NCBI GenBank assembly: GCA_022340185.1
Contig: JAJDOK010000071.1
Location: forward strand, 1 to 64,000
Length of the DNA stretch: 64,000 bases
Direction: 5' to 3'
Origin: Salaquimonas sp.
GTDB taxonomy: Bacteria > Pseudomonadota > Alphaproteobacteria > Rhizobiales > Rhizobiaceae
The notes beneath the pieces are model-generated. The model saw only the letters and a program-made list of their open reading frames with translations, searched no databases and had not been told where the DNA came from. Of the stretch, positions 1 through 64,000 are shown piece after piece; position 1 is the stretch's first letter; each line of letters begins with the position of its first letter. The position numbers and the translations under genes are program-made.

Positions 1-166
1 CGTCGCCAATCGACACCGCATCGTCCGGCGCATCGGTCGCGGCAAAGAAATGACCGCTCTGCTTGCGGCATTGGTTGCAATGGCAGGCGACGACCGGCCG
101 CATCGGGCCGGTCACCGCAAACGAGATCGCGCCGCACAGGCACGATCCCCGTCGAACTTCGTCCAT
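1..166 (-). CDS. GFA family / Mss4-like glutathione-dependent formaldehyde-activating protein (partial, runs off window start)
   Basis: Reverse-strand translation from ATG at 166: MDEVRRGSCLCGAISFAVTGPMRPVVACHCNQCRKQSGHFFAATDAPDD; CxCG and CHCxxC motifs typical of the GFA family. Confidence 0.85.
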   Translation of the reverse strand, partial: MDEVRRGSCLCGAISFAVTGPMRPVVACHCNQCRKQSGHFFAATDAPDDAVSIGD

Positions 167-258
167 TATCCGTCCCCCTGATTGCCAGCACGGCCATCAC
201 GGGAACTTTTACCGGATCGGTACTACCTTGAAAGTGCCAAAAGCGTCAGCCGGCTGAT

Positions 259-510
259 CTATTGGGCCATGGCTGCCTTGCTGGCGGCCTCCAGATGCAT
301 GGCACAATCGTCATCCATGCCGCCGGCCATCTTTTCCTTGGCCATGTCGAGTTCCATCTTGGCCTTTTCCATGTTGGCCTCGGGCGCCATCTTCACCTGT
401 TCGGCGACCTTCATGACGGTATCGTTGTCGCATTTCATCATGTCCATGGCTCCGGCCGATCCGGCACTGACGAAACCGAGAACTGCTGCAGTCGCGATCA
501 TTTTCAACAT
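259..510 (-). CDS. small secreted methionine-rich hypothetical protein
   Basis: ORF 259..537; likely start MLKMIATAAVLGFVSAGSAGA (signal peptide) followed by a Met/Lys/Asp-rich mature region. Confidence 0.65.
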   Translation of the reverse strand: MLKMIATAAVLGFVSAGSAGAMDMMKCDNDTVMKVAEQVKMAPEANMEKAKMELDMAKEKMAGGMDDDCAMHLEAASKAAMAQ

Positions 511-639
511 GTCATACCTCTTGCGGTTGCATTTCACCCAATATCAGGCTGGCGCAACGCTAGAGGTTCGCGGCGATCACGCGTAAATAAAGAGCGCGTC
601 ATTCACGCGATTGTTTCCGCGCGTGATCGAATCTGGCCG

Positions 640-674
640 CAAAAAACGCCGGGCGCGGATTGCGCACCCGGCGT
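640..674 (-). terminator. Rho-independent terminator downstream of class II DAHP synthase
   Basis: ACGCCGGG...CCCGGCGT 8-bp stem followed on the minus strand by TTTTTT. Confidence 0.8.
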
Positions 675-706
675 CCGGATTTACGGATTTTGTGAGAGCG
701 AACCGG

Positions 707-2089
707 TCAGGCGCTCGCCGCCACCTTCTGTTCGACCGCCGGCTGCTCAACCTGCAGCAATTCGGCGATCAGGAAGGCCAGTTCCAGCGACTGGCTGGCA
801 TTGAGCCGCGGGTCGCAATGGGTGTGGTAACGGTCCTTCAGGTCTTCCTCGCTGACGGCGCGCGCGCCGCCCGTGCATTCGGTCACGTCCTTGCCGGTCA
901 TCTCGAAATGCACGCCGCCGGGATACGTGCCTTCGGCGCGATGGATCTGGAAGAACTCCTGCACCTCCTGCAGCACGCGATCGAACGGCCGTGTCTTGAA
1001 GCCGGTCGCCGACGAGATCGTGTTGCCATGCATCGGATCGCAGCTCCACACCACCTTGCGGCCTTCGCGCACGACAGCGCGGATGAGCCCGGGCAGATGA
1101 TCTCCGACCTTGCCGGCGCCAAAGCGGTTGATCAGCGTCAGCCGTCCCGCCTCGTTATCCGGATTCAGGATATCGATGAGTTGCAGCAGGTCATCCGGTG
1201 TCATCGACGGGCCGCATTTGACCCCGATCGGGTTCTTGATGCCGCGGAAATATTCGACATGGGCATGGTCTGGCTGGCGCGTGCGGTCGCCGATCCAGAT
1301 CATGTGGCCCGAGGTCGAATAATAGTCGCCCGAGGTGGAATCGACGCGCGTCATCGCCTGTTCGTAACCGAGCAGCAGCGCTTCGTGGCTGGTGTAGAAA
1401 TCGGTCTCGCGCAGCCGCTGATATTCGTCGGCCGAAAAACCGACCGCCTTCATGAAGCGCAGTGTCTGGCTGATCCGGTCGGCCAACTGGCGGTAGCGGT
1501 CGGACTGAGGTGAATTGTCGATGAAGCCGAGCATCCACTGATGCACATGCTCCAGATTGGCGTAGCCGCCCTGGGCAAAAGCGCGCAACAGGTTCAGCGT
1601 CGCCGCCGACTGGCGGTAGGCCATGATCTGGCGTTCCGGATCGGGAATGCGCGCAGCGTCGGTGAATTCGATGCCGTTGACGATGTCGCCACGATAGCTC
1701 GGCAGCGTCACCTCGCCCTGCGTCTCGGTCGGTGAGGAGCGCGGCTTGGCGAACTGTCCGGCGACGCGGCCGACCTTGACCACCGGCTTAGCCGCGGCAA
1801 AGGTCAACACCACCGACATCTGCAGGAAGAGACGGAAGAAATCGCGGATATTGTCCGCGCCATGTTCGGCAAAGCTTTCGGCGCAATCGCCGCCCTGCAG
1901 CAGAAACGCCTCACCCTCGGCCACCTGGGCCAGCCCCTTCTTCAGCGCACGCGCTTCACCTGCAAATACCAGCGGCGGATAGCTGGCAAGCCGGCCTTCG
2001 ACGGCGGCGAGCGCTTCGGCATCTGGATATTCGGGCACCTGTACGATCGGTTTCGAACGCCAGGAATCGGGGGTCCACTTCGCGGCCAT
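707..2089 (-). CDS. aroG: class II 3-deoxy-7-phosphoheptulonate (DAHP) synthase
   Basis: 460 aa; [56 protein letters not shown] motifs; AAGGAGG before the ATG. Confidence 0.95.
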
Positions 2090-2226
2090 GGCCGCCTCCT
2101 TGCATCAAACTGGTTACTGCAGTGGCGGAACGCTCGCGCGCCCGCGCCTTTGGAATGCGGCGTTATAGCGATGCATTCCCGCCGCGTCACCCCAAATGTC
2201 GTCGGGAATGACGTTGCGGCAGGTAG

Positions 2227-2835
2227 CTACGGGGAGGCAAAGCGCACCCCCGCCTGTTTCAGCAGATCGTCGAAACGCGAGGCTGTGTGCGGGTCGACCG
2301 TCACGGTGCGCTTGTAGATCGGCTGATGGCGGTCGGCGACGATGGCGCGATCGAACCCGATGGTGGTCTCAAAAAAATGCAGCAGGCCCTCCTCGCCGAA
2401 TTCGGCAAGGAACCCGGCCATCACCGCATCGAGATAGCTTTGCAGCAGCATTGGCGGGCTTTCTTCACGCGCGCGCCGTCGACCGACATAAACATAGAGT
2501 TCGTCCGGCAATTGCTCGTGCACTTTCTCTTCGGGCCCAATGAAATCCAGCGCATCGCGCGCAATTCTGACCCGGTCGTAGCGCGCCTCGCGCTCATCGA
2601 CGCTGGCCAGGTGCTCGACCCTGTCGATCACAAGCATGCCGAGGATCGAACTTTCCGCATGTTCATGAACGGTCAGCAGCGCGATATCGGCGGGCTCGAC
2701 ACCATCTTCGCGCGCCTGCCAGTGCCTCCGCCAGCCCTGCAGGCTGGCCGGCACACTGGCCATGTAATCGGTTGCCAGCGTTTGCCGGTTGACCAGCGAA
2801 CCATAGCCGAAATAGCCGACCAGACCTTCGCTCAT
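2227..2835 (-). CDS. gamma-glutamylcyclotransferase-like protein
   Basis: 202 aa; N-terminal YFGYGSLVN motif of the GGCT-like fold. Confidence 0.7.
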   Translation of the reverse strand: MSEGLVGYFGYGSLVNRQTLATDYMASVPASLQGWRRHWQAREDGVEPADIALLTVHEHAESSILGMLVIDRVEHLASVDEREARYDRVRIARDALDFIGPEEKVHEQLPDELYVYVGRRRAREESPPMLLQSYLDAVMAGFLAEFGEEGLLHFFETTIGFDRAIVADRHQPIYKRTVTVDPHTASRFDDLLKQAGVRFASP

Positions 2836-2934
2836 GAAAGATTCTTCCCTTTGATTTCCGTATCTATGTAATACCGCCGTTCGGGCTTCACCAGATGCTT
2901 GACCCTTCCCCGACGACGCGTATCGTCACGCCCC

Positions 2935-3777
2935 ATGGAACACATCACCGTACCCACCGAAGACGGCCAAGACCTGCCTGCAACGCTGTTCGAGAGCAAT
3001 AGCGGCACGCGCGGAGAAGGACCCGCCATTCTCATTTCCTCGGCAACGGCGGTGCCGCGCAAGATCTACCGCCATTTCGCGCAATATCTCGCCGACAATG
3101 GCGCGCGGGCGGTGTTGACCTACGATTATCGTGGCATGACCAGACCCCATGGCGCGCGCCGGCGCCAGCTGCGCATGTCGGACTGGGCGATCCATGATCT
3201 GCCTGCCGCTGCAAAGACGCTGTCGCGGCATTGCCCCGACCATCCCATCGCCGGACTTGGCCATTCATTCGGCGGCCAGGCGCTAGGCCTGTCGGGCGCC
3301 GCCGACCGTTTCGTGCGCTACATGACGCTTGCCGCCGGCTCCGGTTACCTGCCGCTCATCAACGACACCGCCAAACTCAGGCTTTCGATGAACGTGTTCG
3401 GATATCCGCTGGCCTGGGCGCTCGGCTATCTGCCCGGATGGGCCGGCATGGGCGAGGACATACCGTTCGGCGCGTTCGACCAGTGGCGGCGCTGGTGCAA
3501 TTCGCCCGATTATTTCATGTCGGACCCGTCGCTGCCCGAAACCGGGCGTTTCGCGTCGGTCACCATTCCGATGGTCGCCGTCGGTTTCGAGGACGATCCC
3601 TGGGCGACGCGCGCCGCGATAGAGGCATTGGTGTCCTGGTACGAATACGCCGACATCAAGATCAGATGGTTCACACAGAAGGAAGCGGGCAGACCGGTGG
3701 GGCATTTCGGCTTTTTCAGGCCCGAGCAAAGCGAGGTGCTGTGGCCGCAGATCGCCGACTGGCTGATCAGGGCCTGA
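2935..3777 (+). CDS. alpha/beta hydrolase
   Basis: ORF 2899..3777, likely start MEHITVPTEDG; GLGHSFGGQ nucleophile elbow. Confidence 0.8.
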   Translation: MEHITVPTEDGQDLPATLFESNSGTRGEGPAILISSATAVPRKIYRHFAQYLADNGARAVLTYDYRGMTRPHGARRRQLRMSDWAIHDLPAAAKTLSRHCPDHPIAGLGHSFGGQALGLSGAADRFVRYMTLAAGSGYLPLINDTAKLRLSMNVFGYPLAWALGYLPGWAGMGEDIPFGAFDQWRRWCNSPDYFMSDPSLPETGRFASVTIPMVAVGFEDDPWATRAAIEALVSWYEYADIKIRWFTQKEAGRPVGHFGFFRPEQSEVLWPQIADWLIRA

Positions 3778-3780
3778 GTC

Positions 3781-5175
3781 CTAGTCCACCCGCTCGCCGT
3801 TCACGATCCGGTAGGACGGCTGATACATGGTGACCAGTTCTTCGGCCGCCGTCGGGTGCAGCGCCATGGTGCGGTCGAAATCGGCTTTGGTAGCGCCCAT
3901 CTTGAGCGCAATCGCCAGTGTCTGCGCCATTTCGCCAGCTTCCGGACCGGCGATATGGACACCGATGACGCGGTCGTTATCAGCATCGACGATGATCTTC
4001 ATCACCATTTTCTCGTCGCGGCCGGCAAGCGTGTTCTTCATCGGCGTGAAACGGGCAAGGAAGATGTTGAGCCGTTCGTACTCCATGCAGGCGGCATATT
4101 CGGGAAGGCCGACCGTACCGATTTCCGGTTGCGAGAACACGGCGGTCGGGACAAGTTCATGGTCGGGCGAGGTCGGATTGTCCCTGAACTCGGTCTCGAT
4201 CAGGCACATCGCCTCGTGAATGGCGACGGGCGTGAGCGCCATGCGGTCGGTGACGTCGCCGACGGCGAGGATAAACGGCACGCTGGACCGCGAGTATGGA
4301 TCGACCTTGATCTCGCCCTTGTGGCCGGTCTCCACACCTGCCTTTTCGAGCCCCAGTCCGGCGGTATAGGGCAAACGCCCGGCCGCCAGCATCACCGTTT
4401 CGCAGTCGATGACCGTGCCATCGTCGAGCTTCACCCGCCGCCCGAAAATGCCGCTCGCCTCGACCTCGGTGAAATGGCGGTTGAGGATGACGCGAACGCC
4501 GCGCTTGATCATGGTTTCCTGGACGAGACCACTTACATCGTGATCGAAACCGCGCAGGATGTGGTCGCCGCGATAGATCAGCGTGGTGGTTACGCCGAGG
4601 CCGGCAAAAATGCAGGCGAACTCCACCGCGATATAACCGCCGCCATAGATGACGATCGCTTTCGGCAGGCTTTCGAGGTGAAAGGTCTCGTTGGAGGTGA
4701 TGCAGTGCTGGTGCCCGGGCAGCGATTCGAGCTGATTGGCCACGCCACCGGTCGCAACCAGGATACGCTCCGCGCTGACCGTACGGCCCTGACCGAGAAG
4801 GTGGATCTCGTGCGGCCCCTCGAACACGGCGCGGCTTTCGAAGATTTCTGCGCCGTTGTTTTCAAGTCCCCTGCGGTAGAGCGCCTCCAGCCTGGCGACC
4901 TCCGTGTCCTTGTTGGCGACCAGCGTCGGCCAGTCGAACTCGGCCGGCCCCGCCCGCCAGCCGAAACCGGCTGAATCCTCGAACGCCTTGCCGAATTGCG
5001 AGGCGTAGACGAAGAGTTTTTTCGGTACGCAGCCGCGAATGACGCAGGTTCCGCCGAACCGGTATTCCTCGGCAATCCCGACGCGTTTGCCCAGTCCCGC
5101 GGCAAGCCTGCCTGCACGCACACCGCCCGATCCGCCGCCGATGACGAACAGGTCATAATCATAGGCTTCGCTCAT
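3781..5175 (-). CDS. gor: glutathione-disulfide reductase
   Basis: 464 aa; GGGSGGVRAGRLAA, GGTCVIRGCVPKKL redox-active disulfide, C-terminal HPTAAEELVTM. Confidence 0.93.
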   Translation of the reverse strand: MSEAYDYDLFVIGGGSGGVRAGRLAAGLGKRVGIAEEYRFGGTCVIRGCVPKKLFVYASQFGKAFEDSAGFGWRAGPAEFDWPTLVANKDTEVARLEALYRRGLENNGAEIFESRAVFEGPHEIHLLGQGRTVSAERILVATGGVANQLESLPGHQHCITSNETFHLESLPKAIVIYGGGYIAVEFACIFAGLGVTTTLIYRGDHILRGFDHDVSGLVQETMIKRGVRVILNRHFTEVEASGIFGRRVKLDDGTVIDCETVMLAAGRLPYTAGLGLEKAGVETGHKGEIKVDPYSRSSVPFILAVGDVTDRMALTPVAIHEAMCLIETEFRDNPTSPDHELVPTAVFSQPEIGTVGLPEYAACMEYERLNIFLARFTPMKNTLAGRDEKMVMKIIVDADNDRVIGVHIAGPEAGEMAQTLAIALKMGATKADFDRTMALHPTAAEELVTMYQPSYRIVNGERVD

Positions 5176-5255
5176 GTGATGCGGCTCGTCACTTCAACCC
5201 CGATCCGGATTTGCCCGGCATTCGCAAAAAAGAGGCGCGGCTACGCGCACGTCGG

Positions 5256-5768
5256 CTATTGCATACCGGCTTCCTGGAGTTTCTTGGTGACTCCCTGCTG
5301 CAGATCGCGCCGGATGCCGTTGGTCCACACGCGCGCGGCCTGATCGATGGAACGTGCCACCACGGGCGTTTGCTCGATCAGTTTCTTGCCGGTTTCAGAG
5401 GTGTAGAAGGCGGTGATGGCTTTCAGTTCGTCGATGGTGAAGATGCGAGCGTAGGCGCGTGCCACCTCGTCTTCAAGATCGCCACGGCGCGGGGCGAGCG
5501 AGATCGCCACTTCGTCAACGATGTCGGAAATCTGGTCCGCTTCGTCAGGACGGTTGGCAATCAGCTGCTTCTTGGCGTTTTCGGCCAGGCTCGGGAGTAT
5601 GTTGTCCAGCGTCCGGGTCGATTTCGAAGCGGCCACCGCCTGTTTGGCAATCTTCAACTGCTCTTCCGAGACTTCCTGCGCCTGTGTGAAATTCGCTGCC
5701 ATAACGACAAGAACAAATGCCGCGGCAAGGCTTGCCATCACATGTGCGAAACTTCTGGATCGGTACAT
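5256..5768 (-). CDS. DUF2059 domain-containing secreted protein
   Basis: ORF 5256..5963 with likely start MYRSRSFAHVMASLAAAFVLVVMAANFTQA; FYTSETGKKLIEQTP is DUF2059-like. Confidence 0.75.
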   Translation of the reverse strand: MYRSRSFAHVMASLAAAFVLVVMAANFTQAQEVSEEQLKIAKQAVAASKSTRTLDNILPSLAENAKKQLIANRPDEADQISDIVDEVAISLAPRRGDLEDEVARAYARIFTIDELKAITAFYTSETGKKLIEQTPVVARSIDQAARVWTNGIRRDLQQGVTKKLQEAGMQ

Positions 5769-5790
5769 TTTCCTGGTCTCCACTAAATTC

Positions 5791-6504
5791 TCAAGTCGGT
5801 TCGCCGGATGCCGCGCTCCTGCGCAATTCGCGTATGCCCGCTTCCTCGGCGACAATCGCCAAGTCGGCCATGCCGATGAACAGACCATGTTGCACGACGC
5901 CCGGAATGTCGAGAAGCGCGCGCGACAGCGCCCTTGCGTCACCAATGCGGCCAAAAGATGCATCGATCAGATAATGGCCTTCGTCGGTAACCAGCATTTC
6001 ATCTCCCTGCATGCGCGCCTTCAGCGCTTCGGGCAAGCCGAGGCCGCGCGCGACGCGGGCGATTGCCAGTTTCGTTGCCTGGAAGCCGAAACGGTTCACC
6101 TCGATCGGCAGCGCAAAGGCGCCAAGCGTTTCGACCAGCTTTGAGGCGTCGGCGATAACGATCATGCGCTTCGAGGCAGCCGCCACGATCTTTTCGCGCA
6201 ACAATGCCGCGCCGCCTCCCTTGATAAGGCTCAATTCCGCATCGATCTCGTCGGCGCCGTCGATCGTCAGGTCCAGTTCGGGCTGGCTGTCGAGCGTCGA
6301 CATCGGCACGCCGTGTTCCTCGCACAGCGACTGGGAACGGCTCGATGTCGCCACGCCGACAACCGAAAACCCTTCCGCGACACGCCTCGCCAGTAGCCGG
6401 ATGAATTCTTCCGCCGTCGAACCCGTGCCGATGCCGACGCGCATGCCGTCCTCGACATGTTCCAGCGCTGCCCGCGCGGCGGCGATCTTCAGGTTGACGC
6501 TCAT
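5791..6504 (-). CDS. rpiA: ribose-5-phosphate isomerase A
   Basis: Likely start [50 protein letters not shown] motifs. Confidence 0.93.
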
Positions 6505-6692
6505 CTCGATCCGGTTGTTTCCGTGAAGCCACACTTGCGGCAGATGCCGGGGTCGCGCTCCGCCTATCACGGCGATAGCGCGATTTCCAGTCCGCAGGAC
6601 ATCGCTGTCGCTACTGCGACAAGGCGGCGTTTGCATCGGTTCCGTCCAGCATCTACATCTGGCCTTCCGATCATGCAGCCGACATCCGATAC

Positions 6693-7379
6693 ATGCCCGC
6701 TTCTCCCCCCCTGCTGGTCCTCGACCTCGACGGAACCCTGGCAGACACCAGTCGCGACCTTCTTCCCGTCCTCAATCGCGTGACGGCAAAGGTCGGGTTG
6801 CCCCCCATCGGCATGGAAAATGTCGGCCAAGTCGTCGGTCATGGCGCCAAGGCGATGATCGCGCGCGCTTTCGCCTTTCACGATCAGCAAGCAGATGACG
6901 GCCTGGTCGACCGGCTGTTCGACGATTTTCTCGTCGATTACGAGGCCAATATCGCCGTCAACACCGTTCTGTACGAAGGGGCAGCGCAAGCACTCGATCG
7001 CTTTGCCGAAAATGGCTGGCGTCTGGCGGTCTGCACCAACAAGCTGGAACATCTTGCCCGCCAGCTTCTCGACGCGCTCGGCCAGTCCGGCCGCTTCGCC
7101 GCGATTACCGGCGGCGACACCTTCGACTATCGCAAGCCCGATCCCCGCCACCTGACACGGACGGTGGCGCTGGCTGGCGGCGCTCCGGGAAAAACGATCA
7201 TGGTCGGCGATTCGATAACCGACATCACGACAGCCCGGTCGGCGCAAATCCCCGTTATTGCCGTCGAATTCGGCTATTCCGACATTCCCGCAGACGAATT
7301 GGGCGCCGATCGCGTGATCGCCCGTTTCGCCGAACTTTGGCAGGTTGTTGGTGACCTGACCGCGGACGTCGGCTGGTAG
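6693..7379 (+). CDS. gph: phosphoglycolate phosphatase, HAD superfamily
   Basis: 228 aa; [26 protein letters not shown] motifs. Confidence 0.88.
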
Positions 7380-7408
7380 TCATCCGAAGCGGCAAGCCGG
7401 CCGGTAAC

Positions 7409-9556
7409 TCAGCCAGCTGATGCCTCCCGATAGAACGATTCGGCCCCGTCGCTTTCAGTATGGCGGCTGGTCAGCCAGTTCAGGAATTCGCCCACCGGCA
7501 TCGGTTGGCCGATCAGATAACCCTGAACGCGATCGCAGCCGCCATCCCGCAGGAATTTCAACTGCGCCTCGGTTTCGACTCCCACAGCCACCGTCTCGTA
7601 TTCGAGGCTTTTGGCGAGCGCCAGGACGGCACCGATGGTCCTGCGGCCCCAGTCATCGCCCGACTCCTGAAGCGACTCGACGAAGGAGCGGTCGATTTTC
7701 ACGATGTCGAGCCGCATGCGGCCGAGATAGGAGAGATTCGACTGGCCCGTCCCGAAATCATCGACGGCAATACGCACTCCTGCCCGCTTGAGCCGCCGGA
7801 AATGTTCCAGCGTACGGCGTTGATCGACCATCAGAGCTTCTTCGCTGATCTCCAGTTGCAGGTGCTCGGCCTTGATTCGGCAGCTCTGGATGGCATCCAG
7901 CACTTTTTGCGCGAAATCCGCTTGCTCGAACTGGGTGGGTGAAACATTGACGGCGACAGGCACATCGAAGCCGGCCTCGTTGAATTCGTGCACTCTCTCG
8001 CAGGCTGCCTTGAGCACCCAAGAGCCCAACGGAAAAACAAGACCGCTCTTCTCTGCGACCTTGATGAATTCGCCCGGATCGATCATGCCCTTCACCGGAT
8101 GGCTCCAGCGCACCAGAGCCTCGGCAGAGACAATCTCGCCGGACCGCGCGTCGACGATCGGCTGGAAATAGAGCTCCAGTTCCTCGCGTGCCAGTGCCCG
8201 GCGAAGGTCCGATTCGACTTCCAGCCTCCTGGCCGCGTGCTGGTTGAGTTCATCCGAATAGAACCGGTAGGTGTTCTTGCCTTCCTCCTTGGCCTGATAC
8301 ATCGCCATGTCCGCGCTCTTGAGGATGGAATGATAATCCGATCCGTCACGTGGATAGGTGGCGATGCCGATCGAGGCGCCCAGGCTGACTTCCGTGCCGT
8401 CGACGATGAAAAGTTCGCCAGTCGCGGCAATGATCCGCCGGGCCACGCTCGCCGCGTCGGTTTCTTCGCGGATTTCCTCGAGCAGGACAGTGAACTCGTC
8501 TCCCCCGAGGCGGGCAAATACCTGCTTGTCGGAACCGGCCTCGCGCGGCTCGAATTCCTTTCCGTGCTCCCATGCGATCGCATCGTTGGCCCGGATGATC
8601 TTGGCCACCCGTTCCGAGAACTGCCTCAGCAGACGGTCGCCGACTCCATGACCCAGCGTGTCGTTGACACGCTTGAAACCGTCAAGATCGACGAACAATA
8701 CCGCTCCGGAGGAACCGACGCGTTCGGCACGCTTGATCGCGCGGATTACCTCACCCTTGAAAAACTCCCGATTGGGCAACTGCGTGATGCGATCGACATA
8801 GGCCAGTTCGTAGATTCGCTCGATATCATTCCTGACCTTGCCGATCAGGCGCTGCAGCGATTCGCCAAGCAGCCGAACTTCCTTGAAGCCACCGACGTCC
8901 ACCTTCTGGTCGAGATCGCCGTCAGCAAATTTCATGACCGCCCTGCGAAGTTTTTTGAGTGGTTGGGAAACCCGATTGGCCAATGCCAGTGACAGCAACC
9001 CTGCCGCGGCCAGAACCGGCAGGATGGCTGTCAGATTGGGCAGCATCACCGACAGGGCGGTATTGACCACGCTGGGGTTGCGTGACCAAACGGCAACGGA
9101 ACCCACCACCCGATCGCCGGAAACCAGTGGCGTGGCGACCTCGACACCCTTTCCGCCGAACTGATGCTCGGTTTGCCCGGATCTGAGCGACTTCATCTGC
9201 ATCTGTGACTGCATCGTGACCGGCAGCGGTGCAAATGTCGTTCCACGATTGTCGATCTGGAAATTCAGTTCACGATCGACCAGCGAGGCCCCGACCACAT
9301 CCTTGTGGCTGCGCACGGCGGCCAGGACATTCCGCATTTCATCGAGATCGCCTTTCGCGAACCCTCCCTCGAGCGAGCGGGCGGCGATGGAAGTGATGGC
9401 CAGCGCATCATTCAGTTTTTCGGAACGCTCCCGCTTCATCTCGGTCGATGTGTCGACGACCTGCAGCGCAACGAACAGAGTCAGCCCCGTCATCGCGATA
9501 AGCGCGACGAGCTGGAACCTGAATCCGCCAAACTGTCTGTACAAGCGCTCGAGCAT
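7409..9556 (-). CDS. membrane-bound GGDEF/EAL bifunctional c-di-GMP protein with HAMP-like linker
   Basis: 715 aa; N-terminal TM and periplasmic region, ARLGGDEFTVLL, SAEALVRWSHP (EAL), DDFGTG. Confidence 0.92.
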   Translation of the reverse strand: MLERLYRQFGGFRFQLVALIAMTGLTLFVALQVVDTSTEMKRERSEKLNDALAITSIAARSLEGGFAKGDLDEMRNVLAAVRSHKDVVGASLVDRELNFQIDNRGTTFAPLPVTMQSQMQMKSLRSGQTEHQFGGKGVEVATPLVSGDRVVGSVAVWSRNPSVVNTALSVMLPNLTAILPVLAAAGLLSLALANRVSQPLKKLRRAVMKFADGDLDQKVDVGGFKEVRLLGESLQRLIGKVRNDIERIYELAYVDRITQLPNREFFKGEVIRAIKRAERVGSSGAVLFVDLDGFKRVNDTLGHGVGDRLLRQFSERVAKIIRANDAIAWEHGKEFEPREAGSDKQVFARLGGDEFTVLLEEIREETDAASVARRIIAATGELFIVDGTEVSLGASIGIATYPRDGSDYHSILKSADMAMYQAKEEGKNTYRFYSDELNQHAARRLEVESDLRRALAREELELYFQPIVDARSGEIVSAEALVRWSHPVKGMIDPGEFIKVAEKSGLVFPLGSWVLKAACERVHEFNEAGFDVPVAVNVSPTQFEQADFAQKVLDAIQSCRIKAEHLQLEISEEALMVDQRRTLEHFRRLKRAGVRIAVDDFGTGQSNLSYLGRMRLDIVKIDRSFVESLQESGDDWGRRTIGAVLALAKSLEYETVAVGVETEAQLKFLRDGGCDRVQGYLIGQPMPVGEFLNWLTSRHTESDGAESFYREASAG

Positions 9557-9772
9557 GAAACATCCAAACAGCGCGACAGCCAGCCAGGAGCCGCCCCGCC
9601 GTTTTCCGGGCTATCATTGCAGCGCCTAAATTCGGTAAACGAACGGGAAAACAGTACCTTCCACCGGCTGTATTCTCTTCTTAACCTTACCGGCGAGCCA
9701 AGCAAAAAGATAAAACTGAAGGATTTGTTCTCGCAGGAGAAATACTTCTCCGTCATCAATCTTCACGTCAAA

Positions 9773-10687
9773 TCAGCCGACCAGCGCCAACCGGCGTTCG
9801 CCGGGCGCGAATGAGGCGATCCGGGCACGGACTTCCCTGTCGGCCAGGATGCGCCGATGGCCGAGCCCGTCAGCAAGGAACAGCCTGGCATTCGGCGCAC
9901 AAGCGGCATAGGCTCTCGCCTCGCGCACCGGCACCTCCTTGTCGTCGGGAGCATGGATGATCAACGCGGGAATGTCGGTCTCGCAAAGCTGGCGCGCGCC
10001 GACGAACTGGTCGAGCGGCCGCCCGGCGATCCGTCCGATATGGTCGCTAAGCGCCTCGAAGCTCTTCGGCCCGAGCCCGATCGTATCGCCGAACTGGCGG
10101 AAAATGGCAGGCAGCGAATTCGGCGCGGAAATCAACACCAGCCTATCGGCGCCCACCGGCGCAATGCCGGCGATCGAACCATATACCGCATTGACGGCTA
10201 CCGCCCCGCCGAAAGAATGACCGGCAATGATTTCGAACGGGCCGAACCGCTGTTCCACCGCATGGATTGCGGCAACCGCATCACCCATGTGAAGCCTTCT
10301 GCCGGGCGATTGCCCATGTCCGGGCAGATCGACGGCGACGACCGTGAAGCCGCAATCGCGCAGCGCGGCAATCACGCCGCGCATATGTTCCGTGCGCGAG
10401 CGCCAGCCATGGATGACCATCGCCATGCGCTTGTGCTGGTTGTCGGCGGCTGGAGAAAATTCGTGCGCAACCACAGTCTGGCCTTGATGGCTCGCCAGAT
10501 AGTGCCGGCGTGCCTCGGCCATGAACGGTCCGGCTGCGTCGATCACCGCCTTTTCCCTGGGAGACGGTTTTGCCGGGTTCGGTGTACGGCAGAACAGGGC
10601 GAATGCCGCCCTGCCCGCGATACTTGGCGCGAAATGCTCAATTGTGCCAAAAAGGAATCGGATAAATGCCAGACCGAAGGTTGCCAT
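9773..10687 (-). CDS. alpha/beta hydrolase
   Basis: 304 aa; VVAVDLPGHGQSPGR, IAGHSFGGAVAVN, VPVREARAYA. Confidence 0.85.
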   Translation of the reverse strand: MATFGLAFIRFLFGTIEHFAPSIAGRAAFALFCRTPNPAKPSPREKAVIDAAGPFMAEARRHYLASHQGQTVVAHEFSPAADNQHKRMAMVIHGWRSRTEHMRGVIAALRDCGFTVVAVDLPGHGQSPGRRLHMGDAVAAIHAVEQRFGPFEIIAGHSFGGAVAVNAVYGSIAGIAPVGADRLVLISAPNSLPAIFRQFGDTIGLGPKSFEALSDHIGRIAGRPLDQFVGARQLCETDIPALIIHAPDDKEVPVREARAYAACAPNARLFLADGLGHRRILADREVRARIASFAPGERRLALVG

Positions 10688-10718
10688 GACGGTGCTCCCG
10701 GATTCGATCGCTGAAATA

Positions 10719-10732
10719 GTTCAAACATGAAC
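10719..10732. promoter_or_regulatory. palindrome overlapping the marR start codon, candidate autoregulatory operator
   Basis: GTTCA-AACA-TGAAC perfect 5+5 inverted repeat between divergent genes, spanning the ATG at 10727. Confidence 0.4.
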
Positions 10733-11227
10733 AAACTGCAAGAGATTCAAAACCCGCCCTCCGAGGCATCTTCACCGAAATCCGCCAAGGCGCTGCCGTG
10801 GGACAATCCGCGATTCCGCAACTGGATCGCCGTCCTGCGCGCCGAAAAGGCCGTCGTTCGCGCCCTGACGCAGGCACTGGCGCCGCTTGACCTGAAGATC
10901 GCCCAGCTCGACGTGCTGATGAATGTCTACCGTCACCCCGACACCTCCCAGCACGAACTGGCGCGACGCCTGCTGGTTGGCCGCTCCAACATCACCATGG
11001 CGCTGCCGGAACTGGAGAAACAGGGCCTTTTGCGCCGCGAGGGCGACGCCAACGACAAGCGCATCATCCGTCTTTCGCTGACACCGAAGGGCGAAGAGAA
11101 GCTGATGCAGGCGCTCTCCCTGTATACCGAACTGCTCGACAAGGTGCTGGCCCAGTCGACGCCCAAGGAATGCGACACGATGGGCGATCTGATGCGCCGC
11201 ATCGCCACTTCGCTCGAAAGCGAGTAA
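10727..11227 (+). CDS. MarR family transcriptional regulator
   Basis: 166 aa; LDVLMNVYRHPDTSQHELARRLLVGRSNITMALPELEKQGLLRREGDANDKRIIRLSLTPKG winged helix. Confidence 0.92.
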   Translation: MNKLQEIQNPPSEASSPKSAKALPWDNPRFRNWIAVLRAEKAVVRALTQALAPLDLKIAQLDVLMNVYRHPDTSQHELARRLLVGRSNITMALPELEKQGLLRREGDANDKRIIRLSLTPKGEEKLMQALSLYTELLDKVLAQSTPKECDTMGDLMRRIATSLESE

Positions 11228-11368
11228 GCGTCATCACCTGCTAACCGGTTCGTGTCGCCGGCCACTCTTGACCGACTACTCTTGAAATGCGCGGCCAAAT
11301 GCCCGAAATTGCCAAGTGAACACATCGGTGGCGGTCAGGCCCGTCACCTCTGCGGGAATCAGAGCGCC

Positions 11369-12403
11369 ATGCATGTCCACTCCCTGAATGAACCGGCTTC
11401 GCAGAATCAGGCCCCGATGACCGATCCCTTCGGCCGCGCGATCACCTATCTGCGCGTCTCGGTAACGGACCGCTGCGATTTCCGCTGTGCCTATTGCATG
11501 GCCGAGGACATGACCTTCCTGCCCAAGCGGGATTTGCTCACGCTTGAGGAACTTGACCGCCTGTGCACCGTCTTCGTCGAAAAGGGCGTGAGAAAACTGC
11601 GCCTTACTGGCGGCGAACCGCTGGTACGCAAGAACATCATGCATCTCGTACACGCGCTCTCTCGCCATCTTGAAAGCGGTGCGCTGGAAGAATTGACGCT
11701 GACCACGAACGGTTCGCAGCTTGCCCGCCATGCCGCCGAACTTGCCGATTGCGGTGTGAAGCGCATTAATGTCTCGCTCGACACGCTCGATGCCGGCAAA
11801 TTCGCCGCCATCACCCGCTGGGGCCGCCTCGAAAAGGTAATGGAAGGCCTCGCCGCTGCCGATGCGGCCGGCCTGAAGGTCAAGATCAACGCCGTCGCGC
11901 TCAAGGACTTCAACGAGGACGAGATCGCGCCCATGCTGGAATGGACGCATGGCCGCGGCTACGATTTCACCCTGATCGAGACAATGCCGCTGGGAGAGAT
12001 CGGCGAGGACCGCACCGAACAGTATCTGCCGCTCGATCTGGTCCGCCAAAGGCTGGCGGAGCGTTATACCCTCAATGACATCCCGTTGCGCACCGGCGGA
12101 CCGGCACGCTATGTCGAGGTCGCCGAGACCGGCGGACGTCTCGGCTTCATCACGCCGATGACGCACAATTTCTGCGAAAGCTGCAATCGTGTGCGCCTGA
12201 CCTGCACCGGAACGCTCTACATGTGCCTCGGCCAGGAGGATGCAGCCGACCTGCGTGCGCCCCTGCGCGCTTCGGAAGGCAACGAACTCGTCGCCGAAGC
12301 CATCGACGCTGCCATCGCGCGCAAGCCCAAGGGCCACGATTTCGTCATCGCCAGGAATGCTGGACCGGCGACCGGCCGTTTCATGTCAACCACCGGCGGC
12401 TAG
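11369..12403 (+). CDS. moaA: GTP 3',8-cyclase MoaA (radical SAM)
   Basis: CNFRCAYC-type motif [26 protein letters not shown]-terminal [22 protein letters not shown] Fe-S site; start 11369 or 11417. Confidence 0.95.
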
Positions 12404-12680
12404 CGCCGCCCCCACCTTCACCCGTCCTTGAAATGAAAACCTGGCCCGATTGGCCATCCGTGCCGGGCAGCCATGCGTTATTCTGGCGTGACAACAATAT
12501 CTTTTATGATAATCCGGTCCAGCTGCTCCCGAATGCAGCTTGCCGGAATATGCACGTAGCCGGTCCTGCCGGGGGAAAGATCAACCGCAGACAGATTGCG
12601 GCCATGGCGTTTCTCGGAGATCGGTTCGAAGGCGCACGCGGCCCGTTGTGCAAGCGCGCCTGTTGAACCGAAAGCCTTTG

Positions 12681-13598
12681 ATGCCAGCTCCCAGCCCCGC
12701 CTCGGTATCGCAAAATCTGCGCGCCGCCGCCTTCATGACGGTCGGCATGGCTGCATTCGCAGTCAACGACAACACCATCAAGTCCTTTGCCGGTGAACTG
12801 GGGATCGGCCAGGTCATCCTGTTGCGCGGCATCATCGCCTCCTGCCTGATCTATGTCCTGGCCAGGCAATTCGATCACATGCTGCCGATCTCGGCCATTC
12901 TGCAGCGTAAGCTGCTCATACGCTCAGGCGCCGAGATGGCCGCGACCTTCCTCTTTCTCACCGCACTCTTCCACATGCCGATCGCCAACGCCTCGGCCAT
13001 CCTGCAGGCCCTGCCGCTGGCAATCACGCTTGCCGCGGCACTCTTTCTTGGCGAGCAGATCGGCTGGCGCCGCCTGACGGCGATTCTCATCGGCTTTTTC
13101 GGGGTGCTGGTCGTGATCCGTCCCGGCATGCAGGGCTTCTCCACCTATTCGCTCTATGCGCTTGGTGCGGTTGGAGCCTGTGTCGTGCGTGATCTGACGA
13201 CCCGGCAGATGCACGCCCGCATTCCGGCATTGTTCATCACCTTTTCGGCCTCCTTGTCGGTAACCGTGCTGGGTGGCGCGGTGTCGCTGTTTGAGACCTG
13301 GCAGCCGGTCAGCTCCGGTCAACTCGGTCTGCTCGTCCTTTCCGCGCTGTTTCTGCTGATCGGCTACTATTGTGTCATCAATTCCATGCGCACGGGCGAC
13401 ATCGCATTCGTCTCGCCCTTCCGCTATGCCGTCCTGCTGTTTTCGATGATCGGCGGAATGATTTTCTTTGGCGAATTCCCCGACGCCGTGACCTATCTCG
13501 GTTCGGCAATTATCGTCGCCACCGGCGTCTATACCCTTTACAGAGAGCGCGTCGTTCACCGCCAGGCTATCACGCCCCCCGCTCCCATGCGTTCCTGA
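12681..13598 (+). CDS. EamA/DMT family transporter
   Basis: Likely start MPAPSPASVSQNLRAAAFMTVGMAAFAVND; ten hydrophobic helices, RDLTTRQMH. Confidence 0.85.
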   Translation: MPAPSPASVSQNLRAAAFMTVGMAAFAVNDNTIKSFAGELGIGQVILLRGIIASCLIYVLARQFDHMLPISAILQRKLLIRSGAEMAATFLFLTALFHMPIANASAILQALPLAITLAAALFLGEQIGWRRLTAILIGFFGVLVVIRPGMQGFSTYSLYALGAVGACVVRDLTTRQMHARIPALFITFSASLSVTVLGGAVSLFETWQPVSSGQLGLLVLSALFLLIGYYCVINSMRTGDIAFVSPFRYAVLLFSMIGGMIFFGEFPDAVTYLGSAIIVATGVYTLYRERVVHRQAITPPAPMRS

Positions 13599-13606
13599 AG
13601 GCTTTC

Positions 13607-14842
13607 ATGCATCAGCCCCGTTTCTTCGACCGTATGTCGCATCCCCACATCGCAACGCTGATCATGGCGACAGCGTTCGGTCCGGTGGCGATGAATCTGT
13701 TTCTACCTTCCATGCCGTCGATCGCTCACTATTTCGAAACAGAAGATGCCGTCGTGCAGCTTGCTGTGTCGCTCTATCTGGCCGCGACCGCTGTACTGCA
13801 GCTTGCAATCGGCCCCCTGTCCGATCGGTATGGCCGCCGGCCGATCCTGCTGGTCTGCATCATCGTCGGTTTGATCGCGACTCTTGGCGGCATTTATGCG
13901 CCAACCATCGAAATCTTCCTTGCCGCACGTATTTTCCAGGGCACCGCCATTGCCGGCATGGTGATCAGCCGGGCCGCCATTCGCGACATGGTCGATACCG
14001 ACGAGGCGGCAAGCCGTATCGGCTACGTCACCATGGCCATGGCACTTGCGCCGATGATCGGTCCGGTCGTCGGTGGCTATCTTGCCGAGATCTTCGGCTG
14101 GCAGGCGACCTTCTGGCTGATTTTCGGTTTCGGCCTGGCAGCCTTTTGTCTCGTGTGGGCCGATATGGGAGAGACGATCCATTCGCTTAGCGGCAGTTTC
14201 AGATCGCAACTGCTGGCCTATCCCGAACTCATCCGATCCCGGCGTTTCCTGGGCTATGCATTGACTACCGCCTTCGCTTCCGGCGCCTTCTTTTCCTTCG
14301 TTGGAGGCAGCCCTTTTCTCGCCAACGACTTCTATCATCTGCCCGAGTCGCATCAGGGCTACTATTTTGCCCTGGTCGCAGCCGGTTATGTCTGTGGCAA
14401 CTATCTGTCCGGGCGCTATTCACGACGTTTCGGCATCAATCCGATGAGCGTTGGCGGTGGCGTAGTCTCATCTGCCGGCATGCTGTTGGCGCTTTTGTTC
14501 ATTCCCTTGGGCTGGAATCACCCGATCGCCTTTTACGGACCTGCCTTCAGCATCGGCATCGGCAACGGTATGACCATGCCGAATGCCACTGCGGGCCTCG
14601 TCAGCGCCCGCCCGAGGCTGGCAGGCTCCGCCTCGGGTCTTGGCGGTTTCATTCAACTGGGCGGAGGTGCGTTTCTGTCGGGGCTTGCAGCCCAACTGCT
14701 CGGCCCCGAATCCGGACCGCTGCCTCTCGTTCTCATCATGCTCGTCTGTTCGCTTCTCTCCATGGTGACCGCGCTCTATGTTGTGTTCGTGGCGAGAAGC
14801 CTGGCCCGGGCGGAGCAGGCAGGCCTCGAACACAGCCATTGA
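13607..14842 (+). CDS. Bcr/CflA family multidrug efflux MFS transporter
   Basis: Start MHQPRFFDRMSHPHIATL; GPLSDRYGRRPILL MFS signature, 12 TM pattern. Confidence 0.85.
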   Translation: MHQPRFFDRMSHPHIATLIMATAFGPVAMNLFLPSMPSIAHYFETEDAVVQLAVSLYLAATAVLQLAIGPLSDRYGRRPILLVCIIVGLIATLGGIYAPTIEIFLAARIFQGTAIAGMVISRAAIRDMVDTDEAASRIGYVTMAMALAPMIGPVVGGYLAEIFGWQATFWLIFGFGLAAFCLVWADMGETIHSLSGSFRSQLLAYPELIRSRRFLGYALTTAFASGAFFSFVGGSPFLANDFYHLPESHQGYYFALVAAGYVCGNYLSGRYSRRFGINPMSVGGGVVSSAGMLLALLFIPLGWNHPIAFYGPAFSIGIGNGMTMPNATAGLVSARPRLAGSASGLGGFIQLGGGAFLSGLAAQLLGPESGPLPLVLIMLVCSLLSMVTALYVVFVARSLARAEQAGLEHSH

Positions 14843-14860
14843 CGCGGTTTCGGACAGAGC

Positions 14861-15535
14861 ATGAAGGACGATTTGGCCAAAACGGAAATCCTGGGCGTCA
14901 TCCTCGCCGGCGGTTTGTCGCGGCGCATGGCAAATGCCGACAAGGACCAGATCGACAAGGGCCAAGTCGACAAGGCGCTGATGGAACTGGTCGGCAAACC
15001 GCTGGTCGCTCATGTACGCAACCGCCTAGCCCCGCAAGTCGCCAACCTGATCCTCAGTACAAACGGCGATCCGGCCCTTTTTTCCGGCTTCGGTCTGCCC
15101 GTCCAGCCCGATACGATCGCAGGCCATGCCGGACCGCTCGCCGGCATCCTCGCCGGCATGCGCTGGGCACAGGCGAACACGCCCGAACTGCACTTCATCG
15201 CCACGGCGGCAGTCGATACGCCATTCTTCCCGGCCGATTGCGTTGCCCGACTGGCCAGGGCTTGCGCATCGGCCGAGAATACGATCGCACTTGCCGTCTC
15301 GAATGGCCGACGCCATCCTGTCTTCGGCTTGTGGCCGGTCGCGCTGGCTGATGACCTTGATGGCTTTTTGCGTTCCGGCGAGAACAACAAGGTTACGCGC
15401 TTTGCGCAGCGCCACCGTCACGTCGACGTGACCTTTGAAACGGACGGCGATCTCGATCCCTTTTTCAACATCAACACACCGCAGGATTTCAAAATCGCGC
15501 AGGACCATGCAAAACGGACAATCCATGCCCGATGA
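14861..15535 (+). CDS. mobA: molybdenum cofactor guanylyltransferase
   Basis: GVILAGGLSRRMANAD...DKALMELVGKPLVAHV nucleotide-binding loop, GPLAGILAGM, VDTPFFP. Confidence 0.9.
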   Translation: MKDDLAKTEILGVILAGGLSRRMANADKDQIDKGQVDKALMELVGKPLVAHVRNRLAPQVANLILSTNGDPALFSGFGLPVQPDTIAGHAGPLAGILAGMRWAQANTPELHFIATAAVDTPFFPADCVARLARACASAENTIALAVSNGRRHPVFGLWPVALADDLDGFLRSGENNKVTRFAQRHRHVDVTFETDGDLDPFFNINTPQDFKIAQDHAKRTIHAR

Positions 15536-16070
15536 GCGCAGACTGTTCGGTGTCACAGGCTGGAAGAATGCCGGCAAGACCACGCTAGTCGCCGCACTCG
15601 TGCGTGAACTGGCCTCGCGCGGCTACATCGTCTCCACGATCAAGCACGCCCACCATTCCTTCGATATCGACCATGAAGGCACCGATTCCTGGCGCCATCG
15701 CAAGGCCGGTGCACAGGAGACGCTGCTCGTCTCACGCCTGCGTTGGGCGCTCATGCACGAACTGGACGAGGACGAACCGCCGCTGGAGGTCCTGATCGAA
15801 AAGCTCGCGCCCTGCGATCTCGTGCTGATTGAGGGCTACAAGCGCGAAAGCCACGAAAAAATTGAGGTCATCCGCGCCGATAGCACGACCGATCAGCCGC
15901 GCTGGCCGGATGACGGCACCATTGTCGCTCTGGCTGTCGCCGAGCGCCCGCAGGGCTGCACCCTGCCCAATTTTGACCCCGATGATGTCCCGGCAATCGC
16001 CGATTTCATCCGGGACCGCCTGTCATTGCCCGCAGCAGGCGGACGCCGTTCGCTCAAACAGCGTGGATAG
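15525..16070 (+). CDS. mobB: molybdopterin-guanine dinucleotide biosynthesis adapter protein
   Basis: Start MPDERRLFGVTGWKNAGKTTLVAALVREL (P-loop), STIKHAHHSFDIDHEGTDS; overlaps the mobA 3' end. Confidence 0.9.
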   Translation: MPDERRLFGVTGWKNAGKTTLVAALVRELASRGYIVSTIKHAHHSFDIDHEGTDSWRHRKAGAQETLLVSRLRWALMHELDEDEPPLEVLIEKLAPCDLVLIEGYKRESHEKIEVIRADSTTDQPRWPDDGTIVALAVAERPQGCTLPNFDPDDVPAIADFIRDRLSLPAAGGRRSLKQRG

Positions 16071-16152
16071 GCCTGGTCCGGCATTGCGGCCATTGCGGAC
16101 TTTCCAACCCGGTGCTTCAATTGCTACGGGAGCACGACTGGGAGGAATCACC

Positions 16153-16188
16153 ATGGCATTCGACCGGCAAATGAGCAGGCGTGCATGA
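16153..16188 (+). CDS. candidate 11-aa upstream leader ORF (MAFDRQMSRRA) coupled to the acyltransferase start
   Basis: GGGAGGA about 6 nt before ATG 16153; TGA stop overlaps downstream ATG 16185 (ATGA). Confidence 0.35.
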   Translation: MAFDRQMSRRA

Positions 16189-17594
16189 GCAGCGCCGTCA
16201 CGCTGCCCTATTGGCTGGTCGTCCTGCTTGTGATCTTCGCGGTTGTCGGCGTGGCCGACCGCATTCTGGCGCCATCGGTGCGCTGGTTCTTCCGCCGGCG
16301 CGTCAATCTGACGATCGACAAGCTGAACCAACGCCTCGACCTGGGGATCGGCCAGTTCAAGCTGACCCGTCGCCAGACGCTGATCGACCAGCTCATGTAC
16401 GACGCCGCAGTTGTCGAAGCCGTTGACACCGAAGCCAAGGAAACCGGCGAACCGCGCGCCTCCGTCATGAAGCGCGCCGAGCGCTATGCGCGCGAAATCG
16501 TGCCGGCCTTTTCGGTTACGACCTATTTCGGCTTCGGCATCCGCATCGCGCGCTGGGTGTCGGAATTCGTGTACCGGGTGCAACTTGGCTATTCCGACGA
16601 CGAGGCTCTGAAGAATATCGATTCCAATGCCACGGTGGTTTTCGTCATGAACCACCGTTCGAACATGGACTACATACTCGTGTCCTACATGGCCTCGACG
16701 CGCGCCTCGCTGTCCTATGCCGTGGGTGAATGGGCGCGCATCTTTTTGTTGCAGAGCCTCATCCGCTCCACGGGCGCCTATTTCATCCGCCGCAATTCCG
16801 CCAATCCACTCTATCGCCGTGTGCTGGGCCGCTACGTCCACATGGCAACCGAACAGGGTGTCACCCAAGCCGTCTTTCCCGAGGGCGGCCTTAGCCACGA
16901 CGGGCGCCTGCGCGAACCGCGTCTGGGACTGCTCGGCTACATGACCGCGAATTTCGATCCCGCATCGAGCCGCGATATCGTTTTCATCCCGGTCGGCATC
17001 AATTACGACCGTGTGATCGAGGATCGGATCCTCACCTCCTCCAGCGAACGCGAGGTTACCGGCCGCAATTTCCGTATCGGCGCGAGTTCGATCCTTGGCT
17101 TCGTCGGACACCTCATCAAGCTACGCCTGCAAGGCAGGCTATACCGTTTCGGCTATGCGTGCGTCAGTTTCGGCCGGCCCGTGTCGTTCCGGGCCTGGCT
17201 GCGGCGCAATGCCCTCGATTTCCACACTCTCTCGCGCGAGGAGAAATTCGAAGTCATCGCCAGGCTCGGCCATCACCTGATGAAGGAGATCGGCATCATT
17301 GTCCCTGTCCTGCCTGTGGCGCTCGCCGCGCGTGTCTTCCTCGCCGAGGGCAGGAACTGGATGGGCGAACTGGAACTGAAATCACGCGTATTCGAGTTGA
17401 TCGAGGCGTTCGAGAAGCATCATGCTCATGTGCTCATCCCGCGTTCGGACCGCGACTACGCCGTCACCACCGGCTTGCGAATGCTGACTCTGCGCCATCT
17501 GGTCGAGGAAAACGCCGAAGGCCTGTACCGCGCAAACCCGAAGGAACGTGTGCTGCTCGAATATTACGCCAACTCGATCGCACATCTGATGTGA
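16185..17594 (+). CDS. PlsB-like 1-acyl-sn-glycerol-3-phosphate/glycerol-3-phosphate acyltransferase
   Basis: 469 aa; NHRSNMDYILVSY (NHxxxxD) and FPEGGLSHDGRLREP. Confidence 0.85.
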   Translation: MSSAVTLPYWLVVLLVIFAVVGVADRILAPSVRWFFRRRVNLTIDKLNQRLDLGIGQFKLTRRQTLIDQLMYDAAVVEAVDTEAKETGEPRASVMKRAERYAREIVPAFSVTTYFGFGIRIARWVSEFVYRVQLGYSDDEALKNIDSNATVVFVMNHRSNMDYILVSYMASTRASLSYAVGEWARIFLLQSLIRSTGAYFIRRNSANPLYRRVLGRYVHMATEQGVTQAVFPEGGLSHDGRLREPRLGLLGYMTANFDPASSRDIVFIPVGINYDRVIEDRILTSSSEREVTGRNFRIGASSILGFVGHLIKLRLQGRLYRFGYACVSFGRPVSFRAWLRRNALDFHTLSREEKFEVIARLGHHLMKEIGIIVPVLPVALAARVFLAEGRNWMGELELKSRVFELIEAFEKHHAHVLIPRSDRDYAVTTGLRMLTLRHLVEENAEGLYRANPKERVLLEYYANSIAHLM

Positions 17595-17614
17595 GGAAGC
17601 CGGAGTCAGATGGC

Positions 17615-18346
17615 ATGACTGCTTCATATGATACGATCGGCATCGACTACGCCAACCTGCGCAAGCCCGACCCGCGGATCGCGGCAATGATCGAGCGTGC
17701 ATTGGGCGATGCGCGCACGATTCTCAATGTCGGCGCGGGATCGGGTTCCTACGAACCTCGAGACCGGTCCGTCACGGCCGTGGAACCTTCCATCGCGATG
17801 ATCCGCCAGCGGGGCCCCTCCGCCGCGCCGGCGGTGCAGGGTTCGGCGGAAGCGCTGCCTTTCGAGGACGATAGCTTCGACGCGGCCATGGCCGTCAACA
17901 CGGTTCACCACTGGTCCGGCAAGGCGAAGGGCTTTGGCGAGATGCGAAGGGTAACCCGTGGCCGGATCGTCCTGCTAACCTTCGATCCCATGTATCGCGA
18001 CAACTGGCTCCTGGATTATTTCCCGCAGCTTGCAACCCTCGACGATGCGCAGATGCCGAAGATCGAAGAATATGAAGGTTGGCTCGGACCGGTCGACGTG
18101 ACGCCCGTTCCCGTTCCCCGTGACTGCGTCGATGGCTTTCTCTACGCCTACTGGCGCAGGCCGCGTGCCTATCTCGATCCCGAGGTGCGCAATGCCATGT
18201 CGTCATTCCACACGATCGGCGACGCCTCTGTCGGGCTGGCGCGGTTGCAGGCCGATCTCGACAGCGGCATCTGGGCAGAGCGGTACAATACGCTTCTCGA
18301 TTCCGACACCCATGACGTCGGCTATCGGCTGGTGACGGCGCGCTAG
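17615..18346 (+). CDS. class I SAM-dependent methyltransferase
   Basis: Start MTASYDTIGIDYANLRKPDPRIAAMIERALGDARTILNVGAGSGSYEP; 3'-part of ORF 17159..18346. Confidence 0.88.
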   Translation: MTASYDTIGIDYANLRKPDPRIAAMIERALGDARTILNVGAGSGSYEPRDRSVTAVEPSIAMIRQRGPSAAPAVQGSAEALPFEDDSFDAAMAVNTVHHWSGKAKGFGEMRRVTRGRIVLLTFDPMYRDNWLLDYFPQLATLDDAQMPKIEEYEGWLGPVDVTPVPVPRDCVDGFLYAYWRRPRAYLDPEVRNAMSSFHTIGDASVGLARLQADLDSGIWAERYNTLLDSDTHDVGYRLVTAR

Positions 18347-18357
18347 CGCCCCCTGCT

Positions 18358-19065
18358 TCACACCTCCACCGAATCCCCTGGCTGGATCTTCTTCACCTTC
18401 GAGCCATCGCCTTCCATCGCCTTGATGAAGGTGTCGGCCGTCTGGTCGATGATCGGGAACGTACCGAAATGGCAGGGCAGGATCGCCTCGAACTTGAAGA
18501 ACCGCCGGCAGGCGAGTGCCGCTACGGCACCGCCCATGGTGAAGCGGTCACCGATAGGCACGATGCCGATCTGTGGCTGGTGCAGTTCCTGGATCAGCGC
18601 CATGTCGGAGAAAATGTCGGTGTCGCCCATGTGGTAGACGGTGGGCGCGTCGGCGAAATGCAGGACCAGGCCGCCCGGATTGCCGAGATAGAGATTGTTT
18701 CCCTCTCCGGTCTGCGTCGAGGATGAATGCAGCGCCTGGACGAAGCTTGTGGTGAAGCCGCCGCAATCGACGGTGCCGCCATGGTTGCCCGGATTGATCT
18801 TGTTGCCGTCGACGCCCTTGGCGACCAGATGCATGCAGATCTCGAAATTGGCGACCAGCATGGCGCCGGTCGCCTTGCAGATGTCGGCGGCATCGCCGAT
18901 ATGGTCGTCATGGCCATGGGTTAGCAGAACATGGGTCGCGCCTTCAGCGGGCCCTTCCCAGCCTCCGTCCCAGGATGGATTGCCCGAAAGAAACGGATCG
19001 ATCATGATCGCCTTGCCAGCATGGTCGATGCGAAAGGCCGAATGGCCGTACCAGGTGATCTTCAT
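18358..19065 (-). CDS. metal-dependent hydrolase, metallo-beta-lactamase fold (UPF0173-type)
   Basis: Start [38 protein letters not shown]. Confidence 0.9.
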
Positions 19066-19167
19066 GGGTGACAATCCTCCCTTGCAGCTGTTGGCGCCGG
19101 TTTGGCAGCCGATCTCGAAGCGGATAATAAGAGCCTCGTCACGCGCTGCAACCGGTCGTCATCAGTC

Positions 19168-19635
19168 ATGTCCAATATTATCGATATCGAAAGCCTGAAG
19201 AGCCTGCACAGGCCCGGCCAGCGGCTGTTCGGCGTCGATCTCGGCACGAAAACCGTCGGACTGGCGCTGAGCGACGGTCTGCTCGGCGTGGCGACGCCCT
19301 ATTATACGATCCGGCGCACCAAGTTCACAAAAGATGCCACCGAACTCGCCGCACTGGCTGAAAAGGAAGGTGTTTTCGCGCTCGTTGTCGGCCTACCGCT
19401 CAACATGGACGGCAGCGAGGGTCCGCGCGCCCAGGCCACGCGCGCCTTCGTCCGCAACCTTCAGGGCAGGCTCAACTTGCCGGTCGCGCTTTGGGATGAA
19501 CGTCTTTCGACGGTCGCGGCCGAACGCGCCATGATCGAAGCCGATCTGTCACGCGCCAAGCGGGCCGAACGGATCGATGCCGCGGCGGCGGCTTTCATTC
19601 TGCAGGGAGCACTCGACCGTCTGGCAAGGCTGTGA
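19168..19635 (+). CDS. ruvX: Holliday junction resolvase RuvX/YqgF
   Basis: [59 protein letters not shown]. Confidence 0.93.
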
Positions 19636-20017
19636 CGCTTTGCGGTTCGTCGCCGGCTTCGATCAATAGCAAGACTGTGTCGCCGACCGCATGATCCTCA
19701 TGGCTTGCGGTCTGGCTGACGCTGAATGCAGCGGCCTGCCCTTCCAGCCAGGTTCGCAGTTGCGGATACCAGCCCGCACGCCAGCGAAATGCGGCAATTG
19801 CGCCAATCAGTGCGGTATCGATCGTGCAGGCCCATGCCGCCATCACCGGCACCTCGCCGGGTGGCACGCCAAGGGCGTTTCCGTAGACTTCGAAGACGAG
19901 ATCGTGGAGACCGCGGGAAAAGAATATCGTGCCGAAGCTGATGTCGTAAAAGCTCAGCGCGTACCAACTCCAGAAGAGGCACAGGGGCACTGCCCACAAG
20001 GTTAATATGATACGCAT
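19595..20017 (-). CDS. hypothetical membrane protein
   Basis: 140 aa; N-terminal hydrophobic segment [46 protein letters not shown]; convergent overlap with ruvX. Confidence 0.65.
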
Positions 20018-20124
20018 GATCCCGTTTCCCTGACGCCATCATGCGGGCCATGGCCGGATCATGCAATCTTCACCGTTTCTTAAGGTTAACGCGCAATCGG
20101 GACATTGATTTCAAAGGGAAAACA

Positions 20125-20152
20125 GAAAGGCCCTGCTCACGCAGGGCCTTTC
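20125..20152 (-). terminator. Rho-independent terminator downstream of the OmpA-family gene
   Basis: GAAAGGCCCTGC TCAC GCAGGGCCTTTC, perfect 12-bp stem with TGTTTT on the minus strand. Confidence 0.85.
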
Positions 20153-20180
20153 GCAGCGGGTAGCCGTCGGCGGACCGGCC

Positions 20181-21083
20181 TTAACCCGCTTCCCCCAGGT
20201 TGATGATTTCGACCCGGCGGTTCTGGCCCGATTGCGGTGCATCGGGGAATTTCAGCAGACGCTCGCCATAGCCTTCGGGGATCAGGCGGTCTGCATTGAC
20301 ACCCGCATAATTGACCAGGAAATCGTAGACCGCCCTTGCCCGTCGCAGCGACAGATTCTCGTTGTAGGCGTCGCTTCCGGCGGCATCGGTGTGGCCGGCG
20401 ACAACGATGCGCGAACCGGCCAGCGACTGATCGTTCAGCGCTTCGCCCAGAACGATGAGCTGCTTGACGGAACCCGGATCGATCCGGTCCGAATCGTAGT
20501 CGAACAGGATTTCCAGATCGACACGCGCGTTGTCGGGATAATTGGTGCCGACCGTTTCATTTCCGCCGGCAGGCCGAACGTCGAGGCCGCGACCACTGGT
20601 GCTTGCAACCTGCACGGCTCCGGGGCTCTTCTTTGGCCCGGGCGCGCGGAACTGCTGCGCCTGTCCCTGCGGCGGCGGTGCACGGAATTCCTGCGCGCCG
20701 AAATCCTGTGGCGGCGGTGCACGCAATTCGGCGACAGTTCCATGCTGCGACGGTGGAGCGCGGCGTACGGCGATGTCGCCGGAATGATCGACCGGCCCGG
20801 GCACCCGCATCATCGCGGTGCCTGGCTGCGTTGGCTGTGGCGCCCTGCGCAGGACTTGCACGTTGGGCTGCGGGGCGCGATGGCGAAGCTTGAGCCGCTG
20901 ATCCTGCTGCAGCATCAACTGCTGCTGGCCGGGCATGACGTTAACGGGCCGGCGGCGAAGCTTGTGGATGATTTGCTGCTGGGTGATGAACTGCTGGGCC
21001 GAGGCCTGGTGCGGCGCCGCAAGCGTGATCGGCGCCGCGAGGCCGAGAACTGCCAGAAAACAGATATGACGCCGGATGTTCAT
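20181..21083 (-). CDS. OmpA family protein with proline-rich repeat arm
   Basis: Start MNIRRHICFLAVLGLAAP; C-terminal VVAGHTDAAGSDAYNENLSLRRARAVYDFLVNYAGVNADRLIPEGYGE; central RAPPPQ repeats. Confidence 0.88.
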   Translation of the reverse strand: MNIRRHICFLAVLGLAAPITLAAPHQASAQQFITQQQIIHKLRRRPVNVMPGQQQLMLQQDQRLKLRHRAPQPNVQVLRRAPQPTQPGTAMMRVPGPVDHSGDIAVRRAPPSQHGTVAELRAPPPQDFGAQEFRAPPPQGQAQQFRAPGPKKSPGAVQVASTSGRGLDVRPAGGNETVGTNYPDNARVDLEILFDYDSDRIDPGSVKQLIVLGEALNDQSLAGSRIVVAGHTDAAGSDAYNENLSLRRARAVYDFLVNYAGVNADRLIPEGYGERLLKFPDAPQSGQNRRVEIINLGEAG

Positions 21084-21235
21084 GATCGAACTCCCTTTCC
21101 TCGAAAAAGCGTCCCCGCCCCTGTCATGCCCCTTGGATGTCCCTTGCATAATCGCTCTCCAGCGGAACCTTCCGCCTGTTTCATTAACATGGAGGCTTTC
21201 GCTCCCGGCCGATGTGCGTTTCAGCACAACACGAT

Positions 21236-23023
21236 CTAGCTCCCTGAAATGTAATCAAAAAACAGGATGGCACTGCCGTGGCGCATCTCGCCCTCGAGAT
21301 GCTTTCCGGCGGCATCCCAGATTCGTAGCGACCCGTCGAAACCCGCGGAAATCATGTGCTTGTCTCCGGCGACGGTGAGGTTTTTCGCCCCTGCCGCCAC
21401 GTCGCTGTGGGCGGCCAGCCTGCGTACCGGCCGATCCGAACCGATCTCGTAGAAAGACAATCCGCCATCGACATCGGCGACGACGTATTCACCGCCGCCC
21501 AGCACCTCGACGGAGGAAATCCAGCCCTCATGCCCCTTGAAGGCCGCCAGCACCTTGCCGGTCTTGAGGTTGATATGCGCGATCGTTCCGTCCTCGTGGA
21601 CGGCGATGACGACTGCCGGGGACAGAAGCGCAATGTCGGTGATCGACTTGCCGGGGACCGTCGAGACCCTTGAAAGCACCGCTCCGTCGGAAAGCCGCAC
21701 CGTTGCGATCGTACCGTCGCCGGAGGCTGACAGCGCCGCCTCGCCATCCTTGGTGATCAGGATCGGGCTGACAATGCCCGTATGGTTGCGCGCCTTCCAG
21801 AGCACATCGAAGTTGCGGTCGTCGACCGCCGCCATGTTGCCATCCTCGCCGCCAAGGATGAGCCTGTTGCCGGGAGCCTGCGTGATCGCCGTCACCCGGA
21901 AGCCAGGATAAAGCGCCGCCTTCTTCTTGAAGCCCGGGATGGCGTAGGAATAAAGCGCGCCGTCGCCCGTCGCGACAGCGATGCTGCGGCCATCGCCGGT
22001 GATCGCGACGGCGGAAAAATCGATCTTCTCGCCATCGAGTTCGGCAATAAGTCCCTGCGTGTGCGGATCCCACAGCCGGATCGAATCCTTTTCGCCCGCG
22101 GTTACCACCAGCGCACGCCCTTCGAGAGGCCCTTCATTGACCGTGACTTCCGGCTTTTCCGTCGAAGGCGTCTCCGCTGGCGGCAGGGAAGCGACCTGCT
22201 CGCCGGTTTCTTCACCGCCATTGCCCGTTGCTTCGGTGCCCTTTTCGGCGAAATAGAAATCGCCCAGCACCGCATCGTAATAGGCCGGCAACTGGCTGTG
22301 GCCGACCGACAGCGCCAGTTTGCGCACGCGCCGGCGCAGTTCGCGCGCCAGATCGACGAGATCGAGATCGGGATCGCGCATCAGCGGGATCAGTTCGCGG
22401 GTAAAGACGGAATTGGGATTGGCATCTCCCGTACCCAGCCGGTCGAGCGCGGCCTCGCCCTCATCGGCCGAATACATAACGAACGTGCCTTGCGGCGCCG
22501 AAATGCCGCCAAGCCCGCGTCCAGAGCCGAGGCTGCGCGCCGCCGGGTTGGAAAACGGATTGTTGCGGCATGCATCGATGACCAGCAGGTTGAGCTGCGG
22601 TTCGCGCGCTTTCAGCCGCGCGATAACGTCGTCAAGCGAAAGCGATTCGGCCTCGATATAGCCGGCTTCGCCGGTTTCGGCGTCGGGAATGTCGACCGGC
22701 AGCAGATAGTTCTTGCCCTCGATCTGCACGCCATGGCCGGCATAGAACACCATCGCGGTGTCGCCTTTTTCGATGCGTGAAGTGAAATCTGCAACCGCGC
22801 GGTTCATTTCGCGCCGCGTCGTATTCGTCGCGGTGACGACGGCGAAACCGAGCTTCGAAAGCTGGGCGCCGACCGCTTTTGCGTCATTGACCGCCTTTTG
22901 CAGCCTGGTGACGTTGGCGTAGTCATTGTTGCCGATGACGAGCGCCAGCCGCTTCGCCGCGCCGGCCTGACCGGCGGTGGCAAACAACAGTACAACAAAG
23001 ATCACGGTTGCGAGCATTCGCAT
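21236..23023 (-). CDS. secreted caspase family protein (peptidase C14-like) with C-terminal WD40-like repeats
   Basis: MRMLATVIFVVLLFATAGQAGA signal; LALVIGNNDYANV, FYAGHGVQ (His), LLVIDACRNNPF (Cys); C-term IRLWDPHTQG, LRIWDAAGK. Confidence 0.9.
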   Translation of the reverse strand: MRMLATVIFVVLLFATAGQAGAAKRLALVIGNNDYANVTRLQKAVNDAKAVGAQLSKLGFAVVTATNTTRREMNRAVADFTSRIEKGDTAMVFYAGHGVQIEGKNYLLPVDIPDAETGEAGYIEAESLSLDDVIARLKAREPQLNLLVIDACRNNPFSNPAARSLGSGRGLGGISAPQGTFVMYSADEGEAALDRLGTGDANPNSVFTRELIPLMRDPDLDLVDLARELRRRVRKLALSVGHSQLPAYYDAVLGDFYFAEKGTEATGNGGEETGEQVASLPPAETPSTEKPEVTVNEGPLEGRALVVTAGEKDSIRLWDPHTQGLIAELDGEKIDFSAVAITGDGRSIAVATGDGALYSYAIPGFKKKAALYPGFRVTAITQAPGNRLILGGEDGNMAAVDDRNFDVLWKARNHTGIVSPILITKDGEAALSASGDGTIATVRLSDGAVLSRVSTVPGKSITDIALLSPAVVIAVHEDGTIAHINLKTGKVLAAFKGHEGWISSVEVLGGGEYVVADVDGGLSFYEIGSDRPVRRLAAHSDVAAGAKNLTVAGDKHMISAGFDGSLRIWDAAGKHLEGEMRHGSAILFFDYISGS

Positions 23024-23164
23024 CGCATGCGGCTCCTGGCAGCAGATACTATCCGACACCGAAATAGGGCTTCTCGTGCGCGGGCAGATGTGCGCAAATG
23101 CACCCTGCCGTCCACCACGCGACTCCCGCCGCGCTGCATTCAGCCAAAATTCATCAAGAAATTC

Positions 23165-24097
23165 ATGTCGATACTGCTCAACAGCCTGTTGCCCGTCTTC
23201 CTGCTTATCCTGCTCGGCGCCGGTCTTCGCGCCGCCCGTTTCATATCAGAGGATAGCTGGCCGGGGATGGAGCGGATTTCCTATTTCATCTTCTTTCCCG
23301 CCCTTCTGATCCAGACGCTCTACAAGGCCGATTTCGGCGAACTGGCCGCGACGCAGGCGGCCGCCGGCCTGTTCGCGGGAACCGTTGTCCTACTCGCGCT
23401 CATGCTGCTGGTGCGGCCGCTGCTACAGCCCGCGCTCGGCATCACGCCCGCGTCCTATTCCAGCCTCTACCAGGCGACGACGCGCTGGAACGCCTTCATC
23501 ATTCTCGCCATTGCAGGAGAGATCGCCGGCACCAGGGGGCTGGCGATCGTCGCCATCGCCATCGGCGTGATGGTCGTGCCCATCAATGTCGTCAACATCC
23601 CGGTCGTCGCGATGCTCGGCGACAGGCGGGGTACTCGGGTCAATTCGTTGCTCCAGATCGCCGGCAACCCGCTGATCGTCGGCGTCGTTATCGGGCTGAT
23701 TTTGAACTTCTCGGGCCTCAGGCTGCCGGCTCCGGCTGAAACCACGCTCGAATTACTGGCGCGCATCTCCCTGCCGATCGGACTTCTCCTTGTCGGCGCC
23801 GGCCTGAAAGTGCGCCTTCCGGGTGCGGCAGTCGCAACCGTCGCCGTCGGTACTGCGATCAAGCTTGTGCTCATGCCGATGGTCCTGGGTTTCGGTGCGT
23901 GGCTGTTTGGCGCGCGCGGCGATGATTTGATGATCGTGGCATTGTGCGGCGCCGGCCCGACCGCCATGAACGGCTATCTGGTCGCGCGCGAACTGGGCGG
24001 TGACGCGCCGCTGTTTGCCGCCCTCGTCACGGCACAGACGGTGGTGGCTTTCGCAACCATCCCGATGGTTATCATGATCGCCGGCTGGATCGGCTGA
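23165..24097 (+). CDS. AEC family transporter (auxin efflux carrier-like)
   Basis: Start MSILLNSLLPVFLLILLGAGLR; hydrophobic ten-helix pattern, NPLIVGVVIGLIL, GAGPTAMNGYLVARELGGD. Confidence 0.85.
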   Translation: MSILLNSLLPVFLLILLGAGLRAARFISEDSWPGMERISYFIFFPALLIQTLYKADFGELAATQAAAGLFAGTVVLLALMLLVRPLLQPALGITPASYSSLYQATTRWNAFIILAIAGEIAGTRGLAIVAIAIGVMVVPINVVNIPVVAMLGDRRGTRVNSLLQIAGNPLIVGVVIGLILNFSGLRLPAPAETTLELLARISLPIGLLLVGAGLKVRLPGAAVATVAVGTAIKLVLMPMVLGFGAWLFGARGDDLMIVALCGAGPTAMNGYLVARELGGDAPLFAALVTAQTVVAFATIPMVIMIAGWIG

Positions 24098-24205
24098 CCG
24101 TTGGCAAAGATTGGCGCAAGGAGACTCCCGTTGACTCGGCAAATATCGGTTCCGGCAATCCCACCGCTCGGCTGGAGCCGTTGATCTTCAAAAGGAAGCA
24201 GTTTG

Positions 24206-24337
24206 ATGGAATGGATTTTTCGTTCCGGCAAGGAAAACACCGCAGCGCGATCAGCCGATCGTGCGAGGATTATGACGCAACCCAGGACGCGAAATACCGG
24301 CGTTCAAACGATTCCATTTGAAGATGAACGGCTCTAA
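24206..24337 (+). CDS. candidate 43-aa small ORF upstream of the adenylate cyclase
   Basis: ATG 24206 to TAA 24337: MEWIFRSGKENTAARSADRARIMTQPRTRNTGVQTIPFEDERL; AAAAGGAAG upstream; ends 9 bp before the cyclase ATG. Confidence 0.3.
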   Translation: MEWIFRSGKENTAARSADRARIMTQPRTRNTGVQTIPFEDERL

Positions 24338-24346
24338 TGTGACCTG

Positions 24347-26116
24347 ATGTCCGACCACGCTCCCAGAAGGCTCGCCGCCATCCTAGCTGCCGATGTCGTC
24401 GGTTATTCGCGAATGATCCGGGCCGACGAGGAAGGCACCCTGACGGCGTTGAAGGCGTTGCGGACCGACATCATCGACCCCAGGCTCGAAGAACATAAAG
24501 GGCGTATCGTGAAACTCATGGGCGACGGGATGCTGGTGGAATTTTCCAGCGTCGCCGATGCCGTCCGGTTTGCCGTGAAGAACCAGGAATCCGTCGCGGA
24601 AAGGAATTCCGCGCTGCCTGCTGAAAAGCGCATCGAGTTCCGCGTCGGCATCAATCTCGGTGATGTGGTCGTCGATGGCGACGACATTCACGGCGACGGC
24701 GTCAATGTTGCCGCGAGACTGGAAGGAATTGCCGATCCCGGCGGCATCTGTGTCTCGGACGCGGTGCGCGAACAGGTGAAGAATCGTCTCGAAATCGATT
24801 TCGAGGACATGGGCGAGCGCGAAGTCAAGAATATCGACGAGCCGGTGCGCGTCTGGCGCTGGCGCAAGGATGGTCTTGCCCAAACCGGGGCGCCGGCAAA
24901 TGCAAAGGCCGCCCCCATTCTGCCCGACAAGCCGTCGATCGCGGTCCTGCCGTTCCAGAACATGAGCGGCGACATCGAGCAGGAGTATTTTGCCGACGGA
25001 ATCGTCGAAGACATCATTACCGAGCTTTCCCGCGCCCGCTGGCTGTTTGTGATCGCGCGCAATTCGAGCTTCACCTACAAGGGGCGCGCCGTCGACGTGA
25101 AGCAGGTCGGACATGAGCTCGGCGTGCGCTATGTGCTCGAGGGTTCCGTGCGCAAGGCCGGCAATCGTGTCCGCATCACCGGCCAGCTCATCGACGCATC
25201 GAACGGGGCCCATTTGTGGGCCGACCGTTTCGATGGTGAGATCGAGGACGTCTTCGATTTGCAGGATCAGGTCACGGCGAGTGTCGTCAGCGCCATCGCG
25301 CCAAAGGTCGAGCAGGCGGAGATCGAGCGGTCGAAGCGCAAGCCGACCGACAGTCTCGATGCCTATGATTATTACCTTCGCGGCATGGCGGGGTTCCACT
25401 CCTATACGAAGGAAGGCAACGACGAAGCGCTGGCGATGTTTGCCAGGGCCATGGAACTCGATCCCGAATACGCGACCCCTTTTGGCATGGCGGCGCGCTG
25501 CTATGGGCAGAGAATGGGCTTCGGCTGGGCGACGGATGCCGAATTCGAACACGCCGAGGCACTGCGGCTGGCACGCATCGCCACCAATATCGGACGCGAT
25601 GACGCCGTTGCACTCGTCGGCGCCGGTTTCGTGCAAGTCATGTTCGGCGACCCGACAGAGGGTGCGGCGGTGCTCGAGCGCGCACTCGCGGTCGATCCCA
25701 ATCATGCGTCAGCATGGCACATGAGTGCGTTGGCGCAAACCCTGGTCGGCCGGCCCGAGATCACGATCGAGCGCGCTCAACACGCCATCAGGTTAAGCCC
25801 CCAGGATCCACAGATGTTCGCCATGCAGGGTGTGCTCGGGTACGGCCACTTCTGTGAACACCATTACGAGGATGCGCTGGCCGCTGCCGAGGCCTCGCAT
25901 CACGAGAGGCCGAATTTCCTGCTCGGCGCTATCGTGCTTGCCGCGACCAATGCCGCGCTGGGGAGGCAGGCCGATGCTAAGAAAGCCATCGTGGCAGTGC
26001 AGCGGATCAATCCATCGCTGCGGCTTTCAGACCTCCCGAACATGTTCAACTTGAAGCGGGCGCAGGATTCCGAACTTATGCGCAAAAGCCTGAGAACCGC
26101 CGGTCTGCCGGAATAG
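24347..26116 (+). CDS. class III adenylate/guanylate cyclase with TolB-like segment and TPR-like C-terminus
   Basis: RRLAAILAADVVGYSRMI, KLMGDGMLVEF, GDDIHGDGVNVAARLE; IAVLPFQNMSGDIEQEYFADGIVEDIITELSR; helical repeats. Confidence 0.92.
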   Translation: MSDHAPRRLAAILAADVVGYSRMIRADEEGTLTALKALRTDIIDPRLEEHKGRIVKLMGDGMLVEFSSVADAVRFAVKNQESVAERNSALPAEKRIEFRVGINLGDVVVDGDDIHGDGVNVAARLEGIADPGGICVSDAVREQVKNRLEIDFEDMGEREVKNIDEPVRVWRWRKDGLAQTGAPANAKAAPILPDKPSIAVLPFQNMSGDIEQEYFADGIVEDIITELSRARWLFVIARNSSFTYKGRAVDVKQVGHELGVRYVLEGSVRKAGNRVRITGQLIDASNGAHLWADRFDGEIEDVFDLQDQVTASVVSAIAPKVEQAEIERSKRKPTDSLDAYDYYLRGMAGFHSYTKEGNDEALAMFARAMELDPEYATPFGMAARCYGQRMGFGWATDAEFEHAEALRLARIATNIGRDDAVALVGAGFVQVMFGDPTEGAAVLERALAVDPNHASAWHMSALAQTLVGRPEITIERAQHAIRLSPQDPQMFAMQGVLGYGHFCEHHYEDALAAAEASHHERPNFLLGAIVLAATNAALGRQADAKKAIVAVQRINPSLRLSDLPNMFNLKRAQDSELMRKSLRTAGLPE

Positions 26117-26131
26117 GCGACGGCAGATGCC

Positions 26132-26776
26132 TCAACTCGGATCGATTTCCTGGTCCTTCCACTCCTCCTCGTGAAATTCTTTCGAGGAGTTGGTTTTCGG
26201 GAATGGGATGTCCGGCACCGCAACGCCGAGGAACGCACATAACGGCTCCCATCCCTCGCTCACATCGAAGGTGAGCAGCCGTTCGGGAGCAATATTCGTC
26301 TGCACCTCGGCGATGTGCTCGCGGAAAATGCGCGTGGCATGCTCGCGATCGGTCATCCGGTCACCGAAGACCTGACGAACCACCAGCTCGTAAGCCATGT
26401 CCGCGATGGCATTCGGGTGCGGCGCCGGATGCTGGCCGCGCGCCTGGACGAAGGGGATGATCGTCGCCATCGCGCTGTCGAACCACTCGTCGGGATCGCG
26501 CACGGTCAGGATCACCTTCGCATCGGGGAAATGCGCCGCCAATTCGCGCCAGTATTTGGCGCCGGGCCAGTCGACCTGTGAGCGGTAATTGGCGAAAACC
26601 TCGTCCCAATCGACGGTTTCGCCACGTGACAGCGCCTCCCAGTCGGAAATGAGTTCCGGATTGTCGCGAACCTCGAACATGTGATGGCAGGGGCCGAAAC
26701 CGAGATGTTCGAGCGCCAGTTTCAGGGAGTTCGTCCCGGTACGCCCGAAACCGGCGCCGATGATTTCCAGTGGCAC
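26132..26776 (-). CDS. sulfotransferase family protein
   Basis: 214 aa; IIGAGFGRTGTNSLKLALEHLGFGPCHHM and KVILTVRDPDEWFDS, PAPS-binding-like motifs. Confidence 0.85.
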   Translation of the reverse strand: MPLEIIGAGFGRTGTNSLKLALEHLGFGPCHHMFEVRDNPELISDWEALSRGETVDWDEVFANYRSQVDWPGAKYWRELAAHFPDAKVILTVRDPDEWFDSAMATIIPFVQARGQHPAPHPNAIADMAYELVVRQVFGDRMTDREHATRIFREHIAEVQTNIAPERLLTFDVSEGWEPLCAFLGVAVPDIPFPKTNSSKEFHEEEWKDQEIDPS

Positions 26777-26908
26777 GTTTTCCTCCCAGTCAGGCTAAAT
26801 TCAGAATGGCGATCTTATCCGTTTGCGCGCGACAAACATCAAGAGAATTGGAGTCAAATCCTTGTCCGTACCCTTCAGATAAGCACAGGTAGAGAATTCG
26901 GAATCGGT

Positions 26909-28567
26909 TCACGATTGCGGATACAGCGTGTCGACGATCCTCGCGGTGTCGTGGCGGTTGTCGAGCATGCCATAGGTCGAGCGCCACAGTCCGCCGAGCC
27001 GCGTCTCGACGAACAGATCGGCGATCTCGCCGAGGTCAAGCCGTCTCAGTTCCGCACCGGCCGCCGTCAGCGCCAATTGCTCGGTCAGGATGCGTGCCGA
27101 ACCGTGATCGCTGCCCGCCATGCTGGCGGCAGTCCGGATTACCTCGACCGTCTTGGCGGCGCTCTTTCCGCCCAGATCGGCTTCCAGCGTGTCCAGCACC
27201 GTGCCGAGTGTGTCGCCGTCCCTGGCGATGACCCGCATCACGTCGAGGCACATCACATTGCCCGAGCCTTCCCAGATCGCATTGACCGGCGCCTCGCGGA
27301 AATGGCGCGCCAGATTGCCCTCCTCGACATAGCCGTTGCCGCCCAGGCACTCCATTGCCTCGCCAATCAGCGGCGCGGCCGACTTGCATACCCAGTATTT
27401 GATGACCGGCGTCATCAGCCGCGCATAGGCGGCCTCGGCGGGATCGTCTCGCATCCGGTCGAAGGAGGATGCCAGCCGCATGGCGAGCGCCGTGGCGGCC
27501 GCCACGTCGAGCGCCAGATCGGCCAGCACGCGCGACATCAGCGGCTGGTGCGCCAGCGTCTCGCCGAATACCTTGCGGTATCGTGTGTGCTGCACGGCTT
27601 CGGCGACGGAAGCCCGCATCAATCCGGAAGAAGCCGTCGCGCAATCGAGCCGGGTCAGCGTCACCATCTCGATGATGGTCGGCACCCCCCTGCCCGGTTC
27701 GCCGATCAACTGTCCGAAGGCACCGTGGAATTCTACTTCGGAGGACGCGTTGGAACGGTTGCCGAGCTTGTCCTTCAGGCGCTGGAACTGCAGCCCGTTC
27801 GGCGTGCCATCGGGCAGGATGCGCGGGATAAGGAAACAGCCGAGGCCCGTCTGGTTGCCCTCCGCCATCTGAGCCAGCACCAGGAAGGCGTCGCACATCG
27901 GCGCCGACATGAACCATTTGTGCCCGACGATACGGTAGAGCCCGTCGCCCAGCGCCTCGGCGCGTGTCGTGTTGGCGCGCACATCGGTCCCGCCCTGCTT
28001 CTCGGTCATGCCCATGCCCAGCGTGATCGCCGATTTGTTGATCGGTGGCTGGTTGGATGAATCGTATTTGCGCGAGCGCGCGCGCGGCAGCCACTCGTCG
28101 GCAACCTGCGGCGTGCCGACGAGCGCCGCGATCGCCGCATTGGTCATGGTGATCGGGCACAGATGGCCTGTTTCCGTGCCGGCGGTCATGTAATAGCGCG
28201 CCGCGCGGATCAGATTGCGCTTTCCGGCCTCTTCCTTGTCGTCGTCCCAGATCGAACAATGCATGCCGGCCGCCATGCTCCTGCGCATCAGGGCATGATA
28301 GGCGGGATGGAACTCGACGATATCGAGCCGATTGCCCTTGGCGTCATGGGTCTTGAGGGTCGGCGTATGCTTGTTGGCGAGCCGCGCCAGCTCATAAGTT
28401 TCCAGGTGCCCGGCCCAGCCACCGTGTGATTCGAGGTTCTTTTTCACCGCCGGGGGAATGTCGCCGACGATACGCTTGAGCAGCGGATCGGCTGTCCAGG
28501 CGTTGTGCCCGCCATAGATCGGCGACTGGTTGAAGACCGCATGAGTGTCGAGAATGGATTCGTTCAT
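26909..28567 (-). CDS. acyl-CoA dehydrogenase family protein, AidB-like
   Basis: 552 aa; MGMTEKQGGTDVRANTTRAEA, KWFMSAPMCDAFLVLAQ, MECLGGNGYVEEGNLARHFREAPVNAIWEGSGNV. Confidence 0.9.
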   Translation of the reverse strand: MNESILDTHAVFNQSPIYGGHNAWTADPLLKRIVGDIPPAVKKNLESHGGWAGHLETYELARLANKHTPTLKTHDAKGNRLDIVEFHPAYHALMRRSMAAGMHCSIWDDDKEEAGKRNLIRAARYYMTAGTETGHLCPITMTNAAIAALVGTPQVADEWLPRARSRKYDSSNQPPINKSAITLGMGMTEKQGGTDVRANTTRAEALGDGLYRIVGHKWFMSAPMCDAFLVLAQMAEGNQTGLGCFLIPRILPDGTPNGLQFQRLKDKLGNRSNASSEVEFHGAFGQLIGEPGRGVPTIIEMVTLTRLDCATASSGLMRASVAEAVQHTRYRKVFGETLAHQPLMSRVLADLALDVAAATALAMRLASSFDRMRDDPAEAAYARLMTPVIKYWVCKSAAPLIGEAMECLGGNGYVEEGNLARHFREAPVNAIWEGSGNVMCLDVMRVIARDGDTLGTVLDTLEADLGGKSAAKTVEVIRTAASMAGSDHGSARILTEQLALTAAGAELRRLDLGEIADLFVETRLGGLWRSTYGMLDNRHDTARIVDTLYPQS

Positions 28568-28641
28568 GCACCCAATCTAGCGTTTCGCGCCACCATTGCC
28601 CAATACAAAGATGGTTACGCGAAGGATGAATAGCCAACCAG

Positions 28642-28732
28642 GCGGCCTAAGAGGCCGCAGACCAATGTGCATATTTGGCAGGTCGCGCCCGCGCAGGCCA
28701 TAAGCGGATCGAATTGGCCGTGAGCGAATAAA
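28642..28732. repeat. structured intergenic repeat, copy B
   Basis: GCGGC-CTAAGAG-GCCGC stem-loop, then TTGGCAGGTCGCGCCCGC and TTGGCCGTGAGCGAATAAA, blocks shared with copy A. Confidence 0.6.
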
Positions 28733-28770
28733 TGAAAAAGGTGGGTGTAAACCCCAACCATTCACCGACC

Positions 28771-28793
28771 GGCTTGGCAAGCGCGACCAAGCC
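28771..28793 (+). promoter_or_regulatory. leader hairpin just upstream of pyrB
   Basis: GGCTTGG CAAGCGCGA CCAAGCC perfect 7-bp stem, 19 nt before the pyrB ATG. Confidence 0.4.
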
Positions 28794-28812
28794 GCCTATA
28801 GGTTCCGCTTTA

Positions 28813-29769
28813 ATGACCGATCCCCTTTCAGACCGTTTCAGACACCGTCATCTGCTGGCCATCTCCGATCTGTCGGCGGACGACATCGAATTCCTTCTCG
28901 AAAAATCGGCCGAAGCCGTCTCGGTTTCCCGCCAGTTGAACAAGAAGAAGCCGGTCCTTCAGGGCCGCACGCAGATCAACCTGTTCTTCGAATCCTCAAC
29001 GCGCACGCAATCTTCCTTCGAACTGGCGGGCAAACGGCTCGGCGCCGATGTCATGAACATGTCGGTCGGTTCCTCCTCGGTCAAGAAGGGCGAGACACTG
29101 ATCGACACGGCGATGACGCTGAACGCCATGCAGCCGGATCTGCTGATCGTGCGCCACCAGTCGGCCGGCGCCGTCGAACTGCTCGCCCAGAAGGTCGGCT
29201 GCTCCGTCATCAATGCCGGCGACGGTGCGCACGAACATCCAACCCAGGCGCTGCTCGATGCGCTGACCATCCGCCGCCACAAGGGCGCGATTGCCGGGCT
29301 TACCATCGCGATCTGCGGCGACATCCTGCATTCGCGCGTCGCCCGCTCCAATATCCTGTTGCTGAACGCCCTCGGCGCACGCGTCAGGGTTGTTTCTCCG
29401 TCGACCCTGCTGCCGGCCGGCATCGAGCAATTGGGGGTCGAGGTCTTCCGCAACATGGCCGACGGCCTGAAGGACGCCGACGTCGTCATGATGCTGCGCC
29501 TGCAGCGCGAGCGCATGGCCGGCGCGTTGATCCCCTCGGTACGCGAATATTTCCGCTTCTTCGGCCTCGACGCCGAAAAGCTTCGCTATGCCAAGCCCGA
29601 TGCGCTGGTCATGCATCCCGGCCCGATGAACCGTGGCGTCGAGATCGCCTCGGAAGTCGCCGACGGCCCGCAGAGCGTCATCGAGGAACAGGTCGAGATG
29701 GGCGTCGCCGTGCGCATGGCCTGCATCGAGGCACTCGTGGGCGAGAAAGGGTATCCGGCCAATGCCTGA
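28813..29769 (+). CDS. pyrB: aspartate carbamoyltransferase catalytic subunit
   Basis: [55 protein letters not shown]. Confidence 0.95.
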
Positions 29770-31072
29770 TCTCCGCCAGAACGGCGATTGCCCGATCATC
29801 ATCAGGGGCGGTCATGTCGTCGATCCCTCCCAGGGCCTCGACGGTCCCGCCTCGATCCGGATCGAGAACGGGATGATCGCATCCATCCATCGCGGTGGCG
29901 GCGACCCCGGCGCGCCGGATGCGGCCGAGTTCATCGAGGCCGCCGGCAAGCACATTTTCCCGGGCTTCATCGACGCCCGCGTCTATGTCGGCGAGCCCGG
30001 CGCCGAACACCGCGAGACCATTGCCTCGGCAAGCCGCGCCGCGGCCGCTGGCGGCGTCACCGGCTTCGTCATGATGCCCGAGACGGACCCGATCATCGAC
30101 GACGTGGCGCTGGTCGACTATGTGCGCCGCCTCGCTCGCGACAATGCCGTCGTCCATGTCTATCCTTCCACCGCCATCACCAAGGGGTTCGGCGGCGAGA
30201 CGCTGACCGAACTGGGACTGCTGCGCGAAGCCGGCGCGGTGATGGCGACCGAGGGCAGTCATTCGCTGCGCAATTCGCTGACGCTGCGCCGCGCCATGAC
30301 CTATGCCAAGGATTTCGGCCTGGTCATCGCCAAGGAAACCACCGATCCGGATTTGTCGTCGAACGGCGTGATGAACGAAGGGCTGATCGCAACCCATCTG
30401 GGCCTGCCCGGCATTCCGCGCGAGGCCGAGACCATTCCGCTGGAGCGCGATCTCAGCCTCGCCGCACTGACCGGCGCCAGCTATCACGCCGCAAAAATCT
30501 CCACCTCAGCTTCGGCGCAGGAAATCGCGCGCTATCGCGGCGATGGCGCTTCGGTGACGGCCGGCATCTCGATCAACCATCTTTCGTTGAACGAAAACGA
30601 TATCGGCCGCTACCGCACCTTTTTCCGCCTGTCGCCGCCGCTGCGAAGCGAGGAGGATCGCCTGGCAATGATCGAGGCGCTGGCCAATGGCGTCATCGAC
30701 ATCATCGTCTCGAGCCACGATCCGCAGGACGTGGACACCAAGCGCCTGCCCTTCGCCGAGGCCGCAGCCGGCGCAATCGGGCTGGAAACCCTGTTTGCCG
30801 CCGCGCTCAGGCTCCACCATTCCGGCGAAATCACCCTCACCCGGCTTGCCGAATGCCTGTCGGCCAATCCCGCCAGGATTTTCGGCCTGCCCGGCGGCAC
30901 GCTCGCCAGGGGAGCGCCGGCCGATCTCGCCATCGCCGATCTCGACCTGCCCTGGGTGCTGCGCGAGGAAGACATCGTCTCGCGCTCCAAGAACACGCCG
31001 TTTGAGGGCGCGCGTTTCACCGGCAAGGTGTTGCAAACCATGGTGGCAGGCCGCATAGTTTTCAATTCCTGA
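29762..31072 (+). CDS. pyrC: dihydroorotase
   Basis: Start [76 protein letters not shown]; the usual HxH is replaced by [10 protein letters not shown], suggesting the pseudo-DHOase class. Confidence 0.88.
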
Positions 31073-31087
31073 TGGGGACGGGTTGCA

Positions 31088-31702
31088 ATGGACGCTTTGG
31101 CAACGTTTCCGGGCGGGCTCTGGACCGCGCTCGCCGCCTTGCTGGCCGGTTATCTGCTCGGCTCGATCCCTTTCGGCCTGTTACTGACACGCATCGCCGG
31201 TTTCGGTGATCTGCGCGGCATCGGTTCGGGAAATATCGGCGCGACCAACGTGCTTCGAACCGGCAACAAGGCGCTGGCCGCAACCACCTTGGCGCTCGAT
31301 ACGCTGAAAGGCACGGCTGCCGTACTGCTGTGTGGCTATTTTTCGCCCGAGGCCGGTCTTGTCGCCGGGCTCGGAGCCTTTGTCGGCCATTGCTTTCCGG
31401 TCTGGCTGAAATTCAGGGGCGGCAAGGGGGTCGCGACTTTTCTCGGCATCCTGATTGCGGTGGCCTGGCCGGTGGCGATCGCCTTCGCTGCGATCTGGCT
31501 CGCCGTGGCGGCGATCACGCGCTACTCCTCGCTGTCGGCGTTGACCGCCATGACCGCCACGCCGGTTATTTTGTGGTGGTGGGCCGGCCCGGTTCCCGCC
31601 CTGCTCTTCGTCATTCTGGCCGCGCTGTCCTGGTATCGCCACCGTGCCAACATCGCCCGTCTGACAGCGGGAACGGAAAGCCGTATCGGTTCGAAAGGCT
31701 GA
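31088..31702 (+). CDS. plsY: glycerol-3-phosphate acyltransferase PlsY
   Basis: [49 protein letters not shown]. Confidence 0.95.
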
Positions 31703-31703
31703 C

Positions 31704-32858
31704 ATGAACCCGGCGACAGACAAGGGCAGGCTCACGCTCTCCGATGAACAGCGGCTCGCCTGGCTCAGGCTCATCCGTTCCGACAATGTCGGCCCCGCCA
31801 CATTCCGCGACCTGATCAATCATTTCGGCACTGCGGCTGCCGCACTCGAGGCCTTGCCCGAACTCGCCCGGCGCGGTGGCGTGGCTGCAAGAATCCGGGT
31901 CGCCTCCGAAGATCAGGCCGAACGGGAAATGGACGCTGCTGAGCGCATCGGAGCACGTTTCGTCGCCACTGGCGAACCCGACTATCCACCGCTCCTGCGC
32001 GGCCTCGATCACCCGCCGCCGCTGATCTGCGTGCGCGGCGACATCGCGCTGGCGCTCGACCCATGCGTTGCGGTGGTCGGCGCGCGCAATGCCTCGATCA
32101 CCGGCGCCAAGCTCGCGACACGCTTCGCCGCCGGATTGGGCGAAGCCGGCTACCCGATCGTTTCCGGCCTGGCGCGTGGCATCGATGCCGCCGCCCACAA
32201 GGCGACGCTCGCGACCGGCACGATTGCCGTCTTCGCCGGCGGTCTCGACATGCCCTTTCCAGACGAAAACGCCGCTCTCGCCGGAGAGATCGTCGAACGC
32301 GGCGGTGCCATCGTCAGCGAAATGCCGATAGGCTGGCAGCCCAGATCGAAGGATTTTCCGCGCCGCAACCGTCTGATCGCCGGTATCGCGCTCGGCGTCC
32401 TCGTCGTGGAAGCCGCGAAACGTTCCGGTTCCCTGATCACCGCACGGCTCGCCAATGAAACCGGCCGCCAGGTCTTCGCCGTGCCGGGTTCCCCGCTCGA
32501 TCCGCGCGCCGAGGGCACGAATCACCTGATCAAACAGGGCGCCACGCTTGTGACCGATGTTTCCGATATCGTCGAATCGTTGCAGCCGGTCGGCGGCGGC
32601 GAAACACAACTGCCATACCTTGCAGGCGAAAGTGACGATGAACCATGGAGGGAACGCGAGCCGGGCCCGGCTGGTGAAACCGATCAGGCGACACGCGAGG
32701 CGATTATCGCCGCACTCGGCCCCTCACCGGTCGAGATTGACGACATCGTAAGATTTTCAGGAGCCGGAATTGCCCAGGTGCAACTGGTGCTCATCGAACT
32801 CGACCTGGCCGGCAGGCTCGAACGCCACCCCGGCAATCGTGTTTCAATTCAGCCTTGA
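31704..32858 (+). CDS. dprA: DNA processing protein DprA/Smf
   Basis: VAVVGARNAS, IVSGLARGIDAAAHKATL, GGLDMPFPDENAALAGEI, SGSLITARLANETGRQVFAVPG. Confidence 0.95.
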   Translation: MNPATDKGRLTLSDEQRLAWLRLIRSDNVGPATFRDLINHFGTAAAALEALPELARRGGVAARIRVASEDQAEREMDAAERIGARFVATGEPDYPPLLRGLDHPPPLICVRGDIALALDPCVAVVGARNASITGAKLATRFAAGLGEAGYPIVSGLARGIDAAAHKATLATGTIAVFAGGLDMPFPDENAALAGEIVERGGAIVSEMPIGWQPRSKDFPRRNRLIAGIALGVLVVEAAKRSGSLITARLANETGRQVFAVPGSPLDPRAEGTNHLIKQGATLVTDVSDIVESLQPVGGGETQLPYLAGESDDEPWREREPGPAGETDQATREAIIAALGPSPVEIDDIVRFSGAGIAQVQLVLIELDLAGRLERHPGNRVSIQP

Positions 32859-32865
32859 TTCGAGC

Positions 32866-33087
32866 CTAACCCGAACCCGAAAGCAGCGTTCCCGCCTGTT
32901 GTGCGGACTTAAGGGCATCCGACGCTTCGATTGACGCCATTTCGAGAAGGTAGATCAGCATCGCAGCGTCAAGATCATTGGTGAGCTTGCACAATTCGCG
33001 AAGCATTTGTTCAATGTATTCAAGCTTGTCGACCCTATCACGCAGGATCGACAATTCACTGTTTTTTTCTGAATCTGGCACGGACAC
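32866..33087 (-). CDS. small coiled-coil hypothetical protein (GTG start)
   Basis: 73 aa: MSVPDSEKNSELSILRDRVDKLEYIEQMLRELCKLTNDLDAAMLIYLLEMASIEASDALKSAQQAG; AT-rich upstream region. Confidence 0.6.
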   Translation of the reverse strand: MSVPDSEKNSELSILRDRVDKLEYIEQMLRELCKLTNDLDAAMLIYLLEMASIEASDALKSAQQAGTLLSGSG

Positions 33088-33232
33088 CCCACACGAATCT
33101 GCCGTAGCTTTTTTACCGCATTTACGAGGACGACCCCGTGCCTCCGCGACTGGATTCCAACAAATGGATTGGATTGATTCACACAGGAGTCACGGGCTCC
33201 CCGCATCATTTTTTACACTTATATATGTATGC

Positions 33233-33262
33233 TTGTAAACTATACTCTCTATAGTTGTAAAC
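33233..33262. promoter_or_regulatory. composite direct/inverted repeat, candidate operator
   Basis: TTGTAAAC at 33233-33240 and 33255-33262; AACTATA-CTCTC-TATAGTT inverted repeat at 33238-33256. Confidence 0.4.
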
Positions 33263-33397
33263 GGTATTTAAGGAAGTCAGATGCAAGGTGGGGCTTGACG
33301 CGGCGCGTACTACTCGCCAATTCAGGGGCGCGTTCGCTAAGACGCACAGGCCGTTCCGGCCATTGTCAAAGATAAGTTCATCCGCTCAGGAATTTTC

Positions 33398-35938
33398 ATG
33401 ACCACCAATGTGGTGATCGTCGAATCGCCGGCCAAGGCAAAAACCATCAACAAATATCTCGGCAGGGACTACACGGTCCTGGCCTCCTATGGCCATGTCC
33501 GCGACCTGCCGGCCAAGGACGGTTCGGTCCTGCCTGACGAGGATTTCTCGATGTCCTGGGCGGTCGACAACAAGTCGAAATCGCGCCTTGCCGACATCGC
33601 CAAGGCGGTGAAATCCGCCGACAGCGTGATTCTGGCAACCGACCCGGACCGCGAGGGCGAGGCAATTTCCTGGCACGTTCTCCAGGTGCTTAACGACAAG
33701 AAGGTTCTGAAGGACAAGCCGGTATCGCGCGTCGTCTTCAACGCCATCACCAAGGGCGCCATCCTCGAAGCAATGCAGCACCCCCGCCAGATCGATGTCG
33801 CACTGGTCGACGCCTATCTGGCGCGCCGCGCTCTGGACTATCTCGTCGGCTTCACCCTGTCGCCGGTGCTCTGGCGCAAGCTGCCGGGCGCGCGCTCGGC
33901 CGGCCGGGTGCAATCGGTGGCGCTGAGACTGATCTGCGACCGCGAGGCCGAGATCGAGGCCTTCAAGCCGCAGGAATACTGGTCGATCGTCGCCACGCTG
34001 GCAAAGGATGACGGCCAGACCTTCGAAGCGCGCATATCCGAATTTGGCGGCGAGAAGCTGCAGCGCCTCGATATCGCAAGCGAGGCACAGGCGAACGCCA
34101 TCCGCACGCATCTGGAAGCTTCCGATTTTTCGGTCACTTCCGTCGAATCCAAGCCCGTCAAGCGCAACCCTTACGCGCCGTTCACCACCTCCACCCTGCA
34201 GCAGGATGCGAGCCGCCGGCTCGGTTTTTCGGCGACGCGCACCATGCAGATTGCCCAGCGCCTCTACGAGGGCGTCGATATGGGCGGCGAGATGGTCGGC
34301 CTCATCACCTATATGCGTACCGATGGCGTGCAGATCGCATCGGAAGCGATTGGCCCGATCCGCTCGGCCATCACCGGCCGGTTCGGCGAGAAATACCTGC
34401 CGGAAAAGCCGCGACTTTATTCGACCAAGGCCAAGAACGCCCAGGAAGCCCACGAGGCGATCCGCCCGACCGATATCGCGCGCGCACCCGGCGATGTCGC
34501 CCGCTTCCTCGATGAAGACCAGAAGAAACTCTACGACTTGATATGGAAGCGCACCATCGCCAGCCAGATGGCGTCGGCCGAGATCGAGCGCACCACGGTT
34601 GACATTCTTGCCGGCAATGGTGGGGAAAAGGCCTATATGCGCGCCACCGGATCGGTCGTGCGCTTCGACGGCTTCATGAGCGTTTACGAGACCGGTCGGA
34701 CCGGTGACGACGAAGACGAGGACGACAAGCGCCTGCCGCCGCTCAAAGATGGAGAGGCGCTCAAACGCGAAAAGATTGACGCCAAGCAGCATTTCACCGA
34801 ACCGCCGCCGCGTTATTCGGAAGCCTCCCTTATCCGCAAGATGGAGGAACTGGGCATCGGCCGGCCCTCGACCTATGCCTCGACGCTTTCCACGCTGCAG
34901 GATCGCGACTATGTGCGGCTGGAAAAGCGGCGTCTCATTCCCGAATCAAAGGGCCGCCTCGTCACCTCCTTCCTTGAAAGCTTTTTCGACCGCTACGTCG
35001 AATACGACTTCACCGCGGATCTGGAAGAAAAGCTCGATCGCATCTCCGCCGGCGAACTGGCCTGGAAGGACGTGCTGCGCGAATTCTGGCAGAACTTTTC
35101 CGCCAGCGTCGAGGACATCAAGGATCTGCGCGTCAGCCAGGTCCTCGACATGCTCAACGAGGAACTGGCGCCACTCGCCTTTCCGCCGCGCGAGGACGGT
35201 TCGGAGCCACGCGCCTGCCCCAAATGCGGCGACGGAAAGCTCAGTCTGAAAATCGGCAAGTTCGGCGCCTTTATCGGCTGTTCCAACTATCCCGAATGCA
35301 ACTATACCCGCCAGCTCGGCGCCGCCGACAATGGCGAGGACGAAGCCGCCGCCAATGGCCCGCGCGTGCTCGGCACCGACCCCGCCACCGGCGAGGAGAT
35401 CACCGCGCGCGCCGGGCGTTTCGGTCCCTATGTCCAGGCCGGCGAAGGCAAGGAGGCAAGACGTACCTCCATTCCCAAAGGCTGGAATGCCGAGGAGATC
35501 AATCTCGAAAAGGCGCTGCGCCTGCTCTCGCTGCCGCGCGAGGTCGGCCTGCACCCGGAATCCGGCAAGCCGATCACCGCCGGCCTCGGCCGTTACGGCC
35601 CCTTCGTCCAGCATGACGGCGTCTTCGCCAATCTTGAAAGCGCCGACGAGGTCTTCACCGTCGGCATCAACCGCGCCGTCGACGCGTTGGCGCAAAAGGC
35701 AGCCAAGGGCGGCGGCAGGCGTGGCACGCCGGCTGCATTGAAGACGCTTGGCGACCACCCCCAGCTTGGCGGACCGATCACCGTGCGCGACGGGCGCTAC
35801 GGACCCTATGTCAACCACGGCAAGATCAACGCCACGCTGCCCAAGGCCACCGATCCGCAATCGGTAACGCTCGAGGAAGCGGTAACGCTGATCGCCGCCA
35901 AGGCCGAGAAAGGCCCCGGCGGCAAGAAGAAACGCTGA
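33398..35938 (+). CDS. topA: DNA topoisomerase I
   Basis: 846 aa; VIVESPAKAKTINKYLG, ATDPDREGEAISWH, LITYMRTDGVQIA, CPKCGDGKLSLKIGKFGAFIGCSNYPECNY. Confidence 0.97.
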   Translation: MTTNVVIVESPAKAKTINKYLGRDYTVLASYGHVRDLPAKDGSVLPDEDFSMSWAVDNKSKSRLADIAKAVKSADSVILATDPDREGEAISWHVLQVLNDKKVLKDKPVSRVVFNAITKGAILEAMQHPRQIDVALVDAYLARRALDYLVGFTLSPVLWRKLPGARSAGRVQSVALRLICDREAEIEAFKPQEYWSIVATLAKDDGQTFEARISEFGGEKLQRLDIASEAQANAIRTHLEASDFSVTSVESKPVKRNPYAPFTTSTLQQDASRRLGFSATRTMQIAQRLYEGVDMGGEMVGLITYMRTDGVQIASEAIGPIRSAITGRFGEKYLPEKPRLYSTKAKNAQEAHEAIRPTDIARAPGDVARFLDEDQKKLYDLIWKRTIASQMASAEIERTTVDILAGNGGEKAYMRATGSVVRFDGFMSVYETGRTGDDEDEDDKRLPPLKDGEALKREKIDAKQHFTEPPPRYSEASLIRKMEELGIGRPSTYASTLSTLQDRDYVRLEKRRLIPESKGRLVTSFLESFFDRYVEYDFTADLEEKLDRISAGELAWKDVLREFWQNFSASVEDIKDLRVSQVLDMLNEELAPLAFPPREDGSEPRACPKCGDGKLSLKIGKFGAFIGCSNYPECNYTRQLGAADNGEDEAAANGPRVLGTDPATGEEITARAGRFGPYVQAGEGKEARRTSIPKGWNAEEINLEKALRLLSLPREVGLHPESGKPITAGLGRYGPFVQHDGVFANLESADEVFTVGINRAVDALAQKAAKGGGRRGTPAALKTLGDHPQLGGPITVRDGRYGPYVNHGKINATLPKATDPQSVTLEEAVTLIAAKAEKGPGGKKKR

Positions 35939-38200
35939 ATGACGAAGCACCGGAGCCATGGCAGACGTTCCAGCCTGCCCGGCCGCGAGGAGATCCTTGC
36001 CTTCATCGCCGAAAACCCCGGCAGGGCGGGCAAGCGCGAGATCGCTCGCGCCTTTGGAATCAAGGGTAACGACAAGATCGCCCTGAAGGCGCTGCTGAAA
36101 GACCTGGCCGAGGAGGGCCTGGTCGAAAAGCACGGCAAGCGGCTGATGCGCGCCGGCGATTTGCCGAGCGTCACCTTGCTCGACATTACCGCCCGTGACG
36201 CCGACGGCGGCCTGCTGGCAAGACCCGCCGCCTGGGACGAACTCGCCGACGGCAACCCGCCGCGCATCGAAATCCTCCCGCCGCGCGGCCGGCGGCCGGT
36301 CGTCGCCGGCATCGGCGACCGTGTGCTCGCCCGCCTCGAACGCACGGACAACGCCGCCTATTCGGCCCGCGTCATGAAGGTTATCGACAAGAAGAAGAAT
36401 GCCATCCTCGGCATTCTGCGCGTTGCCGGCACGACCATCCGCCTCGAACCGGTGCAAAAGCGCCAGGACGATGTGGCGCTGTCGCCCGAGGACATCGGAG
36501 AGGCGCAAAACGGCGATCTCGTCGAGGTGCAGGTATCGCGGATCGGCCGCCACGGGTTGAAGCGCGGCAAGGTGATCCGCGTGGTCGGCTCGCTGGCATC
36601 GGAAAAGGCGGTCTCCATAATCGCCATCCACGCCCATGGCCTGCCGCACATCTTCCCGCCCGCGGCGCTGCGCGAAGCCGAAACCGCCAAGCCGATCTCC
36701 CCCACACAAGCCAACAAACACGAAGACTGGCGCGACCTGCCGCTCGTCACCATCGATCCGGCCGATGCCAAGGACCACGACGACGCCATCCACGGCGCGC
36801 GCGATCCCGATGTCGAGGGCGGCCACATCGTCACCGTCGCCATCGCCGACGTCGCCTGGTATGTGCGAGCCGGCTCGGCCATGGACGCCGAGGCGCTCAA
36901 GCGCGGCAATTCGGTCTATTTCCCCGACCGCGTCGTGCCGATGCTGCCCGAGCGCATCTCCAACGATCTGTGTTCACTGAGAGAAGGCGATGACCGCCCG
37001 GCACTCGCCGTCAGGATGTGGTTCGACGCCGAGGGTCGCAAGACGAAGCACGAATTTCACCGCGTCATCATGAAGAGCCACGCCAGGCTCGCCTACCCCC
37101 AGGCACAGGCGGCGATCGACGGCAAGCCGGACGACAAGACCAGACCAATCCTGAAGGACGTACTCGAACCCTTGTGGGAAGCCTGGCGCGTCCTGCATCG
37201 CGGCCGCGAGGCGCGCGAACCGCTGGAACTCGACCTGCCCGAGCGCAAAATCGTTCTCAAGAAGGACGGTACGGTCGACAAGGTCGTCGTGCCCGAACGT
37301 CTCGACGCCCACCGCCTGGTCGAGGAATTCATGATCCAGGCCAATGTCGCCACCGCCGAGACGCTGGAGCGCCGCAAGCAGCGACTGGTCTACCGCGTCC
37401 ACGACGCGCCGTCACTCGCCAAGCTCGAGAGCCTGCGCGAATTCCTGCACACCATGAACCTGTCGCTGGCGCGCGCCGGCAACATCCGCGCCGCCCATTT
37501 CAACCAGATCCTGGGCCGTGTGGAGGGTTCCGAACGCGAGGAACTGGTTAACCAGGTCGTGTTGCGCTCGCAGTCGCAGGCCGAATACTCCCCGGCCAAT
37601 ATCGGCCATTTCGGCCTCAACCTGATGCGCTACGCCCATTTCACCTCGCCGATCCGCCGCTATGCCGATCTGATCGTCCACCGCGCGCTGATCGCCGCGC
37701 TCAACCTCGGCGAAGGCGGCATGACACCGGGCGAGGAGGAAAGGCTGGAGGTCGTCGCCGCCGACATCTCGCTGGCCGAGCGCCGCGCCATGCAGGCCGA
37801 GCGCGACACCATCGACCGGCTGATCGCCATGCACCTTTCCGAACGCGTGGGTGAGACCTTCGAGGGCCGCATCACCGGGGTCACCAGGGCGGGGCTGTTT
37901 GTCACGCTTGCACAGACTGGCGCCGACGGGTTTATACCCATATCTAAGATTTCGGACGAGTATTACCACTTCGACGAGGCCGGCTATGCGCTGGTCGGCG
38001 CCGATACCGGCCTTGCCTATCAGATGGGCCAGACCGTCGAAGTAAGGCTCGCCGAAGCCCAGCCCGTCGCAGGCGCCCTGCGTTTCGACATGCTGAGCCC
38101 CGGCCGACCGACCAAGGCCAATCGTGGCGCGGCAGCCTCGAAGAGGAAGCCGCACAAACCGACCAGACGACCGGGTTCCCGCCGGCGCAGAAGAGGATGA
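35939..38200 (+). CDS. rnr: ribonuclease R
   Basis: 753 aa; VTIDPADAKDHDDAIH, YFPDRVVPMLPERISNDLCSL, HFTSPIRRYADLIVHRAL, S1 domain, basic C-tail. Confidence 0.95.
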   Translation: MTKHRSHGRRSSLPGREEILAFIAENPGRAGKREIARAFGIKGNDKIALKALLKDLAEEGLVEKHGKRLMRAGDLPSVTLLDITARDADGGLLARPAAWDELADGNPPRIEILPPRGRRPVVAGIGDRVLARLERTDNAAYSARVMKVIDKKKNAILGILRVAGTTIRLEPVQKRQDDVALSPEDIGEAQNGDLVEVQVSRIGRHGLKRGKVIRVVGSLASEKAVSIIAIHAHGLPHIFPPAALREAETAKPISPTQANKHEDWRDLPLVTIDPADAKDHDDAIHGARDPDVEGGHIVTVAIADVAWYVRAGSAMDAEALKRGNSVYFPDRVVPMLPERISNDLCSLREGDDRPALAVRMWFDAEGRKTKHEFHRVIMKSHARLAYPQAQAAIDGKPDDKTRPILKDVLEPLWEAWRVLHRGREAREPLELDLPERKIVLKKDGTVDKVVVPERLDAHRLVEEFMIQANVATAETLERRKQRLVYRVHDAPSLAKLESLREFLHTMNLSLARAGNIRAAHFNQILGRVEGSEREELVNQVVLRSQSQAEYSPANIGHFGLNLMRYAHFTSPIRRYADLIVHRALIAALNLGEGGMTPGEEERLEVVAADISLAERRAMQAERDTIDRLIAMHLSERVGETFEGRITGVTRAGLFVTLAQTGADGFIPISKISDEYYHFDEAGYALVGADTGLAYQMGQTVEVRLAEAQPVAGALRFDMLSPGRPTKANRGAAASKRKPHKPTRRPGSRRRRRG

Positions 38201-38616
38201 CACCGATGAGCGAAGTCGAGCACGCCGGCACACTCAAGTTTGGCGAAACGGACCGCCCGCTCATGCCGGCTCTGATACGCGGCGCGCGTTGCCGCTGCCC
38301 GGCATGTGGCGAAGGCAGGATTTTTTCCCGCATGCTTGCCGTGGAGGCCGAATGCCCCGTCTGTGGCGAGGAATTGCGTCACCAGCGTGCCGATGACCTT
38401 CCCGCCTATCTCAATATCCTGCTGACCGGCCATATTGTGTTCGGCGCCATGGTTCCGCTGGTATTGCTGCTGGAACTGCCGCTGTGGATGCAGACAGGGT
38501 CTACGGCACTCATTGCCGTGATAAGTGCCATGCTGGCGATGCGACCGCTCAAGGGAGCCGTCGTTGCCGCCCAGTGGGCGCTGCGCATGCACGGATTCGG
38601 TGGCGATGAAAGCTGA
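38197..38616 (+). CDS. DUF983 domain-containing membrane protein
   Basis: 139 aa; CRCPACGEGRIFSRMLAVEAECPVCGEEL zinc-ribbon pattern and two TM segments; ATGA overlap with rnr. Confidence 0.9.
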   Translation: MTPMSEVEHAGTLKFGETDRPLMPALIRGARCRCPACGEGRIFSRMLAVEAECPVCGEELRHQRADDLPAYLNILLTGHIVFGAMVPLVLLLELPLWMQTGSTALIAVISAMLAMRPLKGAVVAAQWALRMHGFGGDES

Positions 38617-39412
38617 GGCATTTCCCGACGATGGTCGTCTGGGCGAAGAAGTCGCCCGCATCGAGAAGATCATCAACTCACCGCACATGCGTGATCTGCG
38701 CAGGCGCTATCAGGAAAAAGGCGGACACCGGGCACTGCGCCCGCGCAATGCTGCGTCCATCATCCTGATCGACGGCAAGGGACCCAAAGCCCGTATCCTG
38801 ATGGGCCAGCGCAACCATTCGCTAACTTTCATGCCTGGCGCACTGGTCTTTCCCGGCGGTTCGGTTGACCGCGCCGACTCGACCGCCCCCGCCGCTGATA
38901 CCCTTGATCCGGTGACAGAAGCCAGGATCCTGGCAAACATGCGCGGCAAGCCGACGCCCAGACGCGCCCGTGCGCTCGGCATGGCGGCAGTGCGCGAACT
39001 GTCGGAGGAAAGCGGCCTGCTGATCGGCAAGCCGGGCAATCCGGCGGGCGAACATCCCGACTGGCAGGATTTCCGCCGCGAAAATGTCGTGCCGTCCATT
39101 AACGGCCTGGTCCTGTTTGCCCGCGCCATCACCCCGCCCGGCCCGCCGCGCCGCTTCGACACATGGTTCTTCCTTGCCCACGCCGAGGAGGTCGCGCACG
39201 AACCGCCGGGAGGGTTTCGGCCAAGCGGCGAACTGGAGAAGCTGCAATGGCTGACCCCGCACGAAGCGATTAAAGGGCAGACTCGCGAGATCACCCGGGT
39301 CATGCTGGTTGAACTGATGCATCGCCTGGAAGCCGACGCTGATCTCGATTCATCCTGGCCGGTGCCATTTTACCGCTCGGTGCGATCGCGTTTTCACAGG
39401 GACATGATTTAA
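38606..39412 (+). CDS. NUDIX hydrolase
   Basis: MKAEAFPDDGRLGEEV start; FMPGALVFPGGSVDRAD and AAVRELSEESGLL Nudix-like box. Confidence 0.88.
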   Translation: MKAEAFPDDGRLGEEVARIEKIINSPHMRDLRRRYQEKGGHRALRPRNAASIILIDGKGPKARILMGQRNHSLTFMPGALVFPGGSVDRADSTAPAADTLDPVTEARILANMRGKPTPRRARALGMAAVRELSEESGLLIGKPGNPAGEHPDWQDFRRENVVPSINGLVLFARAITPPGPPRRFDTWFFLAHAEEVAHEPPGGFRPSGELEKLQWLTPHEAIKGQTREITRVMLVELMHRLEADADLDSSWPVPFYRSVRSRFHRDMI

Positions 39413-39519
39413 AGATAGCCACCTGCCCTTGAACACGGCATTTCATTTTTGGCTATTGCCTTCACTCATTGGCTGTCTATCGGAATTCGCCCTGCGGGCG
39501 TGAGTTTGTGGAGCGGTGC

Positions 39520-40728
39520 ATGAACACAGCCGAATCCGCCTTCGGCATGCCCGTCAAGGGGCCGGACAAGATCGACATGGCCGCGGCCATCGCGGCGATC
39601 GTGACCATTTCGTCTGTCGGCGTGGCGATCGGATTGAGCTTCCCCCTGCTCTCCATCCTGCTGGAGCAGCGCGGCTATTCCTCCACCCTGATCGGCGCCA
39701 ACACCGCCATGGCCGGCATCGCCTCCATGGTCGCCGTTCCCTTCGTCAATCCGCTTGCCCGGCGCATCGGCCTCGTCAACACACTGATTCTGGCCGCCGC
39801 GATCGCCGCCGTCTCGCTGATGGGCTTTTACTATTTCCCAGGGATTATCGCCTGGTTCGGACTGAGAATCGTCTTCCACGGCGCCATCACCGCTTCCTTC
39901 GTCCTGAGCGAGTTCTGGATCAATTCCTCGGCCCCCGAAAACCGTCGCGGTCTGGTCCTCGGTGTCTATGCCACCGTGTTGTCCATCGGCTTTGGCGCCG
40001 GCCCTGCCCTGCTCGCAATCATCGGTTCGAAGGGCGTCCTTCCCTTCACCGTCGGCGCGGCGATCATTGCCGCTTCGGTCATTCCCGCAATTCTGGCGCG
40101 CGCCCACCAGCCCGATACGCGCCAGGCGCCGCAATCGCATTCGGTGGTGCGCTATGTCCTGCTGGTGCCGATGGCAACCATCGCCGCCTTCGTCTTCGGC
40201 TCCGTCGAACAGGCCGGCCTCGCCCTGTTCCCGGTATACGGCGCCCGCAACGGCTTCAACGAGACCGGAATCGCGCTCCTGCTCATGGTGCTGGCGCTCG
40301 GCAATGTCGTGTTGCAGATTCCGCTCGGCATGCTTTCCGACAGGCTCAGGGACCGCCGCCTGCTGCTCCTGTTCTGCGCTGCCATTGGCGCACTCGGCGT
40401 TGGCATCCTGCCTTTCGCCGTCTCGCATCTGTCATTGCTGATCACCGGCATCTTCATCTGGGGCGGTGTGACCGCCGGCATGTACACCGTCGGTCTTGCC
40501 CATCTCGGCGCGCGCCTTTCGGGCACCGATCTCGCCCAGGCCAACGCCGCGTTCGTGCTGTGTTATGCGATCGGCATGGTCATCGGCCCCCAACTCGTCG
40601 GCATTGTCATGGATTTTAATGACCCCGACGGGTTCGCCTGGGCGATGTGCGGCCTGTTTTCAGCCTATGTCGTGCTTGGTATCGCCCGTTTCGGGCGCAA
40701 AGACACCTCCGCGTCAAGCGGTGCTTGA
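39520..40728 (+). CDS. MFS transporter
   Basis: MNTAESAFGMPVKGPDKID start; 12-TM pattern, PLGMLSDRLRDRRLLLLF. Confidence 0.87.
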   Translation: MNTAESAFGMPVKGPDKIDMAAAIAAIVTISSVGVAIGLSFPLLSILLEQRGYSSTLIGANTAMAGIASMVAVPFVNPLARRIGLVNTLILAAAIAAVSLMGFYYFPGIIAWFGLRIVFHGAITASFVLSEFWINSSAPENRRGLVLGVYATVLSIGFGAGPALLAIIGSKGVLPFTVGAAIIAASVIPAILARAHQPDTRQAPQSHSVVRYVLLVPMATIAAFVFGSVEQAGLALFPVYGARNGFNETGIALLLMVLALGNVVLQIPLGMLSDRLRDRRLLLLFCAAIGALGVGILPFAVSHLSLLITGIFIWGGVTAGMYTVGLAHLGARLSGTDLAQANAAFVLCYAIGMVIGPQLVGIVMDFNDPDGFAWAMCGLFSAYVVLGIARFGRKDTSASSGA

Positions 40729-40752
40729 CAATCGCAGCGCCATCGCTAGTTT
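40725..40752 (+). promoter_or_regulatory. candidate sigma-70 promoter for rpmG
   Basis: TTGACA, 16 nt, TAGTTT; about 110 nt upstream of rpmG. Confidence 0.4.
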
Positions 40753-40860
40753 GCCGGCCAAACGCGGGGAAACGCCGAAGGCGGTCCCATCGCAGACCTC
40801 ACGCAATCAGTTCGAAACGCAGCCTCGGCCAGCCAGGCCGACGCCACCAGGAAAACGCAA

Positions 40861-41028
40861 ATGGCCAAGGCAACCACGATCAAGATCAAGCTCGAAAGCA
40901 CGGCCGATACGGGCTTCTTCTACGTCACGAAGAAGAACAGCCGCACGATGACCGAAAAGATGGTCAAGCGTAAATACGATCCGGTCGCCAAGAAGCATGT
41001 CGACTTCAAGGAAACCAAGATCAAATAG
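40861..41028 (+). CDS. rpmG: 50S ribosomal protein L33
   Basis: 55 aa (below the ORF track cutoff): [55 protein letters not shown]. Confidence 0.97.
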
Positions 41029-41053
41029 GCACGCTTGAAATTCGAGTGTCGAG

Positions 41054-41081
41054 AAGCCGCCCGCCCGGGCGGCTTTCTTTT
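41054..41081 (+). terminator. Rho-independent terminator of rpmG
   Basis: AAGCCGCCC GCCC GGGCGGCTT followed by TCTTTTT. Confidence 0.88.
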
Positions 41082-41228
41082 TGCAGTTGCGAATTGGCGG
41101 ATATTTCTAAGCGCCGGCGGGCACGACCGCGCGCACGTCATGATCGCGCGCACATGCTGGCAACAAGCCCGGGAACACTGTCGAAAAAGGGGTCGGCCGG
41201 CTTTGGCCATGGTACGAGGAGGCCACGA

Positions 41229-41291
41229 ATGCCAACGCCGGCCGACAACCCCACGGACCCAGGAGATGCGGCGGACCTGAGCACTCCGTAG
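41229..41291 (+). CDS. candidate 20-aa small ORF
   Basis: AGGAGG at 41217-41222, 6 nt, ATG; MPTPADNPTDPGDAADLSTP then TAG. Confidence 0.3.
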   Translation: MPTPADNPTDPGDAADLSTP

Positions 41292-41496
41292 GGTATTTTG
41301 ATAACGAGGTAATTGAGTTTACTCTGAACTGGCCCTCGTTCGGATGGCGCTACTCTGGCGCAACTTATTCCTGAAATCAACACATTGGTAACCATCACCC
41401 GCGGTGTTTGCGCGTGGTGGTTAGTGGATTCGGTTAATCCGCAAAAAGACTGTGCCACTTTGAAACGGGTGGCGCCAGGAGATGACTTGCCCGGCT

Positions 41497-42873
41497 TCAG
41501 GCCGCCTCGGTCACCACCTGATTGCGGCCGGCGCGCTTGGCGTTGTAGAGCGCGACATCGGCGCGCTTCATCATCTTTTCCGGTGTATCGTCCACGCCAT
41601 CCAGCGTGGAAACGCCGAGGCTGACGGTGACCGGCAATTGTGCAGCGCCGTCCTTGACCAGGAAGGGATGGGCGGCGATTTCCTCGCGAATGCGCTCTGC
41701 CACGATTTGCGCCAGCGCGATATCGGTATCCGGCATCACGACAACGAACTCCTCGCCGCCGAAGCGGCAAGCCAGATCCAGATTGCGCACATTCTTGCGC
41801 ACTCTCACCGCGAATTCGCGAATGACCTCGTCGCCGACATCGTGCCCGTATTCGTCATTGATGGCCTTGAAGCGGTCGAGGTCGCAGATGATCAGCGAAA
41901 GCGGCTTTTCACGGCCCACCGCCTTGTCGAACAGGCCGGCAAGATGGCTGTCGAGATAGCGCCGGTTGTGCAGCCCGGTCAGGCTGTCGGTCACCGCCAT
42001 TTCGATCGTTGCCTGGACCGAGTCGCGCAGCATCTCGTTGTAGCGCTTGCGCTTGATCTGGGTGCGCATGCGCGCAAGCAACTCATTGCTGTCTATCGGA
42101 CGGCGGATGTAGTCGTTGACACCCAGTTCCAGCGCCCTGAGCACGCTTGCATCCTGATCGGTCTCGGAAGCGACGATGATCGGCAGCATGCGCGTGCGCT
42201 CCAGCGAACGCAGTTGCGAGCACAGCCTTAACGCATCGAAATCGTGAAACGAAAGCGAGATGATCGCCGCATCGAACTCCTCGTCGGCTGCGCGAAACAG
42301 CGCCTCGTGCGGATCCGGGATGACGGTGACCGAATGTTCCGACGCCAGGTTCTTGACAATCCGCTCATAGGAAGACGGCCGGTCGTCGACGACGAGAACC
42401 CTGGCTTTCTTCGCCTTCGTACGCACCGTGTTGGGGTCGAGTATGCCGTCAACGCCGAGATCGCGGCCGGTCGAAGCGCGCAACCGCAATTCATCGGTCA
42501 GCATCTTCAGGCGCACGAGACTTTTCACCCGCGTGATCAGCGCCAGATCGTTGACCGGTTTGGTCAGGAAGTCCTCCGCGCCGGCTTCCAGCCCCTTGAC
42601 GCGGTCTTCGGGCTGGTCGAGGGCGGTGACCATGATGACCGGGATATGCACCGTCTTCGGATTGGCTTTCAGCCGCCGACAGACCTCGAACCCGTCCATT
42701 TCCGGCATCATGACATCGAGCAGGACGATATCGCACAGGCCGTTTTCGCAAATATCCAGCGCATCGCGACCGGTATGGGCGGTGAGTACCTGGAAATATT
42801 CGGCCATCAGTCGAGCTTCCATCAGCTTGACATTGGCCTGTATGTCATCGACGACCAGAATACGGGCTGTCAT
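41497..42873 (-). CDS. pleD: PleD-like response regulator diguanylate cyclase (REC-REC-GGDEF)
   Basis: 458 aa; RILVVDDIQANVKLMEARL, second degenerate REC, RNLDLACRFGGEEFVVVMPD with an RxxD I-site. Confidence 0.95.
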   Translation of the reverse strand: MTARILVVDDIQANVKLMEARLMAEYFQVLTAHTGRDALDICENGLCDIVLLDVMMPEMDGFEVCRRLKANPKTVHIPVIMVTALDQPEDRVKGLEAGAEDFLTKPVNDLALITRVKSLVRLKMLTDELRLRASTGRDLGVDGILDPNTVRTKAKKARVLVVDDRPSSYERIVKNLASEHSVTVIPDPHEALFRAADEEFDAAIISLSFHDFDALRLCSQLRSLERTRMLPIIVASETDQDASVLRALELGVNDYIRRPIDSNELLARMRTQIKRKRYNEMLRDSVQATIEMAVTDSLTGLHNRRYLDSHLAGLFDKAVGREKPLSLIICDLDRFKAINDEYGHDVGDEVIREFAVRVRKNVRNLDLACRFGGEEFVVVMPDTDIALAQIVAERIREEIAAHPFLVKDGAAQLPVTVSLGVSTLDGVDDTPEKMMKRADVALYNAKRAGRNQVVTEAA

Positions 42874-42892
42874 GGAAGAGCCTCTGCTGGCA

Positions 42893-43264
42893 TCAGGCGT
42901 CGCCGATATAGGATTTCACGGTTTCCACGAACTTCGACACGGAAATCGGCTTGGAAATATAGGCTTCGCATCCACCGCGGCGGATGCGCTCCTCGTCGCC
43001 CTTCATGGCGAAGGCCGTGACTGCGATCACCGGAATGGCATGCAGTTCATCGTCTTCCTTGAGCCATTTGGTGACTTCCAGACCCGAAACTTCGGGCAAC
43101 TGGATATCCATCAGGATGAGATCGGGATGATGCTGGCGCGCAAGATCAAGCGCCTCGAGCCCGTTGCGGGTCTTGATCGTCTGGTAGCCATTGGCTTCCA
43201 ACAGGTCGTTGAACAGCTTCATGTTGAGTTCGTTGTCCTCAACAATCATGACGCTTTTCGACAT
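42893..43264 (-). CDS. divK: single-domain response regulator DivK
   Basis: [69 protein letters not shown]; directly upstream of pleD. Confidence 0.95.
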
Positions 43265-43444
43265 TGTATGCCCCCGCCGGGCACCCCGCCCTGCATGCAA
43301 TAATCAGGTTTGATTTGTTTCGGGGTGTTAGATACGCCAATAATGTTGACGAAACGCAAACGGGTCGTGCCATTTCGCCGGTGTGAGCGTAACAATCTAC
43401 CCACAAATGTGGTCTTTTGGCGCTGACTGGCGGATGCATCGAAT

Positions 43445-43714
43445 ATGACGCGCGAAACCGCGGAATTGCTGGCAATCCGGGCGCTCGGCTATCTGGCGGG
43501 CGACACCGAGCAACTCGCCCGTTTTCTCGCGCTGAGCGGTGTCGCACCTGAGGATTTGCGCACCGCCGCAACCGAAGCCTCCTTCCTGTCGGGTGTCATC
43601 GACTTTTTCTTGGGCGATGAAGCGGTGCTGCTCGCCTTCACCGCGTCCGCGCAGGTCGATCCGGCCGATGTGGCGATTGCCCGCGAGGTATTGTCGCGCC
43701 ATGCCGCCGACTGA
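43445..43714 (+). CDS. DUF3572 family protein
   Basis: 89 aa: [65 protein letters not shown]. Confidence 0.88.
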
Positions 43715-45047
43715 ACCGGAAGCTTCGCCCGACACCTCTGGCGCCGCCAGCCGTGGCCCTTCACGCTCGATCTGCCGTGACTGCCTTGAAACCGGGCGCT
43801 GGACCGCCTCACGCTGCCCGTCCTGCGGCAGCCCGCGCATCCTGCGTCACCGTGAACTCGACGAACTGAGGATAGCGCATATCGACTGCGATGCCTTTTA
43901 TGCTGCGGTCGAAAAGCGAGACAATCCCGAACTGATGCACAAACCGGTCATCATCGGTGGGGGAAAACGCGGCGTCGTCTCCACGGCCTGCTATATCGCC
44001 CGCATTCGCGGCGTCAGGTCGGCCATGCCGATGTTCAAGGCGCTCGCTGCCTGCCCCGACGCCGTCGTCATTCGCCCGAACATGGAGAAATATGCCCGCG
44101 TCGGTCGCCAGATACGCGACATGATGCGCGATCTCACCCCCCTCGTCGAACCCCTGTCGATCGACGAAGCCTTCCTCGATCTCACGGGCACCGAGCGCCT
44201 GCACAGGTCGACGCCGGCGCAGGTGCTCGCCCGTTTCGCCAAACGCGTCGAGGATGAAACGCAATTGTCCGTCTCCATCGGCCTGTCCTATTGCAAGTTC
44301 CTCGCGAAAATCGCCTCCGACCTGGAAAAGCCGCGCGGCTTCTCGGTGATCGGCAAGGCCGAGGCTGTCGACTTCCTGCGCCGCCAGCCGGTCTCCATCA
44401 TCTGGGGCGTCGGCAAGGCGACGCAGCGCATGCTCGAACGCGACGGCATCACCTCCATCGCCCAGGTTCAGGACATGGAGGAAAGCGAACTGATGCGCCG
44501 TTTCGGCTCGATCGGCCAGCGCCTCGCCCGCCTTTCGCACGGCAACGACAAGCGCAAGGTCGATCCCTCCGGTGAAATGAAGTCGATTTCGGCCGAAACC
44601 ACCTTCTTCGAGGATTTGTCCGGGCGCGAACAATTGGTGCCGATCCTGCGCCGGCTCTCCGAGAAAGTGTCGACGCGGCTGAAAGCCGGGCATCTGGCCG
44701 GCCAGACCGTCGTGCTGAAGATGAGGACCGCCGACTTCAGGACTCGTACGCGCAACCGCGCCTTGGCAGACCCGACCCAACTGGCAGACCGGATTTTCCG
44801 AACCGGGCTGGCGCTGATGGAAAAGGAACTGGATGGCACGAGGTTCCGGCTGATCGGCATCGGCGTATCGACCCTTCGCTCCGACGAAACCGCCGATCCG
44901 CAGGATCTCGTCGACCTGCAGTCGACGCGCCGGGCGCTCGCCGAACGCGCGATGGACAAGGTCAGGGGCCGATTCGGCAGGAGTTCGCTCGAAACCGGCC
45001 TCACCTTCGAAAGCCATTCCCGCCACACAACCGATCGAAAGAGCTGA
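43701..45047 (+). CDS. dinB: DNA polymerase IV (Y-family) with N-terminal zinc-ribbon-like segment
   Basis: Start [70 protein letters not shown]. Confidence 0.94.
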
Positions 45048-45111
45048 CCAGCAATAGTGTCAATAAATAAAATTATTAGAACAATTAGTTACATGTATTT
45101 CTTAAAGTGAT

Positions 45112-45957
45112 TTACTGTGCTGGTTTGCAAGGCGTTTTTTCGAGCATTTCAAGCGAAATCAAGTCGCCCTTCAGCGCATAGTCGGGATAACGCATGACCA
45201 GCTTGCGTGAAATGCCGTTGCCGTAGAGCAGAAAGGATGCCTCATAGACCGGCACCTGTTCGGCGGTGTGGCCCAGGCCCTTTTCGAAATAGGATATCGT
45301 CACCGGCCAGGATTCCTGGTCCTTGATTGGCTTCAGCGCCTCTGCCGTTTCCCCCTCGAGCAACTCCGACACCACCTTGCCCGCACCGATGAAGGTGGAA
45401 CTGGCGACCACTTCGTCGGCATTGTCGGACCCGTCGAACACATCGCGCTTTAAAAGCTGTTCGCCGTTTTCGGCTGCGTTGATGATGTCGATGAGATGGG
45501 TCGAGATGAAGACAGCCGGCGGCAGGTCGAGTTCGCGACGCTTGGGATCCGACAAGACGACCTTGACACCGTCCTTGGTGCGGGTTGCCGTGCCCTTCAC
45601 GGTCGATTCAAGCTGCTTGTCGACATAGGATTTCGTCAGGAAGTTGAACTCCAGTCCGTTGGGGCTCTCGAAGGTCGAGGTCTGCTGATCGGTCTGGTAG
45701 GATTCGTCCGTCGTCGTGATCTTGGTGACGAAGCGGTAGCGCACGGAAATGCCGTCGCACTCATTGCCCGTCAACTCATAGACGATACGCCCCGTCATCG
45801 CCTCGATGCCCGAGCGGTCGCTCGCCTCCTTCAGCGTCAAATCGTAGACCGCGCGATGCGGCGCCAACATCCCGAAGCCCGAGGCCATCGCGGGTGTGGC
45901 CGCCAGGATGGCGAGAAGCGGAGCGGCCAGGAGGTGGCGGGTTACGCAGACATGCAT
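45112..45957 (-). CDS. DUF3108 domain-containing secreted protein
   Basis: Start MHVCVTRHLLAAPLLAILAATPAMA; HRAVYDLTLKEASDRSGIEAMTGRIVYEL. Confidence 0.87.
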   Translation of the reverse strand: MHVCVTRHLLAAPLLAILAATPAMASGFGMLAPHRAVYDLTLKEASDRSGIEAMTGRIVYELTGNECDGISVRYRFVTKITTTDESYQTDQQTSTFESPNGLEFNFLTKSYVDKQLESTVKGTATRTKDGVKVVLSDPKRRELDLPPAVFISTHLIDIINAAENGEQLLKRDVFDGSDNADEVVASSTFIGAGKVVSELLEGETAEALKPIKDQESWPVTISYFEKGLGHTAEQVPVYEASFLLYGNGISRKLVMRYPDYALKGDLISLEMLEKTPCKPAQ

Positions 45958-46109
45958 GACAGGTGAGGCCCTTGTTTTGGCCGCGTGAAAATGCGGCGGA
46001 TCTGGCAATATTCGTTTCGCGGCGAAACCACGATGTGGCAAAACGTGCCGGGAAGCAAGCTTGGCAGCCCGGCTTGCCACGAACCCGGTTTCCAATAAAG
46101 GTACGCACC

Positions 46110-46826
46110 TTGCCGAACAAGGCCGACTGGATCACCGCCCGCCCGATCGCCCATCGCGGCCTGCATGACATAAGTGCCGGCAGGCCGGAAAATTCACTTT
46201 CCGCCGCTGCCGCCGCAATTGCGAACGGCTTTGCCATCGAGGTCGATCTTCAGCCGTCGAGCGATGGCGTGCCAATGGTGTTTCACGATTACACGCTGGA
46301 GCGCATGACCGGCGAAAAAGGCAATGTCCGCGACTGGAAGGCAGACGAACTCCACCGCCTCGCCCTCTCCAATACCGCCGACCATATCCCGACACTTGTC
46401 GAACTGCTCGATGCGGTCTCGGGGAAAACCGGGCTTGTGCTGGAACTGAAGGGCCTTGCCGGCCAGGACGACGGTTTCGTCGTCGCCGTAACGCAAACAC
46501 TTGCAAGTTATGCCGGTCCGGTCGCCATCATGTCCTTCAACCACTGGCTGCTCGCGGATGCGCGCGACGAAGCACCGCGTCTGACGCTGGGGCTGACTGC
46601 GGAAGGCGACGATTCGCACTTTGGGGAACATGTTGCGGCGCTACGCGCCTACGATCCGGACTTTGTTTCCTACGGCATCGGAGATCTTCCCTGCCGTTTC
46701 GTCGCCGAATTCCGCCAGACCGGCAGACCGGTGATCACCTGGACGGTCCGTTCGCCGGCCGATGCCGTAAAAAGCGCACGCTACGCCGATCAGATCACCT
46801 TCGAGGGATTCGACCCCCGCAGGTGA
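46110..46826 (+). CDS. glycerophosphodiester phosphodiesterase family protein
   Basis: Probable TTG start LPNKADWITARPIAHRGLHDISAGRPENSLSAA; EVDLQPSSDGVPMVFHDYTLERMTG. Confidence 0.88.
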   Translation: MPNKADWITARPIAHRGLHDISAGRPENSLSAAAAAIANGFAIEVDLQPSSDGVPMVFHDYTLERMTGEKGNVRDWKADELHRLALSNTADHIPTLVELLDAVSGKTGLVLELKGLAGQDDGFVVAVTQTLASYAGPVAIMSFNHWLLADARDEAPRLTLGLTAEGDDSHFGEHVAALRAYDPDFVSYGIGDLPCRFVAEFRQTGRPVITWTVRSPADAVKSARYADQITFEGFDPRR

Positions 46827-46929
46827 GGCAACAAGATCAAGCGCACTTAAATGAGTCATTGTCCTTGCCTCTGCCGCATTGCAACATAAGTTTGTAGGTG
46901 CGTCAGTCAGACGGGATGGAAGGCAGGGC

Positions 46930-48132
46930 ATGTCCGGCACATTGCAGATCGAGGTGGCTTCCTCCATCGCCGACGCCGATGCGCGGGCATGGGACGCATT
47001 GGTCATGGCCTCCTCCCAGCAATGCGAAGCTGGAAAGAGCGACGCGCCGCGCGGCAATCCCTTCCTGCTGCACGCCTTCTTCAGTGCGCTGGAGGAAAGC
47101 GGCTCGGCCACCGCGAGAACGGGCTGGATGCCGCGTCATCTGCTGCTTCGCGAGGATGACGGAAGGCTGGTCGGCGCCCTGCCCTGCTATCTGAAGAGCC
47201 ACAGCCAGGGCGAATATGTTTTCGACCATGGCTGGGCCGACGCATTCGAGCGCGCCGGCGGCCACTACTATCCCAAGCTGCAATGCTCCGTGCCGTTCAC
47301 ACCGGCGAGCGGCCCGCGCCTGCTTGCCGCGGCGGGCGAGAGCCAGCAGGCCTGGCGTCGCGCATTGCTGGACGGTCTGGCGCAGGTCGGCGACAAGCTC
47401 GGCATCTCCTCCGCCCACATCACCTTCATGCCGCGCGACGAGTGGGAACTGGCCGGCGAAGCCGGTTACCTCCTGCGCACCGACCAGCAATTCCACTGGT
47501 CGAATGACGGCTTCGCCGATTTCGGCGATTTTCTCGCGAGCCTGTCATCGCGCAAGCGCAAGAACATCCGCAAGGAACGCGAGGCTGCGCTGGCCGATAA
47601 CGGCATTACCATCGACTGGCTGACGGGCGACCAACTGACCGAGGAAGTCTGGAACCGCTTCTTCGAATTCTACATGGACACCGGTTCGCGCAAATGGGGC
47701 CGGCCCTATCTGACGCGCAAGTTCTACTCGCTGATCGGCGAGACCATGGCCGACCGTGTCGTGCTGATGATGGCCAAACGCGCCGGGCGCTACATCGCCG
47801 GGGCAATCAATTTTGTCGGCGATGCCACGCTGTTCGGCCGCCACTGGGGTTGTGTCGAGGACCACCCCTTCCTGCATTTCGAGGTCTGCTACTACCAGGC
47901 CATCGATTACGCGATCGCGCACAAACTGAAGACGGTCGAGGCTGGCGCGCAGGGCGCCCACAAGCTGGCGCGGGGCTATCTGCCGACGACTACGCATTCC
48001 GCCCACTGGGTCGCCCATCCGGGCCTGCGCCGCGCCATCGAGGATTATCTAGAACACGAACGCCGGCAGGTGGAGATGGAGGGCGAGGCGCTCAAGCGCC
48101 ACGCCCCGTTCAGGAAGGGCGATAACGCCTAG
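46930..48132 (+). CDS. GNAT/FemAB-like N-acetyltransferase family protein (DUF482-type)
   Basis: Start MSGTLQIEVASSIADADARAWDAL; GNPFLLHAFFSALEESGSA, SSRKRKNIRKERE, GCVEDHPFLHFEVCYYQAIDYAI, GAQGAHKLARGYLP. Confidence 0.87.
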   Translation: MSGTLQIEVASSIADADARAWDALVMASSQQCEAGKSDAPRGNPFLLHAFFSALEESGSATARTGWMPRHLLLREDDGRLVGALPCYLKSHSQGEYVFDHGWADAFERAGGHYYPKLQCSVPFTPASGPRLLAAAGESQQAWRRALLDGLAQVGDKLGISSAHITFMPRDEWELAGEAGYLLRTDQQFHWSNDGFADFGDFLASLSSRKRKNIRKEREAALADNGITIDWLTGDQLTEEVWNRFFEFYMDTGSRKWGRPYLTRKFYSLIGETMADRVVLMMAKRAGRYIAGAINFVGDATLFGRHWGCVEDHPFLHFEVCYYQAIDYAIAHKLKTVEAGAQGAHKLARGYLPTTTHSAHWVAHPGLRRAIEDYLEHERRQVEMEGEALKRHAPFRKGDNA

Positions 48133-48206
48133 TCCTAACCTTGCCGAGTGTCGGCTACGCCACTACTGTTCCGCCGAAACGATGCCAGGCCATCCGGGGA
48201 AATTCC

Positions 48207-48629
48207 ATGACCGCCTACGATCCCGACAACATTTTCGCCAAGATCCTGCGTGGTGAACTGCCGTGCGAAAAGATCTACGAGGATGAAGACAATTTCGCTT
48301 TCATGGACATCATGCCGCGCGGTCCAGGCCACTGCCTGGTGGTCCCCAGGGCACCGATACGCAACATCCTGGATGCCGGAGATGAAGTACTCGCCAGGCT
48401 CTGCCCCGCCATCGCCAGAGTGGCGCGCGCAGCCAAAAAAGGCTTTGACGCCGACGGCGTCACCATCCAGCAGTTCAACGAACCGGCTGGCGGCCAGGTC
48501 GTCTTCCACATGCATGTGCACGTGATCCCGCGTTTCGATGGCGTGTCGCTCGGACCGCCGGCCAGCAACATGGAAAAGCCCGAAATCCTGGCCGAGAACG
48601 CCGAAAAGATCCGCAAGGCGTTCGGCTGA
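48207..48629 (+). CDS. HIT family protein
   Basis: MTAYDPDNIFAKILRGELPCEKIYEDEDNFAFMDIMPRGPGHCLVVPR; HMHVHVIPR histidine triad. Confidence 0.95.
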   Translation: MTAYDPDNIFAKILRGELPCEKIYEDEDNFAFMDIMPRGPGHCLVVPRAPIRNILDAGDEVLARLCPAIARVARAAKKGFDADGVTIQQFNEPAGGQVVFHMHVHVIPRFDGVSLGPPASNMEKPEILAENAEKIRKAFG

Positions 48630-48692
48630 TTCACGACTTACCAACCGCGCCCGGATGCACGCAGCCAGTCGCGGTGTCTGGAAAAGCGAACG

Positions 48693-49250
48693 CTACCAGC
48701 GCCTGACCGGTTCGTCCTGTGAATCGGTGCTGGATTTGGTGAGATCGGCCTCGAGCTCGGCCATTGCCTGCATGATCGCCATATTGGTATCGAGCGCGAC
48801 ACCTTCCTCGTCACGTTCGTCATAAGCAGACTTTTCGCCCCGCCGGGCCGCCTCCGCCGAAGTTTCCTTTTGCCGTGAAGCGTCATCCGTTACCGGACTG
48901 GTCAGCTTTTGAAGTTCATCCAGAACGCTGTTGGCCTTCGGATCGAGGGCGACGGGCTTAACCTCCGGCTGGGTCCTTGCCTGGGAGTGAGACGCAGCCG
49001 CCATTACGGACTGCAACATGGACGGGGCGTCGCGTTCGGCAGTGATGCTCGACCTATCGTCCTCCGCGGATTCATCCTCATCGGCCAGATCGGAACCGTC
49101 TTCCGACGGGTCGTCTGTCGAACCCGCAAGTTCGCCCTCCAACTCATCGATCAGCGTCGTCAACTTGGTCAAGAGCTTGTAGTCGGGTGAGGCTTCGATA
49201 CGAGCCTTTGCCTGATCACGCATTGTCTTGAGCTGTTCGATGGCTTCCAT
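48693..49250 (-). CDS. hypothetical acidic protein with N-terminal coiled-coil
   Basis: 185 aa; MEAIEQLKTMRDQAKARIEASPDYKLLTKLTTLIDELEGEL and Asp/Glu/Ser-rich middle. Confidence 0.7.
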   Translation of the reverse strand: MEAIEQLKTMRDQAKARIEASPDYKLLTKLTTLIDELEGELAGSTDDPSEDGSDLADEDESAEDDRSSITAERDAPSMLQSVMAAASHSQARTQPEVKPVALDPKANSVLDELQKLTSPVTDDASRQKETSAEAARRGEKSAYDERDEEGVALDTNMAIMQAMAELEADLTKSSTDSQDEPVRRW

Positions 49251-49472
49251 ACACGCCTCCTGCTACCAATCCGGGATCGTCGACACCGTCGCGCATCCCC
49301 TTAATGCCGCATTGGGAAAATCCGTCCCGCCGAATCGCGAAACCAGCTCCCGCTCACATCCGGGACGGCCGGCAAATCGCGATTTTTCAATTCTATGACA
49401 ATGGAAATTCGATTGCGATTCGTTTTTCCCGCCACGGAGCAAAGATGCAAAGAAGGTTGTGGGTAGCTTGCG

Positions 49473-49497
49473 AAAAAAGCGCCCACCAGGGCGCTTC
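49473..49497 (-). terminator. Rho-independent terminator of clpA
   Basis: AAGCGCCC ACCA GGGCGCTT; minus strand followed by TTTTTT. Confidence 0.85.
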
Positions 49498-49508
49498 TGA
49501 CGAATGTC

Positions 49509-51944
<2,436 letters not shown>

Positions 51945-52004
51945 GGAGCAGCTCCGTTCGGTTCCTGTTTGTCGACCCGATGGCGGGTCAGCGGTCGTTC
52001 AAAC

Positions 52005-52463
52005 TCAGTTCTTTTCCATCACGCATTGCAGCGGGTGTTGATGCTTGCGGGCAAAATCCATCACCTGGGTCACCTTGGTTTCCGCCACCTCGTAGGTGTA
52101 GATGCCGCACTCGCCGACTCCGTTATGGTGCACATGCAACATGATCTGTGTGGCCGCATCGCGGCTTTTGCCGAAAAAACGCTCCAGCACATGAATCACG
52201 AACTCCATCGGTGTGTAGTCGTCATTGAGCAGCAGCACCCGGAACAGGCTCGGTTTCTTCGTCTTCGGTTTGGTGCGGGTAACCACACCGGCATCTGAAT
52301 CTCCGCCGTTCCCGCGGTCCTTGCCATCGTCATCCTGCGATCGGACAATTGCAAGACCCGCTTCGCTCTGTGACAGCTGCCAGGCGATTTTTTTTCCGCG
52401 GAGACGGAACGGATCACCGGCCTGATCGATATCGGGCGCATCCATCCGTACTGGAATTGCCAT
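52005..52463 (-). CDS. clpS: ATP-dependent Clp protease adaptor ClpS (start uncertain)
   Basis: [65 protein letters not shown] open to 52577. Confidence 0.93.
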
Positions 52464-52796
52464 CATCTCCCGGTCCATCGCATTCCCTTTTGCGTCCGTG
52501 TCCTTGCGGTCCGCCCTAGGCTGCATACTGCGGGATTTCCTGCCTGGCTCTTTCTGCTTGGCACTGTGGCGGATCAAATCACGTTCTCGGCAGTATGCCC
52601 GTCATTGCCATTGCTGGCAAAGTGATTTTTCTGAAAGGTCGGTCCCGCCGGCATGTGCCGGGCGATTGGAATTCAACATCTAAGATAGGCCGCCGCCGGA
52701 TGAAGTTAAGGCCCGTCGTGAAAAAACACGCACGGTCCGGATCGCCGCCTGTCTTCGGGCGGACGCGGCGCCATGGGGAGTGATGGCTCGAACAGC

Positions 52797-52824
52797 AAAA
52801 GGCCCGTCTGTCTCCAGCCGGGCC
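52797..52824 (-). terminator. Rho-independent terminator of the phasin gene
   Basis: GGCCCG...CGGGCC stem; minus strand reads GGGCCTTTTG. Confidence 0.6.
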
Positions 52825-52879
52825 CTCATGCAATTGCGAATCACGCAGCCGGATCGCTCCAGCCGAAACGATCGCCGAA

Positions 52880-53209
52880 TTACTTCGTCATCTTGGGAAG
52901 CGCGCTCTCGAACGGCTTGTAGGCTTCCTTGGCGATGTCGGCATACAATTCGCCGATCTTGGTCGCCTCGGCAACGAAGCTCTCGTAAGCGGACTTGGCA
53001 TAATCGGCCTGGACCTCGAACGCCTTGTCGAGGCTCTTGGCAGCCATCATCTTCTCGGCGGCGGCCGAAGAGGTCTCGAACGATTTCTTGGCGTATTCGG
53101 CGGTTTCCTTGGCAATGTCCTGGAACCCCTTGGTCATCGCGGTCATGGATTTCATGGCGACGTCCAGATTTTCCTGGCCCTGTTTCTGCATCGTGTCGAT
53201 ATTCATCAT
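52880..53209 (-). CDS. phasin family protein
   Basis: MMNIDTMQKQGQENLDVAMKSMTAMTKGFQDIAKETAEYAKKSFETSSAAAEKMMAAKSLDKAFEVQADYAKSAYESFVAEATKIGELYADIAKEAYKPFE. Confidence 0.93.
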   Translation of the reverse strand: MMNIDTMQKQGQENLDVAMKSMTAMTKGFQDIAKETAEYAKKSFETSSAAAEKMMAAKSLDKAFEVQADYAKSAYESFVAEATKIGELYADIAKEAYKPFESALPKMTK

Positions 53210-53312
53210 TGGTGCAACCCTTTCGGTCCCTTGACCGCCTGCCCGAACACAAGGCACCAATTGCCGGGTGCCGGACTGCAGGCGAAATTTGATCCACACT
53301 CTGCGGTAAATA

Positions 53313-53354
53313 TGTGCAGCGCACAATTATGTCAACAAGTTTTGTGCAGCGCAT
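53313..53354. promoter_or_regulatory. duplicated TGTGCAGCGCA motif upstream of the phasin gene; candidate PhaR-type operator pair
   Basis: TGTGCAGCGCACA at 53313-53325 and TGTGCAGCGCAT at 53343-53354, 30-bp periodicity. Confidence 0.5.
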
Positions 53355-53477
53355 CATTTATTTGGGAATCAAAAAAATTCGCGGGAGTTTGGTCACGGTT
53401 TGTCAATCATAAACCGAATGGTAACCACACCCCTCTAGCATCGCTCCCCATTCGCCGGCCAAAGCGCTCGGCGACAC

Positions 53478-54956
53478 GTGTTTGTAAGGACAGCGACGTG
53501 CTGTCCGCGAGTTTGGGGACATGTATTGCGTACCGCTTGCGCACCGACCGATTTGCTCAGCCTGACTGTTCGGCTCGTGTCGGTCATTGTCGTTTTTCTT
53601 GTCTTCGCGATTGCTGGCGCGCCGGCTCAGGCCGCGACCTATTCTGGCATCGTTGTCGATGCCAAGACCGGCAAGACGCTTTACGGCTATCGCGAGAACG
53701 CCAAGGCTTACCCGGCTTCGCTCACCAAGATGATGACGCTGTATCTGTTGTTCGAGGCAATGGAGGCCGGCAAGCTCTCTAAATCGAGCCGCATCACCTT
53801 TTCGGATCACGCCGCCTCGATGCAGCCAACCAAGCTGGGCATCAAGCCGGGCCATTCGATCACCGTCGAACAGGCAATCCTGGCACTCGTCACCAAGTCC
53901 GCCAACGATGCCGCCGCCGCTGTCGCCGAAAAGCTCGGCGGCACCGAGTCGGGTTTTGCCGAAATGATGACGGCGAAGGCGCATGAACTGGGCATGAGCC
54001 GGACCACTTTCCGCAACGCTTCCGGCCTGCCGAACTCCCGCCAGACCACCACTGCGCGCGACATGGCCACGCTCGGTATCGCGCTGCGCGAACATTTTCC
54101 GCAATATTACGGCTATTTCTCCACGCGCGCGTTCAAGTTTGCCGGCCGGCGCATGGGCAACCACAATCACCTGCTCGGCCGCGTCAAGGGCATGGACGGC
54201 ATCAAGACCGGCTATACCCGCGCCTCGGGCTTCAATCTCGTGTCTTCCGTCGAGACCGACGGGCGTTCGATCGTCGCCGTCGTCATGGGTGGCAGGACCG
54301 GCAAGTCGCGCAACCAACAGATGGTCAAGCTGATCCGGACCTATCTGCGCAAGGCATCACGCGGCAAGGACCGCATGGTGGTCGCCCGCAAGGGGGCAAA
54401 TCCATTCGAGGTCGCCGAACTCCCCAAGCAGGGGCCGGCTCCCGTCTACCGCGTTTCCGCACTCGATCCAGCCTCGCAGCGTATCGCTTCCGCCCACACT
54501 GTTTCGGCTTCCGCTACGGGCTTCGACGTCGCCGCAATCGAAAGAAGGCTGCGCCAGCTGAGCGGCCATGAACTACCGGTACCGGACCGCTCTCCCGCGA
54601 TCGATGCTGAGGTTCGGACCGCCGCCGTTCCCAAGATGGCGCCGGTCGCCTTTGCCGCCGAGCCGGATCAGAAGCCGGCGGCCGCCGTCGAAGCCATCGC
54701 TCGCAACCAGTCCGGCTGGCAGATCCAGATCGCCGCCGTGCCGTCGCGCGACGCCGCACTCAAACTGCTGAAAAAGGCGCGCGGCAAGGCGCCGCGCACG
54801 TTGGCGAAAGTGCGCAACTACACCGAGGAGACCGAGAAGAATGGCGTCACGCTCTATCGCGCCCGCTTTTCCGGTTTTGCATCGAAATCCGCGGCCTGGG
54901 ACGCGTGCGGAAAATTGAAGAAAAAGAGCTTCGCCTGCCTGGCCATCTACAACTGA
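53478..54956 (+). CDS. D-alanyl-D-alanine carboxypeptidase (peptidase S11) with C-terminal SPOR-like domain
   Basis: YPASLTKMMTLYLLFEAM (SxxK), VTKSANDAAAAVAEKLGG (SxN), GIKTGYTRASG (KTG); C-term WQIQIAAVPSRDAALKLLKKARGK; start may be internal. Confidence 0.92.
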   Translation: MFVRTATCCPRVWGHVLRTACAPTDLLSLTVRLVSVIVVFLVFAIAGAPAQAATYSGIVVDAKTGKTLYGYRENAKAYPASLTKMMTLYLLFEAMEAGKLSKSSRITFSDHAASMQPTKLGIKPGHSITVEQAILALVTKSANDAAAAVAEKLGGTESGFAEMMTAKAHELGMSRTTFRNASGLPNSRQTTTARDMATLGIALREHFPQYYGYFSTRAFKFAGRRMGNHNHLLGRVKGMDGIKTGYTRASGFNLVSSVETDGRSIVAVVMGGRTGKSRNQQMVKLIRTYLRKASRGKDRMVVARKGANPFEVAELPKQGPAPVYRVSALDPASQRIASAHTVSASATGFDVAAIERRLRQLSGHELPVPDRSPAIDAEVRTAAVPKMAPVAFAAEPDQKPAAAVEAIARNQSGWQIQIAAVPSRDAALKLLKKARGKAPRTLAKVRNYTEETEKNGVTLYRARFSGFASKSAAWDACGKLKKKSFACLAIYN

Positions 54957-55025
54957 GCCGGGCGGTAAAACGGGACAGGCGTTACTTGAGTTTGGGAACC
55001 TTTGGTACGGGGTAGGGAAACCATG

Positions 55026-55718
55026 TCAGTCGAGAAGAACGTCCTTGGCTTCGTTGATTTTCGCAGCGAGAAAAGTAGAGCCGCCACTGTCAGGGTGGAC
55101 GCGCTTCATAAGCCGCCTGTGGGCCTCGTGGATCTCCTTCGGACCCGCTCCGGGAGCAAGACCAAGAACCTGATAGGCCTCCTCCTTGGTCATGGGTCCC
55201 GCGCCCGCCGCGCCGCCCTGCCGCGAACCCGAGTGCGCCTGAGCGTTTTCACGCCAACCGGGCATCCTGCGGTCAAGATAGGCTTCCAGTAATTGCCCGC
55301 TTTCGGCGTCCGAGGCAGCCTCCGCGTAAAGCGCCAGCAATTCGCTGAGCGATAGCTGCGACAGCCGCCGGCCTTCCATGCGCCCGGTCAGCACGATCCC
55401 GTCGAGATCGCCGCTGTCGTGATCGAGCTCCATTTCGAACCAGGCCGAACGCACGGTGGATTTCGCCCCCGGCGAGGTTCCCCTTCCAGGCCGCCCCGTC
55501 CTTCTGGTACGCATCAGCCAGCCCGCCCCGGCCACGACCAATGGCAGGCCGAACGCGCCCCTGCCGATAATCGTCAGCACACCGCCGGCGGCGATCATCA
55601 GGATCGGGACCGTCATGCGCAGCACTCTGGCGATCCTGGCTGGCGGGAAACTCACCAGTATCGCGATCGTGCTGGTGACGATGGCGACAATCAGGAAGAA
55701 ACCGAACATGTAGCCCAT
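55026..55718 (-). CDS. J-domain (DnaJ) membrane protein
   Basis: Start MGYMFGFFLIVAIVTSTIAILV; C-terminal MTKEEAYQVLGLAPGAGPKEIHEAHRRLMKRVHPDSGGSTFLAAKINEAKDVLLD. Confidence 0.9.
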   Translation of the reverse strand: MGYMFGFFLIVAIVTSTIAILVSFPPARIARVLRMTVPILMIAAGGVLTIIGRGAFGLPLVVAGAGWLMRTRRTGRPGRGTSPGAKSTVRSAWFEMELDHDSGDLDGIVLTGRMEGRRLSQLSLSELLALYAEAASDAESGQLLEAYLDRRMPGWRENAQAHSGSRQGGAAGAGPMTKEEAYQVLGLAPGAGPKEIHEAHRRLMKRVHPDSGGSTFLAAKINEAKDVLLD

Positions 55719-55722
55719 GTGC

Positions 55723-56460
55723 TCAGTCTCTCCCCCGGTTCCCCTTGCCGCCATACATCTGTTCGAGAAGTAGCGTCGAACCCTTGTCGCCATGCGCCTC
55801 GAGCGCCGCCCGCCCGCCTGAGGCATAGACGGCGATCGCCGCCAGCAATTCGGCCAGTTCGCGCGCCGAATCCGGTCCCAGACGGAACCACGCCCCGCTG
55901 CTCAGCCTTGCGATATCGCGAAAGGTCCGCTCCGTCGCTGTGTCACGGCCTTCCTGGAAGGTGAAAACCCGCGTGCCCTTCACACCGAGTTCGCCGGCAA
56001 GCTGGGCGAGCCGGTCGGGATTTTCCTCCATCGCGTCACCGATGAAAACAAGGGCGTCGACCTTCTTCGACGCGTTCTCCTTGTTGGCGTGCTTCAGCAC
56101 CTTGGCGATCTGGGTCTGCCCGCCGCGGCAATCGATTCCCGTCATCAGATTGCGCAACGCGGCCGAATTCATCACCCATTTCGACGCCCGGCATTCGCCG
56201 AAGCCGCGGAAATAGACGAGTTGAACGCTAAGCCCCCCTGCCCTGGCGACCGCATCGAACATGGATGCCTGGATCTGGCAGGCCCTGTCCCAGGTCGGTT
56301 GGCGGCTCATCGTCGCATCGAGCGCGAAGATCAGCCGTCCTGCGCCACCCGGATCGGCACGGCGCGCGCTGGCCAGAAACGATGTGATTTCGGCCGTGCT
56401 GGATCTGGCCTCGCCGACCTCACCGCCTTTCTTGTGTGTTGGAACCCCATCCTTGGCCAT
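55723..56460 (-). CDS. VWA domain-containing protein
   Basis: Start MAKDGVPTHKKGGEV; RLIFALDATMSRQPTWDRA MIDAS-like, GGQTQIAKVLKHA, DALVFIGDAMEE. Confidence 0.88.
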   Translation of the reverse strand: MAKDGVPTHKKGGEVGEARSSTAEITSFLASARRADPGGAGRLIFALDATMSRQPTWDRACQIQASMFDAVARAGGLSVQLVYFRGFGECRASKWVMNSAALRNLMTGIDCRGGQTQIAKVLKHANKENASKKVDALVFIGDAMEENPDRLAQLAGELGVKGTRVFTFQEGRDTATERTFRDIARLSSGAWFRLGPDSARELAELLAAIAVYASGGRAALEAHGDKGSTLLLEQMYGGKGNRGRD

Positions 56461-56547
56461 GGTCCATATTTGGCCAGCCCGCACGGCTTAGGCAAGTAAT
56501 TATCAATGAGCATCGTGAGACTGCTGGCCGCGCCAATCCGCCGTGCC

Positions 56548-57474
56548 TCAATCGGCAAGCACGTCGAGACTGTCGATCGGCTGCGCGACATTTTCGAGCC
56601 AGAGCCGGCGCGCCTGTGCCCGGCGTTTGCCGACATCGTCGATCGGCAATTTCAGCGCCGTCAGCAATGCACGGATTTCCTGGCGTGCCGACAGATGCGA
56701 CAGCGTCGGCCCCACGCCGAGCGATATCACCGACAATTCATCGAGCGCCGTCATGCCGATCGGGAACAGTTCGCGGAAGATCACCCGTTCCGAAATGCCC
56801 TCGGCCAGCCTGCAACCCAGCCGCATGCACAGATCGTTCAGGCTGTCGGCGAGACTGCGATTGTTGCGTGTCACCAGCGAGGACAACCGGTTGCGCACCA
56901 CCACCCAGTCGAGCAGGCCATTGTCCACCAGACGCCGGTGGCGGCGCGCCTCGCGCACCATTGCGGCGTAGTGCGAAATGCCCGTTATCTCACCCGTATC
57001 GGGATCAATGTGTCCCAGCACGTCGAAATCGATGAAGGAATCGTTGATCGGCGTAACCAGCGTATCGGCCATGGAATGGGCGAGCCGCATGGCGAAGCCG
57101 TCATGGCCGGGTGTGTCGATGACGATGAAATCATGCGTGTTTTCGACGCGCAGCAGGATATCCTGAAACTGCGCGAGTTCGATGTTCTCGTTTTCGGAAA
57201 CGCTGTCGCCGAGCGCGCGTTCGACCCGCGAATGGTCGGGCATCGGCACGCGCAGCCCGTTGCGCCGGCTCCACGACGCGCGGTTTTCGACATAGCGCGT
57301 GAGGCTCATCTGACGGCTGTCGAGATCGATGCTCGCGACCTTGTGGCCGGTGTTGAGCAGCGCGACGATGAGATGCATGGCAATGGTGGTCTTGCCCGAG
57401 CCACCCTTCTCGTTGCCGCAGGCAATCACATAGGCTTGTCGCGGCGTCACGTCACCGGGCCCGTAGATATTCAT
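56548..57474 (-). CDS. mipZ: division plane positioning ATPase MipZ (ParA-like)
   Basis: Start MNIYGPGDVTPRQAYVIACGNEKGGSGKTTIAMHLIVALLNTGHKVASIDLDSRQMSLTRYVENR; deviant Walker A. Confidence 0.94.
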   Translation of the reverse strand: MNIYGPGDVTPRQAYVIACGNEKGGSGKTTIAMHLIVALLNTGHKVASIDLDSRQMSLTRYVENRASWSRRNGLRVPMPDHSRVERALGDSVSENENIELAQFQDILLRVENTHDFIVIDTPGHDGFAMRLAHSMADTLVTPINDSFIDFDVLGHIDPDTGEITGISHYAAMVREARRHRRLVDNGLLDWVVVRNRLSSLVTRNNRSLADSLNDLCMRLGCRLAEGISERVIFRELFPIGMTALDELSVISLGVGPTLSHLSARQEIRALLTALKLPIDDVGKRRAQARRLWLENVAQPIDSLDVLAD

Positions 57475-57641
57475 CTGCGTGTCACCCACTACTCAAAGTC
57501 CGCCCTCGTGGGAAAGTTTCCCCCAAAAAGGGATCGACTTCAACACGTTCGACGTGCCGTCGGCGAGTTTGTCTGCACGTGGTTAAACAGCGGCCCGAAG
57601 ACAGACGGGCGCAGGACAGTGAACGCGGTCGCGGATGCGCC

Positions 57642-58076
57642 TCACAACAGGCCGAGTTCGGCCAGTTCCAGACGCAGTTCCGGCGGCAGCGCGTTTTTAC
57701 CAGTTCCCTCCGAAAGATCGGCCGGCGCCTCTTCCGCTTTGAGATAGCGCCAGCCCTGGAAGGCGCGGCGCGGCTGCCATTGCGTCGCCACCAGCTTCGG
57801 CTCCAGCACAAGATCGCAGCGGTGGATACCTTCCTTGTCGGTGAAGGGCCGGATGGCGGTCAGGCGCTGACGCACCTGGATATTGCCCTTGATCACCCAG
57901 TAGAGCGAACCGCCGTCGAGCAGTTCTTTCGCCCGCTTGGGCACCATGCGTGTTGTATGCTTATGTTCGGGCGCCTGCCCGTGCCGGCGCTTCTCGGCCA
58001 GGCGGTAATCCACCCAGTCCTGCAATTCCTCGATCGTCGACACGCCCACGCAGAGCTTGACCAGATGCAGCGTCAT
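57642..58076 (-). CDS. DUF1489 family protein
   Basis: Start MTLHLVKLCVGVSTIEELQDWVDYRL; RMVPKRAKELLDGGSLYWVIKGNIQVRQRL. Confidence 0.88.
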   Translation of the reverse strand: MTLHLVKLCVGVSTIEELQDWVDYRLAEKRRHGQAPEHKHTTRMVPKRAKELLDGGSLYWVIKGNIQVRQRLTAIRPFTDKEGIHRCDLVLEPKLVATQWQPRRAFQGWRYLKAEEAPADLSEGTGKNALPPELRLELAELGLL

Positions 58077-58168
58077 CCTCGTTTCATAGGGGACCTGCGC
58101 CCGGCTTTCAATTTGCGGTAATGCAATCGGTACGGCTGTCCACAGTCGGCCACCGCCGGGGTGCGAGG

Positions 58169-58585
58169 TCAAAACCGCTTCTTGGCCTTGTCGTCCTTGA
58201 CGGTGATGGCGGCGCCTGCCGCCTTCAACGCGCCGAAGCCGCCATCGATATGGGCGATGTTCTCGAACCCCATGTCGTCGAGCGCCTTGGCCGCCAGCGC
58301 CGAGCGCCAGCCCGCCGCGCAGAACAGCACATAGGTCGTTTCGCTATTGCCGAAGACCTCCCGGTAATAGGGGCTCGACGGATCGAACCAGAATTCCAGC
58401 ATGCCGCGCGGCGCATGGACCGCGCCCTCGACACGGCCTTCGCGGTCGAGTTCGCGCACATCGCGGATATCGACGAGCACAGCACCGCCGCCGCCATGTT
58501 CGGCGAGCGCCTTTTCGGCCTGCCAGACATCGACCTGCGCATTGGCGCGGTCGACAAGTTCCTTGATCGGCGTGATCGCCATCAT
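58169..58585 (-). CDS. rhodanese-like domain protein
   Basis: MMAITPIKELVDRANAQVDVW start; VLVDIRDVRELDREGRVEGAVHAPRGMLEF, YVLFCAAGWRSALAAKALDDMG. Confidence 0.92.
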   Translation of the reverse strand: MMAITPIKELVDRANAQVDVWQAEKALAEHGGGGAVLVDIRDVRELDREGRVEGAVHAPRGMLEFWFDPSSPYYREVFGNSETTYVLFCAAGWRSALAAKALDDMGFENIAHIDGGFGALKAAGAAITVKDDKAKKRF

Positions 58586-58786
58586 GACCCTCCCTCGCCG
58601 CCATGGCTCGTGGCACAAACGGACATGGCGCGTCGGCCGGCAAGATGATGCCGGCAGGCCATTGCGTCAATACATGGCGTTGATGGCTGGGACCGCCACC
58701 ATGGACGGTCGGTCGAAAGCGAATTGTCTGCTTTAAGGTTGGCTGGCTTTTACCTTGCCAGCGCCAGTGTCAGCGATGGTTTCGGC

Positions 58787-58897
58787 CTAGCCGAACATTC
58801 CGATGACAAGCACTACCGCAATGAACACGGCGACCGCGATTGCCGCAACGCCCCATACAGAACCACGGGTCCTGTTGCCCCTTACGATTTCGTCCAT
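58787..58897 (-). CDS. candidate 36-aa single-pass membrane protein
   Basis: MDEIVRGNRTRGSVWGVAAIAVAVFIAVVLVIGMFG; C-terminal part of ORF 58787..59017. Confidence 0.45.
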   Translation of the reverse strand: MDEIVRGNRTRGSVWGVAAIAVAVFIAVVLVIGMFG

Positions 58898-59193
58898 TGG
58901 ACTTGATACCCTGTTGTAAGCCGGATTGAAACCGGTCTCGTTCAAACGCTGCGGTATATAGGATTGTCGCCGATCTTTCGCAAGCGCAAAAATGGCAATT
59001 ACGTGACAGGCAGCCATTCGCCTGTCACAGGGTGAGACAATTTTAATAAAAGAAACAACATGTTATCTGTGTTCCACATTCTTAACATAGTGTAAATGCA
59101 ATGGACACATAGCTCATTATGCTGCGCCGCAACATACAGTTGCGTTGTCGTGGAATCGGTAGTTTCAAGCGGTATTGGCGCACTTGCCCCGAC

Positions 59194-60024
59194 TCACGCC
59201 GCGTCCCATTCCGGCGAGAAATCAAAGTCGCAGATGCGGTGGCCTTGCGATGTCAGGCGGGATATCGCCGCCATTTCATCGGCCGACAATGCGAAATCGA
59301 AAACATCGAGGTTCTCCTTCAGCCTCTGCGGCTTCGAGGTGCGCGGAATGGCACCCACACCATGCTGCTGCACGTGCCAGCGCAAAACGATCTGCGCTGG
59401 TGTGCGGCCGTACGCTTGCGCCGCCTCGCGTATCGCCGATTCGCCGAACAGGTTTCCGCCGCGCCCGAGCGGACAATAGGAAATGAACGCCATACCATGG
59501 CGCCGGCAGGAAGCGAGCACTTTGTCCTGGTTGAGATAAGGGTGGTATTCGACCTGGTTGCAGGTAAGCTTGCGCTCCGACAGCGCCACTGCCTCGTCCA
59601 GCAATCCGGTCGTGAAATTGGCGACGCCGATATGCCGCGTCATGCCTCTGGCAGCCACCTCGTTCAGCGCAGCGATCGATTCGCCAAGCGGCACCGTTTT
59701 CGACGGCCAGTGGATCAGCAGCAGATCGACACGATCGAGACCAAGCCGTTTGAGCGAAGCCTCCGCCGTGCGCTGCAAATCGCCTGCGGCGATATCGCTG
59801 GGCCAAACCTTGGTCGTGACAAAGAGTTCGTCGCGCGGCAGACCGCTGGCGCGAATACCCTCGCCGACCTCCTTTTCGTTATCGTACATCGCCGCCGTGT
59901 CGATATGCCGATAACCGGCGTCGATTGCCGTCGTCACCAGTTCGGTGCATTGGTGCCCCTTCAGCGTCCAGGTACCAAGTCCGATCGCCGGCATATTCGC
60001 GCCATTGGCGTTAAGCGTGTGCAT
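59194..60024 (-). CDS. aldo/keto reductase
   Basis: Start MHTLNANGANMPAIGLGTWTL; GYRHIDTAAMYDNEKEVGEGI, LLLIHWPSKT, GVGAIPRTSKPQRLKENL. Confidence 0.93.
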   Translation of the reverse strand: MHTLNANGANMPAIGLGTWTLKGHQCTELVTTAIDAGYRHIDTAAMYDNEKEVGEGIRASGLPRDELFVTTKVWPSDIAAGDLQRTAEASLKRLGLDRVDLLLIHWPSKTVPLGESIAALNEVAARGMTRHIGVANFTTGLLDEAVALSERKLTCNQVEYHPYLNQDKVLASCRRHGMAFISYCPLGRGGNLFGESAIREAAQAYGRTPAQIVLRWHVQQHGVGAIPRTSKPQRLKENLDVFDFALSADEMAAISRLTSQGHRICDFDFSPEWDAA

Positions 60025-60073
60025 GTTCCGCTTCCCGATTTGCCGCAAACCTGCGCCGTGCTACAGCCCGCGC

Positions 60074-60847
60074 ATGACAAGGTCAAACGACTCGGCATAT
60101 GGCGGTGGACGTATTGCGCTCGTCGATCTGGCGCGCGGGGTGGCGCTCATTGCCATGACCGCCTTCCATTTTACCTGGGACCTCGAAATGTTCGGCATCG
60201 CCCCGCGGGACTTCATGGCGTCGACCGGCATGATCGTCTCGGCGCGCTTGATCGCCGGCAGCTTCCTGTTCCTGGTCGGCTTCAGCCTGTTTCTGGCCCA
60301 TGGCCGCGCTGTCGCCGAAGGCGGGTCGATTCGCTGGCGCCCGTTTTTCAAACGCCTGGCGCAGATCCTGGCCGCCGCCGCGCTCATCACGATTGCGACC
60401 TGGTATGCCACGCCGCAGGCCTTCATCTTTTTCGGTATCCTGCATGCGATCGCACTCGGCAGCATGCTGGCGCTCGCCTTCCTGTACCTGCCCTGGTGGC
60501 TGACGGCCGTCGCCGGGCTTGCCGTGCTCACCCTGCGCGACACGCTGAGGACCGAAGTCCTCGACGCGCCGATCTGGTGGTGGAGCGGGTTGTCGAGGAT
60601 CACTCCTTTATCGAACGACTATGTCCCGGTCTTTCCGTTCTTCGGCTTGATCCTGCTGGGCGTTGCTGCTGGGGGATTTGCCTGGCGTCACGGACTACTG
60701 GCCAGCCTAGCCAGGCCGCGTCTGGACAACGCGCCCGCTCGCCTGCTGCGCTTCATCGGCCGTCACAGCCTGATCTATTATCTGGCGCACCAGCCGGTGA
60801 TGCTGGCCATTCTCTATTCGGTGCTGTGGGTCACCGGGTATATTTGA
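60074..60847 (+). CDS. heparan-alpha-glucosaminide N-acetyltransferase-like membrane protein (DUF1624)
   Basis: Start MTRSNDSAYGGGRIALVDLARGVALIAMTAFHFTWDLEMFG; multi-TM; FIGRHSLIYYLAHQPVMLAILY. Confidence 0.88.
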   Translation: MTRSNDSAYGGGRIALVDLARGVALIAMTAFHFTWDLEMFGIAPRDFMASTGMIVSARLIAGSFLFLVGFSLFLAHGRAVAEGGSIRWRPFFKRLAQILAAAALITIATWYATPQAFIFFGILHAIALGSMLALAFLYLPWWLTAVAGLAVLTLRDTLRTEVLDAPIWWWSGLSRITPLSNDYVPVFPFFGLILLGVAAGGFAWRHGLLASLARPRLDNAPARLLRFIGRHSLIYYLAHQPVMLAILYSVLWVTGYI

Positions 60848-61271
60848 TGAAGGGCGTCAGATTGGCCACGTCGTCGTAGAGACGGCGGGCGGTCTTGTTG
60901 AATTCCTGCGTCAGCCAGTAGACCTGCCCTGCCCCGTGCTTGTCGGCCTTCTCGTAGACCGCTTCGATCAGCTTGCGTCCGACACCTTTGCCACGCGCCT
61001 CGGGCGCGGTGAACAGGTCGTTGAGATAGCAGCGCGGTTCGTCCGACCATGTGGTCAGATGGTAGAGATAATGCGCCAGCCCAACGAGTTCTCCATCCTC
61101 GCCGACCGCTACCAGCGCATAGGGACCGTCGCCCCTGGCGTTCATCAGCCGTTGCCACAGCGCATCCGTTCCGGCACTGAGGTCCGCTTCATAGAACGCT
61201 TGATAGCCGCGCCAAAGGTTTTCCCACTGCCTGCGGTCATCGGGTTCGGCGAAACGGATGTGAATGGACAT
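60831..61271 (-). CDS. GNAT family N-acetyltransferase
   Basis: 146 aa; IRFAEPDDRRQWENLWRGYQAFY, YLNDLFTAPEARGKGVGRKLIEAVYEKA. Confidence 0.92.
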   Translation of the reverse strand: MSIHIRFAEPDDRRQWENLWRGYQAFYEADLSAGTDALWQRLMNARGDGPYALVAVGEDGELVGLAHYLYHLTTWSDEPRCYLNDLFTAPEARGKGVGRKLIEAVYEKADKHGAGQVYWLTQEFNKTARRLYDDVANLTPFIKYTR

Positions 61272-61360
61272 TGTCGTCCTGCTCCCTGATAATTGCGAAA
61301 CGAACCACTACGGTTCAGGGGACATTAAGGCAACCTCGGGTTGCCGGGGACGGACGTGCG

Positions 61361-61837
61361 ATGACACCGCATGACGACAGACCGAATGTGATTCCGTGGC
61401 CGCCGATCATTTTCGTGGTGGCGCTGGCGGGCGGGTTTGCGATGGACTACATCTGGCCCATGCCATGGCCTGTCGGCATGGTGCACGACGTCCTGCAGGC
61501 AGGCGGGCTGCTTCTGGCCATGGCCGCGGCGGTGCTCTATGTCACCGCGCTGCGCGAATTGTGGCTAGCGGGCACCGCCATCCTGCCGCACCAGCAGGCT
61601 AGCCATCTGGTTACCGGCGGCCCGTTCAAGCTGACCCGCAATCCCATCTATCTCGGCAATTTCCTGCTGTTGATGGCCTTCGGCCTGGCGCTCGGCAATC
61701 TGTGGATGTTCATCGCCGCATTGTCGTCGGCCTATGCCGAACAGAAGCTCGGCATCGAACGCGAAGAGGCCCATCTGGAGCACCGCTTCGGCCGCGCCTG
61801 GCGCGATTACAGGAAAAGGGTGCGCCGCTGGGTGTGA
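61361..61837 (+). CDS. isoprenylcysteine carboxylmethyltransferase family protein
   Basis: Start MTPHDDRPNVIPWPP; LVTGGPFKLTRNPIYLGNFLLL, GIEREEAHLEHRFGRAWRDYRKRVRRWV. Confidence 0.9.
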   Translation: MTPHDDRPNVIPWPPIIFVVALAGGFAMDYIWPMPWPVGMVHDVLQAGGLLLAMAAAVLYVTALRELWLAGTAILPHQQASHLVTGGPFKLTRNPIYLGNFLLLMAFGLALGNLWMFIAALSSAYAEQKLGIEREEAHLEHRFGRAWRDYRKRVRRWV

Positions 61838-61871
61838 CGGCACCAGGGAAAAACACTGAATCTAGTGCCGA

Positions 61872-62007
61872 GCGGGTGAAGAGCCCGCCGGCCAATTCCG
61901 ACCACTTGGCAGGCCGCGCCAGCAACAAGAGGCGTTGAGGGTCGTAGACCCGATCGGGACTTAGAGATGTCCCGAGCGTAGCGAGGAATGGCTGTGAGAA
62001 AATAAAA
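61872..62007. repeat. structured intergenic repeat, copy A (three hairpins)
   Basis: GCGGG-TGAAGAG-CCCGC; GGGTC-GTA-GACCC; TCGGGAC-TTAGAGAT-GTCCCGA; shared TTGGCAGGCCGCGCCAGC and ATGGCTGTGAGAAAATAAA blocks with copy B. Confidence 0.6.
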
Positions 62008-62008
62008 A

Positions 62009-62413
62009 TCAACGTCCTACGCCCAACTCTGCGAGCCGGGCAAGGCTCGCCTCTTCCGCCTGGTCGAGTTCGCGCAGCGTCTCCTCGATGTCGCGGCGCT
62101 TCTGTTCCAGTTCGCCGCGCTTTTCGTTGACCCGCTGGATCAGGAGCCTGAGCTGGCCCTCTTCGCCCGGCGGCTCCTTGTACATGTTGAGGATTTCGCG
62201 AATTTCCGCGATCGAGAAACCGAGCCGCTTGCCGCGCAGGATGAAGGACAAGAGCCTGCGGTCGGTGGGCCGGAATAGCCGCGTGCGCCCACGCCTGAGC
62301 GGCTTGATCAGCCCCTCATCCTCATAAAAGCGGATGGTTCGCGTCGAAACGCCGAATTCGCGCGTCAGCTCGGTGATCGTGAAATATTCGCCGAGTTCCG
62401 ATTTTGCCGCCAT
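62009..62413 (-). CDS. MerR family transcriptional regulator
   Basis: 134 aa; YFTITELTREFGVSTRTIRFYEDEGLIKPLRRGRTRLFRPTDRRLLSFILRGKRLGFSIAEIREIL. Confidence 0.93.
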   Translation of the reverse strand: MAAKSELGEYFTITELTREFGVSTRTIRFYEDEGLIKPLRRGRTRLFRPTDRRLLSFILRGKRLGFSIAEIREILNMYKEPPGEEGQLRLLIQRVNEKRGELEQKRRDIEETLRELDQAEEASLARLAELGVGR

Positions 62414-62486
62414 GTGCCCCGACTTTGTATGATTTGTACGGCCCGGCGTTCTCGCGCACCGGATATGTCCAATTTGTGTGACCGGT

Positions 62487-62503
62487 TCTTACGTAAAAGT
62501 CAA
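62487..62503 (-). promoter_or_regulatory. candidate operator/promoter element upstream of the MerR gene
   Basis: Minus strand TTGACTTTTACGTAAGA containing palindrome TTACGTAA. Confidence 0.35.
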
Positions 62504-62631
62504 TCAGCGCCGAAGCTGGCCTTCCCGCCGGTTTGCGCATAACCGACCACAAGATATGATCGAAAGGGATTCGGCCGGTTCGGATCCGATTCCGAACCGC
62601 TGCCGGATCGCCTGCCTACCGGAGAGTCTTC

Positions 62632-63054
62632 ATGTCGTTTTTCCGTGCAATCTTTTCTGCAATCCGCAACTATTTCAACATCTCAGGCCGCTCCAATCGC
62701 CGCGAATTCTGGTACTGGCTGGGCTTCGTCGTTCTTGCTTATCTGCTGTTGAGATATTTCGAGGTCAATTATCTTGCGATATGGGCGGGATACCTTCCCT
62801 ACGAGGAACCGGATCAATTTCCAGCCTGGTTGATTGGAATGTATCCGGCCCTGTCGGACGAAGTGCCCTGGATGCCGGATTTCCTGTCCTGGATTTCGTC
62901 GGCCTGGCTTGTCTTTTGTATCATCCCGACCCTTACTCTGATCGTCCGCCGCGTGCACGACCACGACAGGCCGGGCTGGATGGCGCTCACGATCGTGCCG
63001 CTCGTGTGGTGGCTTGTCGCCAAGGGAACGAAAGGTCCGAACCGTTACGGCTGA
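62632..63054 (+). CDS. DUF805 domain-containing membrane protein
   Basis: 140 aa; YFNISGRSNRREFWYWLGFVVLAYLL, RRVHDHDRPGWMALTIVPLVWWLVAKGTKGPNRYG. Confidence 0.9.
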   Translation: MSFFRAIFSAIRNYFNISGRSNRREFWYWLGFVVLAYLLLRYFEVNYLAIWAGYLPYEEPDQFPAWLIGMYPALSDEVPWMPDFLSWISSAWLVFCIIPTLTLIVRRVHDHDRPGWMALTIVPLVWWLVAKGTKGPNRYG

Positions 63055-63195
63055 AATGGAATTATGAAAATGTTAGCCATGATTTGATCGAAGTCAGTGC
63101 GCCGCCACATTTTCTCCGTTTTACTGCTCCTTAACGCTATGAAATACATAATCGCGTTCTCGGGTAAGACGCGAAGCCGAAACGGGACACGGCAT

Positions 63196-63840
63196 ATGGT
63201 TCTCAGGAAGTTATGTGGCGCCGCAGCGATGGTTGCGGCAATGTGGGCGTCGGTCGCCAATGCGCAGCCGGCAAGTTATGTTCAGTCGAAGACCTATCTG
63301 ATCAATGGCCTGGCGAGCGCCGTGCCGTTTATCGGATACGGCTTCACCAATCTTCAGAAGAAGATTCCGGGCGCCGAACTCTATTCCTATATCAGCCCGG
63401 TTGAGGGTTCGATGGTGATCGAACCGAAGATCATGGCCGATATCCGTCGCCAGTACCGTGCAAATCCGGACATCGAGATCAACCTGATCGGCATCTCCTA
63501 CGGCGCCAATCTGATCACGCGCATGGTCCAGCAGCTTGACAAGGAAGGCATTCCGGTCAGCTATCTGGGCGTGCTCGACGGTCTGCCGCTCGCCAAGGTG
63601 ACGCCGAATGTGCGCCGGGTCGACAATTTCATCTGCAACTTCCCCGGCTGCCTGCGCGACAAGGTCCGCCTGACGCGCGGCAACGACAACACCATCCAGG
63701 CCAATTTCAACTACAACACCTCGCACATCGCGCTCGGCAACAATGAAGAGGTGCACACCCGCATCCTGCACCAGATCGCGAGCTATCCGCTGAATGTCGC
63801 CGGCGATCTCGACTACGCCTATACGGCGAGCACCCAGTAG
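63196..63840 (+). CDS. secreted protein with alpha/beta-hydrolase-like GxSxG motif, function unknown
   Basis: Start MVLRKLCGAAAMVAAMWASVANA; INLIGISYGANLITRMVQQLDKEGIPVSYLGVLDGLP. Confidence 0.7.
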   Translation: MVLRKLCGAAAMVAAMWASVANAQPASYVQSKTYLINGLASAVPFIGYGFTNLQKKIPGAELYSYISPVEGSMVIEPKIMADIRRQYRANPDIEINLIGISYGANLITRMVQQLDKEGIPVSYLGVLDGLPLAKVTPNVRRVDNFICNFPGCLRDKVRLTRGNDNTIQANFNYNTSHIALGNNEEVHTRILHQIASYPLNVAGDLDYAYTASTQ

Positions 63841-63873
63841 CGCGGAACTTCACTGCATTTCGCAATTTCGATC

Positions 63874-63899
63874 AGCCCGGCTCTTGCAGCCGGGCTTTT
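63874..63899 (+). terminator. Rho-independent terminator between convergent genes
   Basis: AGCCCGGC TCTTGCA GCCGGGCT followed by TTT. Confidence 0.75.
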
Positions 63900-63903
63900 C
63901 GTT

Positions 63904-64000
63904 TCAAGCCAGCTTGAACCACCAGGCCGCCAGGCCGAGAAAGGCGAAGAAGCCGACCACGTCGGTGACGGTCGTCACGAACACGCTGGAAGCCACCGCC
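63904..64000 (-). CDS. magnesium transporter MgtE C-terminus (partial, runs off window end)
   Basis: Reverse translation ends VASSVFVTTVTDVVGFFAFLGLAAWWFKLA*, typical MgtE last TM helix. Confidence 0.75.
   Translation of the reverse strand, partial: AVASSVFVTTVTDVVGFFAFLGLAAWWFKLA

Follow-up and report, generated by a model that had tools for sequence, protein, structure and literature searches.

A dispersed family of structured intergenic elements in Hyphomicrobiales and its decayed, interrupted copy beside a MerR-family gene

Copy A, a repeat between an ICMT-family and a MerR-family gene of Salaquimonas sp. (contig JAJDOK010000071.1, positions 1 to 64,000; this 64,000-nucleotide stretch is termed the window), is a decayed and interrupted member of a large family of dispersed structured elements. 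Judged from sequence comparison, the family is dispersed, structured and, provisionally, uncatalogued: Rfam 15 yielded no family above the gathering threshold for the element, and core sequence fragments had no match in a relevant context in the open-access literature, to which the search was confined, so that the novelty is provisional. The element is most likely of a mobile type and non-coding, with a single-stranded fold that is selected in place; its carrier and function are what we infer.

Copies A and B and the inserted repeat

The ICMT-family and MerR-family genes are convergent, and ICMT orthologues adjoin MerR in relatives too; in the window's own genome (G000; 3.37 Mb in 139 contigs, 84% complete) their spacer measures 171 nt and holds copy A (table 1). 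A preliminary description had placed there an element of ~136 nt with three perfect stem-loops, and these are present as described: GCGGGTGAAGAGCCCGC at 61872-61888, GGGTCGTAGACCC at 61939-61951 and TCGGGACTTAGAGATGTCCCGA at 61954-61975. A structured repeat does occupy the site (61868-62007), yet it is not a typical intact copy, being interrupted by a second repeat, REP2. It adjoins the MerR stop codon (62009-62011), as had been noted, but with a gap of one base and not two. Compared by BLAST with its own genome, copy A gave two kinds of match, one at its ends (C122 and C107) and the other in its middle alone. The 5' half is 82% identical to C122 over 50 nt (E 2.8e-7) and the 3' half 93% identical to C107 over 28 nt (E 7.7e-5), whereas REP2-like units recur, single or in tandem, at C109 (x3), C70 (x2), C98 and C46 (x3). 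Given that the middle is found elsewhere alone or in tandem, it is a separate, inserted repeat unit; it is not present in copy B or C107, and without it copy A aligns end to end with C107, copy B and C122. The second hairpin is thus the REP2 stem and the third pairs the end of REP2 with the resumed element, so that their attribution to the shared family does not hold. The insert also explains why few copies are found with copy A as query; it was the intact C107 that opened the family.

Table 1. Features at the two loci of the window
Feature	Position	Strand	Remarks
ICMT-family gene	61361..61837	+	From the ORF list, ATG 61361 taken as start; left neighbour of copy A
Copy A, 5' half	61868..61923	+	H1 61872-61888, long-loop H2 61890-61915; alignable to C107, C122 and copy B
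REP2 unit	61924..61965	+	Separate ~41-bp palindromic repeat containing hairpin GGGTCGTAGACCC; like units elsewhere in the genome
Third hairpin of the preliminary description, TCGGGAC...GTCCCGA	61954..61975	+	Straddles the insert/element junction; not a family feature
Copy A, 3' half	61966..62007	+	Contains the H3 region CCCGAGCGTAGCGAGG; 3' end rich in A
MerR-family regulator	62009..62413	-	Right neighbour of copy A; stop codon adjoins the element 3' end
Copy B, complete member	28640..28733	+	Flanked by pyrB and a divergent acyl-CoA dehydrogenase-like gene; 44.4 bits with covariance model R1

In the 3' half of copy A, the outer stem and the GGC/GCC stem have decayed, the H3 stems of this copy being broken; the match to the covariance model of the family (R1, built from 22 copies, model length 83) is weak, at 20 bits. 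Copy A is a relic, entered by the 41-bp repeat and with decayed H3 stems. Its folding energy beats 200 of 200 shuffles (z -3.4). The REP2 stem varies while keeping its pairing (GGGCC/GGCCC, GCGCC/GGCGC, GAGCC/GGCTC, GGACC/GGTCC). As a side observation, REP2 follows a family pattern of its own, AAGAGGCGNNGAG-stem-NAG-stem-CGACNGGGA, frequently in tandem and with its own paired stem variation, and besides the unit in the window it was located at L003 (85-195), L008 (1463-1540) and L013 (20-130). The ICMT-MerR spacer of the sister species G002 (L238) holds different repeats: REP2 occurs twice, together with the degenerate end of an element.

Blocks common to copies A and B had been reported upstream of pyrB, and they do exist there; for an 18-mer shared by both copies the chance expectation is 0.09 occurrences in the window. 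The change from GCGGG/CCCGC to GCGGC/GCCGC between the two copies is equally real, and pairing is kept. By folding energy copy B is not distinctive against shuffles (z -1.1), nor are C107 and C122, each taken alone; thus, the case rests on comparison and not on folding energy. The orthologous pyrB-upstream sites of G002 (PyrB 93% identical), G005, G004 and G006 are empty of the element. ATGAA occurs on both sides of copy B, which, at a single site, is not proof of target duplication.

Fold, covariation and constraint in place

An intact unit spans ~83 nt, or up to ~155 nt with a 5' hairpin (H0), and is ordered as an optional, lineage-specific H0 followed by H1, H2 and H3. The last of these is enclosed by a 3-bp stem formed at long range (NNC...GNN), which a 2-bp pseudoknot (XC...GY) crosses. 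When 60 diverse copies were aligned with MAFFT and 17 pairs counted, the pseudoknot among them, 98.9% of 1019 cells proved to be paired and both sides had changed in 170; the structure was partly derived from members of the same 60-copy set and is hence somewhat favoured by the count. The covariation score is 0.451, against 0.126 in shuffled alignments (0 of 500 reach the observed value); slid versions score no higher than 0.057. A tree-aware test on 106 copies, run with an R-scape-like script that redistributed Fitch substitutions on a FastTree tree in 30 simulations, ranked column pair 36-43 at the top (G-C 61, C-G 30, A-T 10, T-A 2), followed by 39-76, 40-75 and the stems of H2 and H3, none of which was matched by the null. 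Pair 36-43 crosses 39-76, 40-75 and 41-74; therefore, the structure is a pseudoknot. The selected folding proposed at the outset is borne out by a signal far above the shuffled, slid and tree-aware nulls.

Across copies the letters vary freely while pairing persists. For instance, H1 occurs as 41 distinct stems of at least 4 bp. H0 is lineage-specific in sequence, with CGAACCCGCAGGGTTCG in G009 and AAAAAACTCATGTGTTTTTT in G134, G204 and G233, and forms stems of at least 6 bp in 58 of 136 copies, when ~4.4 would be expected. In H3, a G-A/A-G opposition (CCGAGC...GCGAGG) is replaced elsewhere by Watson-Crick stems, such as CCAAGC/GCTTGG and TGGTGC/GCACCA, and the unpaired letters of the GYGAG internal loop are conserved.

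Close species differ in which sites hold an element. The ICMT-MerR site is without it in G003, G004 and G005, where the spacer, as read from the sequence, ranges from a few bases to a few tens; such presence/absence differences could instead reflect loss in the relatives. At five sites common to G204 and G233, the element carries 13 differences in 420 positions and the near flanks 120 in 1200 (p=2.4e-6), that is, the shared copies diverge ~3x less than their flanks in this one species pair and at these five loci. These figures, from a single species pair, suggest that it is the fold that keeps the copies in place. Gene conversion as the source of the low divergence is disfavoured, since orthologues carry copy-specific letters in common. 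Paired double changes in H0 were seen by eye between the orthologues L286 and L201 (C-G to T-A, C-G to A-T, T-A to A-T) and between L195 and L290 (T-A to C-G).

Distribution and placement relative to genes

The C107 copy found matches in 13 of 41 genomes, its own counted. With R1, the own genome gave 11 matches at E<=1, nine of them at E<0.002, and 26 of 81 genomes of the same taxonomic family matched at E<=1e-4, with 50 copies in G055, 32 in G006 and 26 in G009. Among sampled genomes of the order Hyphomicrobiales 48 of 199 matched at E<=1e-5, and in a class-wide sample of 240 just six other genomes did so at E<=1e-6, the family being rare outside the order. Carriers with a name are mainly uncultured Hyphomicrobiales, Devosia and Tepidamorphus included. 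The repeat, initially known from two loci, is thus dispersed well beyond them; with covariation also exceeding the tree-aware null, the two outcomes named beforehand as counting against it, a restriction to two loci and covariation within phylogenetic expectation, were therefore not what was found. Matches within long ORFs (L096, L104-L106, L108, L109) were considered as false positives, a view that was rejected on account of their full architecture and of ORFs that look spurious. The plasmids and phages searched gave no match, and viral contigs one exact pattern match. Two local arrangements were also seen: a tandem array in G084 (L095, C1:5735268-5737406) of ~18 near-identical copies with a 108-bp period, and close, BIME-like inverted pairs in G006 (C89, C23, C240, C183, C90).

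Gene neighbours were assigned by simple ORF calling on draft genomes and counted where both were called. Copies lie between convergent genes in 33 cases versus 14 between divergent ones; in unidirectional pairs, 29 point along the element and 22 against it, which is no significant orientation bias to co-directional genes (p=0.40). The element 3' end falls within ~8 nt of an opposing stop codon in ~19 of 64 cases and sometimes adjoins a start codon or the 3' end of a tRNA; in L158, L192, L193 and L080 it appears, by eye, to abut a tRNA 3' end on the opposite strand. A cis-regulatory element of one gene was rejected because the neighbours vary. G-U and A-C mismatches (10 versus 5, p=0.30) do not reveal the strand that is used.

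Spread, known systems and alternative readings

The Y1 transposase (PF01797) was found in controls and is lacking in 20 of the 24 genomes searched, and none of three Y1 loci examined (L143, L144, L147) has the element next to it; a RAYT as mobiliser was rejected on both counts. Reverse transcriptase (PF00078) is absent from 15 of 20 genomes, several copy-rich ones included, which excludes it as a general requirement and sets the family apart from retroelement-borne RNAs. Several copy-rich genomes have neither gene, which argues for a non-autonomous element served by other machinery; the Y1 transposase that serves classical REPs is probably not at work here. Overall, we lean towards dispersed, non-coding REP/RIME-like elements of the Hyphomicrobiales that are copied into intergenic sites and kept for their single-stranded fold. 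A protein would recognise this fold while the element spreads (in the form of ssDNA or RNA), or at the ends of transcripts where a copy sits, or in both settings; at transcript ends the fold might mark a boundary or protect the end.

The likeness to REPs is broad: these are short, intergenic, palindromic repeats in many copies, at convergent sites, near gene ends and sometimes in inverted pairs, and the element likewise is multicopy and intergenic, lies near gene 3' ends and avoids divergent promoters. REPs are enriched between convergent genes, and CGTC REPs have no dedicated transposase (Di Nocera 2013, PMC3733652), as is the case here. It is nevertheless highly improbable that the family is a long, divergent form of a known GTAG or CGTC REP, or of RIME, despite these shared habits and the inverted close pairs in G006. 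GTAG/CGTC REPs are imperfect palindromes of 20-40 bp, and CGTC stems of 8-9 bp start with A-T pairs (PMC3733652), whereas the element has four hairpins and a pseudoknot over 83-155 nt, with strong covariation and little conserved sequence. No such A-T-starting stem with a CGTC tag is found, and none of 108 copies has a conserved GTAG/CGTC end tag, CGTC occurring only as a CGCC variant between H1 and H2. REPIN/BIME elements are also dispersed hairpin repeats, and the inverted pairs in G006 recall them, but in the REPIN/RAYT arrangement repeats flank a Y1 gene, which most copy-rich genomes here do not have and which was not found next to the element at the three Y1 loci. Rickettsial palindromic elements and dRS3 (CGTC REPs) are dispersed palindromes in Proteobacteria as well, although of different architecture, and the element is, on present evidence, not an in-frame protein insert. 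MITE-type terminal inverted repeats are not evident in the element consensus, and an intrinsic terminator (GC-rich hairpin plus T run) does not fit a family 3' end that is A-rich on the sense strand. Rhizobium-specific intergenic mosaic elements (RIME), attributed to Osteras in 1995, are reportedly palindromic and about 100 nt long; by description, and not by sequence, the element resembles them in being rhizobial, intergenic, palindromic, mosaic in arrangement and about 100 nt long. Thus, of the initial choice between a REP/RIME-like repeat and an RNA family, a dispersed repeat with a selected fold stands, and membership in the GTAG/CGTC super-families does not.

The main rival to the non-autonomous-element reading is RNA action: the transcribed strand would fold into the pseudoknot and work either within 3' UTRs or as a small RNA, and the dispersal would be secondary. 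We regard this as rather unlikely, even though the pseudoknot, the exchange of tandem G-A for Watson-Crick pairs in H3, the GYGAG loop and the constraint in place are all consistent with it, as is a sense-strand G-U count slightly above A-C. Neither that count nor the orientation bias is significant, however; copy A has no promoter or intrinsic terminator that we could find, site occupancy varies among close species, and Rfam offers no match. A neutral origin, as palindromic debris whose pairing is kept by replication template switching and not by selection, appears very unlikely. Hairpins can arise and persist through template switching (PMC8794818), and H0-H2 are perfect, short, fast-changing palindromes, whose pairing could be partly maintained in this manner; yet the top covarying pair belongs to a pseudoknot that is short, and the outer 3-bp stem closes over a ~32-nt hairpin, both poor substrates for such switching, the elements evolve slower than their flanks, and the unpaired GYGAG letters are conserved. 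Template switching can explain the perfect hairpins, but hardly the pseudoknot.

Returning to non-autonomous elements kept for their fold, we tentatively raise the possibility of a pseudoknotted, order-wide family whose fold is selected copy by copy while its letters are free, which spreads without Y1 or reverse transcriptase, and which a putative host protein would recognise as a structured RNA or a structured ssDNA. Dispersed bacterial repeats are usually viewed as simple palindromes of disputed role. Here, the tens of copies per genome, orthologous and non-orthologous, covary sufficiently for a pseudoknotted fold to be fixed, and the sites they share are numerous enough for selection to be measured copy by copy; therefore, selfish debris versus functional structure becomes directly testable. 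With a calibrated family model, many intergenic regions of Hyphomicrobiales could be annotated and the search for the binding protein aided. As a separate observation, the sole gathering-level Rfam match of the window is the EcpR1 small RNA (RF02500 Atu_C6), at 41186-41296 on the minus strand, with 98.8 bits.
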